In this document: positions 1 through 64,000 of the stretch, piece after piece | Numbering within the stretch: position 1 is the first letter of the stretch | How the letters are laid out: every line of letters starts with the position of its first letter | Notes under the pieces: model-generated | Told to the model about the DNA's origin: nothing | Seen by the model: the letters and a program-made list of their open reading frames with translations, nothing else | Databases searched by the model: none | Source of the DNA: an uncultured Thermoguttaceae bacterium | GTDB lineage: Bacteria; Planctomycetota; Planctomycetia; Pirellulales; Thermoguttaceae | Assembly: GCA_938042245.1 (NCBI GenBank) | Contig: CALIRO010000040.1 | Span: 1-64,000, forward strand | Direction of reading: 5' to 3' | DNA: 64,000 bases | Position numbers and translations under genes: made by a program

Positions 1-429
1 GTTGACTTTGTAATCGCCTTCTCGATCGCGGCCAGTGCCGGTTCGGCTTCCGAGCATTTCCACTCGGTAGGTCTTCGTCGGGTCCAGACCAGTAAACTGA
101 ATCTGGCCAATTAAATTAGGGTTTTGCAGGAAGTGATAATCGTTGGTAGCCACCGGATCGATCCAAGAGCGGAAGACTGGAGCGCCAGACCACTGGCCCG
201 CATCGGGGTTTCCCGGGCCGTTCATGCTGTCGGTAAACGTCAAACTCACTCCAGAAGCTGAGCCAGTGGTAAAGTCGATCAGGCTATACGGTCCACCCGA
301 TGGACTGGCAATAATGTTCCAATTGCCAATGGGATTGCCGGTACTCGAGTTAGCGGCAAAGTCGATTCGGATTTCTAGCGGCCCAGCCCAAACAAAACTA
401 GCCGCTAGAACACCTCTGAGCCCTCCCAC
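1..429 (-). CDS. Secreted planctomycete-type protein, 5' part only (3' end outside window)
   Basis: The minus strand reads 143 open codons to the window edge. The mature part contains a stretch ending in GLDPTKTYRVEMLGSR, a pattern I associate with secreted beta-sandwich proteins of Planctomycetes. This family assignment is by eye. The best-looking start is elsewhere: an ATG at 477 preceded by GGAGGAACT. It opens the same frame but meets TGA at 444-442 after 11 codons. Reading through that TGA would give a signal-peptide-like leader of about 35 residues (basic start, then hydrophobic VLAASFVWA). The coordinates given use the first GTG after the stop, which has no good ribosome site. The gene may be broken by a nonsense change, or may restart weakly. 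The protein's function is unknown. Confidence 0.5.
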   Translation of the reverse strand, partial: MGGLRGVLAASFVWAGPLEIRIDFAANSSTGNPIGNWNIIASPSGGPYSLIDFTTGSASGVSLTFTDSMNGPGNPDAGQWSGAPVFRSWIDPVATNDYHFLQNPNLIGQIQFTGLDPTKTYRVEMLGSRTGTGRDREGDYKVN

Positions 430-477
430 CAGCCTGATAGGTCAACCCAAAGCAGACAAGCACCCGCAACGTGTCAT

Positions 478-1015
478 GGTTAGTTCCTCCACTCCTCCAA
501 ACTGCAAGGCCAAGAGCAGAAGAGCAACTTAGCCGACCAAGTACACCACCCCCCAGAAGAAGGTAAGAAACCTCTAGAGACTACCTGCTTCTTGTTAGTG
601 TAATTGGCCCTGTCCCCCTGGTCAACGTTTTAGCAAGGATTTTTCAAAAATTAGGCCAGGGTGTGAAGGGAAGGCACTATCAGGAGGAAGGTGTTTCCCA
701 AGGTCCAGGGTCGGCGTGGAAGTGGCACTCCCCCAACGACGGCAAAAGAGACGTAACATTGCAGCGGAATGATGCACCCTATCATTTCTCCGAAAGCAGG
801 AATCCCCTTTTCAGGAATCCAGTTTTTCCGATGGATTTTTGCGCTCTGGATTCCCGCTTGCCGGGGAATGACACTTTGGGGGGTTCTCCCTGAAAAATGG
901 GAACCTACTTCGCTCGGCTGAAATCTTACAAAAGAGACTCTCCAGAGGAAGGTATTTCCGAAAAGCCAGTGGGAGTAGGAAGATCGAAGCAGTATTGGCA
1001 AGATGCGGTGACCAA
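478..1015. other. Spacer between the secreted-protein gene and nuoB
   Basis: No coding sequence is visible. It holds the leader of the leftward secreted-protein gene, one copy of the MITE-like element (753-929) and short direct repeats (681-710, 943-970, 1017-1045). The reading frames seen here are products of the repeats. Confidence 0.6.
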
Positions 1016-1045
1016 TCAGGAGGAAGGTGGTTCGGAAGAGCCAGT
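681..1045. repeat. Three dispersed ~28-bp direct repeats
   Basis: Three related copies, roughly CAGGAGGAAGGTGTTTCC followed by a GAARAGCCAGT-like tail, start near 681, 943 and 1017. The first lacks the conserved tail. The third overlaps the 3' end of nuoB and supplies its last codons. The first two flank the MITE-like element. Confidence 0.5.
753..929. repeat. MITE-like element, copy A
   Basis: A non-coding element of 177 bp with imperfect terminal inverted repeats. The left end GTAACATTGCAGCGGAATGA pairs with the right end TCGCTCGGCTGAAATCTTAC at about 15 of 20 positions. Internal landmarks shared with other copies are a GAAAGCAGGAATCC stretch, a TTTTTCCGATGGATTTTTGC stretch, GGGAATGACA, and TTCTCCCTGAAAAATGGGAA before the right end. 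No ORF of its own is seen. Confidence 0.7.
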
Positions 1046-1672
1046 TGGCGGGGCGGGATGGGTGGCCGGCGGGAGGGCAACAATCTGGGCTTGCCCGATC
1101 CGTTGGGGCGTGGGGAGCTGATCGGGCACTTTTTGGCCTCGGCGGAATAGGCGCCGGTACCACGGCAGGCCGGTATTGCTCGGCAGTTTGGCGATTCGAT
1201 GGCCTTTGATCTTCTCCTGGAGACGCATCAGGCCCTCCAGCAACGCCTCCGGCCTGGGCGGACAGCCGGGCACATACACATCCACCGGGATCACCAAATC
1301 GACGCCCCGGACCACATGATAACCGTATTCGAAATATGGTCCGCCGCCGATCGTGCAGGCGCCCATGGCGATCACATATTTTGGGTCGGGCATTTGTTCG
1401 TAGAGGCGGCGGATGCGGCTGGCCATTTTGTAGGTTACCGTGCCGGCCACGATCATCAGGTCGGCCTGCCGGGGCGAGGGCCGAAAGGCGCCGGCCCCGA
1501 ACCGGTCGATGTCGAATCGGCTGGCGCCGGTGGCCATCATTTCGATCGCACAACAGGCAATGCCGAAGGTCATGGGCCAGAGGCTGGCTTGCCTGGCCCA
1601 ATTCAATACGTCCTGCACGGTGGTGAGCAGCACGCCTTCTTCAAACCGGCTTTCAATCCACGGATCGCTCAT
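1016..1672 (-). CDS. nuoB: NADH-quinone oxidoreductase subunit B, stand-alone
   Basis: Carries the iron-sulfur cluster N2 subunit of respiratory complex I, which passes electrons to quinone at the peripheral-arm/membrane junction. The four cluster ligands are present: the adjacent pair C40-C41 in the ACCAIEMM motif, C106 in GACTIGGG and C137 in VPGCPPRPE. The core (about residues 1-165) is a clean family match. The tail from about 175 is Pro/Ser-rich and its last codons come from a short repeat copy, so it is probably dispensable. Neither nuoA nor nuoC/D lies beside it. The downstream neighbour is repeat DNA and the upstream neighbour is a divergent transporter, so this is an isolated subunit gene. 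It could be a second copy or part of a scattered complex I. An AGAGG about 12 nt upstream supports the ATG at 1672. Confidence 0.93.
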
Positions 1673-2032
1673 CGGGCAACGGACCTCTCGAAGGAGTCAT
1701 TCCGGTACATACCGGTAGGGGCAACTGTCCGGCCCCCCTGCATGGCTCATACTCCCCGGCCCACAAGGGGCCAGAGAAACTTTCCCACGGGCAGGTTTTT
1801 GATCCAACGCCTTTAATAAAATAGGCTTTCCTAGCATTGTATCACTACCAGAGGGCTAGGTAAACCTTGGGATGTTTCTAGGTTGTAGGGCCGGTAGGGG
1901 CAATCGGAGGTTACCCCTACTTTTTCCGGCAGAAGAGGTATTGGCCTGCCAGGATGGAAAACACTCTAGCCGAAGCGGGGGGAAGTATGCTATCCTATGA
2001 TCTTCTTTCTGGGACAAACATGGGAGAAAAAG
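1673..2032. other. Divergent promoter spacer, nuoB / sodium symporter
   Basis: No gene is visible in these 360 bp. The genes on both sides point outward, so both promoters should be here, but I cannot name a convincing -35/-10 pair. Confidence 0.4.
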
Positions 2033-3697
2033 ATGAGCGGCAATAGCGGCGGCAAAGAGGGTTGGGGAAGCCGACTGGGAGTGATTTTGGCCGTTACCGG
2101 CAGTGCGGTGGGGCTGGGGAACTTTTTGCGGTTTCCGGGGTTGGCGGCCCGGTACGAAGGCGGGGCGTTTATGATCCCGTACTTTGTGTCGCTGTTGATT
2201 TTAGGGTTGCCGTTGGCTTGGGGGGAATGGGCCATGGGCCGATATGGTGGTCGGCACGGCTACAACTCTTCCCCGGGAATCTTTCGGGCGATTGCCAGGC
2301 ATAACGCCGGCGCCTATTTGGGCATCTTGGGGCTTTTGGTACCGGTGGGTATCTACATGTATTATGTGATCATTGAATCCTGGTGCCTGGGGTATGCCTG
2401 GTATTATTTGTCGGGGCAGATGGCACAGATAGGGGCGGAGGCTCGGCAACTGGCCGCCAAAGCCGCTCAGGAGACTTCCCTAGGAACGGCTCAGGCGACT
2501 TCCTTACCACAGGCAGTGGCTGACTTAGTCAGTAAAGAACCTTATACTCGATTGTTTGACTCTTTTGTGGGTGAAAGCGAGCATGGAGCGGCTTTTGGCG
2601 GACCGGCGGGGGTGTTTTTGGCCCTCTGCTTTCTGCTGAACTTTTATCTCATCTATCGGGGGCTTACCAAGGGGATTGAGCGGTTTTGTATTTTTGCTAT
2701 GCCCGCTTTGATCATTTGTGCATTTCTCGTGCTGCTCCGGGTGCTTACCCTGCCGAACATCCTGGAAGCCCTCGGCTTTATGTGGAATCCGCATACCGAA
2801 AAGGCCGGGTTCTTCCAGGCATTGGCCAATCCACGGATGTGGCTGGATGCAGCTAGCCAGATCTTCTTTTCGTTGTCCGTCGGTTTCGGAGTCATCATTA
2901 CCTATGCCAGCTACCTGAAGGAGGACGACGACATCGCCCTGTCGTCGCTGACCAGCGTGGCAGGCAATGAGTTTTGCGAAGTGGCTTTGGGTGGTATGAT
3001 TACGGTACCGGCCGCTTATGTGTTTCTGGGGGCGGCGGCCGTCTTGGGAGCGGTTGGCTCTTCGTTCGACCTAGGATTTAAAACCCTGCCGATGGTCTTC
3101 GAGTCGATGCCGTTGGGGTATATCGTGGGGTTTTTGTTCTTTGTGCTTTTGTTTTTGGCGGCGGTAACCAGCTCGCTGAGCATGTTACAACCGGCCATTG
3201 CCCTGTTGGAGGAAGGCCTGGGGCTGAATCGGCGGGCGTCGGTGTCGATCCTGGGATTTGTTACTTTGTGCGGTTCGCTATATACGTTTTATTTCTCCCA
3301 AGGCCGAATGGCCCTGGCCACGCTGGATAATTGGTTGGGGACGTTCTGCATTTATCTATTGGCGATGTATCAGACGATTCTTTTTGGCTGGGTGCTCGGC
3401 CCCCAGCGAGGCATGGAAGAACTCCGCCGCGGCGCAGAAATCCGGGTGCCGGGGATCATCGGCTGGGTGCTAAAATACGTCTCGCCCGTGTATCTTTTTG
3501 CGGTATTTGTGGGATTCTTGTATCAGCAACTTGTCCAAGAGCAAGGGGGCATGTTCCGAGAAGCCTTTGAAAAACCATTGGTCGGCGCTACGGTGGTCTT
3601 CATCCTAGTGCTGACGGGATTTTTCTACCTGATTATTCAGCAATCGGTTCGCCGCTGGGAACGGCTGGAACGATCGCAAAAGGAAGTGAGTTTGTAG
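2033..3697 (+). CDS. Sodium-dependent transporter, NSS (SLC6) family
   Basis: Predicted inner-membrane sodium symporter of the neurotransmitter:sodium symporter family, which carries amino acids or similar amines. The family signature around the unwound first helix is clear: GSAVGLGNFLRFP at about residues 23-35. About 11-12 hydrophobic segments follow through 554 residues, near the normal family length. A conserved acidic and Ser/Thr-rich stretch near 300 (LTSVAGNEF) fits the sodium-binding region. I chose the ATG at 2033, with GGGAG just upstream, over an in-frame start at 1997 that would add 12 unconserved residues. A tiny membrane protein gene follows 61 bp later and is probably its partner subunit. 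The substrate cannot be read from the sequence. Confidence 0.9.
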   Translation: MSGNSGGKEGWGSRLGVILAVTGSAVGLGNFLRFPGLAARYEGGAFMIPYFVSLLILGLPLAWGEWAMGRYGGRHGYNSSPGIFRAIARHNAGAYLGILGLLVPVGIYMYYVIIESWCLGYAWYYLSGQMAQIGAEARQLAAKAAQETSLGTAQATSLPQAVADLVSKEPYTRLFDSFVGESEHGAAFGGPAGVFLALCFLLNFYLIYRGLTKGIERFCIFAMPALIICAFLVLLRVLTLPNILEALGFMWNPHTEKAGFFQALANPRMWLDAASQIFFSLSVGFGVIITYASYLKEDDDIALSSLTSVAGNEFCEVALGGMITVPAAYVFLGAAAVLGAVGSSFDLGFKTLPMVFESMPLGYIVGFLFFVLLFLAAVTSSLSMLQPAIALLEEGLGLNRRASVSILGFVTLCGSLYTFYFSQGRMALATLDNWLGTFCIYLLAMYQTILFGWVLGPQRGMEELRRGAEIRVPGIIGWVLKYVSPVYLFAVFVGFLYQQLVQEQGGMFREAFEKPLVGATVVFILVLTGFFYLIIQQSVRRWERLERSQKEVSL

Positions 3698-3758
3698 AAA
3701 ACACTGCCTTCAGGGCAACCTGGCAGGAAATGGTCCTGTATCGGAAAGGAAGAGCAGT

Positions 3759-3914
3759 ATGAGCCTGGGCGGTTGGATCATCATGACGCTGTCGGTCGGC
3801 GGAGTAACAGCCCTATTGGCTTGGTGCATTTATAAGGTGATTACCACCCCTGGATCGACCGAGCATCTTCACTCCCAGGCCGACATCGAAACCCCCGATA
3901 CCAAAGAGCCCTAG
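3759..3914 (+). CDS. Small single-span membrane protein, MetS-like NSS partner subunit
   Basis: A 51-residue ORF that starts MSLGGWIIMTLSVGGVTALL. It has one membrane span (about residues 5-26) and a short acidic hydrophilic tail. AAGGAAGAGC lies just before the ATG. It sits directly downstream of the sodium symporter on the same strand. In several bacteria, methionine/alanine importers of this family need a similarly tiny membrane subunit (MetS) encoded next to them. By size, topology and position this is such a subunit; the sequence itself is too short for firm homology. Confidence 0.7.
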   Translation: MSLGGWIIMTLSVGGVTALLAWCIYKVITTPGSTEHLHSQADIETPDTKEP

Positions 3915-4108
3915 AACCAGCTCGGCCAGGAGGGGAAGCCAACGGAAGAACCACCCTTCCGCAAGGGCCTTGTATCCCCCGGATGGGTTCCTGCCCGGAT
4001 GTTAGTTGTTCGGACTCCTAGCAAGATGCTAACTTCTGTTCAAGCAGCAGGTTGCTTTGGAGGTTCGGATCCGTGCGCGGGGCCCGGATCGGTAAGGGGA
4101 AGTTGCTT

Positions 4109-5473
4109 CTACTCCGGCAGCGGTTTGCCTTTGGTTTCCGGAGCGATCCAGATCAGCACCAACCCAAGCGCATAGACCATGCTAATGGCGCTCATCGCCC
4201 GCGCATAGTCGCCTCCAAACAGGCCGACCAATTGTCCCATGCCGAGGGTGCCCATCGCGGCAAGGATGCGCCCGAAATTGAAGCTTAGCCCCTGCCCAGT
4301 GGCCCGAACCCGGGTGGGGAAAAGTTCCGGCAAATACAGCGGCAACCACCCGTAAAAGGCAGCAGTTACCGCGCCGACGACCCCCGTCATTGCCATGAAT
4401 TCCCAGTCGTATTGCTTCAAGTAATGGAACAGATAAAAGCAGCTTACCAATGAGAGCAAGCAAAGCCCAAAGTAGACCGGCCGCCGACCCAGCAGGCCGC
4501 CGATTACCGGAGCAATCAAACAACCGAAAATGGCACCTAAGGACAGAAGGACCTGAACGTGGGCTTTTTTGTCGGCCGTGGCCCGGCGGACTTCCATCCA
4601 CTGTTCCGCGCTGAGGGCCTCCTGGAGGATCTTCTGCCTGGCGTCGGGCGTTTCGGCCTGTTGCAATCGGGCCAACTGTTCGTCGGATAGGAAACTACGG
4701 GCCTTGTCCACCTGCGTCATTTGATCCACCCAGGTCGGTATCCAGCCGGAAACCGCCGCCCACGTGCCAATGAGCGGAATGGCCGAGAAAGTAATCGCCA
4801 GGAAGGTGGTTTTGCGCAATCCGGGGGCGAAGATCTCCCGAATCGGCCTGGTGACAACGTGCTTGACCGATTCCTTCCACCGCTGAGATTCCGGGACAAA
4901 GATGGCGATCAGCAGGGCCAGCAGAGCCGGTGAAGCAGCCACCAGCATGATCCATCGCCACGATTCCGGTGTGACATGCCATTGCATGGCCACCAAGGCG
5001 ATAAAGAGGAAGCCGAAGTTAGCGGCTGCGCCAATCGCCCCGGCCAACCAGGGCCGGTGGCGTTCTGGCCAGCATTCCATGACCAGAGCCACTCCCAAGG
5101 CCCATTCCCCGCCCATGCCCATGGAGGCGATGAACCGAAACAGACCCAACTGCCAAGGCTGCATCGCAAAATAACAGGCGCCGGTAAAAAGCGAATAAAT
5201 CAGAATGCTTGTCACCATGGAGCGAACCCGGCCCAGCTTATCGCCCAACCATCCGAAGACTACCCCACCTGCCGCAGCCCCCAAAAGGAAACAAGCCACC
5301 ACCACACTGTTCCACCAGCCAATGCCCGCGTCATCGGTCAAGCCCAAATCTTGCAGCGCCGGGCGCACCACCACCGGGAACAGCCCGATCTCCACCCCGT
5401 CGAACATCCAACCCAAAAAGGCCGCCGCTAACACCACCCACTGATCTTTCGTTAATTTCTTTCCTTCGCTCAC
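4109..5473 (-). CDS. MFS transporter, sugar/organic-acid symporter type
   Basis: Major facilitator superfamily permease of 454 residues with about 12 hydrophobic segments. The opening region (FLGWMFDGVEIGLFPVV) and the G-x-x-x-D-x-x-G-R-R-like loop after helix 2 (GWLGDKLGRVR) are typical of the sialate/aromatic-acid symporter branch, where an Asp in helix 1 couples protons. The central cytoplasmic region (about 215-290) is longer than usual and charged, with a predicted helical insert (LSDEQLARLQQAETPDARQK). The start is GTG at 5473, supported by GAAGGAGAGTGAGCT just upstream. The gene is transcribed alone, and the substrate is unknown. Confidence 0.85.
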   Translation of the reverse strand: MSEGKKLTKDQWVVLAAAFLGWMFDGVEIGLFPVVVRPALQDLGLTDDAGIGWWNSVVVACFLLGAAAGGVVFGWLGDKLGRVRSMVTSILIYSLFTGACYFAMQPWQLGLFRFIASMGMGGEWALGVALVMECWPERHRPWLAGAIGAAANFGFLFIALVAMQWHVTPESWRWIMLVAASPALLALLIAIFVPESQRWKESVKHVVTRPIREIFAPGLRKTTFLAITFSAIPLIGTWAAVSGWIPTWVDQMTQVDKARSFLSDEQLARLQQAETPDARQKILQEALSAEQWMEVRRATADKKAHVQVLLSLGAIFGCLIAPVIGGLLGRRPVYFGLCLLSLVSCFYLFHYLKQYDWEFMAMTGVVGAVTAAFYGWLPLYLPELFPTRVRATGQGLSFNFGRILAAMGTLGMGQLVGLFGGDYARAMSAISMVYALGLVLIWIAPETKGKPLPE

Positions 5474-6087
5474 AGCTCACTCTCCTTCGGAAAAGTTACC
5501 ATTTGGAAGCTCTGCAAAATCCTGAACATTACATGGACTTTATGAATATTTGCTCTGTTGCTTTGCCTATCGGTTCCCATTGCTGGGCACTATATATGGA
5601 GTCTAATGTTAGTAGTGCCACTATATGTGGGGACAATTGACGGAGGTCCCGAAATGGTGTAAAAATATCTCCTTGAATTATTCGGAGGTTCCCTTTTCAC
5701 TCCCTTGGAGTGAGTCTCTTGTTGTTTCGTAACAAACCGCCTCGGCTCCTCCCCGCACAAACGGCATCGCAGGACAGTAAGGAAACAGCTTCATGGTAGC
5801 CTGTTTGCTCGCTCTACGGAACACAGAAAGTCTCTCCCCTCTCCGGGAAAAGCTGGGTTGCAACGCTGGCCCACTAAGACACGGGTTCCCCATTTCCTAT
5901 AGAGGGGTCCCCCAACGCAGGCTGGCGGAGGCCTTCGCCTCCCCTGCGGAGCAAAACATCCTGTTGGAGGAACCTGTCTGGTACTCTGGGGCTGTTACAG
6001 TCCGGGCAAACTCATCAAGTATTTCCCCTTCTGTCAGAGGAGACTAGATGCGAGGGGGAAGAGGGCTACGGTTGCCTCCACGCCGCT
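5474..6087. other. Spacer between MFS and ABC ATPase genes
   Basis: No convincing gene in about 610 bp. Two related 14-bp stretches (CACTATATATGGAG near 5588 and CACTATATGTGGGG near 5619) lie just upstream of the MFS gene and could be operator or promoter elements. A small hairpin (ACTCC-CTT-GGAGT) is near 5700. Confidence 0.4.
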
Positions 6088-6924
6088 CTACCCTCCCTTG
6101 GCTGAGCTTGGTTGTCCGGCTTCGGCGCTCATGGGGGCCTGGGGCACGACGACCGGCTGAGCGGTGCTTGGATGCCGAACTAATATCAACTCCGCGGCAT
6201 AAATTTTCCGAAGGATCTCTGGCTGCATGAGTTGCTCAGGCGTCCCGTCAAAAACCTTCCGTCCTTCCTGGAGGGCCAAAATCCGCTGACTATCTAGGGC
6301 GGCGGTATTGACATCGTGGGTAACTGTGAGGATGGTGCGGCCCGCTCGGTTCAATCGCTGCAAAAGGCGTCGGATCTCGGCCTGGTGGCGATAATCTAAA
6401 AACGTAGTCGGTTCATCTAGCAGGAGCACTTCCGCTCCTTGAGCCAGAGCCGCTGCCAGAAACACCTTCTGCCGTTCGCCGCCGCTTAAGGTTTCCAGCA
6501 GTCGGTTGGCCAGATCGGCCACTTGGGTGGCCTCTATGGCCTGACGGGCCGCCTGCCGGTCCTCCGGTTGGATCGTCGTAAAAGGGCTCAAATACGGATA
6601 CCGCCCCAACAGGACAAACTCTTCGACACTAAAAGGCGGCAGTCGGCCGTCGGCCTGCGGAACATAGCTGATTCGTTGGGCCAATTCCTTTTGAGGATAT
6701 TCTTCCAGCATGCGACCGAACCAGCGGATCACGCCTTGGCCGCCCCGGTAAATCCCATTGAGGCATTTTAACAGGGTGGTTTTGCCGGCACCGTTCGGCC
6801 CAATAATCGACACATATTCCCCATGCCGGATCTGAAAAGAAATATCCTCCAAGACCCTCTTGTCTCCAAACCAGAAGGAAAAACCCGTTACTTCCAAAGC
6901 AATGTCGTGTCTGTCTTCGCTCAT
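6088..6924 (-). CDS. ABC transporter ATP-binding protein, iron-siderophore/cobalamin type
   Basis: ATPase subunit of the FepC/BtuD class, which drives import of ferric siderophores, haem or cobalamin. Walker A GPNGAGKTT is at residues 42-50, the signature LSGGERQ at 146-152 and Walker B VLLLDEP near 166-172, followed by the switch His in TVTHD. I start at the ATG at 6924 (278 residues). The longer frame upstream (to 7188) adds a basic, unconserved leader. No permease or binding-protein gene is next to it, so its partners must lie elsewhere. The C-terminal 25 residues are Pro/Ala/Ser-rich and not part of the fold. Confidence 0.88.
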   Translation of the reverse strand: MSEDRHDIALEVTGFSFWFGDKRVLEDISFQIRHGEYVSIIGPNGAGKTTLLKCLNGIYRGGQGVIRWFGRMLEEYPQKELAQRISYVPQADGRLPPFSVEEFVLLGRYPYLSPFTTIQPEDRQAARQAIEATQVADLANRLLETLSGGERQKVFLAAALAQGAEVLLLDEPTTFLDYRHQAEIRRLLQRLNRAGRTILTVTHDVNTAALDSQRILALQEGRKVFDGTPEQLMQPEILRKIYAAELILVRHPSTAQPVVVPQAPMSAEAGQPSSAKGG

Positions 6925-7523
6925 CCCAGCAACTCCAGCGAAAGAAAACAATCCAAAACCGATACGCTCAATCCGATTCCCACCAACTGAGGCGTGCCTT
7001 AGGGAGTCCAAAACGAAAATTCTAAAATGTTCAAATGTTTCTTTTGCGCTCTTAGCAGCGGTGGTTATGTCCGAGGCTCCTAATTTCTGTTTCTTTCTTT
7101 TACCTTGGAAGAGTCCGAGATTGGGGAAGGTTGCCTCGGCGCATTGGCTGGACCTTCTCTTTCTATCTTTTCTTTTCCTACTCTTCAAGAAAGCCCCCTG
7201 CCAGAGGAAGAGGGTGGGGGGCTCCGGCCGAGGACGCAGGCGGGGAGGGCTCCTCAGCTGGCCAACCTAGCGATTGGGTGCCCTTTGCCCCCGCAGCAGG
7301 GGCAGATATACCCCGAAGCGGCCCAAGGTGTTTGGATTCCCGCTTGGGCGGGAATAACAAGCTGAGCTTCTCCCGTCAGGCAGAGGCCAATGCGGTCGAA
7401 GGCTGGGCGCTGCGAGCAGGTGCGGGCGGGAAGCCTGCTTTCTCAGGAGGCTTCCTCAGCCTGACCCTCTCCTACCGTGGGGGGGGTTGATTTGGAGGTG
7501 CTGGGTTCTGGAAGGCATCGGTT
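6925..7523. other. Repeat-rich spacer upstream of glnA
   Basis: No gene is visible. The region contains inverted repeats, for example TGCCCC-CGCAGCA-GGGGCA near 7284-7303. It also has a fragment (GGATTCCCGCTTGGGCGGGAATAAC near 7333) resembling the middle of the MITE-like elements. Frames here are not credible proteins. Confidence 0.45.
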
Positions 7524-7540
7524 TGCACATTTTTTGTGCA
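7524..7540. promoter_or_regulatory. NtrC-like operator upstream of glnA
   Basis: The 17-bp perfect palindrome TGCACA-N5-TGTGCA closely follows the NtrC (nitrogen regulator I) consensus TGCACC-N5-GGTGCA. It lies about 120 bp upstream of the predicted sigma-54 promoter, a normal distance for an enhancer site. No binding evidence is available. Confidence 0.55.
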
Positions 7541-7659
7541 TAAAATGCTTATTTATTGAGCTTTCTGATTTGTTTCCGGACTTATCCCCCGGATGTTTTT
7601 CCTTCCTAACTTCTTTTAAAATAGTGTATTACAGAGGAAAAATAGATACTTTCCAAAAA

Positions 7660-7675
7660 TGGTATTCCATTTGCT
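7660..7675 (+). promoter_or_regulatory. Candidate sigma-54 promoter of glnA
   Basis: TGGTATTCCATTTGCT matches the sigma-54 -24/-12 consensus (TGGCAYR-N4-TTGCW), including the diagnostic GG-N10-GC spacing (GG 7661-7662, GC 7673-7674). Transcription would start near 7686, leaving a leader of about 60 nt before the glnA ATG. With the palindrome upstream, this predicts nitrogen-starvation control. Confidence 0.6.
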
Positions 7676-7746
7676 AAATCTAACTAACATGCTGAAAAAC
7701 TAAGCGTTTTTTACTTTTTCGTCTTTTAGGAAAGGCATCTATCCTC

Positions 7747-9159
7747 ATGACTCCCAAAGAAGTCTTAGCCTTGTGTCGAGAAAAAGAAGTGAAAGCGGTG
7801 GATTTGCGTTTTATGGATTTTCCCGGGATGTGGCAACATTTTACCATCCCTGTGAGCAGTCTGACCGAAGAGGTCTTTCGAGAAGGGATCGGGTTTGACG
7901 GCTCCAGCATCCGCGGCTGGCAACGGATCAACGAAAGCGACATGCTGGTCATTCCCGAGCCGGACACGGCCATGCTGGACCCGTTCTGCCAACTGCGGAC
8001 CCTGGCGATGATCTGCAATATCCAAGACCCGATGACCCGAGAGGATTACACGCGGGATCCCCGGAACGTAGCCCGGAAAGCGGCCAATTATCTCCGAAGC
8101 ACCGGCATTGCCGATACCTGCTATATCGGCCCGGAATGCGAGTTTTTCATCTTCGACGACATTCGCTTCGAGCAGACCAACCATTACGGGTTTTACTATA
8201 TCGACAGCATCGAGGGGCAGTGGAATCGTGGGCGAAAGGAATGCCCGAATCTCGGCTCGAAGCTGCGGTTCAAAGAAGGTTATTTTCCGGTGCCGCCCTC
8301 AGATCACTTGATGGATATCCGCAACGAGATGATGCAGACGCTGATTGAATGTGGTATTCAGGTAGAAACACAGCATCACGAGGTCGCTACCGGGGGCCAG
8401 GCGGAAATCGACATGCGCTACGATCATCTGGTGGCGGTGGCCGACAAGGTAATGATATACAAATATATCGTCAAAAACGTTGCCCGCCGCCATAATAAGC
8501 TGGTTACCTTTATGCCCAAGCCGCTTTTTGACGACAACGGCTCCGGCATGCACTGCCATCTGTCGTTGTGGAAGGGCGGAGAAAACCTCTTCGCCGGTAC
8601 CCGATATGCGGGTTTAAGCGAAATGGCCTTGTATGCGATCGGGGGGATCCTAAAACATGCGCCGGCCCTGTTGGCTTTTTGTGCACCAACCACGAACAGT
8701 TACAAACGGCTTGTGCCAGGCTATGAGGCGCCGGTGAACCTGGCCTATTCTCAGCGGAACCGATCCGCCGCCATTCGCATTCCTATGTACAGTCCCGATC
8801 CCAAAACCAAACGTCTTGAGTTTCGTTGCCCGGATCCCTCCTGCAATCCCTATCTGGCCTTTGCCGCTGTGCTGATGGCCATGATCGACGGGATCCAAAA
8901 TAAAATCGATCCCGGCCAGCCGCTTGATAAGGATATCTACAATCTAGAGCCTGAGGAACTCCAGAACGTACCGAAAACGCCCGGCTCTTTGGAAGAAGCG
9001 CTGCAGGCCCTTCGCCAGGACCATGAGTTCTTACTGCGAGGCGATGTCTTTACGGAAGACGTCATCGATACCTGGATCTGGTACAAAACAGAACGGGAAG
9101 TCGAAGCGGTGCGGGTGCGGCCTCATCCGTATGAGTTTTGCCTGTATGCCGATATTTAA
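7747..9159 (+). CDS. glnA: Glutamine synthetase, type I
   Basis: Makes glutamine from glutamate, ammonia and ATP in the cytoplasm; dodecameric GSI family. Length (470) is normal. Visible landmarks are the beta-grasp loop [10 protein letters not shown], the metal-binding segment [11 protein letters not shown], the [10 protein letters not shown] ammonia/glutamate site and the [16 protein letters not shown] loop. Tyr398 in DIYNLEPEE sits where enteric GlnA is adenylylated (Tyr397), so post-translational control by GlnE is possible (GSI-beta-like). AGGAAAGG lies 11 nt before the ATG. The promoter region carries a sigma-54-like promoter and an NtrC-like palindrome. The gene is monocistronic and converges with an HD-domain gene. 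Confidence 0.97.
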
Positions 9160-9258
9160 CCGGGCCCTCATATACCGATGTTTAACCCCAGGCGTACCAT
9201 GTCGGTCGAAGGGAAACAACGCCTTCCCCCTGTGGGAGAGTATGAAACTATCGAATTT

Positions 9259-9876
9259 CTATTCCGGGTTGGAGGCTAGGGCGGCTGGGAGTAACCAACC
9301 TTGTCGAACCGCTTCCTCTAAAACCTGTTGGATGCGTTGCCACAAGAGCGGCACCGCTTGGGCGAACGGGCGATTGCGCTCTAGCACCTGATCGATGCGG
9401 ATCTGATGTTCTCGCCAAGCGGCTCCGCCCGTGTGGTAGTTATTTAGAATGGGTTGGAAGCGGTCCACCGCGGCTACAAAGCGGGCCTCGGGCGTTTTCT
9501 GCCCTTCGAATTCCTCCCAAAGGTTCCGCCACTGGGTTGCCTGCTGGGTGGGCAGGAGGCTGAAAAGTCGATCCGCCGCACGCCGTTCCCGCTCCGCTTT
9601 GTCCGCCGTCGCTTCCGTATCATAAACATAGGTATCCCCAGCGTCGATCTCCACCAAATCATGGACCAAGGCCAGTTGTAAGACCCGGCAAAGGTCGATC
9701 TGTTCGGCAGCATACTCGGCCAAAAGCATACACATGGCCGCCACATGCCAACTGTGCCCCGCGGCATCCTCCCGACGCGTGCGATCCACCAACCACGTCC
9801 GCCTCTGTACTGATTTGAGCTTGTCGATCTCCACCGCAAAGCGAATCTGACGATCCAATCGTTCGGGGTCCCCCAT
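9259..9876 (-). CDS. HD-domain phosphohydrolase, YfbR/HDDC2-like
   Basis: Metal-dependent phosphohydrolase of 205 residues. The HD ligands are visible: H41 in the AGHSWH segment, H72-D73 in LVHDLVEIDAGD and D138 in AAVDRFQP. The spacing and the flanking text resemble 5'-deoxynucleotidases (YfbR) and the HDDC2 family, which dephosphorylate nucleoside monophosphates. The ATG at 9876 is preceded by a strong GAGGAGGAG. It is transcribed alone, convergent with glnA. The exact substrate is inferred from family only. Confidence 0.82.
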   Translation of the reverse strand: MGDPERLDRQIRFAVEIDKLKSVQRRTWLVDRTRREDAAGHSWHVAAMCMLLAEYAAEQIDLCRVLQLALVHDLVEIDAGDTYVYDTEATADKAERERRAADRLFSLLPTQQATQWRNLWEEFEGQKTPEARFVAAVDRFQPILNNYHTGGAAWREHQIRIDQVLERNRPFAQAVPLLWQRIQQVLEEAVRQGWLLPAALASNPE

Positions 9877-10123
9877 GGTGCTTTTCTCCTCCTCGGCATG
9901 TTGTCTGCTCTCGCTTAAATCCGAGGTGCCCCTGGTAGCGGATTCGAAGGCATCTGAAATGAGCCGCCTTTCCTCCCCTGTATTGCTAATTAATTAAGAA
10001 AGATTTTTTATTATACCCCATAGTGCTAGTACCGGTCTGGGCCTAGACTGGTCTTTGGGAAATAAGAACGTAAAATTTATTGCGTTATGGTCTCTGTTTT
10101 TTTATCCCAAGGAGCTTGCAACA

Positions 10124-10849
10124 ATGGCGTCGTTATCGACGGGGGTGGCTTCGATGCCATTGCAGACGGCCGTGGAGAAGAGGGGGCTGGAGGCGCTCCG
10201 CCGCTGCTACCAATGTCGAAAGTGCACCAACGGTTGCCCGCTTACGTTTGCGATGGATCTAATGCCCCATCAGGTGGTTCGGGCGGTGCAACTGGGCTTG
10301 GATCAGGAGGTGCTTGGCTCGAAAACTATCTGGGTCTGTGCGGCCTGCCAAACCTGTTCCACCCGCTGTCCAAACGATATCGACATCGCCCATCTCATGG
10401 ACCTGTTACGGCAGGAGAATCGGCGTCGGCAGGTCGAGCCTGCGGAGCCTGAGGTGGTTTTGTTCCACCAGGCCTTTTTGGGGTCGGTGTGTCGGCATGG
10501 TCGGGTCTTTGAAGTGGGGATGTTGGCCCGATATAAATGGGCCGCTCTCTGGAGCGGTCTCCGAAAAGGCCGACAAAACCTAAAACAGTTTGCAATCCAG
10601 CTTTGGCAGGATGCCCGGCTCGGTTGGGCGATGTTCCGCCGGCGTCGGCTCCGTATCTGGCCTAGCCGGATCCATGCCAAAGACCAAATCCGCCGCATGG
10701 GCAGCGCCCCATCGGAAAATCTCTCCTTGGCTCGATCTGATGCCGGAGGTTCCGGAGTATCCGAAATATCCGGCCAAAATCGTTCCACCTCGTCGGTTGG
10801 CGATTCCCTGGCCGATGATTATGGGCAAGCCGGAGGAACGCAGCGATGA
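10124..10849 (+). CDS. hdrC: Heterodisulfide reductase-like subunit C
   Basis: Electron-transfer subunit with two [4Fe-4S] clusters that links HdrA to HdrB. Cluster one is C28-x2-C31-x2-C34-x3-CP and cluster two C72-x2-C75-x2-C78-x3-CP. AAGGAG lies 9 nt before the ATG at 10124, which I prefer to an upstream in-frame start. Residues 120-241 form a basic, low-complexity tail that is longer than usual for HdrC. The reading frame is supported because its TGA overlaps the hdrB start as ATGA. The upstream spacer (9877-10123) is AT-rich, with TTAATTAA and TATTATA tracts, and is the likely operon promoter. It is the first gene of hdrCBA. Confidence 0.9.
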   Translation: MASLSTGVASMPLQTAVEKRGLEALRRCYQCRKCTNGCPLTFAMDLMPHQVVRAVQLGLDQEVLGSKTIWVCAACQTCSTRCPNDIDIAHLMDLLRQENRRRQVEPAEPEVVLFHQAFLGSVCRHGRVFEVGMLARYKWAALWSGLRKGRQNLKQFAIQLWQDARLGWAMFRRRRLRIWPSRIHAKDQIRRMGSAPSENLSLARSDAGGSGVSEISGQNRSTSSVGDSLADDYGQAGGTQR

Positions 10850-11784
10850 TTCAGGTCGGCTATTATCCGGGTTGTGCGTTGCACGGCACAGCGGCCGAGT
10901 TCGACGAAAGTCTTCGGGCCGTCTGCCACGCCTTGGACATCCGGTTGGCGGAACTGCAAGATTGGAATTGTTGCGGTGCCTCGTCGGCCCACAGCCTGGA
11001 CGACCAATTGGCCGTGGACCTGGCGGAGCGGAACCTTCGGCTTGCTGTCCAGACAGGTCCGGACCTTTTGGCCCCGTGTGCGGCCTGTTTCCATCGGCTG
11101 AAAACGGCTCAGAAGCAGCGGCCCGGATATGAAGTGGCGATTTGGCATGTGAACGAATTTTTCTCCCGTCCGGAACGGTTAAGCCAGCTTCGGCGCCGAT
11201 TGCAGCGGCCTTTGCAAGGGCTTAGAGCGGTCCCCTATTACGGCTGTCTTACTCAGCGGCAACCGAAGATAACCGACGCCCCTCAGCCGGAATGGCCTAC
11301 CAGTATGGACCTGCTTATGGAGGCTCTTGGCATCCAGGTGCGCCGGTGGTCCTACAAGACCGACTGTTGCGGGGGCAGTTTGGAGGTGGCCCGGCCCGAT
11401 TTGGTAGAGCATTTATGCAATCGGCTTGTTCGGGCCGCCCAGGAGGCCGACGCCGATTGCATCGTAACCGCCTGCCCCATGTGCCAGGCCAATCTAGATA
11501 TTTCCCAGGCGATGGCAGTTCCGATGGCCCAAAAGGCTTCCCTCGCCCTTCAGTCGGAACCAAACAGGCCGGAGGGGACAAGCTCGCCTCTGCCCTCTCC
11601 GGGACAGGCCGGCCTGTCCAACAGGCCGGCGGAGGGAGCCACAACCAATGGCCATTTGCCGGTCTTTTACATTACCGAGCTGATGGCCCTGGCCCTTGGG
11701 GTAGGAAAGCCGGCCCGATGGTGGCAACGCCACATGATCGATCCTCGTCCCTTGCTTGCGCAAAAAGGGTTTCCGATAGAATGA
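10846..11784 (+). CDS. hdrB: Heterodisulfide reductase-like subunit B
   Basis: Catalytic subunit with two CCG domains that bind non-cubane iron-sulfur clusters in methanogen HdrB. The domain-1 cysteines are C10, C42-C43, C78 and C81. The domain-2 cysteines are C134, C174-C175, C210 and C213. Both sets are complete. Start and stop overlap the neighbours by 4 bp (ATGA) on each side, so translation is coupled with hdrC and hdrA. Residues about 229-269 are a Ser/Pro/Gly-rich insert encoded by DNA with an inverted repeat (GGCCGGCCTGTCC near 11608 and ACAGGCCGGC near 11620). It falls between the second CCG domain and the C-terminal helix FYITELMALALG. In a MetFV-type complex this subunit need not act on CoM-S-S-CoB. 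Confidence 0.92.
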   Translation: MIQVGYYPGCALHGTAAEFDESLRAVCHALDIRLAELQDWNCCGASSAHSLDDQLAVDLAERNLRLAVQTGPDLLAPCAACFHRLKTAQKQRPGYEVAIWHVNEFFSRPERLSQLRRRLQRPLQGLRAVPYYGCLTQRQPKITDAPQPEWPTSMDLLMEALGIQVRRWSYKTDCCGGSLEVARPDLVEHLCNRLVRAAQEADADCIVTACPMCQANLDISQAMAVPMAQKASLALQSEPNRPEGTSSPLPSPGQAGLSNRPAEGATTNGHLPVFYITELMALALGVGKPARWWQRHMIDPRPLLAQKGFPIE

Positions 11785-14700
11785 CTGCAGAACGCGAAAG
11801 TTTTTCGTCTCGGGGGTTCTCCAGCGCGTCTGTGTCCGCCAACGAGCAGAGCGGCGGACGTTCTGCGCCGATGGCCTCGCAGTCCGGCCCGCAGCAATTG
11901 ACGGCGGCGCATTCGGACTCGAACGGTGCGCCTGTTGGGGCTGTTCTGGTGGTCGGCGCCGGCATTGGCGGGATGCAGGCGGCTTTGGACTTAGCCCAGG
12001 CCGGGTTTCGGGTAACGTTGGTGGAGCGGCAGTCGGCCATTGGCGGCCACATGGCCCAACTGGATAAAACCTTCCCCACCAACGATTGCTCCATGTGCAC
12101 CCTGTCGCCCAGGCTCCTGGAGGTGGCCAAACATCGAAATATCGACCTTTTGACCCAGACGGATGTGCTTAGCATCGAAGGTCAACCGGGCCGATTTCAA
12201 GTGCGGCTTCGGACCCAGCCCCGTTTTGTGATACTGGACAAATGTAATGCTTGCGGCGATTGCCTGGCTGTCTGCCCGGTGGAACTGCCCAACGAGTTTG
12301 ACCAAGGGCTTTCTACTCGAAAGGCCATCCACAAGCTCTATCCTCAGGCCATTCCCGGACCGATGACGATCAGCAAACAGGCCCGGCCTGCCTGTGTACA
12401 GGCCTGCCCAGCCGGGGTGAATTGCCAAGGGTATGTGGCCCTGGTGGGTCAGGGCCGCTTTGCCGAAGCCTACGCTCTGATTCGCCAGCAGAATCCGTTT
12501 CCTAGTGTGTGCGGTCGGATTTGCCATCATCCGTGCGAACAAGCCTGCCGACGTAGTGAGCTGGACGAGCCGCTGGCCATCAATCCACTGAAACGTTTTG
12601 TTTCCGATTGGGTATTTCAGCAGCGGCGAAATGGTCAACCGGCAGCCCCGCCGGAAAAAGGCCCTCCAGCGCGGCAGCTGGGCCGGGTGGCTGTCGTCGG
12701 CGGCGGACCGGCCGGCCTGACCGCTGCCCGAGACCTGGCCCTTCGGGGGTATTCTGTTACCTTGTTTGAGGCGGCCGAAAAGTTAGGCGGCACAATGCGG
12801 TCGGCCATCCCAGCTTACCGGCTCCCGGACGACGTATTAGACCGGGACATCGAAGAGATTTTGGCCGCCGGGTTTGAAGTCCGCCTGGGCCAAGCGCTGG
12901 GCCGAGATTTTTCCCTGGAGGACCTTCGGCAGGAAGGGTTCCAGGCGGTCTTCTTGGCCTTAGGATGCAGCCGAGCGGTACCGCTCCGAACAAACACCGA
13001 AGGCAGCCCTCTGGAAGGCCGAGACCTGGAAGGCGTCCAGCTTGGGCTAGATTTTCTGCGGCAGGTGAAACAGACCGGCCAGCCTCGGCTTCATGGCCGG
13101 GTGGTCGTGATCGGCGGCGGCAATGTGGCCATAGATGTGGCCATGTGCGCCCGGCGCCAAGGCGCCCACGAGGTGGAAATCGTCTGCCTGGAGAAACGGG
13201 AAGAAATGCCCGCCCACAGCTGGGAGGTGATGGAGGCGTTGGAGGAGGGGATTGATCTTCGGCCCGGCTGGGGAGTGTATCGGATTCTAGGCGCCGACGG
13301 CAGGGTGAGCGGCCTGGTGTTGCAAGAGTGCCTTTCGGTTTTCGATGCCCAGAAGCGGTTTTCGCCTCGGTTTGGGCCCCATCGTCAGGAAATCCAAGCC
13401 GATTTTGTCTTGATCGCCATCGGTCAGCAGGCGGACCTTTCCTTCTTGCCGGACAGGAGTCCGCTTTGGTCGGCCGATGGTCGGCGGTTGGCAGCGGATT
13501 CGCTTACCTTGCAGACGCCGGTGGGCTGGATTTTTGCTGGCGGCGATCTGGTAACCGGTCCTACATCGGTGGTCGAAGCAGTAGCCCAGGGGCATCAGGC
13601 CGCCGAAAGTATCCACCGATACTTACAGGGCGAAGATATGGCCGCCTACCGGGCGCGCCTGGAGGAACAGAGAAAACGAAAGCCGGAACCTGCGCCCAGG
13701 CCGGATCGGTGGTTTGCCCGGCAGGAGCGGGTTCGGCCTGAGCGGCTGCCAGTAGGCCAACGCTACGCCTACGAAGAGATCGAGCAGACGCTTTCGGCCG
13801 AGCAGGCCATGCAGGAGGCCCGCCGGTGTCTGAGCTGCGGCCTGTGCAGCGAGTGCCTGGAATGCGTCCGTGCGTGCAAGGCTGAGGCCATCCTGCACCA
13901 GATGCTCCCCGAAGAGCGGACCGTCGAAGTGGGCGCTGTGGTGCTGGCGCCGGGCTTTGAGCCGATGCCGGGCAACATCCGTCCAGAATACGGCTACGGC
14001 ATCTACCCGAATGTGGTTACTAGCCTGGAGTTTGAGCGGATTTTGAGCGCCTCGGGGCCGTTCCAGGGGGAAGTGCGTCGGCCGTCGGATGCCCACGAGC
14101 CCCGGCGGATTGCCTGGATTCAGTGCGTCGGTTCCCGGGACGTGCAATTGGGCCATGACTATTGCAGCAGTGTCTGCTGCATGTACGCTCTGAAAGAGGC
14201 GATGATGGCGGTGGATCATGTGCCCGGTTTGCAGGCCACCATCTTTGCCAACGACATTCGAGCCTTTGGCAAGGGTTTTGAAAACTATTACACGGCGGCG
14301 CAGCGGCAGTACGGGGTGCGGATTGTGCGCGGTTTGCCTTCGACGGTCAAAGAGCAGCCGCAGACGGCCAACCTGCTGCTGAGCTATGTCGATGATACGG
14401 GCCGACCGGTTGAAGAAGAGTTCGATTTGGTAGTTCTGAGTGTGGGTCTTCGACCGGTGGCCGGGGCGATGGAACTAGCCCACCGGCTGGGAATCGAATT
14501 GGACCAGGCTGGTTTTTGCCAAACGGCGCCGGGGGGTCTGTATCGAACTAGTCGGGAGGGGATTTTTGTGGCCGGTTCGTTTGCTGCCCCGATGGATATT
14601 CCGGAAACGGTCATCAGTGCCAGTGCGGCGGCGGCAGCAGTTGGTGAACTTTTGTATCCAGCACGCGGCAGCTTGGTCAGTGCTAAGGGCTTTCCCCCGG

Positions 14701-16607
14701 AGCGGGATGTTTCCGGCCAGCCGCCTCGGATCGGCGTTTTTGTCTGCCGATGCGGCACCAACATTGCCCGGGTGGTGGATACAACGGCGGTGGTGGAATA
14801 TGCCCGGGAACTGCCGAATGTCGTGTATGCGGAGGAAAATCTATACACCTGTTCTACCGACACCCAGCGGCGGATCATCCAGGCGATCGAAGAGCACCAG
14901 CTCAATCGGGTGGTAGTGGCCAGTTGTACTCCCCGTACCCATGAGCCGCTCTTCCAGCAAACGCTCCGCGAGGCCGGGCTGAACCGACACCTATTTGAAA
15001 TGGCCAATATCCGCGATCAGTGTTCTTGGGTGCATGGACGTTGGCCGATGGAGGCCACGGAAAAGGCGAAGGACTTGGTGCGAATGGCGGTTGCTCGGGC
15101 GGCCCGATTGCGCCCCTTGGCGGATGTGCGCATCCCGATTGAGAAGCGGGCCTTGGTGCTGGGCGCGGGGGTGGCCGGGTTGACCGCCGCATTGAGTTTG
15201 GCCGATCAGGGGTTTCCGGTGGCGATTGTGGAAAAGGAACTCGAGCCGGGCGGCCTGGCCCGTCGGCTCCGCCGCACCTTAGACGGCCTGGATGTGCCCC
15301 AGCTTTTGGCCGAACTGCTCCAAAAGGTCCAAAACCACCCCAACATCCAGCTTTATCTGGGCGCCCAGTTGGAAGAGTTTGGCGGCCATGTGGGCCGGTT
15401 CCGAGTGGTGATCCGTCAGACTTTGCCTCCGCCTGGATCCCTCATCCAGCAGCCTGACCAAAGCCATTCTCCAGCCTTCCAGAATTCCTCGGCCGACCGC
15501 CGGGTAGAACTGCTGGCCGGGGCGGTGATCGTGGCCACCGGCGGCGCCGCTTATGAGCCGACCGAATACGGCTACGGCCAAAGCGCCGCCTCGTCTGGCC
15601 AACCTCCTGCGGCGCTTAGCCAAACAGCCACCGCCCCTGCTCCGGCTCCCAACGTACTTACCCAAGCTCCCAACATACTTACCCAATTGGACTTGGAAGC
15701 TCTGTTGGCCCACCAGCCGCAGCGGGTGCGCAGCTGGCGGCAGGTGGTGATGATCCAATGCGTGGGTTCCCGGACGCCGGAGGCGCCGTATTGCTCCCGG
15801 GTCTGCTGCAATCAGGCAGTCAAAAACGCTCTGGCCCTTTTGGAGATCCATCCAGGGCTTCGGATTTATGTGTTGCATCGGGACATACGCACCTATGGGT
15901 TTTATGAACGGGCGTATCGGCAGGCGCGGGAGGCGGGGGTGGTGTTTTTACGATTCCTGCCGGATCGGCCGCCGGAAGTAGAAGCCCGCTCAGATGGCCT
16001 ACTTGTCCGGGTCTATGAAGAGGCGTTGAATCGGCCGGTGGAGCTTCGGCCGGATGGTCTGGTGTTGTCGGCGGGACTGCGGCCGGCCCCGTCGGCCCAG
16101 GAGGTCTCCCAACTGTTGAAGATTCCCCTTACAGCCGACGGCTTTTTCCTGGAGGCCCATATGAAACTTCGACCCCTGGATGTGGCGACCGAAGGGATTT
16201 TTTTGGCCGGGTTGGCTCATGGACCGAAGATGCTTTCCGAGGCGATGGTGCAGGCCAAGGGGGCGGCCAGTCGAGCCGCTGCCCTGTTGAGCCAACACAC
16301 CCTGGACCGATCCGGTATCGTCTCGGAAGTGGATCCTCGTCGGTGTGCGGCCTGTCTTACCTGTGTGCGTCTTTGCCCGTTTGATGTACCGAGAATCACT
16401 GAAGAAGGGGTGGCCTATATTGAACCGGCCCAATGCCAGGGCTGTGGCCTGTGCGCCTCGGTCTGCCCGCGCAAAGCGATTCAGACCCGTCACTACGAAG
16501 ACGAGCAATTGCTGGCCAAACTGGCCGCCTTGTGGGCCGCGCCCGCTCCGGCGGGAAACTTGGTCGATGGGGAGATTGCCTGTTCGACTGGTTCGACGGG
16601 GGTTTGA
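11781..16607 (+). CDS. hdrA: Giant HdrA: HdrA / NfnB-GltD / HdrA fusion flavoprotein
   Basis: Flavin-based electron-transfer core of 1608 residues; common HdrA is about 650. Order of parts: FAD site VVGAGIGG (57-64) and TNDCSMCTLSP; a [4Fe-4S] motif CNACGDCLAVCP (155-166); an NfnB/GltD-like unit with its own cysteine-rich head (C205-C256), FAD motif GGGPAG (307-312) and NAD(P)H motif GGGNVAID (446-453); the rest of HdrA module one (CLSCGLCSECLEC at 683, QCVGSRD at 781, CSSVCC); a second HdrA module (VCRCGTNI at 988, VASCTPRTHEPLF at 1047, FAD GAGVAGLTAA at 1128, a second CVGSR and CSRVCC); and two ferredoxin clusters at the C terminus. Near 15646-15687 a 21-bp tandem repeat encodes APNVLTQ-APNILTQ. 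The start ATG overlaps the hdrB stop. It is expected to take hydride from NAD(P)H and may bifurcate electrons. Confidence 0.93.
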   Translation: MTAERESFSSRGFSSASVSANEQSGGRSAPMASQSGPQQLTAAHSDSNGAPVGAVLVVGAGIGGMQAALDLAQAGFRVTLVERQSAIGGHMAQLDKTFPTNDCSMCTLSPRLLEVAKHRNIDLLTQTDVLSIEGQPGRFQVRLRTQPRFVILDKCNACGDCLAVCPVELPNEFDQGLSTRKAIHKLYPQAIPGPMTISKQARPACVQACPAGVNCQGYVALVGQGRFAEAYALIRQQNPFPSVCGRICHHPCEQACRRSELDEPLAINPLKRFVSDWVFQQRRNGQPAAPPEKGPPARQLGRVAVVGGGPAGLTAARDLALRGYSVTLFEAAEKLGGTMRSAIPAYRLPDDVLDRDIEEILAAGFEVRLGQALGRDFSLEDLRQEGFQAVFLALGCSRAVPLRTNTEGSPLEGRDLEGVQLGLDFLRQVKQTGQPRLHGRVVVIGGGNVAIDVAMCARRQGAHEVEIVCLEKREEMPAHSWEVMEALEEGIDLRPGWGVYRILGADGRVSGLVLQECLSVFDAQKRFSPRFGPHRQEIQADFVLIAIGQQADLSFLPDRSPLWSADGRRLAADSLTLQTPVGWIFAGGDLVTGPTSVVEAVAQGHQAAESIHRYLQGEDMAAYRARLEEQRKRKPEPAPRPDRWFARQERVRPERLPVGQRYAYEEIEQTLSAEQAMQEARRCLSCGLCSECLECVRACKAEAILHQMLPEERTVEVGAVVLAPGFEPMPGNIRPEYGYGIYPNVVTSLEFERILSASGPFQGEVRRPSDAHEPRRIAWIQCVGSRDVQLGHDYCSSVCCMYALKEAMMAVDHVPGLQATIFANDIRAFGKGFENYYTAAQRQYGVRIVRGLPSTVKEQPQTANLLLSYVDDTGRPVEEEFDLVVLSVGLRPVAGAMELAHRLGIELDQAGFCQTAPGGLYRTSREGIFVAGSFAAPMDIPETVISASAAAAAVGELLYPARGSLVSAKGFPPERDVSGQPPRIGVFVCRCGTNIARVVDTTAVVEYARELPNVVYAEENLYTCSTDTQRRIIQAIEEHQLNRVVVASCTPRTHEPLFQQTLREAGLNRHLFEMANIRDQCSWVHGRWPMEATEKAKDLVRMAVARAARLRPLADVRIPIEKRALVLGAGVAGLTAALSLADQGFPVAIVEKELEPGGLARRLRRTLDGLDVPQLLAELLQKVQNHPNIQLYLGAQLEEFGGHVGRFRVVIRQTLPPPGSLIQQPDQSHSPAFQNSSADRRVELLAGAVIVATGGAAYEPTEYGYGQSAASSGQPPAALSQTATAPAPAPNVLTQAPNILTQLDLEALLAHQPQRVRSWRQVVMIQCVGSRTPEAPYCSRVCCNQAVKNALALLEIHPGLRIYVLHRDIRTYGFYERAYRQAREAGVVFLRFLPDRPPEVEARSDGLLVRVYEEALNRPVELRPDGLVLSAGLRPAPSAQEVSQLLKIPLTADGFFLEAHMKLRPLDVATEGIFLAGLAHGPKMLSEAMVQAKGAASRAAALLSQHTLDRSGIVSEVDPRRCAACLTCVRLCPFDVPRITEEGVAYIEPAQCQGCGLCASVCPRKAIQTRHYEDEQLLAKLAALWAAPAPAGNLVDGEIACSTGSTGV
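15646..15687 (+). repeat. In-frame 21-bp tandem repeat in hdrA
   Basis: Two adjacent copies of CTCCCAACRTACTTACCCAA plus one base differ at only two positions. They add seven residues in a Pro/Ala-rich linker between HdrA parts, so the frame is kept. Confidence 0.75.
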
Positions 16608-16743
16608 GGCATCAGGAAGTAAAGCCGGGCGGCTTCAGAAGCTCTGAAACGAAAAGCGGACGCTGGGGTGCTGGTTCTCGCTGTGGGGCTTCCGGTGGGC
16701 GGTGTCCGATGGGGGGTGGAGGAATCAGGAGGCAAAGGACCAG

Positions 16744-16795
16744 CGTCTGTCGGCGGTTAACCGACTCATCGTCTGCCGGTGGTTAACCGACTTTG
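16744..16795. repeat. 26-bp tandem repeat between hdrA and the PilM-fusion gene
   Basis: Two copies of a CGTCTGYCGGYGGTTAACCGACT-type unit (first copy 16744-16769, second from 16770). The second copy contains the stop codon of the leftward PilM-fusion gene. The inner GGTTAACC is palindromic. Confidence 0.65.
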
Positions 16796-19092
16796 GAGTC
16801 GGCGGCCATGGCGGTACTAGTCTGGCCGAAGTAGAACTCCCGCAGCAGGCCGTGGACTCGGATTCCGCCGCCGCAGCAGAGGAGTTTTTGGACGGGCGGG
16901 CATTGGAGGTGGTTGGCGGCCTGTTGGAGGGTGCTTCGCACGTCCTCGGCCAGGGTTTCGAAGACCGGTTGGATGGCCCCATAGAGTTCATGAAGCCACT
17001 CGGCCTGTTGGGGTTGCTGAAGCAGGGCGTCCGCCTGAGTATAAGAGACGCCGCACTGTTGCACCACGGAGCGGAACAGTTGGCTGACGCCAAATCGCAT
17101 GGGTCGGACCCATAGATTTTGGCGGTAGTGGACCACCAATACGGTCTGCGCGGCGCCGACGTCGAGCAGGGCTTGCGCCACTGGCGGCGGAGGCGGCGTT
17201 TGGGGAGGCGGGTCGGCCCAAGGGCCTTCCTCCCATTTTTTCTCGTAGGCCAGGGCGTTATACAGGCCGACGGCGGAATATTGCACTGCCTGAAGCGGCA
17301 GTTTGGCTTCGCGAAACAGATGGCAGATGCGGGCGATCGGGCCCCGCTTGACCCCCACCAGAAGCAGATTTTCTTTCATTCCGATGCGCACGCTAGGTTG
17401 GCCATCCGGACGATTTGGTTCGGCGGCGCCCTCGCGTTTGGCGGCGGTTTCTCTTGCCCGCAATGGCGAATAGTAGTCCCAGGCGATTTCCTGCAACGGC
17501 AGGGAGATGCGTCGGCCTAATTCAAACTGGAGGACTTTAGTCTGTTTTTCTTTAGGCAGGTAGGGCAACGCAAGATTTAGAACAAATGTATATTGCATCG
17601 GCGGCGATAGACATATCGGCGTCTCCTTCACCTCCTCCCCGCTGAGAAAACTCTCCACGGCTTGCACCACGGCGTCGATCTGATCTTGGTCGTCGGCTTG
17701 CGAAAGATAGGTCCCATACGGAATCAGCACCACGCGGTCCATTTCCACCTGATCCTGTTCCGTGCGGCGCAATCGGACGGCTTTTAGGGCCCAATTGCCG
17801 ATGTCCACGCCCCAGGCGGCTTTGGCGGGCTCCTTTCGTGAAAACACGTCCATTGTCAAAAGTCCGGTGATTCGGGAGGCCAGATTGGTCGATTCCGGTT
17901 TGGGCGTCAGATCCATTTCCACTTCCGCCAAACCGAGCCCTTGCAAGGCTAGGCCGCAGGCCGTCCAAAGCAAACCAGTCAATTGTCCGTACACCTCAGA
18001 CCGCAGCGATTCGGCCGCTTGAATGCGGCGAAATTGCCAGGTCCACTCCACCGGACAGCCCAGGGGCCACTGTTTGGGTCGGCTTGCCCAGGTGGCGTGG
18101 GCCAGCAGGGGATTTTCCCTCGCACGGGCCTGGCGTTTTTCCAGGGCGGCTTTCAAGTTGGCCAGTTGCGGATGCCCGGGCGAAAGCCGCTCCAGACGTT
18201 GAATCGCTTCCTCCACTACCGGATCGACCACAGGGCTTTTGGCCAAATCCTGCCACAGCCAATCCGCCTCCGCTGCCTGCCGTCGTAAACGCCTCAGTTT
18301 CTCCTCTTGCCGATCCGCAGGCAATTGATCCACTAGGCGCACCACCTCCTGGTACCGATGGGCGGCCAGCAACTTGTTGGCCTTCTGGTGCAGGCGGACG
18401 CTGATCCGCTGGAGCACTTCTAAGGCCCGTTGGTGGCCCGGCCGAAGCCGAAGCAGTTCATCGCATTGGCTAATCAATTGCCGAACGGGTTGGCTGTCCA
18501 GTTGGCCGTTGAGCGACGCTTCCAAATGCCGAATTCGCTCCAGCTTTTGGCGGGTTTGCAGCAGGAGGGTTTCCGCCTCCTCGTTTCGGAGGCCCGGCGG
18601 GATCGGCTCTAATAGGGCTACGATTTGTTCATATTCCGTTGTCTGCGCCAAGGCCAACGCCTGCTCGATCTTTTCCTTCGCCTCCAGCGTCTGCACGGTG
18701 ATCCCCCGACGCAGCCGATCGAGGGTGCGTTCGGCCAAAGCCGCCAATGACAACAGTTGACTATGTTCGATTTTGGGTATTCGTTCTAAGGCGGCGATCG
18801 CCTCGTCGATTTGCCCGTCGCGTTCCAGTTGTTTGATTTGTTCCAGGTCGGCTTCGATCCGTTCTTGCATACGCCGCAGGGCGCCCTGCAGGTTGGCGCC
18901 GCAGTGGCCACAGTAACGCTCCGAGGCCGGTTCTAAATGGCCGCATTGGCAGCACGGCTCCCAAAGCCGACTGCCGCATTGCGAACAAAACCGTTGGCCC
19001 GGCCCGTTTTCTTTTCCACAACGAGGACATACCAACGCGCGATCTGCCACCTGATGGACCTCCCGGTTCGGCTCGTCTTGGATGATGCTCAT
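16783..19092 (-). CDS. Zinc-ribbon / helical / PilM fusion protein
   Basis: A three-part protein of about 769 residues. The N terminus has two zinc ribbons: C22-C25-C36-C39, then C47-C50-C61-C64. Residues 80-390 are charged and helical, with TPR- or coiled-coil-like repeats. From about 425 the sequence is a PilM-like actin-fold ATPase (GVDIGNWALKAVRL, later ALLDVGAAQTVLVV and CCGGGIRVHGL). PilM forms the cytoplasmic ring of type IV pilus machines with PilN/O/P, but none of those genes is here. The neighbours on the same strand are two DUF1559 pseudopilin-like genes and a coiled-coil protein, which suggests a secretion/pseudopilus role. The ATG at 19092 has AGGAG about 15 nt upstream; an in-frame start at 19119 lacks a ribosome site. 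Confidence 0.82.
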   Translation of the reverse strand: MSIIQDEPNREVHQVADRALVCPRCGKENGPGQRFCSQCGSRLWEPCCQCGHLEPASERYCGHCGANLQGALRRMQERIEADLEQIKQLERDGQIDEAIAALERIPKIEHSQLLSLAALAERTLDRLRRGITVQTLEAKEKIEQALALAQTTEYEQIVALLEPIPPGLRNEEAETLLLQTRQKLERIRHLEASLNGQLDSQPVRQLISQCDELLRLRPGHQRALEVLQRISVRLHQKANKLLAAHRYQEVVRLVDQLPADRQEEKLRRLRRQAAEADWLWQDLAKSPVVDPVVEEAIQRLERLSPGHPQLANLKAALEKRQARARENPLLAHATWASRPKQWPLGCPVEWTWQFRRIQAAESLRSEVYGQLTGLLWTACGLALQGLGLAEVEMDLTPKPESTNLASRITGLLTMDVFSRKEPAKAAWGVDIGNWALKAVRLRRTEQDQVEMDRVVLIPYGTYLSQADDQDQIDAVVQAVESFLSGEEVKETPICLSPPMQYTFVLNLALPYLPKEKQTKVLQFELGRRISLPLQEIAWDYYSPLRARETAAKREGAAEPNRPDGQPSVRIGMKENLLLVGVKRGPIARICHLFREAKLPLQAVQYSAVGLYNALAYEKKWEEGPWADPPPQTPPPPPVAQALLDVGAAQTVLVVHYRQNLWVRPMRFGVSQLFRSVVQQCGVSYTQADALLQQPQQAEWLHELYGAIQPVFETLAEDVRSTLQQAANHLQCPPVQKLLCCGGGIRVHGLLREFYFGQTSTAMAADSKVG

Positions 19093-19608
19093 AGTCAATA
19101 CACAAACTCCTAAAAACACGGGGATTACTCGCTCCTGTTCGTAGGATGCCCTTAGTTGGCTGGCTTGTGTTCGTTGGGGATCTCCATACCCAGGTTCCCC
19201 CTCACCCTAACCCTCTCCCGCAGAGGGGAGAGGGGAAAGGCCCCCTCACCCAGCCGGGCTTACGCCCGGCGCCCCTCTCCCGCGGAGGGGAGAGGCGATT
19301 TTTTTTGCGGAGGGGAAAGGGGAGGTGCGGAAGGGGGAATCGATAAATAATCCAAGGCGAGAAGGGGGTGAGAGGGACCTTCTCGCCTCGACGGGGGCGG
19401 ACAGGATGTCCTCGGAGAGGGGAGGCATGATCCTGTTTCGTCTGTTTCCACTGGCAGTCGCCAAACGGGGCCCTTGGGTGGGGCAGAAGCCCCACCCAAG
19501 AGCTTGTGCTTTCGCCGTTGGTCTAACCTGTCGGCCATCGGGTGGGACACACGCCGGACCAGAACTCAACCCAAGGTTCCGGCTGGTCCGCTAGGCCGCT
19601 CAGGAGGG
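19093..19608. repeat. Hairpin-repeat spacer
   Basis: About 500 bp without a gene. It holds the CCCTCACCCTAACCCTCTCCC-type palindromic repeat (about 19199-19320, several CTCTCCCGC(A/G)GAGGGGAGAG stems) and the perfect hairpin at 19473-19500. Related stems recur at 26230-26440 and 40029-40110. Confidence 0.7.
19473..19500. repeat. Perfect 12-bp hairpin
   Basis: CTTGGGTGGGGC and GCCCCACCCAAG are perfectly complementary around an AGAA loop. No T-tract follows on either strand, so this is a repeat-type hairpin rather than a standard terminator. Confidence 0.75.
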
Positions 19609-20922
19609 TTAGTCTTCAAACCGACCCATTTTCTTGGTGGCGTTGGTGATGAACACCCGGCTTGTAATCATCGCTTCGGGCAGTTCGACCGTAGCGGTCT
19701 TGTAGCCGCGGGCTCGCAAGATAGCCGGATCGTTGGTCTCGGTAACCGGGAAGCCGGGGTTCAGGAACCCGTCGCCGTCCAGGTCGGCAAACTCTTTTAC
19801 CGAGCCGTCGGCCATCAGGATATTGCAGGTAAGCTGCTTACCCGATCCATGAACGGCCAACCAGTCGCGGGTATCCTGCAGGTAGGTGCCGCTGGTAGCC
19901 GTCGGGGGCGGGCAGTTGCCAGCCGCTTCGCAGGCCAATTGGGCCTGGAGCGAAGCGCCGTCTTTGCTGATCAACTTCACGCCGCCGTCGCCATCGACAT
20001 AAGCCGGGCCGTCGTTAAACGACTCGACCAACTGGTCGCCGGCGACCACATAGGTTTTGGTTTCGGTGGAACCCTGGGCAAACGGGTCGGCGCCGGAGCC
20101 GCCGGTGGCCGAGAGCGACGGTCCATAGGCGATCGTTCGGAGCAGGATGGCTTCGTCGATATCGCCGGGGGCCGCGTCGCCCAGAAGCGGGATGTTCGAG
20201 CTAACAATCGGCGAGGTGTCCAGAATCCGGCGAGTCAGCGGTCCCAACGTGGTGTTCAACCCTTTGATGCCGTTTTTAGTGCCGCCGTTGGGCAAGCTGT
20301 AGGGGTTTTGGACGTTTTGACCGGTTCGGTTTTCCAACCGCGGGCCAGTACGCACAAAGTACCAACTGCTGGCATAGTTGGTGTTATAGCCTTGGGCAAA
20401 GAAATACCGAGCAATCAAAGCAGCTCGCTCCGGGGATTGCGGGGCGGTGCTGGCAAAACCGCCTGTGGTACTCCCGGCCAAGCTCGTGCCCGGCCAGGTC
20501 TCCGAAGCGCAGATGCCACACTGGATTCGTTCCACCGGGGCGCCTTCGGAGGGTTGGGTCGTATGACCGGTCTGCTTCAAGAGGTCGTTGATTTTTTCGC
20601 TGGATTTTAGGGGGTTGGAGGGGCAGAGCATTTCGCCCGGCTTAGCCGCGCCGGTATTGACCAGGTCGGCCACCCAGCCCCAGGTGTCCGGGCAGCCGTC
20701 GCGGCGGAAGTCGAAGGCGCCGGTGCAAAGCCGCGTTTCGGGGTCGCGGTCAGCGAACATGGCAAAGCCAACCCCGAACTGCCGCAGGTTGTTTTTGCAA
20801 CTGGCGTTTCGGGCCGCTTCCCGCGCCCGCACCAGCGCCGGCAACAGCAGGGCCACCAAAATCGCAATAATCGTAATCACCACCAACAACTCAATGAGGG
20901 TAAAACCCTTTTTACGCGACAT
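19609..20922 (-). CDS. DUF1559-type pseudopilin-like protein
   Basis: Exported protein with a type IV prepilin leader: MSRKKG, then FTLIELLVV with the conserved Glu at +5, cleaved after Gly by prepilin peptidase. A long globular part follows, starting with the typical planctomycete segment [18 protein letters not shown]. The family usually ends in an H-x9-DG motif; here a related [11 protein letters not shown] is present, but the His is further away. Its length of about 437 is at the long end for the family. CAGGAG precedes the ATG at 20922. Planctomycete genomes carry many such genes and their function is not settled. It is in a minus-strand group with a similar gene (23802-25139) and the PilM fusion. 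Confidence 0.88.
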
Positions 20923-21570
20923 GGAACATTTCTCCTGTAGCATAGGAACTTCGCAACATCAAAAAATCGACAAACCATAGGACTTGCAGCCTCGTAGGAA
21001 ATAGGGTTGAATAAAAAGTGCTTCCTACGGCAGGCCTAATGGGTGCAAGCAGTTCAGTGGGGGCTGTCTAGGGCCGACAAGCTGAGTTTGGGTGCAAGGC
21101 GAACGACCACTCAGCTTGCGGCAGGCGTCCCCATGGGCTGCTTGCTTTTTTCTGCGCTGTGGGGTGGAGGGCGTTTTTTGCGGCGTCGGTGGGCATGGGC
21201 GCCGCCGGGTTTCCCTCCCCCGCTAAGGCGCCGCCACCGGCGCCGCGATTCCTGCCTACGCAGGAAGGACTTGCCTTGGGATCTCCCGCGGCAAGCAGGT
21301 GGGGATGTCCCAGAGCAACTAAGTTGTGCGGTTGCTTGAGTCTGTTTGGGCCTCCTTGGAACCAGGGAAACAAACGGGGAATTTTGTTTTGTCATGGGAA
21401 ACCTAAAGGTCCGCTTTGTTTTGCTTGGTTTTTCTTAGAAGCAGGGATTTCTTCTATTTGTTTCGACCTTATTGTACCGAGCAAGTATTAAGTGCTAGCA
21501 AAGATTTTGTAAAATCTTGGTAAGTGTTTTGGACTCTTTCTTGGGAGGGGTTCTCCCTCAGAGGGGGAAT
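20923..21570. other. Spacer between the DUF1559 gene and the coiled-coil protein gene
   Basis: No gene is seen in about 650 bp. It has an inverted repeat TTCCTGCCTACGCAGGAA near 21250 and a short perfect palindrome AAGATTTT-GT-AAAATCTT at 21501-21518. Neither has a terminator T-tract. Confidence 0.45.
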
Positions 21571-23793
21571 CTATTTTGTTCTGTTTAGGTTGCTGGCGGC
21601 TTGGCGGCTGGTGGTAATCGTTTCAGGAGGCGAGGCGGTAGATGCCGGGTCAGCGATCTGGACGCACAGGGCCTCCAGGAGCAAAGGCTGCTGTTCTTGC
21701 GCGCTGCGTGGGATTTCGGGCGTGAGCGATCGGATACGGATTTGCACCATTTGAAGCCGAGCGGTTTCCTTTGCTTTGCCGACGATTTCCAGGACCAGTT
21801 CGGCGGGGCCGGGACGGCGTCGGGCTTGGGGTAGGCTTCGCTCTAGCCGACTGGCCAGCCCCTGAAGGCTCTCCTGAAGCTGCCATCGGATAATATAAAT
21901 ATATGTATCCTCCACGGGGACATCCCAGCCGAGCTTTTTCGCCCGTTCCGCTCCATTGCCGGTCCATTCAGTAAGCAACTTGGCCTGAGGGGACAATCGC
22001 AGGGCGAGGGGAAACTGGGCCGTCGGCGTCTGGGCCGGCGGCGTCTCTTGCGAGGAAGCGGAAGTCTGAATCGGCCTGAGACCGCTCAAGTCCTGAAAGA
22101 TGGCCTGGGTCAATCGCACGCTGGCCTGATCCCACAGGCTGAGCCACTCTTTGGCGACAGGCCCCAGCGTTTGCTGGCGGAGCTTGTCATTCGGATTCGG
22201 ACGCCCCGGGCCAACCTTGCCGGCAGGCGACTTCTGGCCGGCCGAGGGGTCCACCGGCACGATGGGGTCAATCTGCTCATACACCAGCCGACCTATCAAC
22301 ACCAAAAAACCCGGCTCAAAGGCGGATTGATCGACGGCTTTACGAAGGGTATCTGGGCGTTGGGGCCAGCGCTGCGCCAGCCAATCGGCCAACAGTTGCC
22401 TGGCCCACGAGGCCGGGATGGTCATGGCCAATTGGGCGGCCGCCTGCTGGAGGTTTCCATCGGCGCCGGGGCCAGGAATCGGGGCCAGCGGACCTGCTAG
22501 AGCGGAGGCAAACTCGGGACGCCACACCGACTCGGCTACCTGCCGGGCCTGAGCTGCTTGCTCAGCCGCTGGATCGATTCCCTCCGGTACGGCCAGCATC
22601 TGGGCGGCCTGGGCGCTCCAGACAGCCAACTGCCGCAATATGGCCGACCGCACCGACGTGCTGGTTCGCTGAGATTGCACCAGCACCAGGTTGGCTCGGA
22701 AATGCTCCCAGCGGTTGGGCAAAAAGGTCTGCTCGATTTTTTGTCGCGTTTGCGGCGATAAAGCCGGTTCCTCCACATACCGGGCCAGTTGCTCCTGAAG
22801 CTCCGGTCGGGCTTGATTGCTAAGCACGCGCAGGGCCTCTTGCTGAAGCGATTGGGCTTGCAAAAGGGCCTGACCATGTAAGAGATTCTCCGGCCCTAAG
22901 ATCGCCTGCAACAGGAGCCGATCGTGATCTGGGGTCGGCTGAGCAGCCAAGGCGGCCAACACACACCGGATGGCCGTCGGATGGTCTTCGGTGGGCGTTT
23001 GGCCGGAAAGCAACTGCCGAAGTCCATCCACTGCTTTGGGCGTTTGCAGACTGGCTAGGGCGTCGGCGACAGCCCGAAGGATGGCCTCGGTATGCTGAGT
23101 GCGTCCGGAAACGGACTGGGCGTGGCCCGCCGGAGCGGCCTTTTCGGTCCAGACCATATCCAACAACAGGTCCACGAGTTCGGGATCGCTCCGGCGATTT
23201 TGCACCAGATAGGCGATCGCCTCGACCAATCGTTGCGGGGCCTGGCGCCGGGCCAGCAGAAAATGCTCCGGCTTCCACTGATCAAAGGCTTCAGGCAAAG
23301 TGGTCTTGGGCTTGGCCGGCGGGTTGTCTTCGTCGTCGGAGGATGCAGAGGCGTTGGTTGGGTTGGCGGAATGGCCGGCGGCGGTCGTCGGCTGGCCGCT
23401 GGTCCGCTGTTTGCGGTGCGCCGCCGCCTGCTGACGAGCAGCCTCCTCCTGCTTGCGACGCTCCTCCTCCTGACGCCGTTTGGCTTCCTCACGGGCCCGG
23501 CGTTCCTCTTCCTCCTCTTCTTTCTGGCGTTTTTCATTCAAGGCCCGCCACTCTGCTTCCGACATGCCGCCCCATCGGCCTTTGTAGTGAGCGGCCCGCC
23601 CATCCGAAGAGCCTCCGCAGCCGCCGCACCCGCTCCAACAGACTAACCACAAGACGAAAATCAGCACAAACCACCATCGCCAAGACCCAATAGCTATTCC
23701 CCCGTCCACTGTAGTTACTCCCCGTACCCTAGACATCCCAAACAGCCGCCCCGCCAACAGACGCCCCGCTTCATCCGTTGGCCCCATCCTCAC
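21571..23793 (-). CDS. Unknown membrane-anchored coiled-coil protein
   Basis: I do not recognise a family. The 740 residues begin with a short basic leader and one hydrophobic span (WWFVLIFVLWLVCWSGC, about 39-55). The span is followed by a Cys/Gly-rich stretch, so it is either a membrane anchor or a lipoprotein signal. Next comes a strongly charged Glu/Arg helix (about 82-125), a disordered Ser/Ala/Pro linker, and a long Leu/Ala/Gln-rich helical region that could be HEAT-like. The C-terminal 150 residues look more globular. The start (GTG 23793 or ATG 23787) lies only 8-14 bp after the stop of the upstream pseudopilin gene, so the two are probably co-transcribed. Confidence 0.7.
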   Translation of the reverse strand: MRMGPTDEAGRLLAGRLFGMSRVRGVTTVDGGIAIGSWRWWFVLIFVLWLVCWSGCGGCGGSSDGRAAHYKGRWGGMSEAEWRALNEKRQKEEEEEERRAREEAKRRQEEERRKQEEAARQQAAAHRKQRTSGQPTTAAGHSANPTNASASSDDEDNPPAKPKTTLPEAFDQWKPEHFLLARRQAPQRLVEAIAYLVQNRRSDPELVDLLLDMVWTEKAAPAGHAQSVSGRTQHTEAILRAVADALASLQTPKAVDGLRQLLSGQTPTEDHPTAIRCVLAALAAQPTPDHDRLLLQAILGPENLLHGQALLQAQSLQQEALRVLSNQARPELQEQLARYVEEPALSPQTRQKIEQTFLPNRWEHFRANLVLVQSQRTSTSVRSAILRQLAVWSAQAAQMLAVPEGIDPAAEQAAQARQVAESVWRPEFASALAGPLAPIPGPGADGNLQQAAAQLAMTIPASWARQLLADWLAQRWPQRPDTLRKAVDQSAFEPGFLVLIGRLVYEQIDPIVPVDPSAGQKSPAGKVGPGRPNPNDKLRQQTLGPVAKEWLSLWDQASVRLTQAIFQDLSGLRPIQTSASSQETPPAQTPTAQFPLALRLSPQAKLLTEWTGNGAERAKKLGWDVPVEDTYIYIIRWQLQESLQGLASRLERSLPQARRRPGPAELVLEIVGKAKETARLQMVQIRIRSLTPEIPRSAQEQQPLLLEALCVQIADPASTASPPETITTSRQAASNLNRTK

Positions 23794-23801
23794 CCATCCA
23801 C

Positions 23802-25139
23802 CTACGGCGACACAATGTCCCGTAACGACCAGCCGCTAAAGACCTCCTCCGGCGGCCATTCGATCTGACTGTCAGCAAAGCCGTTGCTGCCGCTAGCGGT
23901 AAAACCGTTATTGATCAAAAAGTCCTGATTGAGGTCCTTGACCTGTCGGACGCTTCCGTCGCCAAAAAGCACGTTGCAATAACCCCGATGCACGGGGGCA
24001 AAACCGCGATAATCTTGGCGAGTGGCGTTCCAGCCCGCCCACCAGCCGTTCGGCCCCGTGCGTGGCGTTCCCGGAGCAAATGTGGGCGGCGTCATCTCCG
24101 GATTGCGAACCGGACCTGTAGTGAACGCTTTGGTCAGAAACGTTCCCGCTGGGACACTGCCCATCGCCTGGGAAAGTTGCCCCACCGAGGCGCCGCACCC
24201 CATAATCGGCACAAGCGAATTCGGAACCGGCGAGGAGTCCAGTAGGGCCGGCGAAAGCGGCCCCAAGGTCGAGCCGCGAGAAGCCAAAGAAACCTCACAC
24301 CCGCTGCCGGCACCGGTCAAGTTGCCGCTGGCGTCCAGCCGAACACCAGTCCGAACTAAAAACCAACTGGCCGTGTAGTTGGTGTTGTAGAACTTTTTGT
24401 GGATTTCGGTGAACACCAGTTGAGTGCGGGCTTCGCTGCCCGGAGCTAAGTTCTGTTCGATGATCCGACGGCACGGATTGATCTGCTGACTGCCGTCGGG
24501 CAGGTCCTTGGGCGGACTGCCCAAATGATCCACACAAGGATCAAGAGAACTCCCCCCTAAAAGATCCTGATAGGTCTCTGTTAGCAGAGCGGGATTGGAC
24601 GGACAGAGCATCTTACCTACCGGAATGCCCAACTGAACCAGATCGGCCACCCAGCCAACCTCAGTTACACAGCCGTCCCGGTTCCAATCCATGGCACCAG
24701 AGCAGAATTTGCCGTGGGTTTGGGCGTGGGTCAACATGCCCACATAGAACTGTTTGAGATTGTTTTGACAGGTGGTGGATCGGCTGGCTTCCCGAGCGGC
24801 ATTCAGCGCAGGAAACATCAGCCCCAACAGGATCGAAATAATCACAATCACCACCAACATTTCGACCAGGGTAAATCCCCGAACCGCCAAACGAAACTGG
24901 TTCTGCTTCCTTAGAAGAGCCGAAGAGTTATCCCTGCCCCCAAGGTCGGAATAGCTCCCCTTCCAGGCACAGACGGCCAACGTCCAATGCGTTTTGCTCT
25001 GCCAGGGCTTGCTTGGGTGATAGAACCCTGTGGTCGGTTTTGCCGTTTGGGCCTGTCGGGCAGGAGTCCAACCGGCGGCAACAGGATTTTGGCAGCTCAG
25101 AGCGTTTTCCTTTTCCCTCCAACCTGTGGAAATCTTCAT
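23802..25139 (-). CDS. DUF1559 pseudopilin-like protein with H-x9-DG motif
   Basis: A second protein of the same type as at 19609-20922. The prepilin segment [14 protein letters not shown] is followed by [18 protein letters not shown]. The C-terminal motif is exact: His, nine residues (RGYCNVLFG), then DG. The true start is unclear. The frame is open for about 85 residues before the prepilin segment, with no ATG just upstream of it. A TTG shortly before (FRLAVRG) or a longer leader is possible, so the 5' end given is the maximum. It probably heads a minus-strand transcript with the coiled-coil gene that follows. Confidence 0.82.
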
Positions 25140-25606
25140 TCTCTACGACCTCCCAAATAAAGGTTTTGCCCCTGCAAACAAGTCCTTCCATTTACTTTGG
25201 GCACGATGGCCCTCGAAAAACGCCCTTCCCTGTGGTAGAATCACTCATCCTTGGGGAAGGACATTCCCCTAGCCCGTGTTTGGAGATATTCTAAAAAGGG
25301 CACGTAAGGCATAGATCAAAGAAATGTAAAAACTTTGTAAGCGCCGACCGCCCTCAATGGGGATTCCAAATGCACGCTGCAGATGGCCTCCTAAAGTGGG
25401 AGTAAACAAAAGATATTCCCGTTTCGGGGGACAAGCCCCTCTAGAGAAAGCCCCGCTTTTTCGATGCGACGCTGCACATAACCCCTTTGCAGCAAAAGAG
25501 GATAGGATTTTATGAGACGAGAGAGATTCCCACTAGGCCCGGCGATCGAGCAAGGTTGGAGGGGGACTTTGCCCAATCGTCTATAATTCAGTAAGAAGAC
25601 CACCTT
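25140..25606. other. Spacer with mvhD promoter candidate
   Basis: No gene is visible. A perfect -10 hexamer TATAAT at 25582-25587 stands 20 bp upstream of the mvhD start codon. The best -35 (TTGGAG, 25556-25561) has a 20-bp spacer, which is long, so only the -10 is noteworthy. Confidence 0.4.
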
Positions 25607-26191
25607 ATGCAAGATTCTTCGGAGTACAATTCGGTTCCTCTTTCCACTGGCCAGACCGAGAAACCATCTGCCCCGGCGCCGTTTGAGCCGAAGGTGGTGG
25701 CCTTCTGCTGCACTTACTGCGCCTATACGGCGGCGGATTTGGCCGGGGCCATGCGCCTGGAATATCCCCCCAATGTCCGGGTGGTGCAGGTCCTCTGCAC
25801 CGGCAAGGTAGAGGTCGAGTGGCTCCTTCGGGCCTTTGAGGAAGGGGCCGACGCCGTGTATGTGGCCGGCTGCGCCCTGGGCGATTGCCACTTTCTGGAA
25901 GGCAACCTTCAGGGGATGCGCACGGTGGCATATGCGAAACAGCTTTTGGCCGAGGTGGGCCTAGAGCCGGAGCGCCTGGAGTTTTTCCATATCCCAGCTT
26001 CCGCCGGAGTGCTTTTTGCGCAGCGGGCCCAGCAGATGACCGAACGAGCAAAACAATTAGGGCCCAACCCCTTTCGTTCCAAACGCAGCCTCGTCGAGGG
26101 GCGGAAACTTTCCTTGCCCCCCGATCCCCATCCGCCGCTGCCGCCGGCACAGTTCGGCCGACGTATTACGGCACAAACCCAAGACAAGTAA
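25607..26191 (+). CDS. mvhD: MvhD-type hydrogenase/Hdr iron-sulfur subunit
   Basis: Small [2Fe-2S] protein that carries electrons between HdrA and a partner oxidoreductase. The match is strong along residues 32-100: the cysteine cluster C34-C35-x2-C38 with YTAADLAG, the segment LEYPPNVRVVQVLCTGKV (C64) and AGCALGDCHFLEGN (C89, C94). Length is 194, with a 25-residue disordered N terminus and a Pro-rich tail. No hydrogenase large or small subunit is nearby. Instead metV and metF follow on the same strand, the arrangement expected for a MetFV-Hdr complex. The hdrCBA genes are 9 kb upstream on the same strand. Confidence 0.92.
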   Translation: MQDSSEYNSVPLSTGQTEKPSAPAPFEPKVVAFCCTYCAYTAADLAGAMRLEYPPNVRVVQVLCTGKVEVEWLLRAFEEGADAVYVAGCALGDCHFLEGNLQGMRTVAYAKQLLAEVGLEPERLEFFHIPASAGVLFAQRAQQMTERAKQLGPNPFRSKRSLVEGRKLSLPPDPHPPLPPAQFGRRITAQTQDK

Positions 26192-26229
26192 GAAACGAAC
26201 CCGCTTTTTGAGACCAACAGGAGAGCGAA

Positions 26230-26450
26230 TCCTTATATTCCCCTCTCCCGCCAGGGGAGAGGGGACTTGAACGCTTCTCCCCTTTGCAAAAAATCGCCTC
26301 TCCCCGCCGTGGGAGAGGCCGGCCTGCGTAGCAGGCCAGGTGAGGGGGAAATTCTCCCCTCTGTCCGCCGTGGGAGAGGGGGGTACGGGTTCCACCTCAC
26401 CCGGCTCAGCCGGCCTTTCCCGCAGTGGCAAGAGGCGATGAATACGAGAG
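26230..26450. repeat. Hairpin repeats between mvhD and metV
   Basis: Several GC-rich stems of the CCCCTCTCCCGCCAGGGGAG type, plus GGCCGGCCTGCGTAGCAGGCC. They belong to the same dispersed family as at 19199-19320 and 40029-40110. A further degenerate piece resembling the MITE centre (GGACTGCCGCTTGCGGGGGA) follows at about 26465. They separate mvhD from metV by 381 bp. Confidence 0.7.
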
Positions 26451-26572
26451 CAGCCCAAAGCAGCCTGGACTGCCGCTTGCGGGGGAATGATAAGGCGGGC
26501 CTGTCCCGCAGGGCAGAAACGTATGTTTTTTAATTCGCCAGAATTTTCCTATGTTTTCGAAGGGGTTTTGCG

Positions 26573-27250
26573 ATGATTGTTGCGGAGCGCAAACCGCTGG
26601 AAGAAATCGAGGCCATGCTGGGCGAGGCCGAACGGGTGCTGGTGGTTGGTTGCGGCACGTGTGTGGCTGTGTGCATGGCCGGCGGGGAAAAAGAGGTGGA
26701 ACTTTTGTCCGGCGAGCTTCGGATGCGCTCCAAACTAGCCGGTCGGCGTCGGCGGATTGACCAGGTAACGCTGACCCGGCAATGCGACCGGGAATACCTG
26801 GAGCTGTTGGCGGCGTATGTGGGAGAGTATGATGTTCTTTTATCTACTGCTTGCGGGGCTGGCGTGCAATTGCTGGCCGAGCGCTTCGAGGGCAGACCAG
26901 TCCTGCCTGCGTTGAACACTCGGTTTATCGGGGTGGCGGAAGGGCCTGGCCAGTGGAGCCAACGCTGCTTGGCCTGCGGGCAATGCCTGCTGCATCTGAC
27001 GGGCGGGATCTGCCCAGTAACGATCTGCCCGAAAAACCTGCTGAATGGCCCGTGCGGCGGGACTAACCACGGCAAATGCGAGGTCAACCCGGAAAATGAC
27101 TGTGCCTGGACGCTCATTTACCGGCGGCTGGAAAAGCTGGGCCGACTGGACCTTTTGGAGGCCATTCAGCCGCCGAAAGACTACCGGCCCATGACCAAAC
27201 CGGCCCGGGTGGTGCACCCTGCCTTCCAGGCCCAATCGCCGCCGAAATGA
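26573..27250 (+). CDS. metV: MetV, zinc-finger partner of methylenetetrahydrofolate reductase
   Basis: Member of the MTHFR C-terminal-domain family (MetV), a zinc/iron-sulfur protein that binds MetF in acetogens. The N-terminal part has GCGTCVAVC (C27, C30, C34). The diagnostic C-terminal block spans residues 132-177: CLACGQC, then LTGGICPVTICPKNLLNGPC, then GKCEVNPENDCAW. In Moorella, MetV joins MetF to HdrA. GAAGGGG precedes the ATG at 26573. It is followed by metF after 192 bp that contain another repeat fragment with a CTCCGC-AAAA-GCGGAG hairpin. Confidence 0.93.
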   Translation: MIVAERKPLEEIEAMLGEAERVLVVGCGTCVAVCMAGGEKEVELLSGELRMRSKLAGRRRRIDQVTLTRQCDREYLELLAAYVGEYDVLLSTACGAGVQLLAERFEGRPVLPALNTRFIGVAEGPGQWSQRCLACGQCLLHLTGGICPVTICPKNLLNGPCGGTNHGKCEVNPENDCAWTLIYRRLEKLGRLDLLEAIQPPKDYRPMTKPARVVHPAFQAQSPPK

Positions 27251-27442
27251 CCCGCCTCCCTGGTCATCTCCGCAAAAGCGGAGATCCTCCCATGACAGGG
27301 GCACAGACACGAAGCTGCCGGGACTGCCGCTTTCGCGGGAATGACAATCAGAGAGGTCATTTTAGTTCCTGCCTCGGCTCTTACCGATTTACTCGGCGCA
27401 CAGTTCCATCGGGCAAACTGGCTTCAGAAGGGGAAGACCACT

Positions 27443-28351
27443 ATGGTTCGTGCGTTTCGGGATGTATTGCAAGAGAAGGATTTTGTGATTACGGCGGAGA
27501 TTGGCCCGCCCAAGGGCACTGATTTGAGTCGTCTGGTCCATCACATCGAGCTTTTGCGGGACCGGGTGGATGGACTGAATGTTACGGATAATCAGAGTTC
27601 GGTGATGCGGGTAAGTTCTTTGGCTGCCTGTCGGCTGATCGTCGAACACGGTGGGGAGCCAATTCTGCAACTGACTTGTCGGGACCGGAATCGGCTGGCG
27701 TTGCAATCGGAGTTGCTGTCGGCCTGGGTGCTGGGCGTGCGGAATGTGCTTTGTTTGACGGGCGATTATGTTACTGTGGGCGATCATCCGGAAGCCAAGC
27801 CGGTCTTCGACCTGGATAGCGTCCAACTGCTGCAGACGGTGCAGTGTTTGAATCAGGGACGGGATTTGGCTGGCAACAGTCTGGAAGGGGCGACCGATTT
27901 TCTGCCCGGTGCGGTAGTTACCCCGGAGGCTGATCCGTTGGAGCCCCAACTGATCAAGTTCGCCAAAAAGATTCGGGCTGGTGCCCGATTTTTCCAAACC
28001 CAGGCTATTTACGATTTGGATCGGTTTCGGCAGTTTATGGATCGGGCCCGGCAATGGTTGGCTCAGGCGCAGACAGGGCCGGTCAAGATTCTAGCCGGCA
28101 TGGTGCTTTTGACCTCCGCCAAGATGGCCCGATATATGAATGAGCATGTGCCTGGGGTGATGGTGCCGGAGGCGTTGATCCAGGAACTGGCCAGGGCGGA
28201 AAAAGGCAAGGCCCTGCAGGTGGGTATTGAGATTGCAGGTCGGCTGATTCGGCAGATTTACCAGGAGCGGCTCTGCGACGGGGTGCACATTATGGCCATT
28301 GGCCGGGAGGAACGGGTACCGGACATTTTGGCCGCTGCTGGGATCGGCTAG
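27443..28351 (+). CDS. metF: Methylenetetrahydrofolate reductase
   Basis: FAD enzyme that reduces 5,10-methylene-THF to 5-methyl-THF for methionine synthesis or the methyl branch of the Wood-Ljungdahl pathway. The 302-residue TIM barrel shows the catalytic Glu in TAEIGPPKGTD (E19), LNVTDNQSS, LQLTCRDRNR, NVLCLTGDY and the KIRAGARFFQTQAIYD strand. AAGGGGAAG before the ATG at 27443 sets the start; the frame is open further upstream, but only through repeat DNA. Its place after mvhD and metV suggests it works as the Hdr-coupled MetFV type rather than as a stand-alone NADH enzyme. Confidence 0.94.
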   Translation: MVRAFRDVLQEKDFVITAEIGPPKGTDLSRLVHHIELLRDRVDGLNVTDNQSSVMRVSSLAACRLIVEHGGEPILQLTCRDRNRLALQSELLSAWVLGVRNVLCLTGDYVTVGDHPEAKPVFDLDSVQLLQTVQCLNQGRDLAGNSLEGATDFLPGAVVTPEADPLEPQLIKFAKKIRAGARFFQTQAIYDLDRFRQFMDRARQWLAQAQTGPVKILAGMVLLTSAKMARYMNEHVPGVMVPEALIQELARAEKGKALQVGIEIAGRLIRQIYQERLCDGVHIMAIGREERVPDILAAAGIG

Positions 28352-28862
28352 GCTGTTGGATGGTTCTCCGATCCAGGCTAAGGGAGGGCCAGGTTCGGCT
28401 CAAGCAGCGGGGATTGTTTTGTTGATCGGAGGTTTCTCCTGACAAAAAGAGGAGAAGCCTAACCTTATTACCCCGTTGGGGGGGTGGCAAGTGGGGGTGG
28501 GGTGTTTCCAAGGCGAGGGATGGAAACAGGTTTGTAAATCTGGGTAATATAGACAAAATAAATAGGGTAATATAGATAAAAATAAATTGCCACGGGAAAA
28601 CTAGGCAGACCAGGAGTTGTAGATTCTCAATAAGGTCAGTATATTTTAGAAATTTCTGGCAGGTGGCAAAGGAAACGGCTTTCAGAAGCTGGCCAGAAGA
28701 CCCGCCTATGTCTGCTGTCTGCCCCGGGAAAGGGGATGCGCGTGCTTTGGCCCTCCAACGGGTGGGCTTTAGGCACCCGGTATTCTGCCCACGCTCGGTG
28801 GGCCCGGGGATGGACAGGCCGACGGAAGCCTTTCCATTACCTCCCTGAGTCCGAGAAAGCCG
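28352..28862. other. Spacer upstream of the fatty-acid cluster
   Basis: No gene is visible in 510 bp. It contains an imperfect hairpin (GGTTTCTCCT 28431-28440 with AGGAGAAGCC 28450-28459), AT-rich sequence, and the 23-bp tandem repeat listed separately. Confidence 0.5.
28542..28587. repeat. AT-rich 23-bp tandem repeat
   Basis: Two adjacent copies of GGGTAATATAGAYAAAATAA plus AT-rich tail, 28542-28564 and 28565-28587. They stand alone in an AT-rich island about 280 bp before the first fab gene and could be a regulator site or promoter DNA. Confidence 0.6.
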
Positions 28863-29393
28863 ATGCATTTTTTCTTAGTGGATCGAATTCTCCAGTTGGA
28901 ACCCGGTCGGCGGATCGTAGCCGTAAAAAATCTCTCCCTGGCCGAAGAATATCTGGCCGACCATTTTCCCCAGTTTCCTGTCATGCCCGGCGTGTTGATG
29001 CTGGAGGCGATGGTACAGGCAGGAGCCTGGTTGGTGCGGGCTACGGAGGATTTCCAGCACAGTATGGTAGTGCTCCGCCAGGCCAACAACATCAAATATG
29101 GCCGGTTCGTCGAACCAGGCCATCGGTTGCAGATCGAAGCCGAAATCATCGCACACACTGCGGAGGAAACCCGGCTGAAGGCCCAGGGAACGGTCGATGG
29201 GGAATTTGCGGTGGGAGGTCGGTTAGTGCTGGCCCGGTACAATCTGGCCGACAGCCAACCGCACCGAAAATACGCCGACGATTGGATCCGGAAAGAACTA
29301 CGCAAGAAATTTCGCTTTTTATATCCGGTAGGACTGGAAGGGGCGGTCCGGCCAGAAGTCAATCCAGCACCGCCCGCTTCCGACTCCATATGA
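28863..29393 (+). CDS. FabZ-like 3-hydroxyacyl-ACP dehydratase (first of two)
   Basis: Hot-dog-fold dehydratase that removes water from 3-hydroxyacyl-ACP. The catalytic pair is visible: H34 in ADHFPQFPVMPG and E48 in LMLEAMVQAGAW. At 176 residues it is about 25-30 longer than usual FabZ. The extra is a C-terminal tail with a basic RKELRKKFRF segment. Only a weak ribosome site precedes the ATG. It opens a same-strand cluster with fabG, a long acyl carrier protein, a second FabZ-like gene and fabF. Both dehydratases start with the same DR-x2-(Q/E)-x-E-x-GRR pattern, so they are paralogues. Confidence 0.87.
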   Translation: MHFFLVDRILQLEPGRRIVAVKNLSLAEEYLADHFPQFPVMPGVLMLEAMVQAGAWLVRATEDFQHSMVVLRQANNIKYGRFVEPGHRLQIEAEIIAHTAEETRLKAQGTVDGEFAVGGRLVLARYNLADSQPHRKYADDWIRKELRKKFRFLYPVGLEGAVRPEVNPAPPASDSI

Positions 29394-29482
29394 GCGGGTG
29401 GGCTTCGGAAAGGCAAAACGAGATTTGGAGCCTATCAAGCAGCCTTGAAATTAGAGAGGAGCTGGCAAAATAATCAGGTTCT

Positions 29483-29647
29483 GTAACATTTCAGCCGAAT
29501 GAAGCACCCTGTCCCTGCTGCGAACGCAGGAGTCCGGTTAGGCGGAGGGATTTTTTGCTTTTTGGACTGCCACCTAGGCGGGCATGACAGTGGAAGGCAT
29601 TTTTCTCCTACAAGACTGGCAGTTACGTCACTCGGTTGAAATGTTAC
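29483..29647. repeat. MITE-like element, copy B
   Basis: The best preserved ends of the family: left GTAACATTTCAGCCGAATGA, right TCACTCGGTTGAAATGTTAC, complementary at about 17 of 20 positions over a 165-bp element. It ends 36 bp before the fabG start codon, so fabG's leader begins within or at the element. Confidence 0.75.
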
Positions 29648-29683
29648 CTATTTTTAGTGGCGTTGCAAGAGGAAGGTGGACTG

Positions 29684-30424
29684 ATGCAGTTTCAGGGCAA
29701 GACAGCGATTGTAACTGGGGCGGCCCGTGGGATCGGCTTGGCGATTGCTCGTCGGTTGGCCGAGGGCGGCGCAACGGTGGTGATGGTGGATTTGCTGGAG
29801 CAGGCCTTACAGGAGGCGGCGGCCAGTCTGGCCCAGGCCCCAGGCGGCGTCCACTCCTTCGTTGTCAATGTTACGGACGAAAAGGCCGTGGAAAAATTAT
29901 TCGAGGATGTGCTGGCCAAAACCGGCAGAGTCGATATCCTGGTCAACAATGCGGGCATCACGCGGGACGGCCTGTTGGTGGCCATGAGCACCGAGGACTG
30001 GGACGCCGTGCTGAATGTCAATCTCAAAGGCACCTTCCTCATGACCAAATATGCCTGTCGGATTATGATGCGCCAGCGGAGCGGTCGAATCGTCAATATC
30101 GCCAGTGTGTCCGGCCTGATGGGCAATCCGGGCCAAGCTAATTACTCCGCCTCCAAAGCGGGGGTGGTAGGTTTTACCAAGACGGTAGCCCGGGAGATGG
30201 CGGGGCGGAATATCTGCTGCAATGCCGTTGCCCCAGGGTTTATCGATACGGAAATGACTCGGGTCCTGCCCGACAAAGCCAAAGAACGAGCACTGTCCCT
30301 AATCCCCTTAGGGCGCATGGGTACGGTGGATGATGTAGCCGCAGCCGTTTGTTTTCTAGCCAGCGATCAGGCCGGCTACATAACCGGCCAGGTTTTGGCC
30401 GTTGATGGGGGTATGGCCATGTGA
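29684..30424 (+). CDS. fabG: 3-oxoacyl-ACP reductase
   Basis: NADPH-dependent SDR that reduces 3-oxoacyl-ACP in fatty-acid elongation. Length 246. The cofactor motif TGAARGIG is at 11-18, NNAG at 88-91, and the active site is N113, S141, Y154 and K158 (YSASK). The C-terminal end AVDGGMAM is typical. AGAGGAAGGTGG precedes the ATG at 29684; the frame is open upstream only because it runs into the MITE-like element. It lies between a FabZ-like gene and an acyl carrier protein. Confidence 0.96.
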   Translation: MQFQGKTAIVTGAARGIGLAIARRLAEGGATVVMVDLLEQALQEAAASLAQAPGGVHSFVVNVTDEKAVEKLFEDVLAKTGRVDILVNNAGITRDGLLVAMSTEDWDAVLNVNLKGTFLMTKYACRIMMRQRSGRIVNIASVSGLMGNPGQANYSASKAGVVGFTKTVAREMAGRNICCNAVAPGFIDTEMTRVLPDKAKERALSLIPLGRMGTVDDVAAAVCFLASDQAGYITGQVLAVDGGMAM

Positions 30425-30571
30425 GGAGCGTGCGTGGAACTGCTTGGTTCTGCACGGCAGCCCCAGCCCCATTGCTCCACCAAACAATACAAGCATACAA
30501 AGGGACCTGTACACTGGTTTATAAAAGTACATAATCATTCCAAAGCGGTCTGAATTTTTGGGAGGTTCTAC

Positions 30572-30961
30572 ATGCCGACGAAAGAAGAAATCTATCAGAA
30601 GGTTCAAGCAGCACTAGTGGATGCGTTAGGAGTGGAACAGGAAGAAGTTACTCCGGAAGCCACGTTGGTGGGTGATCTGGGAGCCGAATCCATCGACTTT
30701 CTGGACATCGTGTTCCGGCTGGAAAAAGCCTTTGATATTAAAATCCCCCAAAACGAGTTGGTCCCCCAAGACATTCTTACCAATGCCCAATATGTCAAAG
30801 ATGGTCGGCTAACCCCAGAAGGTTTGGCTGCTCTTCAACAGCGAATTCCGTTTGTCGATCTGAGCAAATTTGCCGAAAACCCTGTGGTCCAGGATTTTCC
30901 GAATGTGATGACCGTGGGCGATATCTGCCGGTATGTCGAAATGAAACTGGGCGTGGCATAG
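30572..30961 (+). CDS. Extended acyl carrier protein
   Basis: Acyl carrier protein, with the phosphopantetheine Ser at 40 in DLGAESIDFLDIVFRLE. Ordinary ACP is about 77-80 residues; this one has 129. The extra length sits between the third helix region (NELVPQDIL) and a final helix (MTVGDICRYVEMKLGV), as a 45-residue insert that includes GLAALQQRIPFVDLSKF. Such long ACPs occur in planctomycete fatty-acid clusters, which suggests a dedicated acyl product, but this is inference. GGGAGG precedes the ATG. It is expected to be modified by a phosphopantetheinyl transferase encoded elsewhere. Confidence 0.9.
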   Translation: MPTKEEIYQKVQAALVDALGVEQEEVTPEATLVGDLGAESIDFLDIVFRLEKAFDIKIPQNELVPQDILTNAQYVKDGRLTPEGLAALQQRIPFVDLSKFAENPVVQDFPNVMTVGDICRYVEMKLGVA

Positions 30962-31230
30962 AAGATAGCCTGGCCCAGGTCCTTTGGGGTTGATTTTCTG
31001 CGGAAAGGCATAACCTGTCCTCGGGACGAAGGGGCCAAAAGTTACCTGCGGCGAACTCCCGCCTAAAGGGCCGAAGCGTTACGCACAACCCGTTACTCTC
31101 CCCGTCCAGAGGAAGCAGGTCCCCACAGCCAGGCGCCAACAAACGGGATTTTTCCTTGCTCGGCAAAGACACGCTTTAGTAGTTGGCGGACTGGTTCGGG
31201 CGGCGAGGTGTTCCAACAAGGTTTTCCCTC

Positions 31231-31761
31231 ATGCGGTGGTTTTGGATCGATCGGTTTTTGGAATTTGAGTGTGGACGCCGGGCCAAGGCGATTAAAAACA
31301 TCTCCTTGGCCGAGGAGCATCTGCAGGACCATTTTCCCGGCTATCCGGTGATGCCAGCCAGCCTGATTGTCGAAGGGGCGGCGCAAACGGGCGGTCTTTT
31401 AGTGGCCCAATGTTCCGATTTCCGGGAGAAGGTGGTCTTGGCTAAGGTAAGTTCAGCCCGATTTTACGCTGAAGCAGTGCCTGGTGACACGCTCATCTAT
31501 ACGGCTACGATCGAGGCGTTGCAAAAAGACGGCGCTTCCGTGCAGGTTACGGTACACCGGCAGGAGGAGCTTTTGGCGGAACTGCAACTGATGTTTGCCC
31601 ATTTGGATGGGGAATTTGCTGATAAAACTTTGTTCAAGCCAAAGACATTGCTGTTTTGGCTCCGTGCGTTGGGAACGTTCCAAGTAGGTCGGCTCCCAGA
31701 CGGCGGCCCCCTCCATGAACCCGACTGGATGCGCCAGGCCGAAGCCGCCGACCCCGATTAA
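31231..31761 (+). CDS. FabZ-like 3-hydroxyacyl-ACP dehydratase (second of two)
   Basis: Paralogue of the gene at 28863, again 176 residues with the catalytic H34 (QDHFPGYPVMP) and E48 (LIVEGAAQTGG). The C-terminal part is unrelated to the first copy beyond the hot-dog core and ends in an acidic tail. I chose ATG 31231 over the in-frame TTG at 31183, because the protein then aligns end to end with the first dehydratase. The two may act on different chain lengths, or one may be a partner or isomerase; the sequence cannot tell. Confidence 0.86.
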   Translation: MRWFWIDRFLEFECGRRAKAIKNISLAEEHLQDHFPGYPVMPASLIVEGAAQTGGLLVAQCSDFREKVVLAKVSSARFYAEAVPGDTLIYTATIEALQKDGASVQVTVHRQEELLAELQLMFAHLDGEFADKTLFKPKTLLFWLRALGTFQVGRLPDGGPLHEPDWMRQAEAADPD

Positions 31762-32099
31762 GAGTCCATCCCAAAAAGCCAATCCCGCCGTTTCCAACCC
31801 GCCCATTTTCCAGGCGGTGCTGGCTGATGCCGATTCGTTTTGGGATGGGTTCTAAACCGCGGTCGGTCTAGTACCTTCCCAGCGCCAACCTTTTAGGCGG
31901 TCAACGCCGTCTGTCAAGACGGCGCCGGCTCCGTCGGCACAGACTAAGTGACAATTCGGGCCGTCTAGACCGACTAAGCTACCTAGCGCCGTCTGTCAGA
32001 GACAAACCGATTTGCCTTCACCCGCATCAAGCCTGTGGAATCCACTAACTTCCTAAAACTTCCTCATGGGTTTTTCGCTAGCCAACCGAAGGCATGGTT
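31762..32099. other. Spacer before fabF with hairpins
   Basis: No gene is visible. It contains CCATCCCAAAA (about 31766) and its complement TTTTGGGATGG (about 31838), separated by roughly 60 nt, and a short GCCGTCT-GTCA-AGACGGC hairpin near 31910. A relative of the latter (ACCGTCT-AAC-AGACGGT) occurs near 40170. They may limit read-through from the second fabZ-like gene. Confidence 0.5.
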
Positions 32100-33383
32100 A
32101 TGGACCGACGTGTAGTGATTACTGGCATAGGTTGGGTAACCCCCTTAGGGGCCGATATAGAAGGTGTTTGGAAAGCACTTTTGGAAGGCCGATCAGGCGT
32201 GGATTATATTAGTCTTTTCGACGCCAGCCATTTCCCCACCAAAATCGCCGCCGAAGTGCGGAATTGGTCGATTGCGGAGGTAGGCGAAGATCCGGAGGAT
32301 TGGCGTCATCAAGGCCGACACACTCATTTTGCGGTCGGCGCCGCCAAAAAGGCAGTGGCCGATTCCGGCATCCTGGAGACCCGGCTGGACCCTAGCCGAT
32401 TTGGCGTCTATTTGGGCAGCGGCGAAGGCCAGCAGGATTTTCACCGCTTTAGCCAGATGATGGTGGCTGCTTTGGAAGGGGGACAATTTGATCTGGCCCG
32501 ATTCATGCGTAAAGGGCTGGAGGTGTTGCATCCGATGTCGGAGCTGGAGCAGGAGCCGAATATGCCGGCCGCCCATTTAGCCAGCCTGTTTGGCGCCGAA
32601 GGCCCGAACCTGAATTGCCTGACCGCTTGCGCCGCCAGCAGTCAAGCCATCGGCGAAGCCGCCGAAATCATCCGGCGCAATGAAGCCGATCTGATGTTGG
32701 CCGGCGGCGCCCATTCGATGATCCATCCGTTTGGGTTGACTGGTTTTAATCTGCTGACGGCCTTAAGCACCTACAATGAGGAGCCGACCAAGGCCTCCCG
32801 ACCGTTCGATCGGCGTCGGGACGGTTTTGTGCTGGGCGAGGGGGCAAGCATGGTGATCCTGGAGGAGCTGCAGCGGGCCAAACGCCGGGGGGCCAAGATC
32901 TACGGAGAGCTGATCGGGTATGGGTCGACGGCCGACGCCTTCAGAATAACAGATGTTCATCCAGAAGGACGAGGCGCCATTAGTTGCATGCGCCTGGCCC
33001 TCCAAGACGCCCGCTTGGCCCCCGATCAAATCGACTACATCAACGCCCACGGCACTAGCACCGCCATCAACGACCGAGTGGAAACCCTGGCCATCAAAGA
33101 GGTCTTCGGGCACCAAGCTTATAAAATCCCCGTCTCCAGCACCAAGAGCATGATGGGTCATTTAATCGCCGCGGCTGGCGCGACAGAACTGATCATATGT
33201 CTGCTGGCTATCCGGGACCAGATCTTGCCGCCGACGATCAACTACGAAGAGCCGGACCCCGATTGCGACCTGGATTATGTGCCGAATAAAGCCCGGCCCG
33301 CCCGATGCCATCGGGCCATGTCGAATAGTTTCGGTTTTGGGGGGCAAAACGTTACGCTTATCGTGGAACGGTTTACCGGCTGA
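32100..33383 (+). CDS. fabF: Beta-ketoacyl-ACP synthase II
   Basis: Condensing enzyme that extends acyl-ACP with malonyl-ACP. The thiolase-fold triad is present: C177 in LTACAASSQ, H317 in NAHGTSTAIND and H354 in SMMGHLIAAAG. Length is 427; an insert around 115-160 makes it slightly longer than E. coli FabF. Two ATGs lie 6 bp apart (32094 and 32100). GAAGG is spaced properly only from the second, so I use that. It is the last gene of the cluster. No fabD, fabH or enoyl reductase is in the window, so it is either an accessory pathway or depends on housekeeping enzymes elsewhere. Confidence 0.94.
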   Translation: MDRRVVITGIGWVTPLGADIEGVWKALLEGRSGVDYISLFDASHFPTKIAAEVRNWSIAEVGEDPEDWRHQGRHTHFAVGAAKKAVADSGILETRLDPSRFGVYLGSGEGQQDFHRFSQMMVAALEGGQFDLARFMRKGLEVLHPMSELEQEPNMPAAHLASLFGAEGPNLNCLTACAASSQAIGEAAEIIRRNEADLMLAGGAHSMIHPFGLTGFNLLTALSTYNEEPTKASRPFDRRRDGFVLGEGASMVILEELQRAKRRGAKIYGELIGYGSTADAFRITDVHPEGRGAISCMRLALQDARLAPDQIDYINAHGTSTAINDRVETLAIKEVFGHQAYKIPVSSTKSMMGHLIAAAGATELIICLLAIRDQILPPTINYEEPDPDCDLDYVPNKARPARCHRAMSNSFGFGGQNVTLIVERFTG

Positions 33384-33668
33384 GTGGCCGATGGCTCTAT
33401 TTCTGCCGAAGGGAGCAAAGACCGGCTCCCCGTTGAGAATCAAAATGATTCCGACTGCCAAGGCCTTTTCCAACCCGCTTTTAGTCTGTGGGAGGCTCTT
33501 GCTGGAGGAAGGCCTCTTTTGTAATTTGGTCTTTATCCGTGCTACTCAAATGCTTTCTGAGGATCGGGGGTAGTTGCCTCCGGCATAGGGAGGTTGGAGG
33601 AGATTGGTTCTGGCCTTCCGGAAGGGTAGAATAGGTTTGGCAGATGTGGCAAGCCGGAGCCTCCGGCG

Positions 33669-34871
33669 ATGAAGCCAGAGGAAAGCAGAGAAAGTAAATG
33701 TACATATGAACATCATAAAGTGGGCCAGGGGGATTCGGCTCCTTTGGAACACCCTTGCCAAGCGGTCCCGCCGGCGGAACTGTTGGACGAATTGGCCTTA
33801 GCCTTAGTACCTGGGGTGGGGCCTCGGACTCGGCAAAAACTGCTCGAATATTTTGGGTCGGTACGGGGGGTATTGGAGGCGTCGGCGGGGGAACTGGAAA
33901 AAGTGCCGGATATAGGACCCAAATTGGCCTCGGCGATTCGGTCGGCCCAAGATCGGCGTCAGGCGGAGCAGGTATGGGCCCTTTGCCAGCAGCACGGGGT
34001 GCGAGTGCTTCGGCTGGCCGATCCGGACTATCCGGAGCTGCTCAAGCAAATTGCCGATCCGCCGGCGGTGCTGTTTGTTCGGGGTCAGCTTTTCCCGAGG
34101 GATCGACTGGCCATTGCTATGGTGGGCACCCGGCATCCGAGTTTGTATGGGCTTCGGCAGGCGGAGCGGCTTGCCAGTAGTTTGGCCCGAGCAGGGCTTA
34201 CGATTATTAGCGGCTTGGCGCGGGGCATTGATGCGGCGGCGCATCGGGGGGCTTTAGCGGGTGGGGGACGAACCTTGGCGGTGCTAGCCCATGGTGTACT
34301 AGATATTTATCCACCTGAACATAAAGACCTTGCCGAACAGATTCTCACCCAAGGAGCCCTCCTGAGCGAAACTCCGCCGGGCGCAAAGCCCTTGGCGGGC
34401 ATGTTTCCGCAGCGGAATCGGCTCATTAGCGGCTTAGCGCTGGGAGTTCTGGTGGTCGAAGCGCCGCACCGCTCCGGAGCGTTGATTACCGCCCGCCATG
34501 CCGTGGAGCAAAATCGCGAAGTCTTTGCCGTTCCGGGCCGCATTGATGAACCCACCAGCCACGGCTGCCATCGCCTGATCCGGGAAGGTGCCAAACTGGT
34601 CGAATCGGCCGAAGATATCCTGGAAGAACTTGGTCCGTTGGTGCAGCCTACGCTGCGGCAGACCGGCCGACCCATTCACCATCCGGCAGAACTATTGCTC
34701 AATCCCACCGAACAAGCTGTCCTGGATGCCATCGGCACGGATCCGACCGACATTGACCAGATCGTTCGGGCTACCGGTCTGCCGGTGCCCAGGGTGCTAG
34801 CCACCCTCAGTGTGTTGGAAATGCGCCACTTGGTGCGCCGGGTGAGCGGCAGCAGTGTAACCAGGAGATAA
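33669..34871 (+). CDS. dprA: DNA processing protein DprA
   Basis: Binds incoming single-stranded DNA and loads RecA during natural transformation; also involved in recombination. The order is a helix-hairpin-helix/SAM-like N terminus (LVPGVGPRTRQKLLEYFG, then VPDIGPKLASAI), then the Rossmann-like core (MVGTRHPSLYG, IISGLARGIDAAAH, LAHGVLDIYPPEH, FPQRNRLISGLA, SGALITARHA) and a C-terminal winged-helix domain (about 335-400). Length 400 is normal. GGAG stands 9 nt before the ATG. It is convergent with purE, with no competence genes nearby. Confidence 0.95.
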   Translation: MKPEESRESKCTYEHHKVGQGDSAPLEHPCQAVPPAELLDELALALVPGVGPRTRQKLLEYFGSVRGVLEASAGELEKVPDIGPKLASAIRSAQDRRQAEQVWALCQQHGVRVLRLADPDYPELLKQIADPPAVLFVRGQLFPRDRLAIAMVGTRHPSLYGLRQAERLASSLARAGLTIISGLARGIDAAAHRGALAGGGRTLAVLAHGVLDIYPPEHKDLAEQILTQGALLSETPPGAKPLAGMFPQRNRLISGLALGVLVVEAPHRSGALITARHAVEQNREVFAVPGRIDEPTSHGCHRLIREGAKLVESAEDILEELGPLVQPTLRQTGRPIHHPAELLLNPTEQAVLDAIGTDPTDIDQIVRATGLPVPRVLATLSVLEMRHLVRRVSGSSVTRR

Positions 34872-34907
34872 ACTTATTTCCATCAATCCACCTGAGGGGG
34901 GTGCTTT

Positions 34908-35426
34908 TTAGGTTTGTCGGCTCCGTTGGGCTTGCAAACTGGCATGGGCGGCATGAACCTTTTCGACCAGCTTCTGCTTAAACTGGAGGAGTTTCTCTTG
35001 CAGCGCCGGTTGGCTGAGAGCCAGGATCTGCACGGCCAATAGGCCGGCATTGCGAGGACCCCCCGCATTGGTTCCTACAACGGCCACAGGCACATCGCCG
35101 GGCATCTGGACCATCGACAAAAGCGAATCCAAGCCGCCGGCCATTTCCGTGGGCACGGGAATGCCAATGACCGGCAGAATGGTATGGGCAGCTAGGACCC
35201 CGGCTAAATGGGCCGCTCCGCCTGCCGCCGCAATCAGCACCTTTAACCCCCGCTGCGCCGCCTGCCTCCCATACTCCGCCACCTCCACCGGCGTCCGATG
35301 AGCGCTCAAAACCGACACCTCATACCCAACGCCAAATTGCTCCAGCACCTCCGCTACCCCCTGGACCTTCGGCCAATCATTGGCACTGCCCACCACAATC
35401 CCAACCAACGTCACCTGTTCCGCCAT
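34908..35426 (-). CDS. purE: N5-carboxyaminoimidazole ribonucleotide mutase
   Basis: Purine biosynthesis enzyme that moves the carboxyl group of N5-CAIR to C4 of the imidazole ring. The active-site segments GSANDWPK (the usual form is GS-x-SDW, so Ser is replaced by Asn here), SAHRTP and AAGGAAHLAG are visible in 172 residues. I start at ATG 35426. The frame continues upstream for 84 codons, but this is translation of the MITE-like element that abuts the gene. No good ribosome site is visible, and purK is not adjacent. Confidence 0.92.
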   Translation of the reverse strand: MAEQVTLVGIVVGSANDWPKVQGVAEVLEQFGVGYEVSVLSAHRTPVEVAEYGRQAAQRGLKVLIAAAGGAAHLAGVLAAHTILPVIGIPVPTEMAGGLDSLLSMVQMPGDVPVAVVGTNAGGPRNAGLLAVQILALSQPALQEKLLQFKQKLVEKVHAAHASLQAQRSRQT

Positions 35427-35449
35427 GATCCACACACCCTTACTTTTTG

Positions 35450-35684
35450 CTACCATTTCAGCCAAATGATCCAGACCTGTTCCCGCTGCGAAAGCAGCCA
35501 TCCAGTTTTTTCGATGGATTTCTCCCTGGAGGACCTGCGGCAACTGATGGCCCGGCCAGGGCCGAAAGCAACAATCCAGTTTTTTCGAAGAATTTCTCCT
35601 CTCTGCACAGCCGCTTCGCCGGCAGTGACCCTCCGAGGCATTCTGCCTAAAAAAGGCTCCTACTTTACTCGGCGGCAATAGTTC
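35450..35684. repeat. MITE-like element, copy D
   Basis: A longer copy of about 235 bp, with ends resembling the family: left TACCATTTCAGCCAAATGA, right ending TACTCGGCGGCAATAGTTC. It has an internal near-duplication: CATCCAGTTTTTTCGATGGA near 35500 and AATCCAGTTTTTTCGAAGAA near 35570. It starts 24 bp upstream of the purE start codon and so must contain or displace the purE promoter. Confidence 0.6.
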
Positions 35685-35685
35685 A

Positions 35686-36102
35686 ATCTTTGGAGCTTAT
35701 TTTTTGGAAATGTTTACTTGAGCATTGCCCAACAGCCGGGTAGATTAAAAGTAATGTCTCCTGTGGACCATTGGAAGGGGAGGGCAATGAAAGAAGGCCT
35801 GTTTACCCCCTCCAAGGGGGAATCAGTGGATAAAAGGACCTTGCCCATAGGATTGTCGGTGGGGCTGGGAGGAGGGGATTGGGGAGGTTGCTTTAGGGGG
35901 AGCAATCCCCCCAGAGGGTAGGTTCTGCCCTTCCCGGACAACTCCTTCGGCCAGCAAAACGGTTTTCCATCGCCTGGTATGGCCTGGAGATCCACTGCCA
36001 CAGGGCGACGGGCACCTGCTTCGGGTAGCAGAACGGTCTTCATATCCCAAAAGAGGGCCCTCCGAAAGGGGAGGGTTAGTTTTGATCTGCTGAGATGGAG
36101 CA
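35686..36102. other. Spacer upstream of the Hsp70 pair
   Basis: No gene is visible in about 415 bp. A G-rich hairpin region (GGGGATT ... AATCCCC, about 35875-35920) is present. I see no CIRCE inverted repeat or sigma-32-like promoter for the Hsp70 genes. Confidence 0.4.
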
Positions 36103-38352
36103 ATGGGAAAGCTCAAACCGATTGGCATTGATTTAGGTACGACGAATTCCTCGGTGGCTTGGGTAGATCATGCAGGACGAACGGCGATGGTCCCCAACAG
36201 TGAGGGGGATATACTTACTCCAAGTGTGGTATTTTTTGATGATTATGAGGTGATTGTAGGCAAAGAGGCCCGAGCTGCCGCTATCCTCTACCCCGATCGG
36301 GTGGCTGAGTGCGTCAAACGCGACATCGGCCAACCCTACTACAGCAAACCGATCCGAGGCCAATATCTGCCGCCCGAAGTCATCCAGGCTTGCATCCTGC
36401 GGAAACTCAAAGCGGATATCCTCCACACGTTGGGCCCGGATACCGCGGTGGTCATTACCGTACCCGCCTATTTCGACGAATTGCGGCGAAAAGCCACGGC
36501 CGATGCGGGGGAAATGGCCGGGCTTCGTGTGTTGGACATTGTTAATGAGCCGACTGCCGCCGCTCTTTCGTTTGGCGAAGCTGTGGGATTTTTAACCCCC
36601 TCGGGCAGCCCAAAAGAAGAAATGACGGTGATGGTCTATGATCTGGGCGGCGGCACCTTCGACGTAACTCTTCTGCACCTGGCCCCTGGCAGCATCCGAA
36701 CCATCGCTACCGACGGCGATGTGCAGTTGGGCGGCCGCGATTGGGATATGCGCCTGGTCGATTATGTGGCCGAGCAATTCAAAGCCATCCATGGATTGGA
36801 CCCTCGGCAAACGCCAGTGAGTCTGCAACGGCTGGTGGAAGCCTGCGTGGAAGCTAAACATACCCTTAGCGCCCGGATGAAAACCAAAGTCCGGGTGGTC
36901 CATGAAGGCCGAATCGCCGATATCGAACTGACCCGAGAAAAGTTTGAAGAGCTGACCGCCGACCTTTTGGAACGGACGGCCTATACGTGTCGGCAACTGT
37001 TGGCGGCCGCCAAAATGGATTGGTCCCAAATAAGCCGAATCCTCTTGGTCGGCGGTTCCACCCGCATGCCGATGGTCAGCCGAATGCTCAAACAAATTTC
37101 CGGCATGGACCCAGATCATACGGTAAATCCCGATGAGGCGGTGGCTCGTGGAGCGGCCCAATATGCAGCCTACATTTTAGCGAAACAAGGCGGCCTCTAC
37201 AGCCGTCCAAGTTTCGAGGTCGTCAACGTCAATGCCCACAGTCTGGGCGTCGAAGGCATCGACCCGGATACGATGCGCAAAACCAATGTGATTCTGATTC
37301 CTCGGAATACGCCGCTGCCGGCTCGGTTTACAGAACGTTTTGCCACCAAAACAGATAATCAGCGTTCCATTGTCATCCAAATCCTGGAGGGGGAAAGCAC
37401 CCTTCCGTCGGAATGTACTCCGATTGCCCGCACCGTTCTCCGGGACCTACCAGCAGGGCTGCCGAAGGGTTGGCCAGTGGAGGTAACATTTGAATATGGT
37501 ACCAATGGCCGACTCTCTGTCCGAGCTGTTGTCCCAGGCACCCAACGCGAAGTCCAATTAGAATTGGAACGGGACCGGGGATATACCTCGGAAGGCATTG
37601 CCCGGTGGCGGCAGGTAATGGCCGGCAGTCCGGGATTTGGAGATTTTGAGCGACTGTTGCAGGAGATGTTGCAGGGGGGCCCGGCTCAGGCGGGTCTGGG
37701 GGGAGCTGGAGGTGCTTGGGTAGCCACTCCGCTTCCACCGGAACCGGCCAACTGGGCCATGCCGATCGGTCCTGCCTTGGCCCCACCCCTTGGGCCGCTC
37801 CAGACTGCGGCTTCCTCCAGCAGTTTGCCCCCTGCCGGTCCTTCCGGTTCAACCTCCATAAGCCCAATGGCCATGCCTGCTATGGGTGGTCCTGGCACCA
37901 GCTTGGCCGGACCTAGCTTGCCCTCCCCGACAGCAATCGCTCCTTCCCCTAGAGCTACCCCTCCAGACTGGATGGTCAGTGCGGTGGGGCCATCTGGGTT
38001 AGGCAGTTCGGCTGGTATGGCTGCATCTACCAGCTTGGCAGCAGCAGGAGGATTTGGGGGGAGCGGTTTAGGGGGGGCGATGGCGGCATCCTTCGTCCCA
38101 GCATCTGGGCCTCCTGGGCCGCCCTCGGGTGGCAGTGGCCTTGGCATGGCCGGTTCGCCTGCAGCCCCTCCCTCTGCTGACGCTGTGGCTGCCCAAACGG
38201 CGGTGGAACTGTCTGACCAAATGGCCGGTTCAACCACCTCGCTTCGCATAGTCAGCCTGGTGGGCCATGTCCTGTTTGCCTTGTTGGGATTAGCCTTGGG
38301 CTATTGGGTCTTGCATCAATGGCATCCAGAACAATTTCCTCTTCCGTGGTAA
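36103..38352 (+). CDS. Membrane-anchored Hsp70-like chaperone
   Basis: An Hsp70 nucleotide-binding domain (about 1-385) opens with IGIDLGTTNSSVAWVD, with further phosphate and adenosine motifs at VYDLGGGTFDVT and LLVGGSTRMPMV. A short substrate-binding beta domain runs to about 500. It has no DnaK-like helical lid. Instead there is a roughly 195-residue Gly/Pro/Ala/Ser-rich linker (about 520-715) and a single C-terminal membrane span (about 716-736, HVLFALLGLALGYWVL), giving a tail-anchored protein with the chaperone part most likely cytoplasmic. GGAG precedes the ATG. A second Hsp70 follows 45 bp later. No dnaJ or grpE is adjacent. Confidence 0.9.
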   Translation: MGKLKPIGIDLGTTNSSVAWVDHAGRTAMVPNSEGDILTPSVVFFDDYEVIVGKEARAAAILYPDRVAECVKRDIGQPYYSKPIRGQYLPPEVIQACILRKLKADILHTLGPDTAVVITVPAYFDELRRKATADAGEMAGLRVLDIVNEPTAAALSFGEAVGFLTPSGSPKEEMTVMVYDLGGGTFDVTLLHLAPGSIRTIATDGDVQLGGRDWDMRLVDYVAEQFKAIHGLDPRQTPVSLQRLVEACVEAKHTLSARMKTKVRVVHEGRIADIELTREKFEELTADLLERTAYTCRQLLAAAKMDWSQISRILLVGGSTRMPMVSRMLKQISGMDPDHTVNPDEAVARGAAQYAAYILAKQGGLYSRPSFEVVNVNAHSLGVEGIDPDTMRKTNVILIPRNTPLPARFTERFATKTDNQRSIVIQILEGESTLPSECTPIARTVLRDLPAGLPKGWPVEVTFEYGTNGRLSVRAVVPGTQREVQLELERDRGYTSEGIARWRQVMAGSPGFGDFERLLQEMLQGGPAQAGLGGAGGAWVATPLPPEPANWAMPIGPALAPPLGPLQTAASSSSLPPAGPSGSTSISPMAMPAMGGPGTSLAGPSLPSPTAIAPSPRATPPDWMVSAVGPSGLGSSAGMAASTSLAAAGGFGGSGLGGAMAASFVPASGPPGPPSGGSGLGMAGSPAAPPSADAVAAQTAVELSDQMAGSTTSLRIVSLVGHVLFALLGLALGYWVLHQWHPEQFPLPW

Positions 38353-38397
38353 ACAGAAAACGGTACCCCCTTATTTGGATCTTGATATTGGACCCCT

Positions 38398-39942
38398 ATG
38401 GCCAAACAACCCCCTGCTATTGGAATTGATCTGGGCACCACCTTTTCAGTAGTGGCTATGCTGAATGAGGCTGGCCAGCCGGAAACCTTGGTCAATGCGG
38501 AGGGCGATCGGCTCACGCCGAGCTTGGTGCTTTTCGACAACGATCAGGTCATCGTCGGCAAAGAGGCCCTGAAGGCCTTGGCCACCGAAGCCGAGTGGGT
38601 AGCCGAGTGCTCCAAACGGGACATCGGCCATCGGGTCTTCCACAAGGCCATCGGCGGCAAACAGTATCCGCCGGAAGTGATCGAGGCATTCATTTTGAAT
38701 AAACTTCGGGTGGATACGACGGCCCGGATCGGCGAGTATGAAAAAGTGGTTATTACGGTGCCTGCCTATTTCGACGAGGTGCGGCGAAAAGCCACCCAAG
38801 ACGCCGGCTACATGGCCGGTTTCGAAGTGATGGATATTATCAACGAACCGACCGCGGCGGCAGTAGCCTTCGGCTATGAAAAGGGCTTCCTTACTCCCGA
38901 TGGAATGACTCATAAGCCGGAAATTGTCTTGGTCTATGATCTCGGTGGCGGGACCTTCGATGTAACGGTCATGGAGATCCACGGCCGGGAGTTTCGCGCC
39001 TTGGCCACCGACGGCGATGTGCAACTAGGCGGTTTTGACTGGGATCAACGCCTGGTGGATTTGGTGGCCGAGGCCTTTGCCCGACAACATTTCTTGGACC
39101 CCCGGGAAGACCCCCGGGCAGCGGGCAAACTCTGGCGGGAATGCGAAGAAGCCAAACGCACCCTTTCGGTCCGGCCCAAGACCTTTGTGCCCGTGGATTT
39201 TATGGGCCGAACCGCTCGCATCGAAATTACTCGCCAGCAATTTGAAGAAGCCACCCAAGACCTCCTGGACCGAACCCGATTCACCACAGAACAGACTCTG
39301 CGAGCAGCCGGACTTACCTGGGAAAAAGTCGATCGAGTGTTGCTGGTCGGAGGGGCCACCCGAATGCCCATGGTTCGCCAAATGCTCCGGAAACTTTCCG
39401 GCATGGAACCCGACGCTTCGGTCGAAGCCGACGAGGCCGTCGCCCACGGAGCAGCTCTGCATGCCGGCTTGCTTTTGGCCAAAAGTCAAGGAAAACCTCG
39501 CATCTTTAAGATCAAAAACGTCAACTCCCATAGTCTCGGCGTGGTGGGGATCGATCCGCTGACCAAACGTCGGCGAAACGGAATTGTCATCCCTCGAAAC
39601 ACACCCCTGCCTATGACTGCCCGCCGAATCTTCCGCACCCAAAAAGAAAACCAGCGATCCATCTTGGTCGAAGTCGTCGAAGGGGAAAGCCCCTCGGCCG
39701 ACGACTGCACCCTAATCGGCCGATGCTCCGTCCGAAACCTTCCCCCAGGTCTGCCCGCCAAAACCCCCGTCCATGTCTATTTCCACTACCGAACCAATGG
39801 CCGACTGAAAGTTCGCGTCGAAGTGCCCAACACCGACGCTAAAATTGAAACCGAATTCACCCGAGAAAATAGTCTGCCCAAGGAGCATCTAGACGGCTGG
39901 CGAAAATACATTTGCGGCAAAGAACCTACTGACTACATGTAA
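38398..39942 (+). CDS. Lidless Hsp70-like chaperone
   Basis: A second Hsp70 paralogue of 514 residues, soluble. The ATPase domain has IGIDLGTTFSVVAM at the start, IVNDEPTAAA-equivalent IINEPTAAAVAFGY, YDLGGGTFDVTV and LLVGGATRMPM. The beta part of the substrate domain follows (about 390-500), and then the protein ends without the helical lid. It shares the local arrangement and many residues with the preceding gene, so the pair arose by duplication. It is probably co-transcribed with the anchored copy, and the two may form one system of soluble plus membrane-bound forms. Confidence 0.92.
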   Translation: MAKQPPAIGIDLGTTFSVVAMLNEAGQPETLVNAEGDRLTPSLVLFDNDQVIVGKEALKALATEAEWVAECSKRDIGHRVFHKAIGGKQYPPEVIEAFILNKLRVDTTARIGEYEKVVITVPAYFDEVRRKATQDAGYMAGFEVMDIINEPTAAAVAFGYEKGFLTPDGMTHKPEIVLVYDLGGGTFDVTVMEIHGREFRALATDGDVQLGGFDWDQRLVDLVAEAFARQHFLDPREDPRAAGKLWRECEEAKRTLSVRPKTFVPVDFMGRTARIEITRQQFEEATQDLLDRTRFTTEQTLRAAGLTWEKVDRVLLVGGATRMPMVRQMLRKLSGMEPDASVEADEAVAHGAALHAGLLLAKSQGKPRIFKIKNVNSHSLGVVGIDPLTKRRRNGIVIPRNTPLPMTARRIFRTQKENQRSILVEVVEGESPSADDCTLIGRCSVRNLPPGLPAKTPVHVYFHYRTNGRLKVRVEVPNTDAKIETEFTRENSLPKEHLDGWRKYICGKEPTDYM

Positions 39943-40278
39943 CCGTACCATCTGCCACGGAGAAAACAGCCGCATATTCTCCCAGACAGCTCATAGGGTG
40001 TGTTTCTCTCGGAAGCGGGAATCAAGTTCCCCTCTCCCACCAGGGGAAAGGGGATTTATTTGCCTCTCCCCGCTGCGGGAGAGGCCGGCTTGGCCAAAGG
40101 CCAAGCCGGCCGAAGGGGTAACTTAGTCTGTCAGAATGAGTTTGCTCCCGGTTGAACGGGAGGAAGCCACCGTCTAACAGACGGTGTTACAGATGAGGGG
40201 GGATACCTGCACAGCCGCTTTCGCAGGCAGGAGAGGCTTGGCCATTCGGTCACCATATTCCCCTTTAGGAGGTTTTCG
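39943..40278. repeat. Hairpin repeats before the Gfo/Idh gene
   Basis: Includes CCCCTCTCCCACCAGGGGAA, CTCCCCGCTGCGGGAGAG, GGCCGGCTTGGCCAAAGGCCAAGCCGGCC (long perfect stem around CAAA) and ACCGTCT-AAC-AGACGGT. They are the same family as at 19199-19320 and 26230-26450. No gene is visible. Confidence 0.7.
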
Positions 40279-41730
40279 ATGAGTTACCGACGATCCTCGC
40301 CTAAAAAACAAAGCCCGTGTGGAACACAAGTCCAGCTGTCTCGGCGAGCCTTTGTCGGCGGGTTGGTTTCAGCGGCTGCATGGACTATTGTCCCCCGCTA
40401 CGTCTTAGGCGGCGAGGGCCAAGTCGCCCCCAGCGAAAAGATCACCCTGGCCGGCATCGGCGTCGGCGGCCAAGGCGTCCAGAACCTGGCCATCTTCGCC
40501 GCCTTTCCCGAAATCCAAATTACCGCCGTCTGCGACCCCGAACGAGAACGGGAAGGCTATCTCTCGTGGAATTGGGCCCAAGGGAAAGAGACCCACACCG
40601 CTGGCCGGGAGCCGGCGCGCCGCATGGTCGAAGAGCACTATGCGGCCCAAAAGCAATCCGGCCGATGGAAAGGCTGTGCCGCCTACGCCGACTACCGTGA
40701 ACTGTTGGAAAAAGAAGATGTCGATGCCGTCATGATTGCCACCCCCGACCACACCCATGCCGTCATTACCATGGCCGCCCTGAAAAAGGGAAAACATGTA
40801 TATTGTGAAAAACCACTTACCTGGTCCGTTTATGAGGCCCGCCAGGTAACTGAGATGGCTCGAAAGATGAAAGTGGCCACCCAATTGGGCAACCAAGGTC
40901 AGGCAAGCGAAGAGGCCCGCCTGGTTCAGGAATACATCCTAGACGGGGCGATCGGCCCGGTCCATGAAGTTCACACCTGGAGCGGTCCTCGCTTCTGGAC
41001 CTATCCCGCCTGGGAAGGCCGTCCAAAGGAAACCCCACCGGTGCCGGAAGGCTTGGATTGGGACCTTTGGCTCGGACCAGCCCCCTATCGACCCTACCAC
41101 TCCTGCTATCACCCTTGGACCTGGCGGAATTGGTGGGATTTCGGCACCGGCCTGATCGGCGACCTCTGGTGCCATAAAGTTTCCACCGTCTTTAAGGCCC
41201 TGAAGCTCACCTATCCCAGTAGTGTGGAAGCCTCGGCCACCAAATGGGACCGGGAAAATCCCGAGCAGTATCCGTTGGGCGTGATCGCTCGCTACGAATT
41301 CCCCGCCCGAGGCGATATGCCGCCGGTAGTGCTTTGGTGGTACGACGGCGGCCTCAAACCGCCTCGGCCAAAAGACCTCGAACCCGGCAGACCCATGGGC
41401 GATGTGATCTATATCGGCGAAAAGGGAACGCTGATGAACCATCGGCTTATCCCGGAAGAGAAGATGAAGGCCTATGGTCGGCCGCCTCGTCGGCTGCCTC
41501 GCTCGCCCGGCCATCACAAGGAGTGGATCGATGCCATCCGGGGCGGGCCACCCCCCGGCAGCAACTTCGTGGATCATGCCGGGCTGTTGACCGAAGCGGC
41601 CCTGTTGGCCAATGTGGCTCTACGGGTCGACCGAAAACTGTACTGGAACGGCCCAGAACTAAAATTCATTGGCGACGAGGCGGCCAACCAATATCTCCAT
41701 CGGCCTTACCGCGACGGCTGGAGTCTGTAA
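40279..41730 (+). CDS. Tat-exported Gfo/Idh/MocA oxidoreductase
   Basis: Predicted NAD(P)-dependent sugar or cyclitol dehydrogenase exported folded by the Tat route. The Tat signal has SRRAFV at 21-26 followed by a hydrophobic stretch. The Rossmann domain follows (IGVGGQGVQNL), then DADHTHA-like ATPDHTHAVI and the family motif EKPLTWSVYEAR. Length 483. A perfect AGGAGG stands before the ATG. Planctomycetes contain dozens of such exported dehydrogenases, whose natural substrates are mostly unknown. It is convergent with a beta-propeller gene. Confidence 0.93.
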   Translation: MSYRRSSPKKQSPCGTQVQLSRRAFVGGLVSAAAWTIVPRYVLGGEGQVAPSEKITLAGIGVGGQGVQNLAIFAAFPEIQITAVCDPEREREGYLSWNWAQGKETHTAGREPARRMVEEHYAAQKQSGRWKGCAAYADYRELLEKEDVDAVMIATPDHTHAVITMAALKKGKHVYCEKPLTWSVYEARQVTEMARKMKVATQLGNQGQASEEARLVQEYILDGAIGPVHEVHTWSGPRFWTYPAWEGRPKETPPVPEGLDWDLWLGPAPYRPYHSCYHPWTWRNWWDFGTGLIGDLWCHKVSTVFKALKLTYPSSVEASATKWDRENPEQYPLGVIARYEFPARGDMPPVVLWWYDGGLKPPRPKDLEPGRPMGDVIYIGEKGTLMNHRLIPEEKMKAYGRPPRRLPRSPGHHKEWIDAIRGGPPPGSNFVDHAGLLTEAALLANVALRVDRKLYWNGPELKFIGDEAANQYLHRPYRDGWSL

Positions 41731-41844
41731 GGAATACCGTACCCTTTCCCTTTTGCGGAAGCGAGAGGAAGTTCCTGGACCCCTGTTTTCGCGGGGATCA
41801 GACGAAACGTGCCTGTCCATTCGGTCGAAGCCTGGCCTGGCTTT

Positions 41845-43944
41845 CTATTGGCTCAGGAGGTTTCGGATGCGGCGGAGGCTGGCCGTGCCGCCTAGATAGA
41901 GGTCTTTACCGGCAAAAGCCAGGGGGCCGCCGGGGCTGAGTTTCCCGACCGAGCGAACCTGGCCATCTGCCGGGTCGATCCGCACCAAGCAGCCCGCCAG
42001 GAATGTCCACACTTGTCCATCCGGTCCCAATCGAAAGTCCCACGCCTCTTGTTGGTTAGAACCCAGGCCGACCGGCAGCGGCCAAGGCAGTTGCTTGGTC
42101 CAAACCACTCGGGGGCCGGTTGTTTCAACGCAGTAAAGCCGACTGGCCGACGCCTGCCCAGGTTCGACCGTCCAACCCACAATCCGGTGATTGCTCGCCG
42201 CTACGATGGGCCCGGTCCCAGGGGCCTGAGCCACCGGCGTCAATTGCCCAACGATCTGCTGCTTTTCTACGTCCCAGAAAAATAGCACCGCTTCGGATGG
42301 TTTGGGCTTTCCGAGCAAGGGATCGCTGACGGCGATGGTAGAGATGACCAAGCGTCGGCCGCTTTCCACTGCCGCTAGATGCGTGATCTGGTAGTTGCTA
42401 AACGCTTGCCATGTGCCACCCGCTTGGCCGGTTTTCGGATCGTACCAGGCCAGTCCGCCTGCTGCGCCGTCTCGTATCCATCGGCCGCCAAAATAAATCT
42501 TTCCATCAACTCCCACCGCCGCCGCATACATCTTGTGCGTGCCGGCCAGCTTTTTGTCTCCCAAATACATCACAAATCGGGGATTGGCCGATGGAGCCTT
42601 TTCGTCGATCCGCCGATCGTGCAGCACGGTTCCGGTGGTCCAGGGCTTTTGCGGATCATAGACATAAAGCGGCGAGGTAGGATACCCACTCATATAAATC
42701 AAACCATCATGAACTGCTGTTGCATAATGGCTGAGCGGAATTTTACCCAGATGGCAGGCTTTTCCGGTAGCCGGTTCCACCACAAAATTCCCCTCATAGG
42801 CGCCGGCGGTGCCAAACAGTCGGCCGTCCGGCAACTCCCGGAGCCGATAGATCTCCAGCGGATACAAAGGGACCTGAAAGCGGAACGATTTCCAGGTTCC
42901 TTCTATCCGGATCCGAATTTCCGCCCAGCCTTCTGGGTCCGGCTCCACATAGGCCAAATTGACCTCCGGTTCAGGGGGAAGGGTAACCAGGGGCTTTCGG
43001 CGTGGCCAAGGCGGCTCTGCCTGCGGGCTGGTTTTGCGAATGGCTTTGCCTTGATAAAGCCAATAGTCGATCCGTTGGCCGTCGGTATTCAACTGGCCGG
43101 TAACACTGCCGGTACATCCGTCGGGCAATTGGCCCACACTGACATAACCGCCCACTGGCCCGGTCGCAGCCAACGTCTCCGATCGGCCCGTCTGCCTGTC
43201 AAAGGCGACCAAATACCAGGGCACTTTGCCGCTGGCAATGTAAATGAAGCGGTCGTCGGCGCCGCCGCTATAGCCCCAACAACCGTGCGGGGCATGACTG
43301 GGGCCGATCGGGCCGTAGAAGGTAACCTCCAGGGTGTCGGGATCAATGCGGGCGGCGGCAGCGGCCCGGCTCGGATGGGCGCCAATCGCATAAAGCTTCC
43401 CGTCCGTGCCCAGCACCAACGGATGCGTTTCGCCCAGCAGCTCCTCCGGCATCCGGACCGCATCCAGATGAAATTGGTTGCTGGCCGGATCGTAGATGCA
43501 AAGCCGTTGCCGAAGTTTGCCATCCAATATAGAAATGAACAGTTTGCCATTAGCAGCTACCACACTCGGACACAGATGGAAGTTCCAGCCGGTTTCGGTG
43601 GTCAAGGTTTTTACCTGGCCGGTGCCGGTGTCAATAAACACCAAGGTGTTCGGCCCGCCGTACCGTGGGAAATAAATCTGCACTAGGTCCCAGGTTTTGC
43701 CATCTGGATTGGGCGCTTTCAGAAGCATGCCTGGGCGGGTAGTGCGGACCGGCTGGCCCAGTTCTTCCACGGCCAACGTGGGAGCGGCGGCCAACTGCTT
43801 TTTCAGCTGCTCGCCGGGGGCTATCTGGTCAGCCGCTTTCGCCAAAATACACAGGCTGCCCAGGCCGAAGCCAATTCCTGCCAGACAAAAACCAACCCCG
43901 CCCCCCCAGACCCAAACTCTCCAAATCCAACTCCTGTTAGCCAT
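41845..43944 (-). CDS. Exported beta-propeller-like protein, function unknown
   Basis: A signal-peptide-like start (two hydrophobic segments with Trp-rich ends, residues 5-36) is followed by about 660 residues of repeated beta motifs. Examples are GKLYAIGAHPS, DRFIYIASGKVPWYLVAFDRQTG, GLIYMSGYP, GKIYFGGRWIRDG and GQVWTFLAGCLVRIDP. They are spaced like blades of a propeller (Kelch, PQQ or NHL-like). Enzyme motifs are not evident. GAGGAGATAGGAAG before ATG 43944 is a strong ribosome site. A role in handling sugars or as a binding scaffold is plausible from the neighbour, but not shown. Confidence 0.75.
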   Translation of the reverse strand: MANRSWIWRVWVWGGGVGFCLAGIGFGLGSLCILAKAADQIAPGEQLKKQLAAAPTLAVEELGQPVRTTRPGMLLKAPNPDGKTWDLVQIYFPRYGGPNTLVFIDTGTGQVKTLTTETGWNFHLCPSVVAANGKLFISILDGKLRQRLCIYDPASNQFHLDAVRMPEELLGETHPLVLGTDGKLYAIGAHPSRAAAAARIDPDTLEVTFYGPIGPSHAPHGCWGYSGGADDRFIYIASGKVPWYLVAFDRQTGRSETLAATGPVGGYVSVGQLPDGCTGSVTGQLNTDGQRIDYWLYQGKAIRKTSPQAEPPWPRRKPLVTLPPEPEVNLAYVEPDPEGWAEIRIRIEGTWKSFRFQVPLYPLEIYRLRELPDGRLFGTAGAYEGNFVVEPATGKACHLGKIPLSHYATAVHDGLIYMSGYPTSPLYVYDPQKPWTTGTVLHDRRIDEKAPSANPRFVMYLGDKKLAGTHKMYAAAVGVDGKIYFGGRWIRDGAAGGLAWYDPKTGQAGGTWQAFSNYQITHLAAVESGRRLVISTIAVSDPLLGKPKPSEAVLFFWDVEKQQIVGQLTPVAQAPGTGPIVAASNHRIVGWTVEPGQASASRLYCVETTGPRVVWTKQLPWPLPVGLGSNQQEAWDFRLGPDGQVWTFLAGCLVRIDPADGQVRSVGKLSPGGPLAFAGKDLYLGGTASLRRIRNLLSQ

Positions 43945-44090
43945 CTTCCTATCTCCTCAGGCGAACAAGTTCGGACGATTCGCAGCCAGAAGCTCAAATC
44001 GCCGGAAGCTCCTGAGGATAATCTACCGGAGTATAATCATGGGGAGAAGTGGGGATAAGTTTTTGTAGGTTTTCCGGACTAGGCGCTTCT

Positions 44091-44762
44091 ATGGGACTGC
44101 GGGTATTGCTGACCAGTCACGAGCCGTTCGGCCAAGGGCCAGGCGGGCAGGAAGTGCTTCGGCTTGCCCGGGGCTTGAGCCGGTGGGACCATCAGGTGCG
44201 GGTGCTGCTGGCCGATGCTTCAGATCAGCAAGCGGCTTGGGAGAGCAGATTTACGTTTTCGGTACGGCGGGTGACATGTCGGTCCGAGGACCCGAAGGCG
44301 GATGTGCCGATCCGGTTACCCTCTTTTGAGCCTGGCCCACAGGGAATGTCCTTCGGCCGATTGAGCGAAGGGCAGTGGCAAATGTATGAAGAGCGATTTC
44401 GACAGGCCATGCAGGAAGAACTCCAGACGTTCGATCCCCAGGTGATTCATTGTCAATATGCTTGGATTCATGCTCGGTTGGCCTTGGAGACAGGGTTGCC
44501 GTATGTAGTCAGTGTGTGGGGACCGGAATTGGAGACGGCCAAACAGGATGGGCGGTTCCAGAAGTTGGTGGAACAAAGCATGATGGGGGCAGCTCGACTG
44601 CTGGTACCGGATCCCGGTTTAGCGTATCGGTTGCCGGCGGAGGCCCGCCGCACTCCTGGCCGGGTAATAGCCGCACCGTTTCATCTGGAAGAGGAGGCTT
44701 CGTTGGGGGCTCGGATGGGGGAGCTATATCTTTCTGCCTTGGAGGCGTGGTTTGGACCCTGA
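44091..44762 (+). CDS. Glycosyltransferase family 4-like N-terminal domain, lone half
   Basis: The 223 residues match only the acceptor-binding N-terminal half of GT-B (family 4) glycosyltransferases: RVLLTSHEPFGQGPGGQE, LARGLSRWDHQVRVL, DPQVIHCQYAWIHARLAL and PYVVSVWGPELET. The nucleotide-sugar-binding half (the usual E-x7-E region) is absent; after about residue 200 there is only a short helical tail. The following 400 bp contain no remnant of the missing half that I can see. It is either a truncated pseudogene or an accessory half protein. Confidence 0.65.
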   Translation: MGLRVLLTSHEPFGQGPGGQEVLRLARGLSRWDHQVRVLLADASDQQAAWESRFTFSVRRVTCRSEDPKADVPIRLPSFEPGPQGMSFGRLSEGQWQMYEERFRQAMQEELQTFDPQVIHCQYAWIHARLALETGLPYVVSVWGPELETAKQDGRFQKLVEQSMMGAARLLVPDPGLAYRLPAEARRTPGRVIAAPFHLEEEASLGARMGELYLSALEAWFGP

Positions 44763-45161
44763 TTGGCCCCGGAAGGATTCCAGGGGCTAACCCGTATCCC
44801 CTCGGTCCACCATTGGGAGTGATACCAGGACTGAGTAGGCCCAGCCGAAAGGTTTCGGGTTGTTTCACGGCGCAATGGGGAAAGATTTCAAATGTTCAAT
44901 ATACACAAATTAAAGAATATACGCAAATTGATAGTTTTACGTAAATTCCGAAATCCCTATTCTCCCCTCCCCTAATAACTTTTCCCTGGGCTTTTTCCTT
45001 GCTAAAAGCCGAATAATCCATAACCGTATCTTACTTCCAAAAAGGCCTCGTCTGCGTCCCCATTTAGGAATCCCCTTTAATTACTGATAGATATACCCGA
45101 ATAGTGGGATTTGGGGATGAAACACCCCCATTCGAGGCAACACTCCATTTAGGGGCCATTT
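44763..45161. other. AT-rich spacer
   Basis: No gene is visible. It carries the three-copy 18-bp repeat at 44897-44950, otherwise AT-rich sequence with no promoter I can name. Confidence 0.5.
44897..44950. repeat. Three direct repeats, exact 18-bp period
   Basis: TACACAAATT (44902), TACGCAAATT (44920) and TACGTAAATT (44938) are spaced exactly 18 bp apart. The first two 18-mers match further (AATATAC before, AATT after). AT-rich and iteron-like, the array lies about 210 bp before the next gene's start. Confidence 0.7.
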
Positions 45162-46082
45162 GTGGCTTGGTTGGTTGGTTTCCGGTTATCAGGTTCTTCT
45201 TGCAGGTGGGCAAAAGGAAAAAAGCAAGCCTGCCTGGGGCTTCTGGGGTGGTTGCTAGGAATCTTTTTGTGGATACCTCCATTCTTATGGGGGGAAGAAA
45301 GGCCCCTGATTTTTAGGATAAAACGTTCCTCGTCCGAAAATCCAGCTAGTCGAGAAGCCCAAGATGCTGCCTTGCAGGCGATTCCATGGGAACGGCTGGA
45401 CGAAGCTGCCCGGACCAAGGTGGAAGAAGTCGTCTCCGGAGCCAGCCTGTTTCGCCGAATGCCGGTAGAAGTCATCCAGTGCGATCCGAAGTTCTTTCTT
45501 TTCTGCCTGCATCATCCCGAGGTGGTGGTGAATATCTGGCAAGTGCTGGGCCTGAGCCGAATGACACTCCAGCCCACCCCCCAGGGTACCTACCAACTCG
45601 ATGATGGGATGGGTACCCGCTGTGAAGTGCAGTTTCTATTTCAGAGTGCGGACTTACATGTGATCTATGCCCAGGGAAGCTACGAAGGCCCGGTGTTGAA
45701 ACGAAAGGTTCACGGCCGGGCCGTACTCATCCTGCATAGCCCGGTACGTCGGCAGGAGAATGGGACGAGCTGGATCGCTTGTCGGCTGGAGACGTTTTTG
45801 CAAATGGAGCCGGGGGCGGTAGAGGCATTAACCAAAACCTTGCATCCGCTCATTGGTCGGGTTTCTGACTACAACTTCAAGCAAACAGCGCGGTTTGTAG
45901 AAGAACTTTGGCTTTGTGGGCAGCACAATCCTGGGCAATTCGAGCGGGTGGTGGGCCGGTTGGAAGCAGTGCCTCTGGAACTGCGGCAGGAATTCCTTCG
46001 GTTAAGCCAGCAGGGCTGTCGGCAGCTCAAAGCAATCGCAGCCGAACCAACCCTTCGTCAAGAGGTGGCAGGCGGGCGATGA
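45162..46082 (+). CDS. Exported protein of unknown function
   Basis: I do not recognise the family. The 306 residues start at a GTG with a basic leader and then a hydrophobic segment (LGLLGWLLGIFLWIPPFLWG, about 26-45), a likely signal peptide or anchor. The rest is mixed alpha/beta with a conserved-looking stretch FLFCLHHPEVVVNIWQVLGL and a Leu/Gln-rich C terminus. No cofactor or metal motif is seen. The start is uncertain because no good ribosome site is present. Confidence 0.6.
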   Translation: MAWLVGFRLSGSSCRWAKGKKQACLGLLGWLLGIFLWIPPFLWGEERPLIFRIKRSSSENPASREAQDAALQAIPWERLDEAARTKVEEVVSGASLFRRMPVEVIQCDPKFFLFCLHHPEVVVNIWQVLGLSRMTLQPTPQGTYQLDDGMGTRCEVQFLFQSADLHVIYAQGSYEGPVLKRKVHGRAVLILHSPVRRQENGTSWIACRLETFLQMEPGAVEALTKTLHPLIGRVSDYNFKQTARFVEELWLCGQHNPGQFERVVGRLEAVPLELRQEFLRLSQQGCRQLKAIAAEPTLRQEVAGGR

Positions 46083-46290
46083 ACCCGTCGGTTGTCGGCA
46101 GGCCCAAGCAAACTCCGGAGAATCAACCCCACCGTCCCCCGAATGGAGTCCCCCCAGTCCTGGGCAGGCAGGGCACAAACCAGTCCAGTTTTCCCCTCGG
46201 CAGGAGGCCCAGAAGAGGACCTCTGGCCGGTTTGCCCACCAGCAGCATTTTAGGCCCTGGGGAAAGTGGTGAGCATGCTGAGCAGCAATT

Positions 46291-48024
46291 TTACTGGCCG
46301 TGCGAAGTGTCTAAAGGGGCGGAATTCTGAGCGTCCGAAGACATAAAGAGTTTTGCGGCCAACTGGTTGAGTGCTCGCAGATCCAGTTTGCCGGTGGCCA
46401 GTAGGGGAATACTTTCCACCTGGCGGAAGTTTTCCGGCGAAGGAATCCAAAGGGGCGGAAGCCCTGCCTGGGCCAAGAGTTGGCAGATTTCGTGGGGGGG
46501 TTTAGGCAGCCCCGTATGCAGCACCACCAATTGTTCTCCTTTAGTCGGATGGGGCAGACCGGTAACGGCCAACTGTGGGGCTTCTTCCTCTTGTAAGTTC
46601 AGCACTTGGCGAAGCACTTCTTCCACCAGCAGATGTGGCACCATTTCACCGCCGATTTTTGAGAATCGGCTTCTTCGGCCAGTGATGCGGATGAACCCTT
46701 CGGGATCCAGGATGGCCAAGTCGCCGGTCTTGTACCAGCCGTTCTGAAGCACTTGAGCGGTTTGTTCAGGCTGGTTCAGGTAGCCTTTCATGACGTTGGG
46801 GCCTCGGATCCAAAGCATACCTTGCTGACCGGTAGGCAGTTGCTGACCGGTTTGTTCGTCCAGCACTTTGGCCCAGATGCCGGGCAGGGGACGACCGACG
46901 GTGCCTTCCCGAAGGCCTGCTTGGCGGCCGGGCACCGCACGATGAGGAGGAATATTCACCGAAACCACCGGCGCCAGCTCTGTCGTCCCATAGCCCTCTA
47001 CCGGACGGATACCAAACTTTTGTTCAAATGCATCGGCCAAATCCTTTGGCATCGCCTCGGCACCCAGGATAATAAGATCCAGAGTTTGGAAATCTTCCGG
47101 CTCACAACGGCGAAGATAGTTTCGCAAAAACGTCGGGGTCGAAATAAGAATGGTAGCCCGGTGCTGCCGGCATAGCTCTCCGATGGCCCGAGCTTCTAAA
47201 GGGCTAGTATGATAAATCCCTTTTGGCTCTAGACTGAGCACGGTCCAAAGAGTAACCGTATAGCCGAAGGAATGGAAAAACGGCAACACACCGACCAACA
47301 CGTCGCTGGAATCCAGGCGGAGCACTTGCTGGAAGGCATGGATATTGGAGCCGATGTTTCCATGGGTCAGCATGGCCCCTTTGGGACGCCCGGTGGAACC
47401 GGAGGTAAAGATAATGGTCATCAGATCATCTGGCTGGATGCGATCCACTCTTAACAGCCGTCGGAGCACCGGCAAAGGAAGGCAACAGGCCTGGAAATAG
47501 GCCACCAGTTTATCTGCTCCAGTCAGCTTTTCCCGCAACTGTTCCAGCATCACCAGTTCGGCATTCAACCGGAGCGGAAACCGCTCGAGCATTTTTTGGC
47601 TGGTAATGACATGGCGGATTCCGGCCGGCGCCAGCCAGCCCTCGTTGAGTAGCTCCGAGGGCAACGTGTAATTGAGATTGACTACCACCCGGCCATCCAA
47701 GCTTAAAGCGGCATTGACAAGTACCGCCGGCACACAGGGAGGCAAAAGGATACCGACGTTTCTTTCTTCCGGAGCCAATACATGACGTCGAAGCAGCCGA
47801 TACAACAGCAACGTGCGCATCAGAAGCTCCCGACCGGTCAACTCGATGCCAGTGGAATCGGCCAGTTTGGAGCGTCGGCTTGCTTGCCGACACATTCGTA
47901 AAAATCGGCTGGGCAAGTTTTCCGCCAGCCTGGCCCAGGAGGTGGACTGGGAATTTTCTGAGTTAAAAGAAGCAGGCCCCAAAGCGCTAGCCGCCCCATT
48001 AACAACCGTCAACCTGTCCGACAC
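46291..48024 (-). CDS. AMP-forming acyl-ACP/acyl-CoA synthetase
   Basis: Adenylate-forming enzyme that activates fatty acids; closest in feel to the synthetase half of Aas (acyl-ACP synthetase). The core motifs are IIFTSGSTGRPKGAMLTHGN (A3), YGTTELAP (A5), GWYKTGDLAILD (A7) and the C-terminal hinge and lysine region TGRRSRFSKIGGE plus TGKLDLR. GTG at 48024 is preceded by GGAAGGAGACG at ideal distance, so I use it rather than the in-frame TTG at 48093 (577 residues). No acyltransferase domain is present. It could recycle fatty acids onto the ACP used by the fab cluster 13 kb away; this is inference. Confidence 0.88.
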   Translation of the reverse strand: MSDRLTVVNGAASALGPASFNSENSQSTSWARLAENLPSRFLRMCRQASRRSKLADSTGIELTGRELLMRTLLLYRLLRRHVLAPEERNVGILLPPCVPAVLVNAALSLDGRVVVNLNYTLPSELLNEGWLAPAGIRHVITSQKMLERFPLRLNAELVMLEQLREKLTGADKLVAYFQACCLPLPVLRRLLRVDRIQPDDLMTIIFTSGSTGRPKGAMLTHGNIGSNIHAFQQVLRLDSSDVLVGVLPFFHSFGYTVTLWTVLSLEPKGIYHTSPLEARAIGELCRQHRATILISTPTFLRNYLRRCEPEDFQTLDLIILGAEAMPKDLADAFEQKFGIRPVEGYGTTELAPVVSVNIPPHRAVPGRQAGLREGTVGRPLPGIWAKVLDEQTGQQLPTGQQGMLWIRGPNVMKGYLNQPEQTAQVLQNGWYKTGDLAILDPEGFIRITGRRSRFSKIGGEMVPHLLVEEVLRQVLNLQEEEAPQLAVTGLPHPTKGEQLVVLHTGLPKPPHEICQLLAQAGLPPLWIPSPENFRQVESIPLLATGKLDLRALNQLAAKLFMSSDAQNSAPLDTSHGQ

Positions 48025-48601
48025 CGTTCGTCTCCTTCCACAGCCGGTTTCTTTTAGCACAGATAGGGAAGGCCACGGACCCTGGCCAACCAAAACCGAG
48101 AGCCTGTTCGGGGATCTCCGGCTTCCCCAGCCAACCCCACTTTAGAATCATCTGTTTACTAGGTTTTGGAGGTATTGGGCTCTGTGTCAACCTTTTCTGG
48201 CGGGAAACAAAAACCCACCAAAACTTTCAAACCAAATGACATTCCAGCCGTTCGGAGTGAGTCTGCGGTTGTTTTCGTGAGCAACCGCACCATGTCATTC
48301 CTGCCCAAGCAGCAGTCCAGAATCTGATGCTGTTTTGCCTGGATCGGGAGCTTTTTCGGGGACCACAAGAAAGAGGCTCCATTCGGCCGAATTGTTACTA
48401 AACCCCCTTCCATGAGCGACCTGTCCCCCATTCCACAGAGCCTTTCTCCCGAGCCGCTATTTCTTCTGAGGATAGTATATCCTGAGAAGCGGAGCAGGAG
48501 GATGGGAGGAAGGGAAAATACCTGTGCAGAGTGGCCGCTGGTTTGGCCTGTAGCGGCCAGGTCGGCTTGAACTTCCGAAAATCCCCCGATGGCCTCTTAA
48601 G
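48025..48601. other. Spacer with MITE-like copy E
   Basis: No gene is visible. About a third of the region is the repeat element at 48237-48398. The remainder contains the 5' leader of the leftward acyl-activating enzyme gene. Confidence 0.5.
48237..48398. repeat. MITE-like element, copy E (diverged)
   Basis: The left end TGACATTCCAGCCGTTCGGA and the right end TCCATTCGGCCGAATTGTTAC resemble the family termini. The interior keeps the CATTCCTGCCCAAGCAGCAGTC and GGCTCCATTCGG landmarks. It is 162 bp, less similar than copies A-C. Confidence 0.5.
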
Positions 48602-48979
48602 CTAATTGTGTTTGCTAGCCAGGCAATGGGCCATGGTGTTTTGCAGTTGTTCGGGGAGGAAGGGCTTGGCAATAAAGTCATGGGCCCCTTTGCGGATGGC
48701 CTCGGAGATCATCCGAGTTTGATTTAAGGCGCTGATGACCACGACTTTCGCCTGGGGGTCAAACTTTAGAATCTCTTCCAAGGCCTGGATACCGTTGGCC
48801 TCGGGCATGACGATATCCATGGTGACAGCGTCTGGCCGGAGTTGTTGATATTTTTCCACTGCTTCTCGGCCATTATTGGCTTCCCCGGCCACCTCCCAGC
48901 CAGCGGCCAAGAGCGTCTCGCTGATCATCCGCCGCATCAGCACCGAATCGTCCACAATGAGCACTTTCGGAGGCATCAT
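48602..48979 (-). CDS. CheY-like single-domain response regulator
   Basis: A receiver domain only (125 residues): the acidic pocket D10-D11, phospho-acceptor D55 in VTMDIVMPEANG, the switch Ser in VVISALNQ and the Lys in IAKPFLP. The sequence resembles CheY or the receiver of chemotaxis-type regulators (PKVLIVDDSVLMRRMI). The double start ATG-ATG at 48979/48976 is preceded by AAGGA. No kinase or flagellar gene is adjacent. Its output must be protein-protein contact. Confidence 0.93.
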   Translation of the reverse strand: MMPPKVLIVDDSVLMRRMISETLLAAGWEVAGEANNGREAVEKYQQLRPDAVTMDIVMPEANGIQALEEILKFDPQAKVVVISALNQTRMISEAIRKGAHDFIAKPFLPEQLQNTMAHCLASKHN

Positions 48980-49443
48980 CCGGTCCTTGTTAAGCAAGGA
49001 GAAAGGGTTGCTCTCAGAGAACCTTTCCGAACCCTTGGTTCCTGGCCTGAACCAGAAAGTTTGTTCAAATATAGAATACGGCAAAGGCCTTTTGGAAAAT
49101 CTGGGGCAAAATTCCGCAGACGGTCTAATTGAGGAAAGCACTTACCAACGAAACCCTTATAAAAATTCCTCTCAGCCCCACCTAAAGAGGTAAATCTGCC
49201 CCTCCCCTCATCCCGAACCTGAGCTCCCACTGGCAGACTCTTCAGGCCAGCCTAAAACCTCACTCCTAACCCCAACCAGGAAAAAAACCAAGAAAACCGT
49301 TATGGAAGGAATTTTCGCTGTAATGGATGGAACCGATCTTCTGGCTAAAACAAGACTTTTGATAGGGAGTTTAGAGAACCCTGGACGCTTGGCCGATTCC
49401 TACTACGGCCACCCAAACTAGGCTTCCCAAAAGGATCGATCCG
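48980..49443. other. Spacer with divergent promoters
   Basis: No gene is visible in 464 bp, which lie between divergently transcribed genes and must hold both promoters. I cannot single out a convincing core promoter. Confidence 0.4.
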
Positions 49444-49746
49444 ATGCGCGATATGAACCGCAATCAATTTTTTTTGATTGGGGTGTTGTTGGCCTTATTG
49501 GGGGGGCAATTTCGTTTGGTAGAGTCCGTAGTCCTTACGCCAGAGGCAGCCAAACTCTTGATCGGCGAACCGAGGCCTGCGCCGACGGCTAATTTGTCCC
49601 TACCTAACCTTCTGCCGGGCAACCGCTCGAATGCCAACCACCGGACGATCCGTCCGCCAGAATGGCTCGGATATGCCCTTCTTTCCATCGGGGCAGTGCT
49701 GATCCTGCACGCTATGGCTATGCCCAGGCCGGAAAAAAGCGGGTAG
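49444..49746 (+). CDS. Small two-span membrane protein, unknown
   Basis: A 100-residue protein with a hydrophobic segment near each end (FFLIGVLLALLGGQF, about 9-23; WLGYALLSIGAVLILHAMAM, about 74-93). A Pro/Asn-rich loop lies between them. The LTPEAAKLLIGEP segment follows the first span. No known family is recognised. The start could be the ATG at 49444 or 49453. Coding is supported by the clean topology and by an AGGAT before the first ATG, but not strongly. Confidence 0.55.
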   Translation: MRDMNRNQFFLIGVLLALLGGQFRLVESVVLTPEAAKLLIGEPRPAPTANLSLPNLLPGNRSNANHRTIRPPEWLGYALLSIGAVLILHAMAMPRPEKSG

Positions 49747-50361
49747 TCTGGGCAAGCCCCTTCGCTTAAGAGGCGGGGCTGGTCTTTCTTTTGCCTGCCT
49801 ATATAAAGGGATTTGTGTTCCCCTAAAAGAGGGGTTTGCAGGAGCTCCACAGTCCATCCGGTCAGAATCCGGCTGCTAAGTGTGGGGGTATCCAGATAAA
49901 ATCCCCATGGATGGTAGAATTTGGGGCCCCTTCTTTGGGGGAACTCCTTCGGGGCAGAATCGCCTTCTTTCTGGGCCCAATTCTTCTGGTAAGCCTTCAC
50001 CCTGTTTGGCTCTCGGATGGAATCTAAGCTATCAAAATAGAGAAGATAGGGAAACAATAGCGGTAGTTTTTCCGGGCAATTGTGATTTTTGCGGATTTTT
50101 GGAGAGACTGTTTTTCCCGGCAAGAGTGGAAAGGCAGACAAAATCGAAAAAAAGCTACCATTCCTCACAGCGGTTAACCGAAAAGAATAGACAGGTAGCG
50201 ACCATTCGGACTCCCATGATGCGCCAGGGGGGCGGCCAGGTGTCCTGCCAGGCCTTTCCCTCCAGGAAGCACCGGGTCCAGTGGCAAGAAAGCTTCGACC
50301 GGTTTAGAGCCGGTACCTATGGTAACCCAGCGCGGGTGGATTCTTTCATAGGAGGGAAGGC
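49747..50361. other. Spacer before the BON-domain gene
   Basis: No gene is visible. A long minus-strand frame covers most of this stretch and runs on through the preceding gene, but its composition is not protein-like. A small palindrome GCGGTTAACCG is near 50169. Confidence 0.4.
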
Positions 50362-51447
50362 ATGCGAAAAGTAGCGATTGCTTTGGCGGTTGGAGCCATC
50401 TGGAGTGGCTTTTCTTTGACCGTTTGGGCTGACAACCAACAAATTGCCGAGCAAATAGCCGCTCATCTTCGTAGTAGTGGGCAATTACACGGCTATAAGA
50501 TTGGGGTGAAATTCCAAGATGGTACTGCCTGGCTTCGGGGGCGTGTAAGCAGTCCGGAACAGATGCGCCTTGCCTTGCAACTGGCCGCCCAAGTGCCGGG
50601 CGTTCAACGGGTCGAAAATGAATTGACTGTGGTTCCGCCGGAGAACAACGCTTCCCCAGAAAACCTGGGCCAACTGGTCAATCCGTTTGGCCATACGGGG
50701 GTTTTACCGGCCTCTAAAGAGATTCCTCCCCCGGTGTTGCAGCCTGGTTCCTCGGCCATAGGGCTGGAACAAACTCCTCGGGCTCTGGGGCTGAGCCATT
50801 TAGGGGTGGCACGTCCAGAAACATTGGAGCATCAATTCCAACCCCCCACAGACAAACCGCGGTATTCCGAGGGAATTGCTCGGGTTTCAGGAGTGGACAC
50901 TGGCCGCAGGATAACCAGTCCAGACCAGCTCTCGCTGGCAGCCAAGTATATGGAGCGGTATGAAGAACCGGCCGCTCCCTCGGTTCCCTTGCAGCCAAAG
51001 CCTATGCCCCAATCAGGTGCTCGGCCTATAGGGGCGGGTCGGCAGGCCTCCCCGATTACCCCAAAGCCGATCCCGGTGGCTATGGCCCCCTCTGTGGAAG
51101 CCCCAGCGCCTGCCGGCCCAGTACCCACCCAACCGGTGGCCGGTTCCCCAATCCCCGTCTCCGGAGTGCCGGTCAGTGCTGGAGTAGCCCCAGTCCGATA
51201 TGATCAGCCGCATCTACCTAACTATGCTTGGCCAAGTTACGCCGCTTATCCCAACTATGCCGCCGTAACCTATCCAAAACAATATTCTCCCACCGCTTGG
51301 CCCTATATCGGTCCGTTCTATCCCTATCCGCAGGTGCCGCTCGGATGGCGGAAGGTAACCTTAGAATGGCATGACGGCTGGTGGTGGTTGGATTTTGACG
51401 ACGGCGCTGCTGCCAAACCGTTCAACGGTCTGTTCCGCCTGAAATAA
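50362..51447 (+). CDS. Exported BON-domain protein
   Basis: Starts with a signal peptide (MRKVAIALAVGAIWSGFSLT, cleaved near WADNQ). A BON domain follows (about 28-92), a small alpha/beta fold that binds phospholipid or other envelope partners: IAEQIAAHLRSSGQLHG, then VKFQDGTAWLRGRV and AAQVPGVQRVENELTVV. Residues 95-290 are a long Pro/Ala-rich disordered region. The C terminus has a Tyr/Pro-rich segment and an aromatic cap (LEWHDGWWWLDFDDG). GGAGGGAAGG precedes the ATG. A rho-independent terminator follows at 51491. Confidence 0.85.
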   Translation: MRKVAIALAVGAIWSGFSLTVWADNQQIAEQIAAHLRSSGQLHGYKIGVKFQDGTAWLRGRVSSPEQMRLALQLAAQVPGVQRVENELTVVPPENNASPENLGQLVNPFGHTGVLPASKEIPPPVLQPGSSAIGLEQTPRALGLSHLGVARPETLEHQFQPPTDKPRYSEGIARVSGVDTGRRITSPDQLSLAAKYMERYEEPAAPSVPLQPKPMPQSGARPIGAGRQASPITPKPIPVAMAPSVEAPAPAGPVPTQPVAGSPIPVSGVPVSAGVAPVRYDQPHLPNYAWPSYAAYPNYAAVTYPKQYSPTAWPYIGPFYPYPQVPLGWRKVTLEWHDGWWWLDFDDGAAAKPFNGLFRLK

Positions 51448-51490
51448 CCTGACATCCCCCCCACCCTTCCCCAGTTTGCCTACTCCCAAA

Positions 51491-51529
51491 GCCCTTCCGG
51501 CTGCCAAGGCCGAAAGGGTTTTTGGTTTT
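51491..51529 (+). terminator. Rho-independent terminator of the BON-domain gene
   Basis: The stem GCCCTTCCGGC pairs with GCCGAAAGGG (one mismatch) around a TGCCAAG loop and is followed by TTTTTGGTTTT. It lies 44 bp past the BON-gene stop. Confidence 0.75.
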
Positions 51530-52343
51530 AGAGCGGGGGGAGAAAAATCAGGTAGTTGGGCCTCGGTTGGGCCTTTTCATGGTTACCAGGGGGGGAACAA
51601 AGGCCACTCTTTGGGGAGCCCATTCGACTTAGGCATCTCCTCTAGCAGTCTAGATGCTTTAATCCGGCTAGATGCTTTAATCCAGCGGCGTCGGAAAAGC
51701 CTAGCAATTGGGAAGACCACGATACCTATTCTCATTTTCCCAAGGAGCAATCCAGGCAGCCCCAGATCATCCCCCTCAAGAGGGCATCCAGAAGAACAAC
51801 TTCCAACCGGAAGCGTTGGGATGTTACACCGTCCATCAGGCGGCAATTATTCGCTTCGATGGGGCTTGGATCGCAATCTGCCAGACTAGGTTACGGCTAA
51901 CAGACTACCTTATCCCAATCCCACTGGATGTTCCCTGGAAGCCCCTACCAATTCGACCCCTTAGGCATCCGATTCAGATATTGTGATTTGGAAATGCCGG
52001 GGGATGATAGCCGACCTCTTGGTCCAGAAGGCAGAGGAGAGAAGACGTTATGGGAAGGTGCCAGGGGTTTTCCACCCCAGAAGGTTATATAGAATCCCCC
52101 GCTTGACTTATATTATTCCTTCTGATGGGAAAAGTAACTCCAGCGGGAGTTTCTCCTGCCTTTCCAAAAACCACTACTTTCGGAAATACCTGCAAGTCCC
52201 ACACAATTTCACACGATAACTATTGTAGCTTCCTATTGTGTGGACCTTCCGGTGATGCCGGGAAATTCCCTAGCTAAGAGCCAGGAAGTGGCGGCGGTAG
52301 TCCGGCAGAGTGTTCCCACCACCCACCAGACGAGGGATAATTC
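51530..52343. other. Long gene-free region
   Basis: About 810 bp with no convincing gene on either strand. It includes the tandem repeat at 51650-51685. The promoter of the lipoprotein gene at 52344 must be near its end (52210-52330). Confidence 0.45.
51650..51685. repeat. 18-bp tandem repeat
   Basis: Two adjacent copies of CTAGATGCTTTAATCC(GG/AG), 51650-51667 and 51668-51685, differing at one position. Confidence 0.7.
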
Positions 52344-52916
52344 ATGTTGCAGAAAACCTGTTCTCCGATAGCCGTTGGACTTGTGGTCTTGTCGTTTCTG
52401 ACTGCCCCTGGGTGCTTTAATGTGTATGGACCGAGCCTAGGGTATTTGAGTATTCCGATTCCAGTAAGCCCTTATTTCCAGGATCGGTTGGAGGACCAAT
52501 TTATCGAACAAGAGCGGTACAATAAGGTACCGATCCTGGGGCCGATCACTGCCGGCGCCCATCCGGTGGCGATGGATCCTCCTTCGGATGATCAGGTGAT
52601 GCGGGCGTTGGAAAAGGTCCGGCCTGTGGAAGGCGGGATACCCCTGTTACACGAAGTCCAGCGGACCAATGTTCGGATTGTTAAGGAACTCATTGCCGAT
52701 TATATGGATCCGCCTCGGCATTATCCGCTCATCGGCCCAGCCCAAGTCCATCACTGCCACTATAAATGCACGGTGTATTTTACGGAGATTACGCGAGTGG
52801 GTTGGCCCATCCCCTACACCACCAAAAAAGAAGACGCCCAAGAGGTCATCTACATCGACCTAAACCACTTCCATATCGTAGGTAATGTCGAATGTGGGCC
52901 AAGCAGCGAGTACTAG
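52344..52916 (+). CDS. Putative lipoprotein, unknown function
   Basis: 190 residues with a lipoprotein-like signal: hydrophobic VGLVVLSFLTAPGC, Cys near residue 24. The rest is small and globular, with no recognised domain. A Pro/Tyr-rich opening (YGPSLGYLSIPIPVSPYF) is followed by mixed alpha/beta sequence and a His/Cys-rich patch (VHHCHYKCTVYF) that might bind metal. GAGGG stands before the ATG, and a strong terminator follows. It is probably a conserved planctomycete envelope protein, by inference. Confidence 0.72.
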   Translation: MLQKTCSPIAVGLVVLSFLTAPGCFNVYGPSLGYLSIPIPVSPYFQDRLEDQFIEQERYNKVPILGPITAGAHPVAMDPPSDDQVMRALEKVRPVEGGIPLLHEVQRTNVRIVKELIADYMDPPRHYPLIGPAQVHHCHYKCTVYFTEITRVGWPIPYTTKKEDAQEVIYIDLNHFHIVGNVECGPSSEY

Positions 52917-53008
52917 CTGCCACCCACCACTCACTCGAGCTAGGTACTTTGCTTTTCAGAGCTAACCAGCCGATCCAAAGGGACTCCTCCCATTGAATGC
53001 GGGCTGTG

Positions 53009-53033
53009 GGGGCCGATAACCGGCCCCTTTTTT
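53009..53033 (+). terminator. Rho-independent terminator of the lipoprotein gene
   Basis: A perfect stem GGGGCCG / CGGCCCC with loop ATAAC is followed by six T residues, 93 bp after the lipoprotein stop codon. Confidence 0.85.
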
Positions 53034-53045
53034 GTTGGCCAAACT

Positions 53046-53107
53046 TTCCGGAAAAGCCCCGTCTTGGAAAAAATCCTAACCTTCCGGAAAATGCGAACCT
53101 TCCGGAA
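53046..53107. repeat. TTCCGGAA boxes spaced 36 and 18 bp
   Basis: The palindromic octamer TTCCGGAA occurs at 53046, 53082 and 53100. The last two sit in near-identical ACCTTCCGGAAA/C units. A degenerate TTGGAAAA occupies the missing slot at 53064. Confidence 0.55.
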
Positions 53108-53137
53108 CCACAAGCCGTACCAAAAGCCCGGAAAACG

Positions 53138-53325
53138 TATTCTTTCAGCCAAATCGCCTACTAAGGCATTCCTCCCCAACCAGCAATCCAGGTTGTATCG
53201 TTTTGTTATTTTGGGTTCCCGCTGATGGGGGAACAGGGTTCTGAACCGCCGCTTTCGTGCGAAGGACAACAGAGCAGGTTCCTTGGAAAGGGGAAGGGGA
53301 GTTTTTCAATCGGCTGAGCTGTTAC
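53138..53325. repeat. MITE-like element, copy F (degenerate)
   Basis: The right end TCAATCGGCTGAGCTGTTAC fits the family terminus. The left end (TATTCTTTCAGCCAAATCGCC) is a weaker match. Interior pieces CATTCCTCCCCAACCAGCAATCC and CGCCGCTTTCGTGCGAAGGA correspond to landmarks in other copies. Confidence 0.45.
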
Positions 53326-53607
53326 CGGAAAACTATTCCCCCACAACGAAGCTGGGGAGATCTCAAATTAGAGAAAATAGGCGATTTAGGGAAAGCTTTT
53401 TGGCCATCAGGCTCCAAAACATTCGGTAGCCTTGAGGTTGCCGATAGGTAAGAAACAGGGAAGGTCTTGCTTATCTAGAGGGTACTGGCTGAGGAGGGCA
53501 GTGGCGGGTGCTCTTGAAGAGGCTTCTGCCGGATAGCTACTATACCGCCACGAGAGGGCCCACCTACTCGCAAGGAGGCGGTGCTTTTGTCCAAAGGGGC
53601 TTTGCGG

Positions 53608-56600
53608 ATGCTCCGAATAGTTTGGGCCTATCCCTATCTAGGGATAGCTATCCTAGGAGGACTGCTCTGGTGGCCAGACAGCAGCCAAGGTCTGGTTGTA
53701 TCGGCAGATTTTCCTCCCCAGGCCCCCCATTTTCGACAAGAAGACAGGACATTTTCCCCCTCTGAAGCACTCTCCCCACCGATACGCTCCGGTGGCACAG
53801 GCGCAAGCGGCACTTCTGCGGAAGGAGCCCTAGGGCAAACCATCTCCTCGGTGCCATCGGATGCAAGAAAGGGCCTGGGGAGTTCTCAGATGCCATTGCA
53901 GCCGTGGGACCCCGGTGACCAACAATATGCATTTGCTGTGGGGCTTTATGACCGGGGGGAGTGGGCCTTGGCTGCCCGGGAGTTTCAAAGCTTTCTGCGT
54001 CAATATCCCCAGCATCCCCAGGCCGGTCGGGCCAACTTCCTGCTGGCCGAGGCCCTCCTCCAACTAGGCCAATATGAGGATGCCTTGGTCCGGTTTAAGC
54101 AGTATTGGCAGCAGGAACCGGGAAGTCTCTGGGCAGCCAAAGCCCTGTTTCGAAGCGGCGAAGCCGCCTTTCTGGCTGGCAAAACCGACCAGGCTGCCAG
54201 CCTCTTGAAAGAGTTTTTAAACCGGTATCCTACCGATCCCTTAGGGGCTTATGCCTTGCTGTATCTGGGCCAACTGGCCCGAAAAGGCAACCAATGGTCC
54301 ACTGCCTCCGAGTATTTCCGGCAGGGTTTGGAGCGATTCCCGCAAAGTCCTCTCCAGCTAGAGTGCCAATTGGAACTGGCCAAAAGTTTAGAGGCCTTGG
54401 GAAAGGCAGAAGAGGCTCTTCGGCTTTATCAAACAGTCGCCCAGAAGGATTCCGGACCGGTTGCCGCAGAAGCCCAATTTCGATCGGCCGCTTTACTATA
54501 TAACCTCCAGCGGTATCCGGAGGCAGCCGCTGCCTTCCAGTTATATGAGAGGCGATTTCCAAACAGCGGGCAGGCTGCCTATGCCCGACTGTATCGGGGG
54601 TTTGCCCTGTTTCATCTGCACCATTGGCAAGAAGCCGAACAGTGTTTTGCTTCCTTGGCCGCCCTGGATTCCAGGCGGGCTTCATCGGGTATGGGGCTTC
54701 GAAAGCCCTCCTCAGGGACTCCACCAGCCAGTCCAAGCCCCCTCAGCCCCAGCATGATTGGCTCTGCTGCTGGTCCTGAAGCGCCAGGACCCTCTTTTTC
54801 CGGGCTTTTAGCTTTTTCTGGCCTTTCCCCAGAACAACTCCAATCCCTCCAGCGCCAGGGCCAATATTGGCTCGCCATGGTTCAACGTGAAGAAGGTCAA
54901 TGGGCTGAATCGGCAAAGACGTTTAGCCAATTGGCCCAAACTGCCGCCGAACCAGCCGACCAGGTGGAATGCCATTTTTATGCGGCTGACGGCTGGCTGC
55001 GCGCGCAGGAACCTAAAGCGGCTCTCCAACAATTCGAGTTGGCCCTGAAAGTGATCGACCAAAACACCGGCACAGAGCAAGCCTCTTCGGCTAACCTCTC
55101 CTCGGCGGGGACGGCAAACCAAGCAGCGGAAACCTCCCGGCCACAGCAGATTTCCCAATGGCTGGACAAAATTCTCCGAGGCAAACTGCAAACCGCTCTG
55201 CTCCTGCAGGATCATCAGCTCGCTGATCGCACCGCCAAGGAGTTTTTCCACCGCTGTGGGAACAGTCCCTTAGCCGCAGATGTGGCCCGTTGGCAGGCTC
55301 AATCCTTGATCCAACAAGAGCAATTTCAGGAAGCGATCCAGTTGTTGCAGCCCTGGGCGCAAAGGGCCCCTGGGCAGGATTTGGCTTGTCATATTCAGTA
55401 TTTATTGGCCTATGCTTATCGGGCCACTGGGCAACTCCAGGAGGCTCAGGCCCAAATTACCCTCCTGCTCCAAGCCAATCACCCTCAGTGGAAATTTTTA
55501 GCCCAGTTAGCCCAGGCCAACATCCTGATTGCTCAAAAGCAATACCAGCAGGCAGTGCCAGTACTGGAGGCGTATCTGGCTTCTGCCGCCGACCAACCGG
55601 ATCGCACTACCGCCCAGGCCCAATTGGCTCTTTGTTATGCATGGCTTGGACAAACGGACAAAGCTCAGGAGCTTTATAAGCAACTTGCGCAGAAGCATTC
55701 GGCCGATTCTTGGTTTGTCGGCTGGAGCGAGCAAGTGGCCGAGGCCGCCTTAGAAACCGGAAATGTTGCCTGGGCCAGGAATCTTTTTGAGCAATTGGCC
55801 AATCAGGCGGAACCAGCCTATGCCCAACGGGCGTTGCTTGGTCTGGGTTGGACCCAATATCGGGCGGGGCAATTTCCAGAAGCCGCGGCTACGTTGGCCC
55901 GACTGTTGGCTATGGAGAAAGTTTCAGCGCCGTTGGCTGCCGAAGCCGCCTTCTTGCGTGCCAGGCTCCTGGCCAAACTTCGCCAACCAGATGGAGCGTT
56001 GGCCCTGTTCGAAATGGTAGTGGACAAATATCCTGATACCAAGTGGTTTGGCCCGGCTCTTTTGGCGGCCGGTCGGCTAGAGGCGCAAATGGGCCAGCAT
56101 ACCCAGGCAGTCCAACGCTTCCAACGCTATGTGCAAACTTTCCCTCAGGCCTCCGATCTGGATACTGCCCTGTATGATTGGGCTTGGAGCCTAAAAGAAT
56201 TGGGACAGGCCGACCAAAGCCAAAAACTGTTCGAACGCATCCATCACGAATTTCCCCAAAGCCCTTATTGGGCCGAAGTTACCCTCCGATTGGCTCAGCA
56301 GGCCTACCAATCGCACCAGTATGAACGGGCCCGTCAGTTGGCGTCGGCTGTATTGGCCCATTCAGCTCCAGACCTGCGCCCCTACGCCTTGTACTTGCAA
56401 ATGCAGATAGCGGCTTCCCAAGCAGACTGGGATTCGGTCAGCCAATTGGTCCACCAATTGCTCCAACAGCATCCGGGAAGCCCTCTACAGATCTATGCCG
56501 AGTTTTGGCAGGTAGAGCTAATGTTTAGGAAAAAAGATTTTCAGACTGCCGGAAAGCTCTTGGAGAACTTCGCCAAAAAGTATCCTTCCCCACCAGCAGG

Positions 56601-57396
56601 GCTGGCCCCGCTGGTAGGACTCCGACAGGCCCAACTGCTAGCTCACCAGGGCCGATGGGATGAGGTCATTCAGGCTGCCAGCCGCCTCCGAGACCAATAT
56701 CCCCAGTTTGACCAACTCTATGAGGCCGATTACCTGCTAGGACGGGCTTTGGCCAGGAAAGCCCGTTTCGACGAAGCCAGGGAAGCTTTCCAACGGGTCA
56801 TCCGGTCCCCCCAGGGCGCCCACACGGAAACAGCCGCCATGGCCCAGTGGTATATCGGAGAAACCTACTTCCACCAACAGGATTATCAGACGGCATTACG
56901 TGCGTATCTGTTAGTGGAGGTACTATACGCATATCCAGAGTGGCAAGCTCTAGCCCTTCTGGAAGCCGCCCGATGCCATCAAAAGCTCGGCCACCAGGAA
57001 CAAGCGCAACAGCTCTATGAGCGCCTCCTGAGAAGGTTTCCTGATACCGCCGCCGCCCGTCAGTATCGCCAACACCTTGGCGGCTCTGCTGGCCAGCCGC
57101 CAAGTGCCTCCTCCGAACCAACTTCGGCTCCAAATCCCTCGGTCCCGGATAGCTTCTCCCCAAAGGTCCCCATCTCAGAACCCCCCTCGGATCGACCTGA
57201 AAAAAACCCTTTCCAACTCCAGCAAAACTCCGGTTGGAAAAGCCCCCGTGTGGTCATTACCCCGATAGAAAAATATTTTCACATAAATTTCTTTGATTGC
57301 CTTTTCCCACGGAACACGCCCAAGTTCCAAAAAATTCCTATGCCCAGGATGACTCTGGAAGTTTTGAGATTTCCTTCCTTTTCCTTTTTCACGTAA
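53608..57396 (+). CDS. Large exported TPR protein
   Basis: 1262 residues. A hydrophobic N-terminal segment (LRIVWAYPYLGIAILGGLLWW) acts as signal or anchor, and a disordered region follows. From about residue 95 to 1150 there are long arrays of tetratricopeptide-like repeats, each with A-x-x-x-Y or F-x-R-x-P-x-S-P-type patterns (for example FQSFLRQYPQHPQAGRANFL, RFQRYVQTFPQASDLDTALY). This matches periplasmic TPR scaffolds related to YbgF/CpoB, which work beside TolQ/TolR-like motors. The last 40 residues are hydrophobic and odd (IEKYFHINFFDCLFPRN), as if the original stop were lost. The ATG at 53608 has AAGGGGC upstream; an in-frame GTG at 53581 sits right on AAGGAGG. The next gene starts 14 bp after the stop. 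Confidence 0.85.
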   Translation: MLRIVWAYPYLGIAILGGLLWWPDSSQGLVVSADFPPQAPHFRQEDRTFSPSEALSPPIRSGGTGASGTSAEGALGQTISSVPSDARKGLGSSQMPLQPWDPGDQQYAFAVGLYDRGEWALAAREFQSFLRQYPQHPQAGRANFLLAEALLQLGQYEDALVRFKQYWQQEPGSLWAAKALFRSGEAAFLAGKTDQAASLLKEFLNRYPTDPLGAYALLYLGQLARKGNQWSTASEYFRQGLERFPQSPLQLECQLELAKSLEALGKAEEALRLYQTVAQKDSGPVAAEAQFRSAALLYNLQRYPEAAAAFQLYERRFPNSGQAAYARLYRGFALFHLHHWQEAEQCFASLAALDSRRASSGMGLRKPSSGTPPASPSPLSPSMIGSAAGPEAPGPSFSGLLAFSGLSPEQLQSLQRQGQYWLAMVQREEGQWAESAKTFSQLAQTAAEPADQVECHFYAADGWLRAQEPKAALQQFELALKVIDQNTGTEQASSANLSSAGTANQAAETSRPQQISQWLDKILRGKLQTALLLQDHQLADRTAKEFFHRCGNSPLAADVARWQAQSLIQQEQFQEAIQLLQPWAQRAPGQDLACHIQYLLAYAYRATGQLQEAQAQITLLLQANHPQWKFLAQLAQANILIAQKQYQQAVPVLEAYLASAADQPDRTTAQAQLALCYAWLGQTDKAQELYKQLAQKHSADSWFVGWSEQVAEAALETGNVAWARNLFEQLANQAEPAYAQRALLGLGWTQYRAGQFPEAAATLARLLAMEKVSAPLAAEAAFLRARLLAKLRQPDGALALFEMVVDKYPDTKWFGPALLAAGRLEAQMGQHTQAVQRFQRYVQTFPQASDLDTALYDWAWSLKELGQADQSQKLFERIHHEFPQSPYWAEVTLRLAQQAYQSHQYERARQLASAVLAHSAPDLRPYALYLQMQIAASQADWDSVSQLVHQLLQQHPGSPLQIYAEFWQVELMFRKKDFQTAGKLLENFAKKYPSPPAGLAPLVGLRQAQLLAHQGRWDEVIQAASRLRDQYPQFDQLYEADYLLGRALARKARFDEAREAFQRVIRSPQGAHTETAAMAQWYIGETYFHQQDYQTALRAYLLVEVLYAYPEWQALALLEAARCHQKLGHQEQAQQLYERLLRRFPDTAAARQYRQHLGGSAGQPPSASSEPTSAPNPSVPDSFSPKVPISEPPSDRPEKNPFQLQQNSGWKSPRVVITPIEKYFHINFFDCLFPRNTPKFQKIPMPRMTLEVLRFPSFSFFT

Positions 57397-57410
57397 GGAC
57401 ACGGCAGGCC

Positions 57411-58367
57411 ATGGAATACGAAGGCCAAGATTTTTACGCATCTCCTTCCCTCGTGTACCGAGCTGAAGCCTGGATCCTTTTGGGGGGTCTGATAGGGGGC
57501 CTGCTGGCGCTGTGGCCTGGCAAAGTCGGAGCTGGGGAGGGAGCAGAGCGGACTGCGCCGCCGGCGGCTTCGTCCCCTTCTGGGCAAAACCCTTCTTGGC
57601 AGCCAGCGCCGGCCTCTTCCCCAGCAGGTCAAGAGCCGCTTTTGCCACCCACTCTCCAGCAATTCATCCCCACCCGGAACCTATGGGACATTATGCGGCA
57701 AGGCGGCCCCCTGATGATCCCCATTGCGCTGTGTTCGGTCATTATGGTGGCCTTGGCCCTCGAGCGGATGGTCAGTCTGCGTCGCACTCGGGTGATCCCA
57801 AAACCCTTTGTCAAACGTTTCCTTCAGCAGATGGAGGAGGGCACGCTGGACCGGGAGACCGCTTTGCAATTGTGCGAGGAAAACGGCAGTCCTGTGGCCG
57901 AGGTCTTTGCCGGGGCGGTGCGCAAATGGGGCCGACCTTCCGTGGAAGTAGAACAAGCGATCATCGATGCGGGCGAACGGGTAACCAACGGCCTGCGCAA
58001 ATACTTGCGGGTCTTTAATGGCATTACCACCGTAGCGCCGCTTTTGGGCCTTCTGGGCACGATTTCCGGCATGATCCAGGCTTTCAATGCCCTAGCTCTG
58101 TCGGATCCAGCAGGTCGGACCCGGCCCCAACTGCTGGCCGAGGGAATTGCCAACGCTCTTTTGACCACGGCAGCCGGTCTGTGTGTGGCCATACCCGCCT
58201 TAATCCTTTATCTATATTTTTTGGGGCGGGTGGACCGGCTGGTGATGGAAATCGACTCACTTGGTGAACAGTTGGTGCCTATGATCTGCGCCGAAGAAAT
58301 GGGCAACCGGCCTGCTAAACAACAAGCCAAATCTCGCCGGACCCGACAAGAAACCGGCGTCCCCTAA
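57411..58367 (+). CDS. exbB: MotA/TolQ/ExbB proton-channel protein
   Basis: Inner-membrane stator subunit of a proton-driven envelope motor (Tol or TonB type). It has an extra N-terminal part: one membrane span (about 20-37), then a disordered periplasmic linker. The core follows, with spans at about 105-125 (GPLMIPIALCSVIMVALALE), 200-225 (FNGITTVAPLLGLLGTISGMI) and 245-275 (GIANALLTTAAGLCVAIPALILYLYF). The T-V-A-P-L-L-G-L-L-G-T-x-x-G-M signature is exact. I start at ATG 57411, which follows the TPR gene closely. Partner exbD follows 96 bp later. Confidence 0.93.
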   Translation: MEYEGQDFYASPSLVYRAEAWILLGGLIGGLLALWPGKVGAGEGAERTAPPAASSPSGQNPSWQPAPASSPAGQEPLLPPTLQQFIPTRNLWDIMRQGGPLMIPIALCSVIMVALALERMVSLRRTRVIPKPFVKRFLQQMEEGTLDRETALQLCEENGSPVAEVFAGAVRKWGRPSVEVEQAIIDAGERVTNGLRKYLRVFNGITTVAPLLGLLGTISGMIQAFNALALSDPAGRTRPQLLAEGIANALLTTAAGLCVAIPALILYLYFLGRVDRLVMEIDSLGEQLVPMICAEEMGNRPAKQQAKSRRTRQETGVP

Positions 58368-58463
58368 CCAACCCCCAAGCTCCGCAACGCCAAGCGAAAG
58401 GGTTTCACCCAAGGTACTGTTTCCTTCCGCTCGATTGGCCGCCATTACGAGGAGGCCTCCTCG

Positions 58464-58901
58464 ATGCCGCTGAAAACCCATCAGGATGAATTGCCCCAAC
58501 TAAATATGACGCCCATGATCGACTGCGTCTTTTTGCTTTTGATTTTTTTCTTGGTAGCCACTCGCCTGGAAGAGCAGACGCCGCAAATTCCCCTTCGGTT
58601 GCCGGAGGTCGTCGATCGGGGGGCTTTAAGTCCAGCGCCGGAGAAACTGGTGGTCAGCGTATATCGAGATGGTTCGATTACCTTGGACAATCGTCCGGTT
58701 AGCCTCGAGGAGCTGACTGTCCAACTGGCGGCCCTGCGACGGCACTATCCGGACCTGGCTGTCATGGTCCGAGGCGACGCCCGGGTGCCCTACCAGCAGG
58801 TCGCTCAAGTCCTGAATGCATGTAAACAGGCTGATATCCGCCAGCTGAATATCTCCGTCCGTACTGTTTCCCCGGAGAGTCCCTTGCCGGCAACCCCCTG
58901 A
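58464..58901 (+). CDS. exbD: ExbD/TolR biopolymer transport protein
   Basis: Partner of ExbB: one N-terminal span (PMIDCVFLLLIFFLVAT) with the essential membrane Asp (D20) that carries protons, then a periplasmic domain of about 100 residues. Length 145 is typical. GAGGAGG precedes the ATG. It sits between exbB and the toroid protein gene and is part of a probable four-gene unit. Confidence 0.93.
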   Translation: MPLKTHQDELPQLNMTPMIDCVFLLLIFFLVATRLEEQTPQIPLRLPEVVDRGALSPAPEKLVVSVYRDGSITLDNRPVSLEELTVQLAALRRHYPDLAVMVRGDARVPYQQVAQVLNACKQADIRQLNISVRTVSPESPLPATP

Positions 58902-59088
58902 AACACAAAACCGCCATATTCTCCGGGATGAGTATACTTTATTGCACACAAAAGGGTCTTGAGGAAAATGGAGCGATTTTGGTTTCATGCAGATGGAACC
59001 TAGAGAGGTTTTGGAGGTATCAGGGACCAAAACGGTGGCCAAAACACCAGCAGGATTCCCAAGCACGCCTTTGGGAGCCTAGGACGCC

Positions 59089-61191
59089 ATGTGGGCTGTC
59101 CGAATGGGAAAATTACTGGAATATCTTACAGGCCGAGGACTTTTGTTTGGTCTGCTTTGGGCTGGGCTAGCCTGCCTAAGCGTAGCCCTTGCCGCATTGC
59201 TTTGGACCCGATGGGGACGATCTCAGCCGTTACGCAAATGCTTGGCACTGTCGCTGTTAGCGCATCTGTTGTTTGCCATCTATTCGACCACCATCGAGAT
59301 TTTCGTGGGAGCCACCTTGCCCGCCGAGGAGCCCGGCATTCAGGTTCACCTGGTAGGCGAAGACAGCCAGGCCCAGACTCCTTCCCAGATCACCGGCGCC
59401 GGAAGCACCCCTATTTGGGAACAGCTCGTTGGGGAGAAAGCGCCGGTGTTGCTTCAGGAGCCAGATCGCCAGCCTCCCTCGCTTCCCCAAGCTCAGCGCA
59501 GTGTAGAGGTCCAGCGATTCCTTTCGGAGCTTCGGATGCCGCTTGTTCCCGCAAAGCCGCAGCCAGATGCCTCGGTGGCCCGGTTGACGCCGCCTCCAAT
59601 CCAGGCAGACACTGCTGGGCAGCGGATTCGGCCGCCTCAGCCCCCAGAACCCGTCTCCGTGCCTCCGCCGATGCAAAACCAACCAGCCCCGCACCCGTTG
59701 CCGTTGGAAGGCCTGTTCCTCCAGGCTTCTCCTCGGCCAGGTCTTGGCAATCCGGAACGGTTGCCGGCCCCCGGTGCACCGGCTGGTCTACTGGAAATCC
59801 ATTTACCCAAGCCACCGAATCCCCAGCTCCCTTTGGGCAGTTCTGCTCCTTCCAGTGTACCCCCCCCGAAAGTTGTGCCAGAGCTGAGGACGGATTCCCC
59901 TGGCTTGGATTCTGCTGGGTTTGGGCCAGCCGATCGTTGGCTTCCCCAGGCAAGTGCCAGGCCATCCCCGGCGTTTGACCCTTCGATTCCTGGAAATCCT
60001 TCCGGAGCCCACCCGGTTGGAGCGTCAGGGATTGCGAAGCCCCCTCCGTTTCTGAATCCTCCGGCACCGCCCGGTCCAGGAGAACTGCCCAAGTTGTATC
60101 AGGCCCGAACGGCTCCAGACCGCCAGCAATGGGCCGCCCAACATGGAGCTACCGAACAGACAGAAAAAGCCGTCCAGGCTGCCTTAGCCTGGCTAGCCGC
60201 CAATCAAGAACCCGATGGCCGATGGGATGCCGCCCGTCATGGTGCGGGACGAGAACTCTTTGTCGGAGGCCGAGATCGCCAAGGTTCCGGCGCCCAGGCC
60301 CACACCGCCACTACAGGACTGGCCCTGTTGGCCTTTCTAGGCCGAGGCTACACCCACCAACAAGGCCAATACCAAAAAACCCTCGCTCAAGGGCTGGACT
60401 ATCTTCTGCGAAACCAAGCACCGGATGGCCACCTGGGCGGACAAGCTGATTTCTACGCCTTCATGTATTGCCATGGCATTGCCACCTTGGCCCTGAGCGA
60501 AGCCTACGGGATGACCCAAGACGTTCGGCTCCGCGAACCCCTGCGTCAGGCAATTACCTACAGCTTGGCCGCCCAACATCCCGAACAAGGCGGGTGGCGC
60601 TATCGGCCCCGAGAACCTGGCGACACCAGCCAATTGGGCTGGCAACTGATGGCCCTCAAAAGCGCCGAACTGGCCGGCCTAGGGATTCCCCACGCCGCCA
60701 AACAAGGGGCTTGGCGATTCTTACAGAGTGTATCCAGCGGACGGCAGGGCGGCTTGGCAGCCTATCGGGCTTTGGAAACGCCCAGCCCCGCCATGACCGC
60801 CGAAGCCCTGCTGTGCCGATTATTCCTCGGGCAACCACCCACCGATCCTGCCTGCCAGGAAGCCGCCCAGTATCTCCTCCAGCACCTGCCTGGCCAATCC
60901 GAAGCCAATCTTTACTATTGGTACTACGGCACTCTAGCCATGTTCCAAATGGGCGGCCCCTACTGGAAGAGCTGGAACGAAGCCCTGCAAAAGACCCTTC
61001 TGCCCCGCCAGCAAACCACTGGCCCCTTGGCCGGCAGTTGGAACCCGGACACTCGCTGGGACAATTATGGCGGCCGGGTCTATGCGACCGCTCTGTCGGC
61101 CCTGTGCCTGGAAGTCTATTACCGGTATCTGCCCTTGTATGTGCATGCGGCCGAAGGTGCGTTAGGACCGGGAGACTCTGCCAACCGGTAA
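59089..61191 (+). CDS. Membrane-anchored alpha/alpha-toroid (prenyltransferase/squalene-cyclase-repeat) protein
   Basis: 700 residues. Two membrane segments come first (about 18-39 and 49-74). Then a Pro/Ala/Gln-rich stretch of roughly 280 residues, reminiscent of the TonB periplasm-spanning arm. From about 355 to the end is an alpha/alpha toroid with repeats like ALAWLAANQEPDGRWD, GLDYLLRNQAPDGHLGG, ITYSLAAQHPEQGGWRYR and WDNYGGRVYATALSALCLE. These QW-type repeats occur in squalene/hopene cyclases, prenyltransferases and complement-like proteins. The cyclase DxDD acid motif is not seen, so catalysis is doubtful. The order TPR-ExbB-ExbD-toroid suggests the toroid is the effector energised by the motor. 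Confidence 0.8.
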   Translation: MWAVRMGKLLEYLTGRGLLFGLLWAGLACLSVALAALLWTRWGRSQPLRKCLALSLLAHLLFAIYSTTIEIFVGATLPAEEPGIQVHLVGEDSQAQTPSQITGAGSTPIWEQLVGEKAPVLLQEPDRQPPSLPQAQRSVEVQRFLSELRMPLVPAKPQPDASVARLTPPPIQADTAGQRIRPPQPPEPVSVPPPMQNQPAPHPLPLEGLFLQASPRPGLGNPERLPAPGAPAGLLEIHLPKPPNPQLPLGSSAPSSVPPPKVVPELRTDSPGLDSAGFGPADRWLPQASARPSPAFDPSIPGNPSGAHPVGASGIAKPPPFLNPPAPPGPGELPKLYQARTAPDRQQWAAQHGATEQTEKAVQAALAWLAANQEPDGRWDAARHGAGRELFVGGRDRQGSGAQAHTATTGLALLAFLGRGYTHQQGQYQKTLAQGLDYLLRNQAPDGHLGGQADFYAFMYCHGIATLALSEAYGMTQDVRLREPLRQAITYSLAAQHPEQGGWRYRPREPGDTSQLGWQLMALKSAELAGLGIPHAAKQGAWRFLQSVSSGRQGGLAAYRALETPSPAMTAEALLCRLFLGQPPTDPACQEAAQYLLQHLPGQSEANLYYWYYGTLAMFQMGGPYWKSWNEALQKTLLPRQQTTGPLAGSWNPDTRWDNYGGRVYATALSALCLEVYYRYLPLYVHAAEGALGPGDSANR

Positions 61192-61862
61192 CTTCCCGGT
61201 GGGCAGCAGATCGAAGGGCTTTCCCCCCCTAACTTGAGGGCCCATCTCCACCTACGCCTACCCCCCTGCAACCTCTGCAGGGGTTTGACAGGCTTGCGCC
61301 CGTTATTAAAATAGAGTTAAGCCCCTGGGTTGTCCGGCCAACCTGCTCTAGGTTTTCTCCGGCCAATGCTCGTATATTTCCCTAACAGCGTGTTTGCCAA
61401 GGCCGGAGGCAACCAACCATTTCGCCTCTGCCCTGGCAGTGCGGGCTCCCGTATCCGCTTCTGCCCACTATGGGCCAGACCGGTTGACCCGAAGGCCAAA
61501 GCGGGTGAAGAGGTCTTTTTTGCCATTCCCACGCAAGGGGGAACCCAGGACTTGCCAGCGGTGGGCTCCGGTCCACATTGGCCTCTCTGTGGGGCAAAAG
61601 GCCCCCCAACCTATCGGTTTGGCCAGGTAAGCAGAAGCTGAGCGGGTAAGTTCCTGCGGCCTTTTCCCGGGGCTGGTTACCTGAGGTAAAAAGGGCCTCT
61701 CCAAATACGAGGGATGTAAGTAAAATAAAAGCAGAACCGAGGGAAGGGCGTCGGCCAAAATATCCAGGTCCTTAAACCCTTCACCCCCACCCCGCCCAAG
61801 CAGTCTCCCTCGGAGCGTATGAGTTTGGTTCCGGAATATATTTTTCCAGAAAGGCGCTGGTA
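61192..61862. other. Spacer between the toroid and tatA genes
   Basis: No gene is seen in about 670 bp. A terminator-like hairpin lies at 61263-61285; otherwise nothing is recognised. Confidence 0.45.
61263..61286 (+). terminator. Possible terminator of the exb-toroid unit
   Basis: The perfect stem CCCCTGCA / TGCAGGGG has a 5-nt loop and is followed by only three T residues, 71 bp after the stop codon of the toroid gene. Confidence 0.4.
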
Positions 61863-62084
61863 ATGGGAACATTGGCCTACATTTTTGGCATTGGTACTAC
61901 CGAATTGTTGGTCATTGCCATTTTGACGCTGATTCTGTTCGGCAATCGGCTTCCCAGCGTGATGCGTTCGTTGGGCCGCGGCGTAGTAGAATTCAAAAAA
62001 GGCATCCAAGGGATTGACGAGGATTTGGACGATTCTCCTGCCCCCGCGAACAAAAAGTCCGAACACTCCACCGCCGATCGCTAA
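61863..62084 (+). CDS. tatA: Twin-arginine translocase subunit TatA
   Basis: Pore-forming subunit of the Tat system. 73 residues: a short membrane helix (about 10-27, TELLVIAILTLILFG), the hinge FGNRLPSVMRSLGRGV, then an amphipathic helix VEFKKGIQGIDED and an acidic tail. The ribosome site is weak. A second Tat-like gene follows 12 bp later; tatC is not in the window. Tat-type exported proteins in the window (40279, 63477) need this system. Confidence 0.93.
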   Translation: MGTLAYIFGIGTTELLVIAILTLILFGNRLPSVMRSLGRGVVEFKKGIQGIDEDLDDSPAPANKKSEHSTADR

Positions 62085-62096
62085 GAGTTCAGCCGT

Positions 62097-62444
62097 ATGT
62101 GCCACGGGATCTTTGCGTTTTTCTCCTTCGGCCCTACGGAGATGTTGATCATTCTGCTGCTGGCAGTGCTGCTTTTTGGAAAACGGCTGCCAGAGGTGGC
62201 TAGATCCATTGGAAAAAGTCTCAGCGAGTTCCAGCGGGGAGTCCAGAGCATTCAACAGGAATTGCAGGCCACCCTTCAGGAAGAAGCCGACGCTACTGCC
62301 TCTGCCCAGCCCACCCCCGCTCGGCCTAACCCAGAAGACCACGAGGAAACCTTAGCTCCCAAGTTCGAGCCACCCCCATTGCCCCCACAACCCCTAGAAG
62401 TTGCTGAAACAAACCCTTTGCCCGAAACCCCAGCCCGTTCGTAG
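62097..62444 (+). CDS. TatA/TatB-like protein
   Basis: 115 residues. A membrane helix (FGPTEMLIILLLAVLLFG, about 11-28) and KRLPEVARSIGKSLSEFQRGV amphipathic helix are followed by a Pro/Ala-rich tail. The longer tail makes TatB possible, but the F-G-x-x-E-M and FGKRLPE signatures are TatA-like. It is adjacent to and likely co-transcribed with tatA. The start is the ATG at 62097, with only TAAGAG upstream. Confidence 0.88.
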   Translation: MCHGIFAFFSFGPTEMLIILLLAVLLFGKRLPEVARSIGKSLSEFQRGVQSIQQELQATLQEEADATASAQPTPARPNPEDHEETLAPKFEPPPLPPQPLEVAETNPLPETPARS

Positions 62445-63082
62445 CATCTGTCCCGCATCCACCTAGGGAAGACCCCTACCAGAAGTAGCCTTTCCCTTGC
62501 CCATCCTTGGCGGAATATCTACCCATCCTTGGATGGCTATATTCTCGTGGCTATGGGAAAACCGTTTCCGGTACAGGAGGGCCAAACCCATCTAACCTGA
62601 GAAAACCTGACCCCCAGAAGGAAATCTCCCTGACCCCGGAGAACATCCCCAGGGGAGGGGGATTCGTTCCTCAGCGGACCTTTCCCCCCAGGGGATAAGC
62701 CCCCCGGCCCTGGAAAACCTGGCACCAAAGCCATATACGGTTTCTCGATGGGATGCCGGAGAACGGGGGATAGCAAGCTACGCCGGCGAACCTTCCATCA
62801 GAGTCATATATTGTTTTTTCCCACCCCCTTATCACAACTACCCTAGGCGCCCTGTCTTGGCATTTGCTGGGGATAATGATAGATTATGAGTAGATTGTTC
62901 CATCTATTTTTGATGTGATGGGAGGAGGTGTGGATTATCTTTGGTTTTTCTGGCTGAGGGCGATAACTAGCGAAAGGGTTATCCCTCAACAAGGGTAGGG
63001 ATACAAGAGTTCAATGATTCTATAAAACCAATTCCTGTTTCCCTGGAAGGAACTTTCCCCAGCTCCGAAGATTGTTAGATAT
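62445..63082. other. Spacer upstream of tRNA-Val
   Basis: No gene is visible in about 640 bp. Two GGGTTATCCC/AGGGTAGGGAT-like short repeats sit near 62975-63002. A TATAAA lies near 63021 upstream of the tRNA, with no clear -35. Confidence 0.4.
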
Positions 63083-63156
63083 GGGCGGCTAGCTCAGTTG
63101 GTTAGAGCGCCATCCTCACACGGTGGAGGTCGCGCGTTCGAATCGCGCGCCGCCCA
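63083..63156 (+). tRNA. tRNA-Val (anticodon CAC)
   Basis: Full cloverleaf: acceptor GGGCGGC / GCCGCCC, D arm GCTCAGTTGGTTAGAGC, anticodon stem CCATC / GGTGG with loop CTCACAC (anticodon CAC), 5-nt variable loop AGGTC, T arm GCGCG-TTCGAAT-CGCGC and discriminator A. The 3' CCA is not encoded. Confidence 0.96.
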
Positions 63157-63476
63157 CTCGGCCTCTCTCAACGCTTGCCATCTTCAGCGGGAGCTGTCAA
63201 AATAGGGGACGCTTTCCCCTATCTTCCCGGTTTACCCCCTCCAAAGATTCTTTCCCCTTTGAGTGATTGGCTGGAAAACTTTTGTTTTGCTTTTGGTAAC
63301 ATGTCAGCCGAATGATCCAACCTGTCCTTGCAGCGAAAGCAGGAATGCCGTTTTGATGGATCTCTGCTGGCGGGATTCGCGATTCCGGCACAGGGAACCT
63401 CGGAGGTATTCTCCCTAAAAAAGAAGAACCTACTTCACTCAGTTACAATGTTCCCTGTTTTGTAAGGAGAGAGGCC
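63157..63476. other. Spacer with MITE-like copy C
   Basis: No gene is visible. Half of it is the repeat element at 63296-63454, which ends 23 bp before the next start codon. Confidence 0.5.
63296..63454. repeat. MITE-like element, copy C
   Basis: A 159-bp copy with ends GTAACATGTCAGCCGAATGA and TCACTCAGTTACAATGTTCC, complementary at about 13 of 20 positions. The interior matches copy A: GCGAAAGCAGGAATGCCG, GATGGATCTCTGCTGGCGGG, and ATTCTCCCTAAAAAAGAAGA near the right end. Confidence 0.7.
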
Positions 63477-64000
63477 ATGTGTGTTCAGCACGATTGTTCT
63501 GGCTGTGTGAATCGGCGGGAATGTTTGAAGCTGATGTCGCTGTCGGCGGTGGGGGCGTCGGCATGGAGCACGTCGGTCGCCGCGGCATCCGAAGGCCCAT
63601 CGCCTACGGATGTTGTCGATCCGGCCAAACTGCGTCCCAAACCCGAAGTGCGGGTCATGGCCAGCTTTTTGGAAATGCCCCGGCCGTATTGGCTTGGTTG
63701 GCCTGGCACCGCTTATGATCTGGACGCCCGCCAAAAGGAGTACAAAGAACTGTTAGCCCAATCGGCCCAGCGCCTGGGCATCCAGGTGGAATTACGCCAG
63801 CAGCCGATCAACAACGAAGGCGATCTTACCGGCTGGATCAACGAGATCAAACAGAAGAAGCCTCATGCCGCCCTGGTCATCCTACAACATTTTGGTTGCT
63901 GGGGATGGGCTTCGATGGTAGCCAAGCAAAGCGGGATTCCTTTGGTCATATTTTCACCGATCGGGATGGCATTTACGGGCCATGTGGCTGGCCCGGCCCG
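63477..64000 (+). CDS. Tat-type exported protein, possible sugar-isomerase-like (3' end outside window)
   Basis: 174 codons to the edge. The N terminus has NRRECLKLMSLSA, a twin-arginine motif with a hydrophobic stretch ending in Ala-rich sequence, typical of Tat signals; the Cys-rich opening (CVQHDCSGCV) is also seen in exported planctomycete proteins. The following domain (VMASFLEMPRPYWLGWPG, KELLAQSAQRLGIQVEL, PHAALVILQHFGCWGWASMV) resembles the N-terminal Rossmann-like part of fucose/arabinose isomerase-type proteins, by eye only. AAGGAGAGAGG before the ATG is strong. Confidence 0.7.
   Translation, partial: MCVQHDCSGCVNRRECLKLMSLSAVGASAWSTSVAAASEGPSPTDVVDPAKLRPKPEVRVMASFLEMPRPYWLGWPGTAYDLDARQKEYKELLAQSAQRLGIQVELRQQPINNEGDLTGWINEIKQKKPHAALVILQHFGCWGWASMVAKQSGIPLVIFSPIGMAFTGHVAGPA

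Follow-up and report, generated by a model that had tools for sequence, protein, structure and literature searches.

Two adjacent lidless Hsp70 proteins of Pirellulales, one with a predicted membrane anchor, and their altered J-domain contact positions

Results

Structure of the locus

The window (the whole 64-kb stretch of DNA analysed) contains two genes on the same strand, hereafter named A and B, which are separated by 45 nt (Table 1). Both products belong to the Hsp70 superfamily, with homologous NBD and SBD-beta according to the Pfam PF00012 match and the AlphaFold2 models. The best PF00012 stretches stop at profile positions 510 (A) and 507 (B) of 599, so that the greater part of the lid lies outside the match. 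In the model of B (35 sequences, mean pLDDT 89.5) the NBD and SBD-beta are followed by one 12-residue helix, after which the protein ends without the alpha-helical lid of DnaK. Protein A likewise lacks this lid, being disordered from around residue 525 until its C-terminal helix. The first-pass annotation had described two lidless Hsp70s here, the second one stopping at the end of the substrate beta domain; the ORFs, the PF00012 ends and the models bear this out, the short helix of B being an addition. A single split gene was ruled out, because A and B each comprise a full NBD and SBD-beta and fall into separate clades.

Table 1. Positions of the genes and features in the window
Feature	Position	Strand	Evidence
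Gene A, predicted tail-anchored lidless Hsp70, 749 aa	36103..38352	+	ORF; PF00012 E 2.7e-117; tree clade A
A, actin-like NBD up to the interdomain linker	36118..37215	+	alignment with E. coli DnaK, HscA and HscC; model
A, codon 145, Asp at the DnaK R167 position (J-domain HPD contact)	36535..36537	+	gapless alignment AGLRVLDIVNEP / AGLEVKRIINEP
A, codon 375, Asn at the DnaK linker D393 position	37225..37227	+	alignment
A, codon 470, Arg at the DnaK I483 position (SBD-beta face docking on the NBD)	37510..37512	+	alignment
A, disordered Pro/Gly/Ala/Ser linker, residues 526-715	37678..38247	+	pLDDT <50 over 526-710
A, predicted membrane span, residues 716-736, GLALG (GxxxG)	38248..38310	+	hydrophobicity 2.05; helix in model
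A, short C-terminal tail ending in FPLPW, predicted outside	38311..38349	+	motif recurs in clade A
Gene B, soluble lidless Hsp70, 514 aa	38398..39942	+	ORF; PF00012 E 4.9e-117; tree clade B; model pLDDT 89.5
B, codon 146, Asp at the DnaK R167 position	38833..38835	+	alignment
B, codon 469, Arg at the DnaK I483 position	39802..39804	+	alignment
B, one short helix (residues 495-506) between SBD-beta and the protein end, no lid	39880..39915	+	AlphaFold2 model

The pair is flanked by genes for PurE, DprA and a GFO/IDH oxidoreductase (Pfam). When the window and 20 loci were compared, several of the latter holding B without A, each non-Hsp70 neighbour family occurred in at most 4 of the 21 sources (antisense frames aside). 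An operon with the neighbours is not supported, since no neighbour family is consistently shared. Genome G002, from the same genus, has several neighbours in common with the window. A scan for promoters and terminators gave signals that were not clearly above those of shuffled sequences, and the matches obtained with the genome's own MreB profile fell on Hsp70-type frames and were discarded.

The linker and the predicted span of protein A

In the model of A, which was built from a 20-sequence alignment, the protein is folded up to about residue 525 and pLDDT stays below 50 for residues 526-710. One helix covers residues 692-740 (block means of pLDDT 75-93 over 711-740 and about 45 before residue 711) and a 9-residue tail lies behind it. 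Hydrophobicity over 21 residues peaks at 716-736, which leaves a linker of about 190 residues, 77% of its middle part consisting of PGSAT residues. By sequence and by model, A thus has the single hydrophobic span near the C-terminus that is expected of a tail-anchored protein. A span was present in 31 of 31 complete A proteins (21-residue Kyte-Doolittle mean 1.44-3.11; L080, cut by a contig end, was left out of the count), which rules out a chance hydrophobic tail. The length and sequence of the linker vary among the A relatives, 23 of the 31 have GxxxG within the span or next to it, and FPLPW or a close variant is recurrent at the C-terminus of clade A. Summed over the 31 proteins, Lys and Arg amount to 118 in the 20 residues before the span vs 41 after it, where many stretches are shorter than 20 residues, and this excess would fit a cytosolic Hsp70 part. 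The long, flexible tail of protein A probably tethers it to the membrane. The low-complexity linker of roughly 195 residues and the single C-terminal hydrophobic span proposed earlier for A were confirmed, and neither of the results named there as evidence against that proposal, a C-terminal segment that is not membrane-inserted or a linker missing in all homologues, was encountered: linker and span were present in each complete A protein examined (20 in one comparison, 31 in another). Hydrophobicity in the tails of B did not exceed -0.07 (19-residue window; 21 of 23 tails were long enough to score), and in the longer tail of a further B protein, L154, it rises to 1.21.

Relatives of A and B

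Loci L109, L110, L113, L115 and L123 were dropped as duplicates, L150 being a likely duplicate of L112, and the tree further omitted L087, L092 and L099. The tree places A and B in two distinct clades, both with support: they are old paralogues within Pirellulales. The search for orthologous pairs that had been recommended was carried out in 147 Pirellulales genomes, and A was found just upstream of B in 17 of the 37 B-carrying genomes. At the same cut-off no A lay beside B in the other 20, contig ends not being excluded; one of these is G037, in which a weaker A match adjoins B. An A-type gene without B at the cut-off was present in G030, G335 and G394. Hence, the soluble/anchored pair suggested in the first-pass annotation is supported only in part as a fixed partnership; the "sensor or chaperone" role that it suggested for the pair is a guess. 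All 18 loci from a GTDB scan, which finds close relatives, bear planctomycete titles, and tblastn against plasmids gave no identity above 42% among the 15 records listed out of 265.

ATPase site, GrpE loop and substrate pocket

The ATPase residues D8, K70, E171, D194, T199 and D201 (DnaK numbers) are kept in the A and B proteins of the window, the ATP site of A starting at residue 8, and dN/dS on the folded parts is 0.03-0.05 against two same-genus relatives. Within clade A one copy departs at these residues, that of G037, whose ATP site is damaged (GATRS, IHDPMA, DLGGSKLD). In the NBD of A, the DnaK 76-101 segment is for the most part missing, as is half of 286-297. Six residues of the latter are left in 94 of 94 clade members vs 12 in both DnaKs compared, so that the GrpE-signature loop (290-295) is not preserved. 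This shortening is not special to A and B, since the GrpE loop is incomplete in E. coli HscA and HscC as well. With few exceptions, A and B proteins have hydrophobic residues at the pocket positions F426, V436, I438 and V440, and in most of them the arch position A429 is polar.

Altered contacts with the J-domain and between the domains

In passages of PMC7289447, R167 and D393 are described as invariant in a set of 2,884 Hsp70s, and the R167-D393-D481 network as general to Hsp70s and as the site where J-proteins switch them on. R167 is touched by the HPD aspartate of the J-domain, DnaJ D35 bonding R167 and Q378, and DnaJ H33 bonds the backbone of L391 (passages of PMC8215388). Both window proteins have Asp and Asn at the R167 and D393 positions. 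The residue counts were made on 94 clade members, which include near-identical sequences and five long-tailed relatives that may bear a lid, and which omit two remote Hsp70s of the same genome. At the R167 position these proteins have Asp (89), Gly (4) or Glu (1), whereas R167 is Arg in 21 of 21 control DnaKs (20 from relatives of the genome plus that of E. coli); since a few ancestral events account for the charge changes, the 94 rows are not 94 independent observations. Q378 is retained in 2 of the 94 vs 21 of 21 DnaKs, the I483 position holds Arg in 93 of the 94 vs Ile in all 21, and P419 is retained in 94 of 94. Other changes in the interface between NBD and SBD-beta are D393 to Asn, K155 to Ala or Gln and Q378 to His, Tyr or Arg. 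Among 29 additional frames, at least one of them a duplicate, a pattern search gave Asp at the R167 motif in 28, and visual inspection gave it in the remaining one. R167 is kept in E. coli HscA, in E. coli HscC and in the genome's own DnaK.

DnaK R167D and Ssq1 R207D are described as having raised basal ATPase and poor stimulation by J-protein plus substrate (in part of PMC7289447). I483 touches D148, R151 and Q152 in ATP-bound DnaK (in part of PMC8910936), and DnaK I483D is locked in a hydrolysis-stimulating state (in part of PMC7968864). Neither a natural R167D Hsp70 nor the present proteins were found described in the open-access literature, most subscription papers lying outside this scope, so that absence is unproven.

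Neither a J-domain nor GrpE was detected in the 64-kb window by phmmer with the genome's own J-domain and GrpE, in agreement with the earlier statement that no dnaJ or grpE is adjacent. Elsewhere in the genome, dnaJ and grpE lie on contig C47, a class-B DnaJ gene on C8 and a full-length DnaK gene on C11. Two J-domain proteins were found, both with an unchanged HPD, which speaks against a J-domain altered to match R167D.

Comparison with known systems

DnaK has the NBD plus SBD-beta fold and the ATPase residues of A and B, with 33-40% identity, and Foldseek gave a high match to docked ATP-state DnaK (TM 0.88, 2.5 Å to 5nro_A). The two proteins differ from it by the missing lid, the mostly missing 76-101 segment, the short GrpE loop, R167D, D393N and I483R, and their scores stay below the NCBIfam DnaK equivalog cut-offs (396 and 375 bits vs 648 for NF001413; 388 and 362 bits vs 822.55 for TIGR02350). 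A and B share with E. coli HscC the loss of most of 76-101 (3 of 26 residues left), the short GrpE loop and an insertion in L1,2 (17 residues between 399 and 410 vs 12 in DnaK, in a loop that is hard to align and where the M404 column differs between alignments and is therefore unsure). Unlike A and B, HscC keeps R167, Q378 and D393 and has a longer C-terminal part, with 86 residues after position 503 and a shortened lid; R167 and the C-terminal part rule out that A and B are HscC proteins. In the tree that separates A from B, which is a quick one, HscC groups with DnaK and HscA on a very long branch, which makes its position unsure. Passages of PMC8215388 suggest that HscC is linked to the membrane, and works there, through its tail-anchored J-partners DjlB and DjlC, whereas in A the Hsp70 itself bears the predicted span.

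The lidless Hsp70 WP_206004638.1 from a Rhodococcus plasmid (510 aa) also lacks most of 76-101 and has a short GrpE-loop region. Unlike A and B it keeps R167, Q378 and D393, and its gene is followed by TPR, grpE and FtsK/SpoIIIE-domain genes. Hence lid loss need not entail the change at R167, this protein being one case contrary to R167D as a by-product of lid loss. Ssz1 and HSPA14 are atypical eukaryotic Hsp70s with a truncated C-terminal part; they are bound to the ribosome/Zuo1, unlike A and B, and are not known to have a membrane span. STCH/HSPA13 is a truncated Hsp70 that is membrane-associated, as proposed for A, but unlike A it is not known to have an SBD and carries an N-terminal signal.

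Discussion

What is new here is the alteration of the contacts that couple an Hsp70 to its helpers; this change and the shortened GrpE loop, which look the most unusual, are absent from the first-pass annotation. We propose that A and B are anciently duplicated Pirellulales Hsp70 ATPases that would have moved out of the DnaJ/GrpE cycle, with the protein itself, or the binding of peptide, presumably governing ATP turnover in place of a J-domain. Without a lid, both would bind extended peptides weakly and fast. On its floppy linker, the Hsp70 part of A would range over the cytosolic side of the membrane, where it might pick up stretches of membrane or secreted proteins that are not folded, and B would do the same in the cytosol or join A at the membrane; direct contact between A and B is possible. 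That the two form a J- and GrpE-independent Hsp70 module, held by A at the cytosolic membrane face, seems to us an evenly balanced proposition. The fuller reading, in which the J-switch is charge-inverted (R167D plus I483R) and a lidless motor free of DnaJ and GrpE works as a self-running peptide catcher, with one paralogue tethered to the inner membrane face and the other soluble in the cytosol, is put forward tentatively. A point against uncoupling is that R483 could restore a salt bridge at the interface and leave allostery intact. If the proposal is true, the clade has fixed a change known in the laboratory to blunt J-stimulation together with a change at I483, without a lid and with a short GrpE loop. 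Nature would then have provided an experiment on what the Hsp70 cycle can do without and on how its allostery can be rewired, and A would be an Hsp70 that is itself membrane-anchored, as opposed to HscC with its tail-anchored J-partners.

One important question is whether the pair still depends on a J-protein. The main fact against J-independence is the gene order in G028, where a class-B DnaJ gene with an intact, canonical HPD starts 14 or 26 nt after the stop of B (two possible ATGs) on the same strand, so that A, B and the J-protein look co-transcribed. A class-B DnaJ might use the linker backbone and SBD-beta for docking in place of R167, A and B then being a specialised membrane-proximal branch; P419, the residue contacted by the HPD proline, is kept throughout the clade, and relatives of the G028 class-B DnaJ are present in 142 of the 147 genomes. 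At least 105 of these genomes have no B-grade match, however, which makes it more likely that this DnaJ serves DnaK, and the G028 gene was the sole J-domain match among the 47 sources scanned (624 kb; the sources partly overlap and some are only 3.6-4.2 kb long). Moreover, both partners of the HPD aspartate are altered, R167 in all 94 clade members and Q378 in 92 of them, and poor J-stimulation is what R167D brings about in DnaK (in part of PMC7289447). We consider continued J-dependence rather unlikely.

Partners of the Hsp110 or Ssz1 type regulate the nucleotide cycle of another Hsp70. A heterodimer of A and B in which one protein regulates the other, forming its own co-chaperone system anchored by A, would accord with the adjacency of the genes despite few other common neighbours, with the lower likeness among A copies than among B copies (mean column identity 47% vs 69% over whole alignments, linker included) and with the G037 locus, where A, although its ATP site is damaged, retains the span and still precedes an intact B. 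The B genes without an adjacent A and the A-type genes without B speak against such a heterodimer, which appears improbable. A membrane-tethered sensor or scaffold that signals its ATP or peptide state through the tether and the GxxxG span, and is not a chaperone, would suit the GxxxG motifs and the polar arch position but is very doubtful, given that Pfam finds no output domain in A, that no neighbour is consistently shared and that the substrate pocket has, with few exceptions, stayed hydrophobic in both A and B proteins.

Genes A and B and their predicted structures

Genes A and B, co-oriented and separated by 45 nt, are carried by contig C40, part of a genome of 4.65 Mb. Both products score far below the NCBIfam DnaK cut-offs, and that of B shows 95% identity to its closest named relatives ('Thermoguttaceae bacterium' and 'Planctomycetota bacterium'). 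Elsewhere in the same genome a full-length DnaK is encoded on C11, a class-B DnaJ on C8, and dnaJ and grpE on C47. Further Hsp70-like matches were observed on C50, C2 and C70; one of those on C50 falls within an 853-aa open frame and keeps, by alignment, the Arg at the R167 position (E. coli DnaK numbering throughout). A separate MreB was not detected with the MreB profile in this ~93% complete genome, since the matches fall on frames also matched by the Hsp70 profile.

Coordinates of the genes and matches discussed
Feature	Location	Coordinates	Strand	Length	Remarks
Gene A	window	36103-38352		749 aa	Hsp70 by Pfam
Gene B	window	38398-39942		514 aa	Hsp70 by Pfam
Class-B DnaJ	L055 (G028:C249)	6182-7123, or slightly earlier ATG	minus		canonical HPD
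A-type gene	L053 (G037:C17)	8450-10396			
Hsp70-like match	G000:C50	54085-55158			within the 853-aa frame
Hsp70-like match	G000:C50	64648-65337			

The AlphaFold2 model of B (mean pLDDT 89.5) consists of the NBD, the SBD-beta and one 12-residue helix, after which the chain ends. With Foldseek it matched the domain-docked, ATP-state DnaK 5nro_A over its full length (TM 0.88, 2.5 A) and the undocked, ADP-state 2kho more poorly (TM 0.60, 17.5 A). This likeness is weak evidence on the state of the modelled protein, because AlphaFold2 may favour the docked state. The model of A has the same fold up to about residue 525, followed by a disordered region (526-710) and a C-terminal helix (692-740), whose most hydrophobic stretch is 716-736. 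For both proteins the anatomy is shown by sequence and prediction.

Conservation of the C-terminal tail of A

A C-terminal span was present in each of 31 complete A-type proteins (25 encoded beside a B, one at 3.6 kb from B and five without B alongside), with a 21-residue mean hydrophobicity of 1.44-3.11. A GxxxG motif lies within or adjoining it in 23 of them, and FPLPW or a near variant is the C-terminus of many. K/R residues totalled 118 before the span versus 41 after it, where the stretches are often shorter. Counted with a fixed offset, the linkers of 20 complete proteins measure ~25-271 residues, of which P/G/S/A/T make up 45-77%. The first-pass annotation had described a lidless Hsp70 pair in which A carries a long linker and a C-terminal span; sequence, models and the 31/31 spans bear this out, and homologues keep both the span and, in 20/20 measured, the linker.

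Against two same-genus relatives, dN/dS was 0.03-0.05 for the folded regions of both proteins, and pN was 0.45-0.49 for the linker and 0.19-0.38 for the last 49 residues of A. These values indicate a fold under strong conservation, a linker without such conservation and a span region between the two.

Distribution and phylogeny

A lies directly before B, by position, in 15 of 40 genomes, the present one included. Among 147 Pirellulales genomes, each at least 90% complete, 47 had B matches at E <= 1e-130 and 37 a match of at least 59% identity (B-grade). Orthologous pairs exist: by manual count, 17 of these 37 have a same-strand A match within ~1.3 kb upstream. In some of the remainder a contig end may truncate the locus, as it does in G020; in G037 an A is present that is weaker than the cut-off of this count. 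That copy (L053) retains the span, has a damaged ATP site (GATRS, IHDPMA, DLGGSKLD) and is directly followed by an intact B; it is perhaps a pseudo-ATPase anchor. Three genomes (G030, G394, G335) have an A-type gene without B at the cut-off, and spans were seen in their proteins (L082, L161 and L160, respectively; only L082 is in the tree). A phylum-wide draw gave relatives at E <= 1e-110 in 23/294 genomes, mostly as a single match. Few flanking genes are common to different loci. The arrangement is real, conserved and unusual.

A quick tree of 95 rows places the A proteins (n=21, SH-aLRT 100) and the B proteins (n=36, SH-aLRT 99) in one clade each, both nested in a larger planctomycete clade. 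The pair is a variant of Hsp70, not a separate kind of system. Five further members (L070, L074, L077, L078, L079) form a separate clade with tails of 156-196 residues. Relatives from another family of the order (L155, L156 and L157, from G450, G414 and G429) carry long tails that lack a strong span; these terminate in motifs of the kind GFFGRKKR or GLFGKKKK, which may be an alternative membrane contact. A related Hsp70 (L163, G360:C216) has a zinc-ribbon-like CPHC...CPRC at its tail end.

Co-chaperone contact residues

What would surprise a specialist is the altered co-chaperone interface. The 94 rows of the clade, made up of 21 A, 36 B, 29 single and two further groups of 3 and 5, were aligned with the DnaK of this genome and with DnaK, HscA and HscC of E. 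coli. R167, I483, Q378 and D393 were present in all 21 control DnaKs (20 from relatives plus that of E. coli). In the clade, the R167 position is D in 89 rows, G in 4 and E in 1; that of I483 is R in 93 and T in 1; and Q378 is replaced in 92. D393 is not uniformly lost, as the position is N in 72, D in 20, E in 1 and S in 1; Asp is retained chiefly in the single relatives. K155 is replaced by Ala in 18/21 A and by Gln in 36/36 B, and other interface changes are N147 to D (67), D148 to E (65), Q150 to R (89) and Q152 to K (86). All 94 rows have three residues left of the DnaK 76-101 segment, the same reduction as in HscC, and 6/12 of 286-297. The clade, including the pair at 36103-39942, also has near-fixed SBD-beta differences from DnaK, namely L397H, N451C and Q442E, N451C giving a conserved Cys.

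In published work, R167 and D393 are invariant across 404 + 1,560 + 586 + 334 Hsp70s, and DnaK R167D and Ssq1 R207D raise basal ATPase and respond poorly to J-protein/substrate stimulation (PMC7289447). R167 and Q378 are bonding partners of the HPD aspartate (PMC8215388); R167 and K155 pair with D481, and basal ATPase rises 70-fold in D481A and 84-fold in D481K (PMC4595643); D148, R151 and Q152 contact I483 (PMC8910936), and I483D is locked in the stimulating state (PMC7968864). The clade has thus inherited changes at positions whose mutation uncouples DnaK. This leaves two readings, an uncoupled clade or a new interface formed by R483 with D167/E148. DnaK R167A and DnaJ D35N are recorded as a suppressor pair (PMC13012618), which implies that loss of the arginine can be matched by retuning of a J-domain.

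A lidless 510-aa Hsp70 encoded near grpE on a Rhodococcus plasmid retains R167, Q378 and D393, so that, in this one case, lid loss need not bring contact changes. The gene row at this locus (L167, R. pseudokoreensis, NZ_CP070617.1), comprising the lidless Hsp70, a TPR protein, GrpE and an FtsK/SpoIIIE-domain gene, is another possible specialised Hsp70 system.

Proposed mechanism and candidate J-partner

We propose that A and B would bind and hydrolyse ATP, hold extended peptides weakly and cycle without a J-domain trigger, lid closure or GrpE. The span of A would tether one Hsp70 copy at the membrane, its head being cytosolic and the linker providing reach, and the likely task would be capture of unfolded segments in exported or membrane proteins. 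Inference is the basis for membrane insertion, uncoupling, client binding and cooperation between A and B.

A scan of 47 sources, some of them short and in part overlapping, gave no GrpE match and a single J-domain match: in G028, a class-B DnaJ with a normal HPD starts 14 or 26 nt past the stop of B, so that A-B-DnaJ is apparently one operon. Relatives of this DnaJ occur in 142/147 Pirellulales genomes, at least 105 of which are without a B-grade match, and this type therefore probably serves DnaK. The G028 gene order is evidence against J-independence and the best lead to a J-partner.
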